21,338 nt of DNA, from the IMG/VR virus record IMGVR_UViG_3300036651_001424, positions 1-21,338 of that record; one strand, given 5' to 3'. This stretch comes from a virus. The number at the start of each line of letters is the position of its first letter. Position 1 is the stretch's first letter. A program made the translations under genes and the position numbers. Below, piece by piece: positions 1 through 21,338 of this stretch. Below the pieces are notes generated by a model. That model was given only the letters and a program-made list of their open reading frames with translations. It did not search any database and was not told the origin of the DNA.

Positions 1-1
1 T

Positions 2-67
2 GACAAGGCCAATGTTATTAAAGCCGCTAAACGTGCCGCTGGCCTAACGGATGAAACAAATGCCTAA
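2..67 (+). CDS. C-terminal end of an upstream gene (partial)
   Basis: An open frame enters from the left edge and stops at TAA 65-67. It encodes about 21 residues, beginning DKANVIKAAKRAAG, charged and likely helical. It overlaps the start of the next gene by 17 bases, in keeping with the tight overlaps downstream. The piece is too short to assign a function, and it could be chance read-through of a non-coding edge. Confidence 0.4.
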   Translation, partial: DKANVIKAAKRAAGLTDETNA

Positions 68-488
68 ACCTAAACTCACCGTAAAGCAAGCACGGTTCGT
101 TAAAGGTGTTGCTGAGGGTAAGCCGAAGTACAAAGCAGCCCAAGAAGCGTATGGGATTGTAAAACCGAACGTTGCTGGTGTAAAAGCTAGCCAGGAACTA
201 AGAAACGCTAACGTGCAAGAGGCGCTACAGGCAGAGTTAGCTCGACAAGGCATAACACTAGAGCAAATTATCGCCCCGGTAGCTAAGGCACTCAAGGCAA
301 AAGTACGCGTCAAAACAATAGATGAAGATGGGACGTATGAGATCGGTGAAGCTGATGATATAGAGATGCAGCTCAAAGGCCACGACCGTGCAGTGCGATT
401 AGTACTTCCCCGTCAGCAAGATGGTGGGACGACGAACTTTAACTTTATAAACGTCGCCGGCAAAGACAAGGATGAGTTTGGCATATGA
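51..488 (+). CDS. Terminase small subunit
   Basis: A 145-aa protein that probably recognises phage DNA and recruits the large terminase for packaging. Residues 8-35 carry the pattern LTVKQARFVKGVAEGKPKYKA, close to the LTxKQxxFVxxYxxGxxxxxAA motif that opens the helix-turn-helix region of Terminase_2-type small subunits. The middle (residues 45-95) is predicted helical, as expected for the oligomerisation region, and the C-terminus is acidic and loose. Position directly before the large-subunit ATPase supports the call. An alternative in-frame ATG at 60 is possible. The stop overlaps the next ATG as ATGA (485-488), suggesting translational coupling. Function is inferred from the motif and context. 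Confidence 0.82.
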   Translation: MKQMPKPKLTVKQARFVKGVAEGKPKYKAAQEAYGIVKPNVAGVKASQELRNANVQEALQAELARQGITLEQIIAPVAKALKAKVRVKTIDEDGTYEIGEADDIEMQLKGHDRAVRLVLPRQQDGGTTNFNFINVAGKDKDEFGI

Positions 489-610
489 CCAATTCTGCCC
501 TAGATCGTAACCCAGAGTACGAGTTATATATCAAGCGTGGTGTTAAGAGCCAGAGTTGGTATCAGAAAATACGAGCTGGCATTAGCAGAAGGCTGAAAAA
601 TATATCATGA
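485..610 (+). CDS. 41-aa protein between terminase subunits
   Basis: A short frame encodes MTNSALDRNPEYELYIKRG followed by a basic, helical C-terminus (net positive, many Arg/Lys, two Trp/Tyr positions). It starts with an ATGA overlap on the small-subunit stop and ends with an ATGA overlap on the large-subunit start (607-610), so it precisely bridges two genes that would otherwise be separated by 118 bases. That spacing logic is the main support for it being real. No family is recognised. It might act as a small packaging accessory, or simply keep ribosomes moving from the small to the large terminase subunit. Confidence 0.65.
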   Translation: MTNSALDRNPEYELYIKRGVKSQSWYQKIRAGISRRLKNIS

Positions 611-1410
611 GCCTTTACGATCCATACGCCAAGTTCATTGACGCCCGTCTAACCATCATAAACAAGGAAGGTCAAAATGTCCCGTTCGTACTTAACCCCA
701 TACAAAGAGCTTACGTCAGCAGATCAAGCAACCGAGATATTATCCTCAAAGCTCGGCAACAGGGATTTAGTTCTTTTATCCTTGCTGCTTTTACGGCAGA
801 TTTTCTACTCAAAGAAAACAGTAACTCTGTCGTGGTTGCCGATAAGTCGGACAATGCTATTGCACTTCTCGGACGGGTCAAGCACTACCTTAGAGCCTAC
901 GAAGAAAAAACCGGCTCGAAAATCCCGCTCAAGTACAACTCGAAGTACCAACTCGTAAACGGAGCCAACAATGCCACATATACAATCGGCACAGCACAAG
1001 AGCAAGACTTCGGCCGCTCGCGCACCATCACAAACCTTCATTTATCTGAGGCCGCCTTTTACCCGAACTTGCCTAATCTGCTCGCTGGTGCGGCACAGGC
1101 TGTCGTTCCAAACGGTAAACTCATCATCGAAACAACCGCTAATGGGTTTAATGCATTCAAATCACTTTGGGATGATTCGATGCTTGGCCAGACTGCCTAC
1201 CAGCCACTTTTCTTTAAGGCATCCGATTTCTATGACCCTGCTACGTTGGAGCAAAAGCACAGAGAACTTGGCAACCGCCTCTTCAACCAAGAATACCCAG
1301 AGACACCAGAAATAGCCTTTGTCACATCCGGTGCGCCGTACTTTGATGCCGATGCTATGAGCTACTATCTAGAATCAGTCAAGAATGTACGGGAGCTAGC
1401 TACCGTATGA
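607..1410 (+). CDS. Terminase large subunit, ATPase half (split gene)
   Basis: A 267-aa protein corresponding only to the N-terminal ATPase motor of a large terminase, which drives DNA into the prohead. Visible motifs in order: Q-motif LNPIQ (residues 29-33), a deviant Walker A KARQQGFSS (48-56) with Phe where the usual Lys sits, Walker B TNLHLSEAAFY (142-152) with catalytic Glu148, and the coupling motif ETTANGF (175-181). After FVTSGAPYFDADAM, the usual end of the motor domain, the frame stops at TGA 1408-1410. Whole large terminases usually run 400-600 aa, so the nuclease domain is missing here; it is encoded separately at 2036-2689. The stop overlaps the methyltransferase start as ATGA. 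The two halves must act as separate subunits if packaging uses them. The ATPase assignment is strong. Confidence 0.9.
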   Translation: MSLYDPYAKFIDARLTIINKEGQNVPFVLNPIQRAYVSRSSNRDIILKARQQGFSSFILAAFTADFLLKENSNSVVVADKSDNAIALLGRVKHYLRAYEEKTGSKIPLKYNSKYQLVNGANNATYTIGTAQEQDFGRSRTITNLHLSEAAFYPNLPNLLAGAAQAVVPNGKLIIETTANGFNAFKSLWDDSMLGQTAYQPLFFKASDFYDPATLEQKHRELGNRLFNQEYPETPEIAFVTSGAPYFDADAMSYYLESVKNVRELATV

Positions 1411-2036
1411 ATCCACTAGAACAATGGGCGAACCAGCATCAGGGCAACTTTATGTACAAGTGGAGCCACTACTTTGATATATATCACAAACACTTCAAAC
1501 GCTTCCGTGGCGAGCCGATCAAGCTATTGGAAATAGGAATCTACGGCGGCGGTAGCTTGCAGATGTGGAAATGGTACTTCGGCAAACGGGCAAATATCCT
1601 TGGTGTAGACATTGACCCATTTTGTATCAAGTACGCTGAGCCACACATCAAGGTAAAGATCGGCGACCAGGCCGATGCGAAGTTCCTAGAGTCTCTCGGC
1701 GAGTACGACATTATCATCGACGACGGCGGCCACTTCACCTCACAGCAAACAGCCTCGTTTATGAAGCTCTACGACAAAGTAAAGCCTAATGGTATCTACC
1801 TGATCGAAGACACGCATACCTCGTATATTCCCAAGTACATTGATACCTCGCTCACCTTCACCGACTACTGCAAGAAGCTCATTGACGTCATGCACACCCA
1901 TTACGCCGGACACCCGTTCAACGACTTCAGTGCGTCAACCAATTCGATTACCTTTTACGACTCAGTGATCGTGTTTGAAAAGCAACCGCGTACCGTCCCA
2001 GAGCAAACCTTTTATGCAGGAACGGAGCGCCGCTAA
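1407..2036 (+). CDS. SAM-dependent O-methyltransferase, sugar-type, inside terminase locus
   Basis: A 209-aa class I methyltransferase. Motif I is LLEIGIYGGGSL (residues 40-51), the acidic ribose-binding motif is GVDIDP (66-71), followed by GDQAD (86-90), DIIIDDGGH (101-109) and YLIEDTHTSY (131-140). The last two motifs resemble the metal-dependent sugar O-methyltransferases related to MycE/TylF/CmcI, where the acidic residues hold a divalent metal. The family match is from memory; the substrate is unknown, with a glycan as the best guess. The gene sits exactly between the ATPase and nuclease halves of the terminase, overlapping both (ATGA at 1407-1410, TAATG at 2034-2038), with no promoter of its own. 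It looks intact and is not a nuclease, intein or intron. A glycosyltransferase lies at 9618. Confidence 0.85.
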   Translation: MNPLEQWANQHQGNFMYKWSHYFDIYHKHFKRFRGEPIKLLEIGIYGGGSLQMWKWYFGKRANILGVDIDPFCIKYAEPHIKVKIGDQADAKFLESLGEYDIIIDDGGHFTSQQTASFMKLYDKVKPNGIYLIEDTHTSYIPKYIDTSLTFTDYCKKLIDVMHTHYAGHPFNDFSASTNSITFYDSVIVFEKQPRTVPEQTFYAGTERR

Positions 2037-2689
2037 TGTTTCGGAGATACCGCCAACCAGAGCTAGGCGAGTTCTTCTGCGTATTCGCCGATACGGCTGC
2101 CGGCGGCAATGACTACTGCGCGGTCCAGTTCCTAAGCAAGACCAAACTCGACGTCCCGCTTGTCTTTCATTCTAAGATTATCGCCAGTGAGATGACGCCG
2201 CAATTGCATCTCGAATTGGAGAAGTTATACGACCTAACCCATGTGCCACCAGTCGTGGCATACGAAAGGAACAACGGAGGAGTCTATGAGCTTGAACGCC
2301 TCGCCACCCTCAACCGCAATAACAGGTACACTATTTACCAAGAGAAGACCAACCTTGGCTCGACGGATACTACGCAGAATTCTCCGAAGCTTGGATGGAC
2401 AACCAGCACAGCCACCCGTCCGCCTATGCTCTCAATGCTCAAAGAGGCCATCGACCACCGCCTCATTAAACTGTATGACCGCGCTACGATTAATGAGCTA
2501 TTTGCCTTTGTCGTGGTACAAACATCGTCCAGTTGGAAAGCCCAAGCAGAATCCGGCGCACACGATGACCTCATTATGGCGTTGGCCGGTGCGTGGCAAC
2601 TCTACCAAACGGAAAACCCACCGATAACACAGAACCCTAGCTTATACATACGCGACCCTGATATGGAAAGGATATGGAACGAGATATGA
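2036..2689 (+). CDS. Terminase large subunit, nuclease half (split gene)
   Basis: A 217-aa protein corresponding to the C-terminal RNase H-like nuclease of a large terminase, which cuts concatemeric DNA. It begins at the inter-domain linker (FRRYRQPELGEF) and keeps the metal-binding acidic residues: Asp19 in VFADTAAGG, Glu77 in VVAYERNNGG, and Asp177/Asp178 in GAHDDLIMALAGAW. No essential piece seems lost between this start and the end of the ATPase gene. Its ATG overlaps the methyltransferase stop (TAATG), so translation is probably by reinitiation. The three genes 607, 1407 and 2036 lie in three different frames, which rules out an in-frame insertion or a single frameshift. Nuclease identity is firm; assembly with the ATPase half is inference. 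Confidence 0.88.
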   Translation: MFRRYRQPELGEFFCVFADTAAGGNDYCAVQFLSKTKLDVPLVFHSKIIASEMTPQLHLELEKLYDLTHVPPVVAYERNNGGVYELERLATLNRNNRYTIYQEKTNLGSTDTTQNSPKLGWTTSTATRPPMLSMLKEAIDHRLIKLYDRATINELFAFVVVQTSSSWKAQAESGAHDDLIMALAGAWQLYQTENPPITQNPSLYIRDPDMERIWNEI

Positions 2690-2982
2690 ACGACTCTGAA
2701 TTACTGCGCCTTATCGCCACGCAATTAGCTACCGTACCGGACTTCGGACAGGTACAGTTTCACATCAAGAAGCACATTGGATCATTCAGTAATACCGACG
2801 TCGTCAAGCTCACGAGCTACCGGTACACGAAAGACGAACCGAACGTCAGCGTCACAACTGATATGCTCCGGCTTGTCAAACAGATCACCGACGCCCAGCT
2901 AACCGGCTCGCTAGGTTTCAGCGTGCAGTTCAAACACGGTAAAGCTGAGCAAATGCAGGTGCAGGATTTTAAGAAATTATAA
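2674..2982 (+). CDS. Hypothetical protein after terminase
   Basis: A 102-aa protein without a recognised family. The N-terminal third is helical (SELLRLIATQLATV) and the rest alternates beta-like segments with charged turns, including QVQFHIKKHIG and LGFSVQFKHGK. It overlaps the terminase nuclease gene by 16 bases. An in-frame ATG at 2686 would give an ATGA overlap (2686-2689) like the other junctions of this operon and may be the true start. Its place between terminase and portal suggests a small head or packaging accessory. Confidence 0.7.
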   Translation: MERDMNDSELLRLIATQLATVPDFGQVQFHIKKHIGSFSNTDVVKLTSYRYTKDEPNVSVTTDMLRLVKQITDAQLTGSLGFSVQFKHGKAEQMQVQDFKKL

Positions 2983-2991
2983 GGAGTGCAT

Positions 2992-3231
2992 ATGAATACA
3001 TGGCAAACAGAACTAGTCAAAGAACTTAAGACTGTCAGCAAAGGGCTCGAAGAGGCGGCGAAACCATCACAGGCGGTTGACCAACTAATCAGTCGGCTTG
3101 AATCGGTTGCCTGCAACGAGACGGATATTGCATCAGAGTTAAACCGGCTTAACTTGCAATGGTTTGCCCGTAAGTTGGATGCGCTCGACTTCCACGATAA
3201 GGCAAGAGCCGAAAACCAGCGCCAAGAATAG
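2992..3231 (+). CDS. Hypothetical small helical protein
   Basis: A 79-aa protein, almost entirely helical and heptad-like (WQTELVKELKTVSKGLEEA), with one Cys and a charged C-terminus. The ATG at 2992 is chosen over the GTG at 2986 because an AAGGAG ribosome binding site at 2981-2986 sits 5 bases upstream of it. No family is recognised. It is the last gene before the first promoter/leader cassette, so it probably closes the packaging transcription unit. Confidence 0.7.
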   Translation: MNTWQTELVKELKTVSKGLEEAAKPSQAVDQLISRLESVACNETDIASELNRLNLQWFARKLDALDFHDKARAENQRQE

Positions 3232-3248
3232 CCATTAGCGCTAATTTT

Positions 3249-3257
3249 TGGTATAAT
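3249..3257 (+). promoter_or_regulatory. Extended -10 promoter, cassette copy 1 (head operon)
   Basis: TGGTATAAT matches a perfect extended -10 element, and the bases after it (ATAAGCAA) are shared with three other boundaries in the window. No convincing -35 is present, which is normal for extended -10 promoters. A perfect 10-bp palindrome, TTAGCGCTAA (3235-3244), lies just upstream and could be an operator. It should drive the portal-to-capsid genes, with transcription starting near 3264. Confidence 0.75.
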
Positions 3258-3266
3258 ATAAGCAAA

Positions 3267-3308
3267 CAGCGACGCCAACGAAGCTGATAACTCTACTTGA
3301 GGTATCAG
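3267..3308 (+). ncRNA. Structured 5' leader, cassette copy 1
   Basis: Hairpin 1 pairs CAGC (3267-3270) with GCTG (3283-3286) around the 12-base loop GACGCCAACGAA. Hairpin 2 pairs CTGATA (3284-3289) with TATCAG (3303-3308), plus CTC/GAG, around loop TACTT. The two hairpins share CTG and so compete. The portal ribosome binding site (TTGAGG, 3297-3302) lies inside hairpin 2. Unlike the other copies there is no T-tract, so control here would act on translation rather than termination. Structure is by eye, not by folding energy. Confidence 0.55.
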
Positions 3309-3309
3309 T

Positions 3310-5292
3310 TTGGCTCGCAAATCTCCTTCCACCACCACAGCAGTAAAAGACGACCAGCCAACGAGTGCTGCTATTGATGAGTTATTGACGCAGAAGCAAG
3401 CCTCGTGGGATGCCCTGCGCCCGATTCAAGCAACGTGGAGCGACCGTGAACGCCTACTGATTAACCGCCCCGCCGATTCATACACCCAGAAGACTACTAA
3501 ATCCCATGTTACTGACGCCCACATCTCTACCCTTGCCTTTGAACGCCAAGCCCGTGTTGCCGCCCAGTTGCCGACAGGTATTATTTATTCCCTGACCAGT
3601 AAAGATGAGCAACCAGCGTTCTTAATGAACCTGATACTCAACAAGTACATCCTGCCGAGCGCCAACTCGCAGATGGATGCCCTGAGCAAACTGCGCATGT
3701 CCGGTGTCTACGCCAGCGTGTATGGTGCCTGCCCGATGATGTACGACTACCGCGTAGACGATGAATACATTGGTCCCGACTTCTGGATTATCCAGCCGCG
3801 CAACTTCTTCCCACAGCCAGGTAAAAACTCTATCCGCGACTGTGATTGGGTGATGATCTCCGAAATCCGCTCGATCTCTTTCTTCGACGCGATCCTGAAG
3901 CGTGAGAAAACCAGCTGGAACAAGAAGGCTATCAACAAGCTGAAAGAACTGACCAAAGACGGGGCGACACCAGCCCGCGACATCGATTCTTCCAAAAAGT
4001 CCGCTATTGAAAACGTGCGTACTGCCGGACGGCCGTATGCCGACAAAGGCTCCGCTGCCCGTGTCGAACTGGTTACGAAGTACGAGAAAGGTACGACTGG
4101 GCACTGGATTACCTTTGCACCTGATTACAAAGAAGCCGGTGTCTTGCGCGACATCCCTAACCCTCACGCGAATGGCCGCATCCCAATCGTCATGCGCCAG
4201 TGCTTCCCACTCGTTGAATCGATCTGGGGACTTGGTGACTTTGAGCGCGGCATTACCCTGCAGAAAGCTAAGGACAGTTTAATCAACCTCTACCTCGACG
4301 GGGTTAAGCTAGCCATCTTTAAGCCGCTCAAGATCGACGTCGCCAACGTTACGATGAGCTCAATCAAGATGGAAGCCGGTGCGCGTTGGCTCATGAAAGA
4401 TCCAAACGCCGTTGCACCCTATGATTCCGGCGGCGCTGAAGCCCTGCAGAACTTCCAAGGGACGTATGAGTTCTTGACTTCTGCTCTGCTCAACCAGTTC
4501 GGGTCAAACCAACAGCAAGTCAGCAAGAACGATTCCGGCAACCCGGCGCTCGGCCGAACTCCACAGGCAATCGAAGCCCAGAACCAGCGTGAAGACGCCC
4601 GCGACAACTGGGATCGCTTCCAGCTCGAAAAGTGCCTCGAAGACTTACTCGAAGGCATGATCAACCTGCTTGCGGAAAAGCAGGAAAAGCCAATCAACTT
4701 CCACATCTTTGACGCTGACGTCGAACAGGTCATGCAGCGCTTCGGTACGACAAGCGCTAGCGGTGAGGTAATTAAGGCCCCAGACTTCATGTCGCCAATG
4801 GGGCGCAGTGCCAAATTGACGGTGGCCAAGAGCCTGATCAAAGGAGCCTACCGCTACATTGTTGACGCGTCCAGCACGATGCGTGAGCAAGAGGAAGCCC
4901 AGAACGAATCACTAGTGCAGATCATGAACCTCTACATCGCCAATCCCCAAGTCTACGACCAGTTATTACAGCGAGAGGGCTACCAGTTCAAGTTCGGCAG
5001 TGCCCTCAAGACATTTATCTACAACTCCGGTATTAATGATCCCGATTCAATTATCACCAAGATCAACCAGCAGCCCGGCCAGCAAGGCCAGCCAGGCCAG
5101 CCGGTGCAGATGCAGCCAGCGCAGATCAACCCCGCCCATCTGCAGTCGATCCAAGACCCGCAAATCCGCCAAGTTGCCCAACAGCTCTTCGGCCAAGGAG
5201 GTCAGCCACAGCAACCCCAACAACCGCAGCAGCCACCGATGACGCAGCAACCAATGCCTCAGATGCAAGGAGCAATGCCAAATGGACAATAA
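3310..5292 (+). CDS. Portal protein (podovirus-type head-tail connector)
   Basis: A 660-aa protein expected to form the dodecameric ring at the capsid vertex through which DNA passes. Features seen: an N-terminal helical region with ATWSDRERLLINR, a long alpha/beta core including GVYASVYGACPMMYDYRVDD and PDFWIIQPRNFFPQPG, a helical stem-like region near residues 310-480 (DSLINLYLDGVKLAIFKP), and a C-terminal Pro/Gln-rich tail from about residue 590 with QPGQ-type repeats. Length and layout match the large portals of T7-like and N4-like phages. The start is TTG at 3310, supported by TTGAGG 7 bases upstream; no nearby ATG is in frame. Position after terminase and before scaffold and capsid agrees. 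The low-complexity tail is unusual. Confidence 0.85.
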   Translation: MARKSPSTTTAVKDDQPTSAAIDELLTQKQASWDALRPIQATWSDRERLLINRPADSYTQKTTKSHVTDAHISTLAFERQARVAAQLPTGIIYSLTSKDEQPAFLMNLILNKYILPSANSQMDALSKLRMSGVYASVYGACPMMYDYRVDDEYIGPDFWIIQPRNFFPQPGKNSIRDCDWVMISEIRSISFFDAILKREKTSWNKKAINKLKELTKDGATPARDIDSSKKSAIENVRTAGRPYADKGSAARVELVTKYEKGTTGHWITFAPDYKEAGVLRDIPNPHANGRIPIVMRQCFPLVESIWGLGDFERGITLQKAKDSLINLYLDGVKLAIFKPLKIDVANVTMSSIKMEAGARWLMKDPNAVAPYDSGGAEALQNFQGTYEFLTSALLNQFGSNQQQVSKNDSGNPALGRTPQAIEAQNQREDARDNWDRFQLEKCLEDLLEGMINLLAEKQEKPINFHIFDADVEQVMQRFGTTSASGEVIKAPDFMSPMGRSAKLTVAKSLIKGAYRYIVDASSTMREQEEAQNESLVQIMNLYIANPQVYDQLLQREGYQFKFGSALKTFIYNSGINDPDSIITKINQQPGQQGQPGQPVQMQPAQINPAHLQSIQDPQIRQVAQQLFGQGGQPQQPQQPQQPPMTQQPMPQMQGAMPNGQ

Positions 5293-5617
5293 CGCCGTCG
5301 TACCTGAAAACCTGATGCTTGACGCTGAGCCAATCGAAGCGGTAGAAAAGCAAGCTGTTACCGCAGCCCATCAGGAAGACGCTGAACTCGCCGCCCTCTA
5401 CTTATCCAGCGGCTGGAAGCGCCTCGTCAAAGACATGCAGGCCGATATCGCCCTATTCAAGACAGGCGGCTTTATTAAGCACATCGATACCCTCGCCCTT
5501 GATGAAGTCGGCAAGCTGTTCGTCATCCACCAAACCGTAGCTACGTTCTTACAGAAGTACCTAGACAAAGTCGAATCGGCGGCTAAGGCGGTGGCTGATG
5601 CAGAACGAGCCAAGTAA
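5282..5617 (+). CDS. Hypothetical small head protein
   Basis: A 111-aa helical, acidic protein that overlaps the portal stop by 11 bases. Residues 38-60 hold SSGWKRLVKDMQADIALFK, and the C-terminus is a long Lys/Ala-rich helix (FLQKYLDKVESAAKAVADAE), which looks like a coiled coil. No named family is recognised. Its position between portal and scaffold suggests a head-assembly or connector role. Confidence 0.72.
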   Translation: MDNNAVVPENLMLDAEPIEAVEKQAVTAAHQEDAELAALYLSSGWKRLVKDMQADIALFKTGGFIKHIDTLALDEVGKLFVIHQTVATFLQKYLDKVESAAKAVADAERAK

Positions 5618-5861
5618 ACCGGAGGCAACGTATGTTATAGACCTCGACAAGTTACCCCAAGCCACACTCCAGGGACATATGTGGCGGCAAGAGGGTACGC
5701 AACTTAAGTGCATGTCCTGCCCCTTCACACACGCAACATTCATTCCGGTCGGCTACCAACTCTACGGTATCGATGACGACGGGAAGCCGATGATCAGGAA
5801 AATCGTAAGCTCTGAAGCTGCCGCGCCAAAAACTCAAATGCGCGGCGACTTGAGTGCTTAA
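5598..5861 (+). CDS. Hypothetical CxxC-containing small protein
   Basis: An 87-aa protein overlapping its upstream neighbour by 20 bases. A CMSCPFTH motif puts Cys38, Cys41 and His45 close together, which may bind a metal, although no second Cys pair is visible. The N-terminus (TYVIDLDKLP) and middle (GYQLYGIDDDGKPMI) look beta-rich. Function is unknown; the location places it in the head operon. Confidence 0.7.
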   Translation: MQNEPSKPEATYVIDLDKLPQATLQGHMWRQEGTQLKCMSCPFTHATFIPVGYQLYGIDDDGKPMIRKIVSSEAAAPKTQMRGDLSA

Positions 5862-5907
5862 CTCAGGCGACGACCGAGCCTTACGTGGTCTGTAAACAGG
5901 AGAACGC

Positions 5908-6741
5908 ATGGACGATCAAGCCCCAGCATCCCAGGCGCAACCAGTCGCTGCAGAAGCAAGCAGCGTTACACAATCGCCAAGTGTAGAACCAACCACTTCT
6001 GTTTCAAACGGAGCAGCCAGCCAAACGCAAACTGTGACCGACGATACGGCACAGCAAACGCAAGGCCAGCAGCAAACCGGTGAAGCTGAACGCCAGCCCT
6101 CACGCGCCGAACGGCGTATCAACCAACTGACGGGGCAACTCAAGCAGGTGACCGCGTCACAGCAAGCCACTGTGCCGCTGCCAACGGTGTCACCCCAAGT
6201 GCCACGGCTATCCGAAATGCTACAGGGCAGAGAGTCAATTGACCCTGCCGAACTAGACCAGATCGGCCAGCGTGTCGTACAAGGGGCTGTTCAGACAGCC
6301 AGAGGCTTAAACAGCTTGGAAGTCCAGCAGTTACGCCAAGAGATTACCCAGCAACGGGCAGTCGATGAGGTGGAAAAGGACGCCGCTATATTGCCAGTGC
6401 AATATGACGAGCTTAACCCCGATTCACCGAAATATAACCCAATCCTCGAAGAAAAGATTGAGGCGGCATTTAAGGCAAGGGCTGTTGTACGCAATCCCTA
6501 TAACCCATCACAAGTGATGGTTGACCCATCGGTGAGGCTTTCCGACGTGGCAAAGGATTATGTCGAAGTGGCGAGAGCCGCTGCGGAACAAGGCAGATCC
6601 CAAACAAACGCAGCACTAGCGCAACAAGTAGATACCGGTGCGCTCACGCCGACAACAAACACGGTAGCCGAGAAATCAGTTGCCGACATGTCGCTCGCAG
6701 AACACGAAGCCTACTTAAAAGCAAAAGGTTACGACCTCTAA
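5908..6741 (+). CDS. Capsid scaffolding protein
   Basis: A 277-aa protein directly upstream of the capsid gene. The first 85 residues are disordered, rich in Gln, Ser, Thr and Ala. Then comes a charged helical core (RAERRINQLTGQLKQV, later RQEITQQRAVDEVEKDAAIL), and the protein closes with a short motif SVADMSLAEHEAYLKAKGYDL, typical of the helical end that touches capsid subunits. A ribosome binding site AGGAG stands 5-6 bases before the ATG. Scaffolds diverge too fast for a firm sequence match, so the call rests on composition, helicity and gene order. Confidence 0.75.
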   Translation: MDDQAPASQAQPVAAEASSVTQSPSVEPTTSVSNGAASQTQTVTDDTAQQTQGQQQTGEAERQPSRAERRINQLTGQLKQVTASQQATVPLPTVSPQVPRLSEMLQGRESIDPAELDQIGQRVVQGAVQTARGLNSLEVQQLRQEITQQRAVDEVEKDAAILPVQYDELNPDSPKYNPILEEKIEAAFKARAVVRNPYNPSQVMVDPSVRLSDVAKDYVEVARAAAEQGRSQTNAALAQQVDTGALTPTTNTVAEKSVADMSLAEHEAYLKAKGYDL

Positions 6742-6756
6742 TAAGCCGTTTCAAAG

Positions 6757-6790
6757 GGTTTGCCTCTCACTAAATAACAAAGAGGAAACC
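6757..6790 (+). promoter_or_regulatory. Hairpin covering the capsid gene ribosome binding site
   Basis: GGTTT (6757-6761) pairs with AAACC (6786-6790), and CCTCT (6763-6767) with AGAGG (6781-6785), with one bulged G and a 13-base loop. The 3' arm is the ribosome binding site of the capsid gene (AGAGG, about 10 bases before ATG 6796). Such a structure could tune translation or protect the message of the most abundant protein. No promoter is visible between scaffold and capsid genes. Confidence 0.5.
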
Positions 6791-6795
6791 ATAAC

Positions 6796-7716
6796 ATGGC
6801 AACTACTACTACCTCTACCCTGTCTGGCGAACTTCTTAGCTACCTAGAGAAGCGATTCCTGCAGCGTTCACGCGCAGCTATCATCTTCGGCGAAGGTGCT
6901 CAGAAGCAATCACTACCAGCTAACAGCGGTAAGAGCATCACATTCAACCGCTACGCCCCCTTGACTGTAGCATCCACTGCTCTGACAGAAGGCACAAACC
7001 CAACAACGGTACAGCCTTCTGGCACCCAGGTAACTGCAACGCTCGCCCAGTACGGCAACGTTGTGCAAGTCACTGACCTGCTGTTCGTGACGTCAATCGA
7101 CCGCGAAGCTAAGGAAAAGACTGACCTGCAAGCCCAGAACATGGCCGAGACACTAGACCAGTTAATCCGCGACGAATTGTTCACGGGTGCAACGGTTCAG
7201 CTCGCTAACGGCCGCGCCGCGCTGACTGCCATTACTAGCACAGACATTCTGACTAGCACGGAAGTTCGCCGCGCCCGTCGCTCGCTCCGCAAGAACAACG
7301 CTATGACTTACGAAGACGGCACTTACCTCGGTAAGATCGGCCCTGACACCAGTTTTGACTTAGTCAACGACTCAGTCTGGCTCGCTGTCAGTGAGTACGG
7401 CGATTCTGCGAAGAGCGCTATCTACAAAAACGAAGTTGGTAAATTATTCCAGGTTCGTTTCGTAGAGGCAACCAGCAACCAGAAGAGCGAAAGCTCGTCA
7501 GTTACTGTCTATAGCAACTTCATTCATGGTCAGCAAGCCTTCGGTACTGTCGATCTCGACAGCCTGCCAAACGGCTTAATCATCAAGCAATCCGGCGATC
7601 AGGACACCAGCAACCCGCTGAACCTGTTCATGACGATTGGTTGGAAAGCTGCCTTTGTCGCGAAGACGCTTAACGCTAACTGGATATATAATATCAAGTG
7701 CGCAGCTAGCGCCTGA
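6796..7716 (+). CDS. Major capsid protein, N4 gp56 family
   Basis: A 306-aa protein forming the capsid shell, with the HK97 fold expected from its family. Recognisable pieces: the start SGELLSYLEKRFLQRSRAAIIF, the segment PANSGKSITFNRYAPL (residues 41-56), LTEGTNPTTVQPSGTQVTAT, QYGNVVQVTDLL, and the long helix ending QNMAETLDQLIRDELF. These are hallmarks of the N4-gp56-like family as I know it. Length (about 300 aa) is normal for the family. It follows the scaffold and has a good ribosome binding site in a hairpin. Confidence 0.9.
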   Translation: MATTTTSTLSGELLSYLEKRFLQRSRAAIIFGEGAQKQSLPANSGKSITFNRYAPLTVASTALTEGTNPTTVQPSGTQVTATLAQYGNVVQVTDLLFVTSIDREAKEKTDLQAQNMAETLDQLIRDELFTGATVQLANGRAALTAITSTDILTSTEVRRARRSLRKNNAMTYEDGTYLGKIGPDTSFDLVNDSVWLAVSEYGDSAKSAIYKNEVGKLFQVRFVEATSNQKSESSSVTVYSNFIHGQQAFGTVDLDSLPNGLIIKQSGDQDTSNPLNLFMTIGWKAAFVAKTLNANWIYNIKCAASA

Positions 7717-7738
7717 TCTGTTATTTAACATGTGAGTG

Positions 7739-7747
7739 TGCTATAAT
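7739..7747 (+). promoter_or_regulatory. Extended -10 promoter for HNH gene
   Basis: TGCTATAAT is a perfect extended -10 without an obvious -35. It lies 18 bases before the ATG at 7765, so the leader would be only about 10-17 nt and has no clear ribosome binding site. Unlike the cassette promoters it lacks the ATAAG extension and the hairpins, so it is a different promoter class. Confidence 0.65.
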
Positions 7748-7764
7748 CTACTTAGTACTTAAGA

Positions 7765-8283
7765 ATGATTATGGCATATAACAAACAAGAATCAAGCGCA
7801 TACGCGGCCGCCCATATGTGGGTTAGATACCATTATGGACGGCCACAGCGCTGCGATAATTGTCACACGACAGAGCCACGTATGTACCACTGGGCTAATA
7901 TCAGTCGTACATACAAAAGAGAGCGTTCGGACTGGTTACGCCTATGTGTACCATGTCATAAACGCCACGACGTTACCGCACTTGGGGGCAAGATAAGAAG
8001 CAGACCCCAAAAGGTACAGCCGAGTAAAATCTGCCCCCAGTGCCGCGTCGAATTCTTTAAGAACCCGAAGCTTAGCATGCCTCAATGGCAAGCTACCTAC
8101 CTTTGCAGCAAAGCTTGTTCCGCAAGGTTAACAGGCAAGAAGCTGAAAGGGAGCAGCCAGTCCGAAGCGACGAAAGCCCTCAAGACGGAAAAATTGAAGC
8201 AACGCTGGGCGACTAATAAAGAATGGCGTGAACACATTTCACAAACCATGCGCGGCAACCAGAACGCTCGCAAAGCTATTTAA
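7765..8283 (+). CDS. HNH endonuclease-like protein with two zinc sites
   Basis: A 172-aa protein. The HNH-like core has a zinc tetrad Cys30/Cys33 (RCDNC) and Cys61/Cys64 (LCVPC), with His42-Trp-Ala-Asn45 between them and His65/His68 after the second pair. A second possible zinc site uses Cys90, Cys93, Cys114 and Cys118. The C-terminus (SQSEATKALKTEKLKQRW, then TMRGNQNARKA) resembles NUMOD3 DNA-binding repeats seen in homing endonucleases. It interrupts the head operon right after the capsid gene and has its own promoter, so it is probably a free-standing selfish gene. A second start at 7771 (MAYNKQ) is possible. DNA cleavage is inferred from motifs, not proven. Confidence 0.78.
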   Translation: MIMAYNKQESSAYAAAHMWVRYHYGRPQRCDNCHTTEPRMYHWANISRTYKRERSDWLRLCVPCHKRHDVTALGGKIRSRPQKVQPSKICPQCRVEFFKNPKLSMPQWQATYLCSKACSARLTGKKLKGSSQSEATKALKTEKLKQRWATNKEWREHISQTMRGNQNARKAI

Positions 8284-8295
8284 GAAAGGCACAAC

Positions 8296-8481
8296 ATGTC
8301 AGATGTAAAACGAACGGTACGCGGGCAGCGCACGATGGCCAAGAACTCAATCCCTGCCAAGATGCACACCCACCCTCATACCAACAAGGCACTGAAAGCG
8401 GTAGCGATCAACTCCGGCTTCAAAAAGAAGTCGTCAGGTGGAACAGGCAACGGCTTGTCTAGCGCCGACATAAGGTACTAA
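8296..8481 (+). CDS. Hypothetical small basic protein
   Basis: A 61-aa, strongly basic, Gly/Ser/Lys-rich protein (FKKKSSGGTGNGLSSADIRY at the end) with a His-containing stretch KMHTHPHTNK. An AAGG ribosome binding site precedes the ATG. No family is recognised. The composition suggests nucleic-acid contact or a disordered virion component; it begins a run of five compact genes. Confidence 0.65.
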   Translation: MSDVKRTVRGQRTMAKNSIPAKMHTHPHTNKALKAVAINSGFKKKSSGGTGNGLSSADIRY

Positions 8482-8482
8482 C

Positions 8483-8755
8483 ATGCCTAGCAAACGATTA
8501 CTAGCATTGATGGACCCAGAGGAGCGCGGCGAGTCGATGAAAGAACGACGTGCCGAGAAGCGCAACCCAAGCCTCGAAGCAAAAGAAACAATCAACATCA
8601 AGCCGCAAAACCGTGGCAAATTTACGCGTTACGCCAAAGGCAAAGGTGAAAGCGTCCAGACTGCAGCCCATAAGGTCGTTGAGTCTAAGACAGCTTCCAC
8701 AAAGCTCAAACGTGAGGCACAGTTCGCCATCAATGCCAAGAAGTTTAAACACTAG
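8483..8755 (+). CDS. Small basic phage protein
   Basis: A 90-aa basic protein. Its C-terminal half follows the pattern GKFTRYAKGKGESVQTAAHKV, then AQFAINAKKFKH. This pattern (GxFTxxAKxxGxSVQ ... FAxNAxxxKH) recalls a widespread group of small phage proteins of unknown role that I have seen near structural genes. The similarity is from memory and untested. It starts 1 base after the previous stop, with AAGG upstream. Confidence 0.7.
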   Translation: MPSKRLLALMDPEERGESMKERRAEKRNPSLEAKETINIKPQNRGKFTRYAKGKGESVQTAAHKVVESKTASTKLKREAQFAINAKKFKH

Positions 8756-8763
8756 GAGCACAC

Positions 8764-9048
8764 ATGAACCCAACCGATGAAGTCCAAGTGCAAGTATCCG
8801 CGACGGTCGGAGACATCATCAACGACCACATTAACGGCCTAAGCGGCTACCAAATTGCCGCGAAATATAACATAGACACCGAACGGGTGAAGAAGATCAT
8901 CAGCGACGCTGACAACCGTTTAGCCTTTGTGCCGCCGGATGAAAACGGCCACCGTGAAGCACCCGTTGATTTTGTCGGCGAAACGCTGATCGAGCCGCTA
9001 GCCGAAGGCGAAGACCCCAGCCCAAAAAACCCACGGGGGCATAAGTAA
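8764..9048 (+). CDS. Hypothetical protein with helix-turn-helix-like segment
   Basis: A 94-aa protein. Residues 22-47 read like a short helix-turn-helix (LSGYQIAAKYNIDTERVKKI), similar to the resolvase/sigma-like 'xxxxxIAxxxxISxxxVxxII' pattern. The C-terminal half is acidic and Pro-rich and likely disordered. AGGAG (8754-8758) stands 5 bases before the ATG. It may bind DNA or serve as a connector component; function is unknown. Confidence 0.7.
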   Translation: MNPTDEVQVQVSATVGDIINDHINGLSGYQIAAKYNIDTERVKKIISDADNRLAFVPPDENGHREAPVDFVGETLIEPLAEGEDPSPKNPRGHK

Positions 9049-9333
9049 GTGTCACAACTGGCCGCCGGTCGTGTAAGCGACATGAACCGGCTTGTCTCGC
9101 AGCGGGATAACTACGACAAATATACGGCCAAATGGAACGAAACGCAGCTTAAGATCGACGACTTAATCGAAGAAGGCAAATGCCCTGTTATCAGGCACGA
9201 GCGCGAACGATTAGTACGCGCGGCCCGCGCAGGTGACAGCAGGCAGATCATGCGTATCTCAGCAATCATTACAGAACATATGAAAACGGGCCACCGTAAA
9301 CGATATTTGCGACAGTGGCTCAAGAAAGGTTAA
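9049..9333 (+). CDS. Hypothetical helical protein
   Basis: A 94-aa, charged, almost entirely helical protein (RDNYDKYTAKWNETQLKIDD) with a basic C-terminus (RKRYLRQWLKKG). It begins with GTG directly after the preceding TAA, so it is probably translated by reinitiation. No family is recognised. Confidence 0.68.
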   Translation: MSQLAAGRVSDMNRLVSQRDNYDKYTAKWNETQLKIDDLIEEGKCPVIRHERERLVRAARAGDSRQIMRISAIITEHMKTGHRKRYLRQWLKKG

Positions 9334-9336
9334 ACA

Positions 9337-9618
9337 ATGGCAAAAAGTGATGTCTTTACTGCTAGCGGCGTATGCCAGGCAGCATCAGGCGGCCTATGGG
9401 CGGTCAACGTTACGAAAGTAGCGACTGGCGCGGGCGTTGTCCGCGTGTGGGACAACCCTACAACTAACTCAGGTAAGAAACTATTTGAGGGCGACGGTTT
9501 GGTACAGGGCAGCTTCTGCATGACAGACGGCAATGGTGGCCCGACGACGGCAACGCAGGGCCTGTATGTTGAACTCGGCGGCACGACCAACGCAACTGTA
9601 GTGATAGTACACGACTAA
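9337..9618 (+). CDS. Small beta-rich virion protein, possible head decoration
   Basis: A 93-aa Gly/Thr/Asn-rich protein with repeated beta-type strands (KVATGAGVVRVWDNPTTNSG and GLYVELGGTTNATVVIV). This layout resembles small beta-sandwich phage proteins found near capsid genes, sometimes annotated as head or tail decoration; the match is from memory. Its stop overlaps the glycosyltransferase start (TAATG, 9616-9620), which ties their translation together and makes it a candidate substrate. Confidence 0.62.
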   Translation: MAKSDVFTASGVCQAASGGLWAVNVTKVATGAGVVRVWDNPTTNSGKKLFEGDGLVQGSFCMTDGNGGPTTATQGLYVELGGTTNATVVIVHD

Positions 9619-10694
9619 TGAAGATTCTTCTGGCGCACAGCGACCCGAAATTACCGGCCCGTGAGTCAATCGACTTGTGGCGAATTATCCGTCCATTTGC
9701 TGAACTAGAGAAGCATGTTGACTGGCAGATTGACCATGTGCCATACCTTGTGCCAGAAGAACTGTTTGACGATCAATCAAGAGTAAAGATCGACGACCTG
9801 CTAACGCACCTCGAAACTATAGCCGACTACGACGTTATATGGACGTCGTACTTCCCTGACGCTATGCTATTTGACGCATTGCAGTTCATGTGCGAACGAA
9901 GCGGTACGAAGTTTGTTCTAGACTGCGACGACGATATGTACCATATCCCCGCCCACAACGGTATCTGGAAATCAGCCGGGGCAACCGGCGTCCAAAGTTT
10001 ACAGTGGATGGTACAGAACGCCCCGAATCTTGTTACCTCCTGCCCGAATCTCAAGGCGGAGTTTGAGAAACATCGGAAAGCCCCTACTTATATTCTTCCA
10101 AACTATATAGGTGCGGACTATAAACATAAACCGTTCAACAATGGCGACAAGGTGGTTATCGGCTTTTTTGGCTCAGTCACTCACAAACACGACTTGTTCA
10201 ACACCGGCTTTATAGAAGCGCTGCAACAGTTGATGAACAAGTACGTGCACGTCCATGTCGGCACGGTCGGCCTGGCAATTGACGCCTACTTACCAAAAGG
10301 CCGTTATACACACTATCCCGGTAAGCCTGGCCGCGCCTGGCTCACCGAAGTCTGGCCGAACATTAACGTAGATATTGCCGTCGCCCCGTTGGAAGATACC
10401 CCGTTTAACCGGGCAAAGACGAATATCAAGTGGTTAGAGACGGCCATGATTCCCGCCGCTTTCGTTGGCTCTAATATCCCGCCATACCAAGGCACTGTTG
10501 AACATGATAAGACGGGGCTGCTTACCGACAATAGTTCTGAGGGCTGGTACGAAGCGCTGGAATCCTTGGTCATCAACCCAGAGAGACGTATCAAGCTGGC
10601 TGCCAATGCCCGTAAAGAGGTACTAGCTAAGTGGAACATTGCTACCGGATGGGAAACGCTGAAGACGGTGGTGGAACAGATAAACGGCGCTTGA
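9618..10694 (+). CDS. GT-B fold glycosyltransferase (GT4-like)
   Basis: A 358-aa protein that should move a sugar from an activated donor to an unknown acceptor. The N-terminal domain starts MKILLAHSD and includes KFVLDCDDDMYHIP. The C-terminal Rossmann-like domain begins near KVVIGFFGSVTHKHDL and carries the donor-site region DIAVAPLEDTPFNRAKTNIK, KWLETAMIPAAFVGS and HDKTGLLTDNSSEGWYEAL, typical of GT4 enzymes. No signal peptide is seen, so it acts in the cytoplasm. It is embedded in virion genes, translationally coupled to the gene at 9337, and no promoter separates them. Likely role: glycosylation of a virion protein or alteration of host surface sugar; the acceptor is inference. Confidence 0.85.
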   Translation: MKILLAHSDPKLPARESIDLWRIIRPFAELEKHVDWQIDHVPYLVPEELFDDQSRVKIDDLLTHLETIADYDVIWTSYFPDAMLFDALQFMCERSGTKFVLDCDDDMYHIPAHNGIWKSAGATGVQSLQWMVQNAPNLVTSCPNLKAEFEKHRKAPTYILPNYIGADYKHKPFNNGDKVVIGFFGSVTHKHDLFNTGFIEALQQLMNKYVHVHVGTVGLAIDAYLPKGRYTHYPGKPGRAWLTEVWPNINVDIAVAPLEDTPFNRAKTNIKWLETAMIPAAFVGSNIPPYQGTVEHDKTGLLTDNSSEGWYEALESLVINPERRIKLAANARKEVLAKWNIATGWETLKTVVEQINGA

Positions 10695-10718
10695 CTTCTG
10701 GCGTGTTTGTAGTATAAT
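10691..10718 (+). promoter_or_regulatory. Consensus sigma70-type promoter for CAP gene
   Basis: TTGACT (10691-10696) and TATAAT (10713-10718) are separated by 16 bases. The -35 overlaps the glycosyltransferase stop codon. Transcription should start near 10725, only about 5 bases before the ATG at 10730, leaving no room for a ribosome binding site. This is the only promoter in the window with a clear -35. Confidence 0.75.
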
Positions 10719-10729
10719 GCACAACTAGG

Positions 10730-11314
10730 ATGAGTATTGTAAGGACTATCAAGAAAGCCGCCGTAGGAGCCATTCTGACGCTAGGCGTATTGGTTGCCAT
10801 CTTCACTGTGCTTGTCTTAGGTACTATCGCCAATACACTCGGTGCGAGGTCAGCAGTTCCCGCAAAGGCTACCCCAGCCATAACTGCTTATACTAAGTAT
10901 GATGACCCAGGAGCATTCACGGTCGCGAACCTCATTGAAGCCATCAACGCGGCGAGAGCCGCAAAGGGCGTACAGCCCGTAACCGAAAGCAAAATACTTG
11001 ACGCAACCGCCCAAGCACATGCCGTTGACATGCAACAGCGTGGTTATTATGCACACGTCAGCCCAGATGGTAAGACGCCGCAAGATCGCATTGCATTGGC
11101 TCTCGGCAGAGACGTTTACTCCGGCGAGAACGAAGACAACATATGCCCTGGTGTCACAGTAAGCGGTGAGATGAAGCGTATCGCGGCAAGCGCCGAACAT
11201 TACGCCAATCAAGAAGACCCGCAGATTAACTACTTGGGTGTTGGGTTTGTAATATCCAGCACCAACACATCTACCTGTAATGGCTATTTAGTTTTCGATT
11301 ACGCGCAACTCTGA
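10730..11314 (+). CDS. CAP-domain (SCP/PR-1-like) secreted or membrane-anchored protein
   Basis: A 194-aa protein. Residues 9-35 form a hydrophobic segment after a basic start (RTIKKAAVGAILTLGVLVA), acting as signal anchor or signal peptide; the region to about 60 is a linker. The CAP domain follows: NLIEAINAARAAKGV, AQAHAVDMQQRGYYAHVSP, SGENE and EHYANQEDPQINYLGVGF, with His97, His109, Glu133/Glu135 and His157 as the usual cavity residues. Cys139 and Cys183 could form a disulfide outside the cell. Bacterial CAP proteins are often extracytoplasmic and their activity is poorly defined. With its own promoter between structural operons it looks like a cargo (moron) gene expressed for the host or for infection. 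Confidence 0.82.
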   Translation: MSIVRTIKKAAVGAILTLGVLVAIFTVLVLGTIANTLGARSAVPAKATPAITAYTKYDDPGAFTVANLIEAINAARAAKGVQPVTESKILDATAQAHAVDMQQRGYYAHVSPDGKTPQDRIALALGRDVYSGENEDNICPGVTVSGEMKRIAASAEHYANQEDPQINYLGVGFVISSTNTSTCNGYLVFDYAQL

Positions 11315-11320
11315 TATAAT
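11312..11320 (+). promoter_or_regulatory. Extended -10 promoter, cassette copy 2 (ejection operon)
   Basis: TGATATAAT followed by ATAAGCAAAC, the cassette promoter. Its TG(A) is the stop codon of the CAP gene, so gene end and promoter overlap. No -35 is evident. It should drive the two internal virion protein genes. Confidence 0.75.
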
Positions 11321-11329
11321 ATAAGCAAA

Positions 11330-11374
11330 CGCCGACGTAAACGAAGGCGAGCCTACTACTAAAGAAGTAATGGC
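11330..11374 (+). ncRNA. Structured 5' leader, cassette copy 2
   Basis: Hairpin 1 pairs CGCC (11330-11333) with GGCG (11346-11349) around the 12-base loop GACGTAAACGAA, nearly identical to the loop of copy 1 although the stem bases differ. Hairpin 2 has outer stem GCC/GGC (11351-11353 with 11372-11374), internal loops TAC and AT, inner stem TACT/AGTA and loop AAAGA. In copies 3 and 4 both stems are changed on both arms while the loops stay, which is covariation. Confidence 0.6.
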
Positions 11375-11397
11375 ACAACCGTAAGGTTGTGTTTTTT
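11374..11397 (+). terminator. Intrinsic terminator inside leader, copy 2
   Basis: CACAACC (11374-11380) pairs perfectly with GGTTGTG (11385-11391) around GTAA, followed by six T. It lies between the promoter and the gene it serves, so transcripts would stop after about 70 nt unless read-through occurs. It can also end transcription from the CAP gene. Confidence 0.8.
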
Positions 11398-11404
11398 GAT
11401 GTCA

Positions 11405-11439
11405 AAAAATCCTCCGAGCGATTGTGCGGAAGGATTTTT
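11405..11439 (+). promoter_or_regulatory. Second hairpin sequestering the ribosome binding site, copy 2
   Basis: AAAAATCCT (11405-11413) pairs with AGGATTTTT (11431-11439), extended by CCG/CGG with one bulged A, around a 10-base loop. The arm holds the ribosome binding site GGAAGGA (11428-11434) of the gene starting at 11443. It may act as a second terminator (T-rich 3' arm) or block translation. Confidence 0.55.
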
Positions 11440-11442
11440 CAA

Positions 11443-12681
11443 ATGGGACCATCAATACCCCTGGTCAGCGGCATAGGTAACTTCCTTGGCGGCGCTGGGG
11501 ACATCGTAACTCGTGACGCAGGGCATGCGCTAAACGCAGGTAATAACCTATTGGCTGGCTACGGCTTGCACGCCCCAGCCACCGCGCCTGCTGGCGGCTA
11601 TGCGCCTGGTACAGGCCCTAACAGCCTCGGCACTCAATTAGTCAACGGCGCCCATGCCGACCCTAACAACCCAGGAACAATCGTCAACTTTGCCGGCATG
11701 GGTCAACCCGTTTCATCTTTTACCCCCACACCCAGCAACATTCAAGCTAGCCAGAACAGTGCACCTACCGGCCAGCAAACTCCTGGTCAGGCTAATAACG
11801 TAACCACCAATAATACGCCTGGTACCGGCAGTGGTTGGAGTGCCTACAACAACGCGTATAACACCGTCACTGGCGGTCTGCAAGATCAGCTAAGTTCTAT
11901 CCCCTCGTACCGAGACGCAGATGTTGCAGCGTACAACGGCTTGTATAACGCAGGACAAAGCGGCCTCGAAGCACAGCACCAGACTGGCCTGACTAACTTA
12001 GGCATCGGGCAAACGCAACTCGACACACAGCGCACGCAAGGTATACGCAATCTTGGAAACTCGCTCAGAACGGCACTCAACGGTTACCAGAACCAAATCG
12101 GTGTGATGGGCGCGGGCAATAGCTCTGCCGCACCGCTGATTGGTTACGCGTTGTCGCAACAAGGCAACCGCGAGATGGGCGACCTGAACAACCAATACAA
12201 CACCCAACAGACCGGCATTAACTCACAAGGTGCATCTCTCGAAGCGAACTTTAACGCCCAGAAGCAGATGCTTGATGCACAGCGCAATCAAGCGCTAGAA
12301 CAGATCGCGACCCGCTACTCTGCACAACAGGATGCCCTACAGCAAGCCATGAAGCAAGCCGGAGCGCAACAAGCCCAATATCTAGCTATCTACGGCCAGA
12401 CGGCGCTAGCAAACCAAGCCGTGCAAGACTTGCAAGCGCTCGACCAGAAATACAATAACTCAGTCACGGACCTTCACCAGAGCCTGATGGGTGCCGCCCA
12501 GCAACCAGCACCTGACATTAGCCAGTACACCGGGCTGCCGAACGTGACCCCATTCACCCAGCAGCAACTACAACCGCTGACATTACAGGCAAACCAAGAT
12601 ACTACCAATAACGCTTTCGCCGCGCCATCCCTGATGCGTCGGCCAGACCAAACAACCGCACAAAGTAACTTTGGCTTCTAA
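11443..12681 (+). CDS. Internal virion (ejection) protein candidate, Gln/Ala-rich
   Basis: A 412-aa protein starting MGPSIPLVSGIGNFLGGAGD. An upstream GTG at 11389 would lie inside the terminator and is rejected; the ATG at 11443 has GGAAGGA 8 bases before it. Residues 35-130 are Gly/Pro/Asn-rich and flexible. Residues about 150-360 are helical and Gln/Ala/Asn-rich (LEANFNAQKQMLDAQRNQAL), consistent with coiled coils. Composition and position before a 1647-aa protein and the tail adaptor fit the internal core proteins that podoviruses eject with their DNA. No sequence family is named with confidence. Confidence 0.68.
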   Translation: MGPSIPLVSGIGNFLGGAGDIVTRDAGHALNAGNNLLAGYGLHAPATAPAGGYAPGTGPNSLGTQLVNGAHADPNNPGTIVNFAGMGQPVSSFTPTPSNIQASQNSAPTGQQTPGQANNVTTNNTPGTGSGWSAYNNAYNTVTGGLQDQLSSIPSYRDADVAAYNGLYNAGQSGLEAQHQTGLTNLGIGQTQLDTQRTQGIRNLGNSLRTALNGYQNQIGVMGAGNSSAAPLIGYALSQQGNREMGDLNNQYNTQQTGINSQGASLEANFNAQKQMLDAQRNQALEQIATRYSAQQDALQQAMKQAGAQQAQYLAIYGQTALANQAVQDLQALDQKYNNSVTDLHQSLMGAAQQPAPDISQYTGLPNVTPFTQQQLQPLTLQANQDTTNNAFAAPSLMRRPDQTTAQSNFGF

Positions 12682-12692
12682 GGAGGCTCCCT

Positions 12693-15600
12693 ATGGGCTT
12701 ACTCGACGGCCTCGGTAACTGGCTGAAGAACGAGTTTGACTCGATAACGGGACAGCCCCAGCCTGCCCCTGCTCCGCAAGTGGCACCACAGCCACAGCCT
12801 TGGCATGCGCCGATGGCCTTACCGGGCGCGGCGCCCCAAGCACTCCCGAAGCCACCGCCACTAGCACCGCAACCAACCCAACCAAATCTCTACCCAAACG
12901 TTGCGCCCGGCCTACAATCCCAAGTCCAAAACAGCATCCACCTCAATGCACCGCAAAAGATAAAGATGCTGCAGGGGATGAACAGCGACCAGCCGGTACA
13001 GTTTAACCCCATAGCTGCGACGGGTCAGGTTCTAGGCCAGGGTGCGATTGATTTTGTCAAAGGCGCGACCCAGTTCGCGACCAGCACCGCCCAGAAAGCA
13101 GGTCGCCAATTCCAATACTTGAGTGGACCGACGGCAACCGACGCCCAGCGCCAGTCTATCCTACACAACCAGCAAACGGCGCAACAGGCCAATCTACCCC
13201 AGCCTACGCAATCCTTGTTAGCGCAAGCCCCTGTACAAGGCAAACTACAAGCGTATCAGCAAGTGGCTCAGAACAAGCCGATCTCCATAGTCAACCAGGG
13301 TTTGCAAAAACAGGTTGGCGCATATAACAAGCAGACTGAAGAAGGCGCAGGTAACGCTGCACAAGCAGCATTAATGGGGTTGGCTCCGGCCGCAGAGGGA
13401 CTCGGCAGTAAAGTCTTAGGCGGCCTTGTCGATAACCCCATTGTTCGGAAGGCCGGTGCGGATATTCTCGCCGGGGCCTTAACTGGTGGCCCATTCAACG
13501 TAGCGGGTGCTGCAGGTAATGGCACACTTCGTCCGCAGGATATACCATCGTTGTATCTTCAAGGTACTGGGACGGGCATTTTGGCCGGTGGCGCAGCGGG
13601 AGCGCTACGGGTAGCACCGCTCGCTTCCGATGTCGTTAAGTCAGGCGTAAACAATGTGGCCGACCATCTCAACGCACCAGCTGCAGAAGCAGCCGAGAAA
13701 GCCTCTGGCCTATCCCGCAACAATATACTGAACGACAACGATGCAGGTACGCTGAGAGACTACGCCGATTGGAAGATGGGCGACCGAGGGGCGATACGCA
13801 GCGCGGACTTTAATGCCCTAGATGCGCGGGCGAGACATGCGGCCGAGACTGCCGGTATCGACATTCTGCACGGCTCACCACGGGATATCGCCTCGCGCGT
13901 AGAGAACTATATCAGCCAACGCTACCAGTTTATTAAGACGCATGATTCCATGATGCAGGGCGGCTACGCCCAATTCCCATTCCCTGAAGGTAACGAAGCC
14001 CCAATCGAACCATTCGCGCAGGAATACGCGGCCGAGAAGTCGCCGCAGGAGATCGTGCAGGATCACGCCGACATGATGCGCTCGCTCGATAAAAGTGCGC
14101 GCGGCGGTGTTATATTGGCCAACGGGACGCGCTCCAGCGAGCACACAGGTTTTTACCGACAATACTTCGCCGACAATGGACGCGCGCCAAGCAAAGCCGC
14201 CTATGTTGAGCAAGCGGCAAAGGAACTTGAGCGCGGCAAAGGCGACATGCTTGACCCCGACATGGCCACTGCCTACCAGCTCTCTAAGCAACGTGATGCA
14301 GCGAGCGCAGCGCTTGCCGAACACCCCTACCCGGAAGTCAAACAAGAGTCGTACTATTACGGACCGGACTTGAACAAAGGGGCTTTCACCGCAGAGGATA
14401 GCACGCTCGCCGATGCGCAGAAACCTAGTGGGGCAACCCGAAACCCTGACGCTGAACGTGTCGCGCTAAACGTATTACAACAAGGCGGTACGCGCGACGA
14501 AGCGATAAAGGCATACCAGAGCGAAGCCGGTGTCGGCGCTAAGTCGGCGCGGTTCAGCGTGCAGCGCGCCGCCAAAGAAGCCGAGCAATCCCTGAATACT
14601 TCTAAGGCGTCGCCCAATCCCCTGCTGAAAGACTTTGAGCTACCTAAGCCCAAAGCAGGCGAGTTTGAGCGCGTATCAAGCAACCACCGCGCCGTTACGA
14701 ACAGCATTGACCTTGCCCAGAACCGCATGGCGAAGTACGAAAAAGTCCTATCCCCAGCCGATAAATCTAACCTCGTTGGTTATATCGAAGGCACTAAGAA
14801 CATTAGCAAAGCGGACAAACCAAATATTGTACAAGCCGCAGTGGATGAGTGGCGACGTGCCGCCGATACTGTACATGCATTAGGCGAGAACTTCGGGCAT
14901 ACAAAACACATTCAAGACTTCTTCCCCGGTTATTGGGAGCGGCCGCCAGAGATGGACGAGATGACCGCCCTGCAAGCCCAGCAAGGCTTAGAGGAAGAAT
15001 ACGGCACGCAGGAGTGGAATAATATGCGCCAGGATGTCAAAGACAACCTTATCGCCCAGCGGCAGGCTGAGCTTATAGGTAGTGCTCCGTTCAATAACGA
15101 GGCAAACTACGGCGGTTTCCACAATAAGTCTAAGACGTTCAAGAACCAAGCCGAAGGGCTGGCTGCCAAATATAAGCCATTGTTCGATAACCCCTTCGAC
15201 GCCATGCGCCGCTACTTTAATGGGGCAAAACTACAACTCGGCAACCAGTCTATTATCCAAGGCGTCCGAGATGCTGAGCCGGCACCCGTAGGCCAGCGGT
15301 ACGGCATTAACCTATCTGGCGGCGAGCCGGTGAGCGTCGGTAAAGAAGGCTATAAAATCCTAAAGAACGAGAGCGCCCGGCCACCAGCGAGCGCGCCCAT
15401 ACGCCTGCTAAAAGGCGTCAACCGGTCAATCGTCAAAACCATCGTCGCTAACCCCCTCATCCACGGCCAGAACCAAGAGTTTAATGCCCTTTTCAGCGCC
15501 GCCTGGAACGAGCCAGGTTTCAAACCCACTAATATGATGCGGATTATCGGCAACCAGATGGACTTAGTCAAAAACCCTGCGACCTATGATAAGTGGCGCA

Positions 15601-17636
15601 CCGACTTCTATAGCCACGGCGGTTTCTCGCCCGACTACGGCAAAAACCAGTTAGGCTTTATCGCGAAGGCCGCACAGAAGGTCGGCATCAGCCCCAACAT
15701 TACCGAAGTATCGCCCCGGGTTATGGCACGCCTTGAGGAAAATATCCGCGTCGCAACGTATAAGGCAGGCATAGAACACGGCATGGCACCTGATGCGGCG
15801 CTCAAAGCAGTGAATGACGCCTTAGGCAGCGACAAAATCATTAATGACATGGCGAGTTCCTTTGGGCTTTTCCTGCACTATCTGACTAATAACGTGAAGA
15901 TACTCGGCAACGCCGGGTTGTCGGCAAGAAGAGGCAACTTCAGCCCTATTATCGGGTTAGCATTAGGTTACGCCGCGTATACGGCGGCTAATAAAGCGTG
16001 GCAAGCGATTACGGGCAACCCCGACGCTTCAGTCCGCGCACCGGGCGTTATTGGCACTGCACAACAGTTAGCTAACGCCCCCGGCCAACTTTCGCGCGGG
16101 CAGATACCGTCAGTCGTTACCAGCCACGTTAACCCGCTTATCCGCATCGGTATTGAGCAGGCGACCAACCGCGACCTCAGTAAACCAGTGTTCGGACCGG
16201 AGGCGCCGAACAACACCTTGCAAAGCCCAAGCGGCAACACGCGGGCGATCCAAATCCTGAAAGACGCTGTAGGACCGGCTGGGGATATAACGAAACTCTC
16301 GCAAAGTAAGATGTCGCCGGCAGAACTAGCCATCGGCTTAGGGGCTGGTGCATACACACCCCATGCGACCGGCTACCAGGCTTCACCTAATATCAAGATA
16401 CTGAACACGCCCAATGCTCAGAGTGGCAACGGCCTACCTTCGGAGCAGCAATACTTTAACGCCAAGGATGCGGCCATAAGCTCCCTCGGCAATCAGAAGA
16501 ACGTTGACGACTTTAACTCCTTCCTAGACAAGGACCGCACGCCGGATGGGAAGACGATACTTAACTCGCAGGCAGTCACTACTTCCAACTGGGGCCAAGT
16601 GGCCGCCAACCCTACAGCGCTTGGCGCATTACAGAAGATGTATCTCGCCCAGAATAACCACAACCCGGAATGGGACTTGAACTTTAATGGCACGATCAGC
16701 GGCAAGAATACGCCAGCACTACAGATATGGGCAACGTACAAGAGCTTGGCACCAGGCGACCTGCAACGGGACGTCATTGCCCAGCAAAACCCATGGATTA
16801 GCAATATGGAGCAGCAAGTCAGCGCATGGGGCGCACAGCAAGCTAAACTCGGCACAGCAGTGCAATCGCCTGACTACGTCCCTTACCCGACCCTCACACC
16901 CGACCAGCAGAATATGATGTCTACTGTGACCAAACTGGCCTCTATCCCTGCCGGACAACGCACACCAGAACAGATAAGCCAACTAAGCACGTTAGAGAAC
17001 GACCCGCGCCTGCAAGCTGCCTATTCCGCCACTCAGCAGTACACGAACCAAGTCCGCGCTACCATGCACCTGCCCCAAATCCAGTACGCACCCAACTACT
17101 CTCCTGAAGTACAAAACTTTGCTAACGCCTACCTCGACCCGTCGCTAAGTTCCGCCCAACGTAAGAACCTGCAAGCTGCCTCACCCGCGCTCTATAACCA
17201 GATGGAGGCTGCGCTAGAGCAGCAGGAACTGGCAACCGTCGATAAACAGGGCGGCATCGGTTACTATGGCGGCAACCAGTCAAATGGCTTCTTGAGCAGC
17301 GTTTACGGCCTTGGTAACTACGATATAGCCAAGATAAAGAACGCAAATGGCACGAATGGATATGCCCTGCTCAACTTCGCGAATAACACGGGTGCTGGTG
17401 GTACGGGTCAGAATGGACTGGCGACCATCAACGCCAACGATAAAAACGCCGTCACGGGCGCAGGGTCGCACTACTTCAAGAAACAGCACACCTTTAAGAT
17501 GAGATCGCCGCGCCGCATGAAAGTTACCCATAACAAGCAGCACAGTAAAGCCTTCTTGATCACGCCGCCGTCACCGATCAGGATTAGAAACCGCGTCAAC
17601 AAACACGTTGGGATTAAGCGCACGACTTATCTGTAA
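12693..17636 (+). CDS. Very large internal virion / ejection protein
   Basis: A 1647-aa protein, the largest here. It begins with a short amphipathic segment (MGLLDGLGNWLKNEFDSITG) and a Pro/Gln/Ala-rich linker to about residue 75. Small-residue hydrophobic stretches lie near residues 249-275 (ADILAGALTGGPFNVAGAAG), 288-311 (GTGTGILAGGAAGALRV) and 1087-1103 (GLALGYAAYTAANKAW), possibly membrane-interacting. The centre has charged helical regions and GGFHNKSKTFKNQAEGLAAK, similar to large phage polyprotein-like ejection proteins as I recall them. The last 50 residues are strongly basic (KMRSPRRMKVTHNK), suggesting DNA contact. A strong AAGGAGG precedes the ATG. No polymerase or muramidase motif was recognised. 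Role inferred from size and place next to the tail genes. Confidence 0.72.
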   Translation: MGLLDGLGNWLKNEFDSITGQPQPAPAPQVAPQPQPWHAPMALPGAAPQALPKPPPLAPQPTQPNLYPNVAPGLQSQVQNSIHLNAPQKIKMLQGMNSDQPVQFNPIAATGQVLGQGAIDFVKGATQFATSTAQKAGRQFQYLSGPTATDAQRQSILHNQQTAQQANLPQPTQSLLAQAPVQGKLQAYQQVAQNKPISIVNQGLQKQVGAYNKQTEEGAGNAAQAALMGLAPAAEGLGSKVLGGLVDNPIVRKAGADILAGALTGGPFNVAGAAGNGTLRPQDIPSLYLQGTGTGILAGGAAGALRVAPLASDVVKSGVNNVADHLNAPAAEAAEKASGLSRNNILNDNDAGTLRDYADWKMGDRGAIRSADFNALDARARHAAETAGIDILHGSPRDIASRVENYISQRYQFIKTHDSMMQGGYAQFPFPEGNEAPIEPFAQEYAAEKSPQEIVQDHADMMRSLDKSARGGVILANGTRSSEHTGFYRQYFADNGRAPSKAAYVEQAAKELERGKGDMLDPDMATAYQLSKQRDAASAALAEHPYPEVKQESYYYGPDLNKGAFTAEDSTLADAQKPSGATRNPDAERVALNVLQQGGTRDEAIKAYQSEAGVGAKSARFSVQRAAKEAEQSLNTSKASPNPLLKDFELPKPKAGEFERVSSNHRAVTNSIDLAQNRMAKYEKVLSPADKSNLVGYIEGTKNISKADKPNIVQAAVDEWRRAADTVHALGENFGHTKHIQDFFPGYWERPPEMDEMTALQAQQGLEEEYGTQEWNNMRQDVKDNLIAQRQAELIGSAPFNNEANYGGFHNKSKTFKNQAEGLAAKYKPLFDNPFDAMRRYFNGAKLQLGNQSIIQGVRDAEPAPVGQRYGINLSGGEPVSVGKEGYKILKNESARPPASAPIRLLKGVNRSIVKTIVANPLIHGQNQEFNALFSAAWNEPGFKPTNMMRIIGNQMDLVKNPATYDKWRTDFYSHGGFSPDYGKNQLGFIAKAAQKVGISPNITEVSPRVMARLEENIRVATYKAGIEHGMAPDAALKAVNDALGSDKIINDMASSFGLFLHYLTNNVKILGNAGLSARRGNFSPIIGLALGYAAYTAANKAWQAITGNPDASVRAPGVIGTAQQLANAPGQLSRGQIPSVVTSHVNPLIRIGIEQATNRDLSKPVFGPEAPNNTLQSPSGNTRAIQILKDAVGPAGDITKLSQSKMSPAELAIGLGAGAYTPHATGYQASPNIKILNTPNAQSGNGLPSEQQYFNAKDAAISSLGNQKNVDDFNSFLDKDRTPDGKTILNSQAVTTSNWGQVAANPTALGALQKMYLAQNNHNPEWDLNFNGTISGKNTPALQIWATYKSLAPGDLQRDVIAQQNPWISNMEQQVSAWGAQQAKLGTAVQSPDYVPYPTLTPDQQNMMSTVTKLASIPAGQRTPEQISQLSTLENDPRLQAAYSATQQYTNQVRATMHLPQIQYAPNYSPEVQNFANAYLDPSLSSAQRKNLQAASPALYNQMEAALEQQELATVDKQGGIGYYGGNQSNGFLSSVYGLGNYDIAKIKNANGTNGYALLNFANNTGAGGTGQNGLATINANDKNAVTGAGSHYFKKQHTFKMRSPRRMKVTHNKQHSKAFLITPPSPIRIRNRVNKHVGIKRTTYL

Positions 17637-17638
17637 CG

Positions 17639-17647
17639 TGGTATAAT
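17639..17647 (+). promoter_or_regulatory. Extended -10 promoter, cassette copy 3 (tail operon)
   Basis: TGGTATAAT followed by ATAAGTAA, directly after the stop of the 1647-aa gene (TAA 17634-17636). No -35 is visible. It is the start of a 92-base segment closely repeated at 20464. Confidence 0.75.
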
Positions 17648-17655
17648 ATAAGTAA

Positions 17656-17694
17656 TACGCGCGAAGCGTAGGCTACTCGTAAAGAACGAATGCC
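17656..17694 (+). ncRNA. Structured 5' leader, cassette copy 3
   Basis: Hairpin 1 pairs TACGC (17656-17660) with GCGTA (17666-17670) around GCGAA. Hairpin 2 has outer stem GGC/GCC (17671-17673 with 17692-17694), internal loops TAC and AT, inner stem TCGT/ACGA and loop AAAGA. Its last two bases are also the first two bases of the terminator stem, so the two structures compete at their border. Confidence 0.62.
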
Positions 17695-17717
17695 GCCCTG
17701 AAAAGGGCGGTTTTTTT
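17693..17717 (+). terminator. Intrinsic terminator inside leader, copy 3
   Basis: CCGCCC (17693-17698) pairs perfectly with GGGCGG (17705-17710) around TGAAAA, followed by seven T. It is a textbook terminator between promoter and coding start (ATG 17743), giving a predicted RNA of about 60-65 nt. Confidence 0.85.
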
Positions 17718-17742
17718 GTGCCTAAAAATCGAAAGAAAAACT

Positions 17743-18453
17743 ATGGCCGCCACAATCCCAATGACCCTGCAAGACATCATGGATGAAATCTATGTTGCTG
17801 TCGATAACGACCCGACGAACTCTACTAACCAAGATGATGAGTGGACGGCTAGACTGCGCCTGATCAACATGGGCATCAAAGCGTGGGAACGCGAGGACGT
17901 GCTATGGAACGAATTGTGGTCAACATATACCCATGGCTCGGCTGTTACCGGCGCACAAACCTACGTAATCGCTGCTACTGATTTCCGTTTTCCCGGCTCA
18001 TACGTGTCATTCACTTTAAACGGTGCGGTTACATATGTTGAAATCATCAAGCCAGAGGAGGCATTCAAGTACCTCAATAACAACAATGGCATCCAGGCCG
18101 TCTATATAACCGGCAACCCTTCGGCTGGATGGACAATCAATCTCACCTGGATACCTGTCTCCGGCGACCAGTTCTACGGCTCAACAATGAGTTTGAACTA
18201 CTACAAATCCGCTACACGTATGGCTACAACGACCGATAAGCCAGAGATGAGCGACCCTAGCTACTTAGTTAACTTCGTGGCCTACCGCAAGAACCTTTAT
18301 AACGGTCGGTCAAACGTTGCACAGGACTATATAACGCAAGCCCAATCCTGTATCGACAATATGAAGATACGCAATGAGATGCGCGTGCCGTATGGACACC
18401 GTGGGATTGAAGACACCGACTTTGTAGTATCTAGCGACTCGTTAGGAATGTAG
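17743..18453 (+). CDS. Tail adaptor / head-tail connector candidate (T7 gp11-like position)
   Basis: A 236-aa protein starting MAATIPMTLQDIMDEIY. A TTG at 17716 in the same frame lies in the terminator T-tract and is rejected; the ATG at 17743 has only a weak GAAAG upstream. The N-terminal half is helical (RLRLINMGIKAWEREDVLW), then comes a beta-rich region with FRFPGSYVSFTLNG and an end with a helical segment (VAQDYITQAQSCIDNMKIR). This helix-beta-helix order and the position directly before the nozzle gene match podovirus adaptor or gatekeeper proteins. Assignment is mainly from context. Confidence 0.65.
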   Translation: MAATIPMTLQDIMDEIYVAVDNDPTNSTNQDDEWTARLRLINMGIKAWEREDVLWNELWSTYTHGSAVTGAQTYVIAATDFRFPGSYVSFTLNGAVTYVEIIKPEEAFKYLNNNNGIQAVYITGNPSAGWTINLTWIPVSGDQFYGSTMSLNYYKSATRMATTTDKPEMSDPSYLVNFVAYRKNLYNGRSNVAQDYITQAQSCIDNMKIRNEMRVPYGHRGIEDTDFVVSSDSLGM

Positions 18454-18454
18454 C

Positions 18455-20455
18455 ATGCCAGTCCGACCGCTGCCTCAGTTCAACCAGAAGGACGGAAAGC
18501 CGTTTGAGATTATCATCAACCAGTTCAACGGCGGCACGAACACGCTCGTAGATGAGGGGCGCGTGCCTCAGAATGCCGTCAACCAGTCTACCAACATGAT
18601 GCTCGACCAAGACGGCGTATGGCGAGTACGCTACGGATCGCAGCCGTATGGTAAAGCACTTACCGGTCCGATCGATGGCATCGGGCGTGCTACCGTGTAC
18701 AACGCCGATGGCACAGCGACAAATTACTTATTCGCGATAGATAACGGAGCAATCAAATACTGCAAAGATGGCGGCGCGTGGGCGACGATTGCTGGTAATA
18801 CGTGGACGACAGGTAACAACGCCAATATGGTGCAGGTCAACTCACGCCTATACATCTGCAACGGCAAAGACAATCTGGCTTATGTTGACTTGACGACTAT
18901 GGCGACCACGCCGACCATCGTAAAATACACGGCGTTGTCCACCCCCGGGGCTCCGACGCCCACCCGTACCGTGCTCACCGCGGGTAGTTACAACATCTAC
19001 TACAAGATTACAGCGGTCAAGGCATCGATCGGCGAAACGGCCGCCAGCGTGGAAGCGACCATTACGGTAAATAAACAGCGCTCTGCATGGAAGACGGACT
19101 TTAGCGAGTACATCAGTCTGACATGGACAGCGGTCACCGGTGCTGATTCCTACAATATCTACTACTCCGATACCGCCGGCCAGGAAATCTTCATTGATTC
19201 GGCCTCAGTGAATACCTACAACGACTACGGCCAGACGACCCCGAACCCTTACCAGGCCGCGCCTGCGACCGACGGCACGGCCGGCCCACCAGCTTCAACA
19301 ATGGTTGAGTCGGGCAACCGTATTTGGATGACCGGCAACCCCGTCTACCCCTACCGGATTTACTGGAGCGGCACGGGGCAGTACCTCGGCTCGTTTAACC
19401 CGTTCTACGGTGGTGGGTATATCGACCTCAACCTCGGAGGCGACGAAAAGCCGATTGGTTTGCAGCATTACCGTGACGGTAAGGGCAACCAGACACTTAT
19501 TGCTCTAACCTCAAGCCCGGTTGGCGGTGGCTCAGTCTGGTTTATTCCACTAACCACATTGACAGTAGATACCCTTACTATCGTCATCCCCAGCGCTTTA
19601 TCGCAAGGAACTATCGGCACAACCAGCACACGAGGCGTGGTACAGGCCGTCAACAATGTTTTCTACCCATCAATTAAGGGTTTCCAGTCGGTCGGCTCAG
19701 CGCAGCAGATATTGAACGTGCTTGTCACTAGTGAAGTTTCGACGCAAATCCGCCCCAGCGTCAAGGGCATTTCCAACTCCGCCGCCTCAAGCATCTGCGG
19801 TATCTACTATTACGGCCGTATCTTCTGGAGCGTGCCTTACGGCTCATCGACAAATAACCAGATATGGGTGCTCGACCTAGAGCGGCAGGCATGGTGCATC
19901 TATTGGAGCATCGGGGTTAAGCAGTTCCTTGAATACAGCAGTTCGGACGGTACGGTGCATCTGCTAGCCGTACCCGTCAGTGGGACAAACCTCATCGAGT
20001 TCAGCGAAAACTTTATCGGCGATTCAAGCGTCGCGACCCCCGTAAACCTGAAATCCGGCCTCATCTCTTGGGATAAAAACCACTTTGAATTCGCGTGGGT
20101 TGAGAAGGTGTACTTTGAACTAGGGCGGCCAAAGGGCAACGTCTCGTTGACCGTGTCCGGCACTGCGGTCAATAAAAACCTTTCGTCGCTGAAATCTATA
20201 TCCGTTACCGATACCGTGTCGAGCGCCGGAGTAGGCTCAGACCTGGTGGGCTCATTTGAAGTGGGCACAAGCAACAACGCCCCGACGACCTACTCGCAGG
20301 CATCGGTTAAGAAAGTGCTCTATATTAACAAGCCGCTGAACAACCTGGAATGGCAGATAACATCTTCCGACGTGAACGCGAGCTTTACCCTGCTCGAAGT
20401 CGGTATCGTCGGCAACATCCTACCGTCGGGCGACCCGAGTTCGTGGCGCAAGTAG
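18455..20455 (+). CDS. Tail nozzle / tail tubular protein B-like
   Basis: A 666-aa beta-rich protein probably forming the tail nozzle below the adaptor. Early motifs: EIIINQFNGGTNTLVDEGRV, NQSTNMMLDQDGVWRVRYGS, and repeated short strands such as LYICNGKDNLAYVDL, typical of beta-propeller-like nozzle proteins (T7 gp12, P22 gp10 type). Residues about 165-275 form a fibronectin-III-like insert (APTPTRTVLTAGSYNIYYKI and LTWTAVTGADSYNIYYSD). Later NQIWVLDLERQAWCIYW fits a propeller blade. AGGA lies 7 bases before the ATG, with only one base between the adaptor stop and this start. The nozzle role is inferred from fold signals and gene order. Confidence 0.75.
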   Translation: MPVRPLPQFNQKDGKPFEIIINQFNGGTNTLVDEGRVPQNAVNQSTNMMLDQDGVWRVRYGSQPYGKALTGPIDGIGRATVYNADGTATNYLFAIDNGAIKYCKDGGAWATIAGNTWTTGNNANMVQVNSRLYICNGKDNLAYVDLTTMATTPTIVKYTALSTPGAPTPTRTVLTAGSYNIYYKITAVKASIGETAASVEATITVNKQRSAWKTDFSEYISLTWTAVTGADSYNIYYSDTAGQEIFIDSASVNTYNDYGQTTPNPYQAAPATDGTAGPPASTMVESGNRIWMTGNPVYPYRIYWSGTGQYLGSFNPFYGGGYIDLNLGGDEKPIGLQHYRDGKGNQTLIALTSSPVGGGSVWFIPLTTLTVDTLTIVIPSALSQGTIGTTSTRGVVQAVNNVFYPSIKGFQSVGSAQQILNVLVTSEVSTQIRPSVKGISNSAASSICGIYYYGRIFWSVPYGSSTNNQIWVLDLERQAWCIYWSIGVKQFLEYSSSDGTVHLLAVPVSGTNLIEFSENFIGDSSVATPVNLKSGLISWDKNHFEFAWVEKVYFELGRPKGNVSLTVSGTAVNKNLSSLKSISVTDTVSSAGVGSDLVGSFEVGTSNNAPTTYSQASVKKVLYINKPLNNLEWQITSSDVNASFTLLEVGIVGNILPSGDPSSWRK

Positions 20456-20463
20456 TGGTTATT

Positions 20464-20472
20464 TGGTATAAT
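20464..20472 (+). promoter_or_regulatory. Extended -10 promoter, cassette copy 4 (fibre gene)
   Basis: TGGTATAAT followed by ATAGGTAA, nine bases after the nozzle stop codon. No -35 is visible. It would give the fibre-like gene its own transcript. Confidence 0.75.
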
Positions 20473-20480
20473 ATAGGTAA

Positions 20481-20519
20481 TACGCTGAACGCGTAGGCTA
20501 CTCGTAAGAAACGAATGCC
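20481..20519 (+). ncRNA. Structured 5' leader, cassette copy 4
   Basis: Hairpin 1 pairs TACGC (20481-20485) with GCGTA (20491-20495) around TGAAC. Hairpin 2 has outer stem GGC/GCC (20496-20498 with 20517-20519), internal loops TAC and AT, inner stem TCGT/ACGA and loop AAGAA. Its 3' end shares CC with the terminator stem. Confidence 0.62.
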
Positions 20520-20542
20520 ATCCGGAAACGGGTGGTTTTTTT
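20518..20542 (+). terminator. Intrinsic terminator inside leader, copy 4
   Basis: CCATCCG (20518-20524) pairs with CGGGTGG (20529-20535), including one G-U pair, around GAAA, followed by seven T. It stands between the promoter and the ATG at 20567. Confidence 0.85.
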
Positions 20543-20566
20543 GTGCCTAAAAATCAGGGATAAAAG

Positions 20567-21338
20567 ATGAGCGCAAGCAATACCGACAAGTTCAAAAAAC
20601 TGACCAACAACTTCAGTACTACTCTATCGAGCGCGATTGTTGGTTCTGGCGACAGCTCTATGTCGCTTGCCTCAACAACCAATCTCCCCACTGATACAGG
20701 CGCAGTATTTGTTATCGACCGCGTCAACTCATCGGGTACAGCTACGCCGAACACCCGCGAGTACGTCATCGGCACCGTTTCGGGCTCCAACGTCACTAAC
20801 CTACTACGCGGACAAGGTAACTCAACCGCCCAGGCGCACGCCACCGGTGCTGTCGTTGAGCAGGTAGTTGACCAAACCACGGTCAATGACATCATCGCCG
20901 GCATTCTCCAAGATCACGACCAACAAGGCCGCGCCAAACAGCTAACCGATACCAACGGCAACATCATCCTCGGCCTCACGCCAACCGCCAGCGCCGTCAA
21001 CCAGTTCACCCTAACCAATGCCGCAACTGGTAATGATCCAATCCAACAGGCGACGGGAACTGACTCCAATATCGGTCAAGTAAACCAGACGAAGGGCACC
21101 GGCAACTGGCGCGTCAAGGGCCGGGCTGACGGCTGGAACGACCTGTCTGGCTTTGGCAGCTTCACCTATAACGCCAATAACGGCAACAAAGAGTTCGTCG
21201 TCACGACGCCATCTGACCTCAGCTCATTCCTGACGCCTGGCCAGAAGATCATGTTTGCCCGTGGCACAGCGCCGCCAACACAGAGCATGGCATTTACCGC
21301 TGCATCGAGCCAGTACGCCACGAAGTCGTCACCGACTG
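20567..21338 (+). CDS. Tail fibre / receptor-binding-type protein (N-terminal part, runs off window)
   Basis: An uninterrupted frame of 257 codons continues past the right edge. It starts MSASNTDKFKKLTNNFSTTL; the ATG has AGGGA (20556-20560) 6 bases upstream. Residues about 30-100 form a small beta domain (REYVIGTVSGSNVTNLLRGQ, then AQAHATGAVVEQVV) of a kind found at the start of phage tail-associated proteins. Later sequence (GNIILGLTPTASAVNQFTLT, GADGWNDLSGFGSF-like) is beta-rich and Gly/Thr/Asn-rich, suiting a fibre. Its own promoter cassette and position after the nozzle support a host-attachment role. The receptor domain is outside the window. Confidence 0.7.
   Translation, partial: MSASNTDKFKKLTNNFSTTLSSAIVGSGDSSMSLASTTNLPTDTGAVFVIDRVNSSGTATPNTREYVIGTVSGSNVTNLLRGQGNSTAQAHATGAVVEQVVDQTTVNDIIAGILQDHDQQGRAKQLTDTNGNIILGLTPTASAVNQFTLTNAATGNDPIQQATGTDSNIGQVNQTKGTGNWRVKGRADGWNDLSGFGSFTYNANNGNKEFVVTTPSDLSSFLTPGQKIMFARGTAPPTQSMAFTAASSQYATKSSPT

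Follow-up and report, generated by a model that had tools for sequence, protein, structure and literature searches.

The large terminase subunit, TerL, is encoded by a hallmark gene of tailed phages. Outside the phi29-type motors it has, to our knowledge, been treated as an obligate fusion of an ATPase with a nuclease, with the linkage coupling DNA translocation to cutting. The viral DNA considered here, a stretch of 21,338 nucleotides termed the window, carries the two activities in separate genes with an intact methyltransferase gene between them. This raises the question of whether the methyltransferase broke up a terminase in this one phage, or whether the split is older and the motor is made of two polypeptides. 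Relatives were collected by scanning IMG/VR with each half and, for the nuclease, by a profile scan of GTDB genomes; the data are uncultured contigs, mostly fragments.

The genes of the terminase block, the portal gene and the glycosyltransferase gene of the window are all on the plus strand. The small terminase subunit, TerS (51..488; phrog_51, E 2e-10; Pfam Terminase_2, E 2e-4), is followed by a 41-amino acid open reading frame, read from the sequence (485..610), which has an ATGA overlap at each end. Next are TerL-A, a stand-alone large-terminase ATPase domain of 267 amino acids (607..1410), the resident methyltransferase of 209 amino acids (1407..2036) and TerL-N, a stand-alone RNase H-like nuclease domain of 217 amino acids (2036..2689). 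The gene after TerL-N (2686..2982), also read from the sequence, begins at an ATGA that it shares with the end of the nuclease gene; it has no assigned function and no PHROG match. Neighbours overlap throughout, and form a tight operon from TerS to the gene at 2686. The preliminary description of this layout is confirmed in full: TerL-A, methyltransferase and TerL-N each occupy a different reading frame (start mod 3 = 1, 0 and 2), and are joined by ATGA at 1407 and by TAATG at 2034–2038. All three genes are under strong purifying selection (pN 0.15–0.22 versus pS 0.80–0.98).

Further downstream, a putative SU10-like portal protein (3310..5292) is assigned from its position and a weak match to PF23899 (E 0.001, under the curated cut-off). 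A glycosyltransferase is encoded at 9618..10694 (phrog_7162, E 9e-26). The structural gene region encodes a CAP-domain (SCP-like) protein whose N-terminus bears a hydrophobic segment (10730–11314; PF00188, E 1e-11). Inserted after the major head gene is a gene for an HNH-like or zinc-finger protein (7765–8283; CDNCHTTEPR...LCVPCHKRHD), for which a family search gave no significant match above the cut-off.

Each half closely resembles one domain of the T4 terminase, gp17. AlphaFold (AF2) models built from clade alignments have pLDDT values of 91 for TerL-A and 86 for TerL-N. The ATPase half aligns with the ATPase domain of T4 gp17 by Foldseek (E 6e-13) and by sequence profile (E 1e-9 to 3e-10), and the nuclease half matches the gp17 nuclease of T4/RB49 by Foldseek (E 9e-10) and by profile (E 4e-10). 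Among PHROGs, the TerL family phrog_2 (E 9e-12) takes in the ATPase half, and phrog_24361, annotated ‘terminase’ (E 2e-10), the nuclease half; Pfam alone recognizes neither half.

The catalytic residues can be followed from T4 in profile alignments. Walker A of gp17 (SRQLGKTT, 161–168) corresponds to KARQQGFSS in the window, catalytic E256 to E148, and the coupling motif (TTT285) to ETTANG; across 35 sequences of the clade-wide alignment these three vary little or not at all. Gp17 residues D401, E458 and D542 correspond to D19, E77 and D178 of TerL-N, and the acidic positions D19, E77 and D177/D178 are invariant in 36 sequences. In the Walker-B pair (T4 D255 E256) the Glu is kept, but Ser or Thr takes the place of the Asp clade-wide, and L033 and L034, which are fused relatives, have Ser there. 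Thus the earlier view that nothing catalytic is missing holds on alignment for every residue except the Walker-B Asp, and the proposal that ATPase and nuclease are each a complete half-enzyme in its own gene is borne out by the matching T4 folds and residues. The break falls in the gp17 hinge, between residues equivalent to about 367 and 384. Additional domains were sought at the ends of the TerL-A and TerL-N proteins, and none were found.

The source is metagenomic, and a methyltransferase block could in principle have been wrongly joined to terminase fragments. An assembly error is ruled out by two independent contigs. L002, a separate contig, runs collinear with the window for 6,987 nt and differs from it at 11 positions, and L083, from another metagenome, has a methyltransferase at the same place with 72% amino acid identity to that of the window. 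With the same gene order in both, and with operon-like ATGA junctions on both sides of the block, a chimera has virtually no probability. A second complete terminase, which the preliminary description regarded as fatal to a split, was found neither in the window nor in the relatives tested. The copy number search covered nine viral records of up to 44 kb, of uncertified completeness, and used the profiles A1/A2 together with Pfam; phrog_2 is too insensitive for this purpose and misses the window itself. Eight of these records have the split system, with TerL-A and TerL-N present exactly once in each, and a search of the rest of the eight for Terminase_6C and Terminase_3C gave no match. The remaining record, that of the L184 phage, lacks the split system and encodes an unrelated fused Terminase_3/3C protein.

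The split is widespread. ATPase and nuclease are separate open reading frames, and not one polypeptide, in 43 distinct loci. No insert lies between the halves in 29 of the 43; the genes overlap by 1–26 nt in 25 and are separated by gaps of 8–45 nt in four. This insert-free arrangement persists in relatives whose identity is as low as 29% in the ATPase and 43% in the nuclease. An ancestral fused TerL was sought among close relatives and none was found. More distant relatives have fused TerL proteins of about 490–670 amino acids, both on other viral contigs and in bacterial prophages, those of Firmicutes among them, and two members, L027 and L029, are re-fused. The unsplit counterpart that had been proposed as a reference for the joint exists at a distance or as a re-fusion, but close relatives are split.

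On the ATPase tree, the split/fused character requires two changes, one split at the clade base and one re-fusion. Support for the split is 91 with L069 and L073 included and 97 without them, and for the nested re-fusion 95. This position makes the split an old one, earlier than the methyltransferase. The implication of the preliminary description, that the methyltransferase split the terminase, is therefore not sustained: 29 of 43 loci are split with no insert. The window gene does sit exactly between the ATPase and nuclease domains, as would be expected had it invaded an intact terL in this phage, but the insert-free split relatives, the depth of the split and the unrelated genes at the same joint elsewhere make such an invasion very unlikely, and as the cause of the split the methyltransferase is refuted. 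From the sequences compared, terL is shown to have split once, in an ancestor and at the ATPase–nuclease hinge, with the halves kept since then in single copy and under purifying selection. A prophage in a Bacilli MAG (L168:6704–8354) has its TerL in overlapping open reading frames of 356 and 199 amino acids, which may be an independent split or a frameshift.

The joint between the halves accepts cargo genes. At least 60 nt separate the halves in 14 of the 43 loci, and 12 of these 14 have an insert bearing open reading frames; the inserts are mutually unrelated across loci. The MycE/TylE-type methyltransferase is present in the window and in L083, where a 73-amino acid open reading frame is added in front. 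L003 has a DNA N4/N6 methylase, L007 and L008 have sugar nucleotidyltransferases, L084/L085 a HAD-like protein with two small open reading frames, and L092 a NinG-like endonuclease. Two open reading frames are found in each of L013 and L103, and one small open reading frame in each of L087, L089 and L095. Thus a methyltransferase as resident gene, thought unusual at the outset, is indeed present but is merely one among many different inserts. The nuclease–portal junction next door likewise varies, from 243 to 1,774 nt, and the joint is therefore regarded as an ordinary intergenic junction and not a special target.

That a complete SAM methyltransferase lies between the halves was correctly recognized from the start; its type can now be added. 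The protein, METHYLTRANSFERASE (1407..2036), matches the macrolide sugar O-methyltransferases MycE (3ssm, E 6e-22) and TylE (8ia9, E 2e-16), as well as phrog_21658 (E 2e-25), and the IDDGxH and IED motifs of the SAM/metal site are present. Given this match, it most likely does not belong with the methylases of DNA or protein. The sequence similarity to MycE and TylE includes both motifs, but the window gene differs in being phage-borne, of a single domain, and mobile between a glycosyltransferase gene and the terminase joint. The glycosyltransferase location is in L184, where a methyltransferase 66% identical to that of the window overlaps the end of a gene homologous to the window glycosyltransferase (9618..10694). 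The L184 phage and the window have similar capsid, glycosyltransferase and CAP proteins, but their TerL proteins are unrelated and that of L184 is fused.

The methyltransferase is probably mobile glycan-decoration cargo that lies in the terminase joint by chance here. Together with the glycosyltransferase it would probably methylate a glycan of the virion or of the host surface, with no role in packaging. The nucleotidyltransferase inserts of L007 and L008 likewise point to sugar chemistry. A search of the literature on these glycans found nothing specific. Other features of the L184 record, which is about 20 kb, are a CAP-like protein that by appearance is similar to that at window 10730–11314, and a GroEL/Cpn60 chaperonin gene (L184:4633–6162; PF00118, E 4e-52) directly after the glycosyltransferase–methyltransferase pair.

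The question arises of whether the two genes nevertheless give one protein, by programmed frameshifting, stop codon read-through, mRNA splicing or a split intein. In most members the two genes lie side by side with an overlap, and in L100 an in-frame TAG TAG separates the halves. However, the overlaps span 1 to 26 nt and are found in both frame classes. Sorted by length mod 3, the overlaps number 18, 9 and 2, and their spread over two frame classes speaks against a fixed programmed frameshift joining the halves. In addition, many members have inserts of 200–1,300 nt with their own open reading frames, and nuclease genes often have a Shine-Dalgarno-like motif of their own, present at 23 of 39 nuclease starts versus a 17% background. 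An Rfam search of the window gave no intron family match, and the joint has no extra protein sequence; an intron or intein at the window joint is rejected on both grounds. The insert at the split site in the window is a methyltransferase and not a homing endonuclease, and most members have no insert. This upholds the initial reading of the window joint as free of intein, frameshift and homing endonuclease. Joining of the halves into one chain is quite unlikely.

Two separate chains remain the preferred product, and the overlaps and Shine-Dalgarno-like motifs would fit either re-initiation or independent initiation of TerL-N. It is plausible that translational coupling holds the ATPase to nuclease ratio. 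In L100 (4017–4045) the halves are in the same frame, the TAG TAG and a few bases apart, and read-through or TAG recoding is possible there. Intein-like sequences are found in or next to one of the halves in two other loci. L092 (4912–6555) has an intein-like insertion of about 330 amino acids in the nuclease half, after the catalytic HDD (SGAHDD^CFIAGS...VHN^CIMSLAG). L090 (75–596) has an intein-like sequence in frame before the ATPase half (...YEIEVDHPSHAYLTVCGVISN^SEAAFY), on a contig cut at its 5′ end, which suggests an intein near the Walker-B region.

As what is now an ordinary junction between genes, the joint tolerates cargo and also acts as a recombination boundary, and ATPases and nucleases of different lineages have consequently been re-paired and, once, re-fused. 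Between the window and L084, identity is 43% for the ATPase and 79% for the nuclease; with L004/L005 the values are 76–78% and 69%. L083 combines a type-2-like ATPase with a nuclease 82% identical to that of the window and the related methyltransferase described above. The type-2 ATPases (L084, L087, L089, L091 and L102) form one clade on the ATPase tree, with support of 100/99. On the nuclease tree the same members lie in five scattered places, that is, five changes for five rows, a count of re-pairing events that depends on trees of 36–39 sequences. The nuclease data reject a type-2 clade at a moderate level (AU p=0.010), for a grouping that was defined once the ATPase tree was known. Conversely, the nuclease grouping of the window with L007 and L084 is rejected by the ATPase data (AU p=2e-7).

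The re-fusion is seen in L027 (4081–5490) and L029 (793–2223). These encode chimeric TerL proteins in which an ATPase of the split clade is fused in frame, at the joint, to a Terminase_3C nuclease. Homology to the ATPase profile ends at 243–246 of 265, after which Terminase_3C begins (E 9e-10), and the nuclease part gave no match to the nuclease profile of the split clade. As the sequence comparisons have it, the halves recombine independently, with ATPases and nucleases of different lineages re-paired. Repeated re-pairing suggests either a tolerant interface between the halves or their recruitment by a shared partner, which may be DNA, TerS or the portal.

The packaging motor is very probably built from a two-polypeptide TerL, with a joint open to cargo, re-pairing and one re-fusion. 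In a proposed mechanism, one late mRNA would yield both TerL-A and TerL-N, by ribosomes that terminate and re-initiate or by a separate Shine-Dalgarno start. TerL-A would form the ATPase ring on the portal. TerL-N would dock non-covalently, or be recruited by DNA or TerS, and would make the initiation and termination (headful) cuts. We infer that TerL-A assembles physically with TerL-N.

Motors of the phi29 type have a packaging ATPase without an active nuclease, and this precedent, with the nuclease here being a separate gene, leads to a different possibility: packaging might need the ATPase alone, with the nuclease freed for another job, for example degradation of host DNA. TerL-A and the phi29-type ATPases (gp16/gp11) are alike in being ATPase chains without a linked active nuclease, and 7jq6 is a weak structural match. 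However, here a T4-like ATPase has an intact, conserved terminase nuclease encoded next door. The nuclease always adjoins the ATPase in the terS-terL-portal block, its D, E, D residues are invariant in the 36 sequences, it is of the T4/RB49 headful type, and the re-fused L027 and L029 again carry a terminase nuclease. A freed nuclease is thus quite unlikely. Probably the two-chain motor has its nuclease as an exchangeable subunit of its own. The covalent link, elsewhere characteristic of terminases, would have been lost once without being needed since, and regained once through a foreign nuclease, and the joint would have taken cargo.

Comparison with other systems reveals partial resemblances. 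T4 gp17 shares folds and catalytic residues with both halves and has the hinge at which they part, but it is one chain; the clade has two genes throughout, exchangeable halves and Ser or Thr in place of the Walker-B Asp. Apart from the single chain and that Asp, it agrees with a T4-type large terminase in all respects tested. In herpesvirus pUL15 the ATPase and nuclease exons lie apart with genes between them, which is similar to the window, but the exons are spliced into one protein and here there is no splicing. An intron or intein interrupts terL in other cases, for example in Jug phages (PMC12363816) and in the N4-like phages of Vibrio (PMC3670811), and there the pieces are rejoined through splicing of the group I intron or excision of the intein. 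The reading of terL is likewise interrupted here, but the domains are intact with their own starts and stops and overlaps of a few bases, and the window has no intron signature. The open-access literature searched yielded no earlier account of a two-gene TerL spanning a clade, only intron, intein and herpesvirus cases.

Among cultured phages, no split TerL was found in INPHARED within the reach of the search. The nearest INPHARED ATPases are 27–30% identical, and each has the annotation of a single terminase large subunit; CRP-7, inspected as an example, is a single open reading frame. The nearest phages by capsid are Pagevirus-like podophages, in which TerL is also a single open reading frame. 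One member of the split clade, L103, is located at 114168–130728 of a 151-kb contig that also has an ATP-synthase operon. The genome is about 1.1 Mb, lacks ribosomal protein L30 and has 13 T4SS_pilin (PF18895) matches; we take the L30 absence and T4SS_pilin to be markers of Patescibacteria. L103 is thus a probable prophage of a Patescibacteria-like host, and the phages of such hosts are poorly known.

That a two-chain TerL has lasted through large sequence divergence, its halves re-pairing between lineages, suggests that ATPase and nuclease can dispense with a covalent link. Since the halves have different histories, phylogenies and annotation based on TerL may miss or misplace such phages. 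The clade also provides a natural system for the coupling of translocation to cutting, in which each half can be titrated, exchanged or mutated independently of the other.
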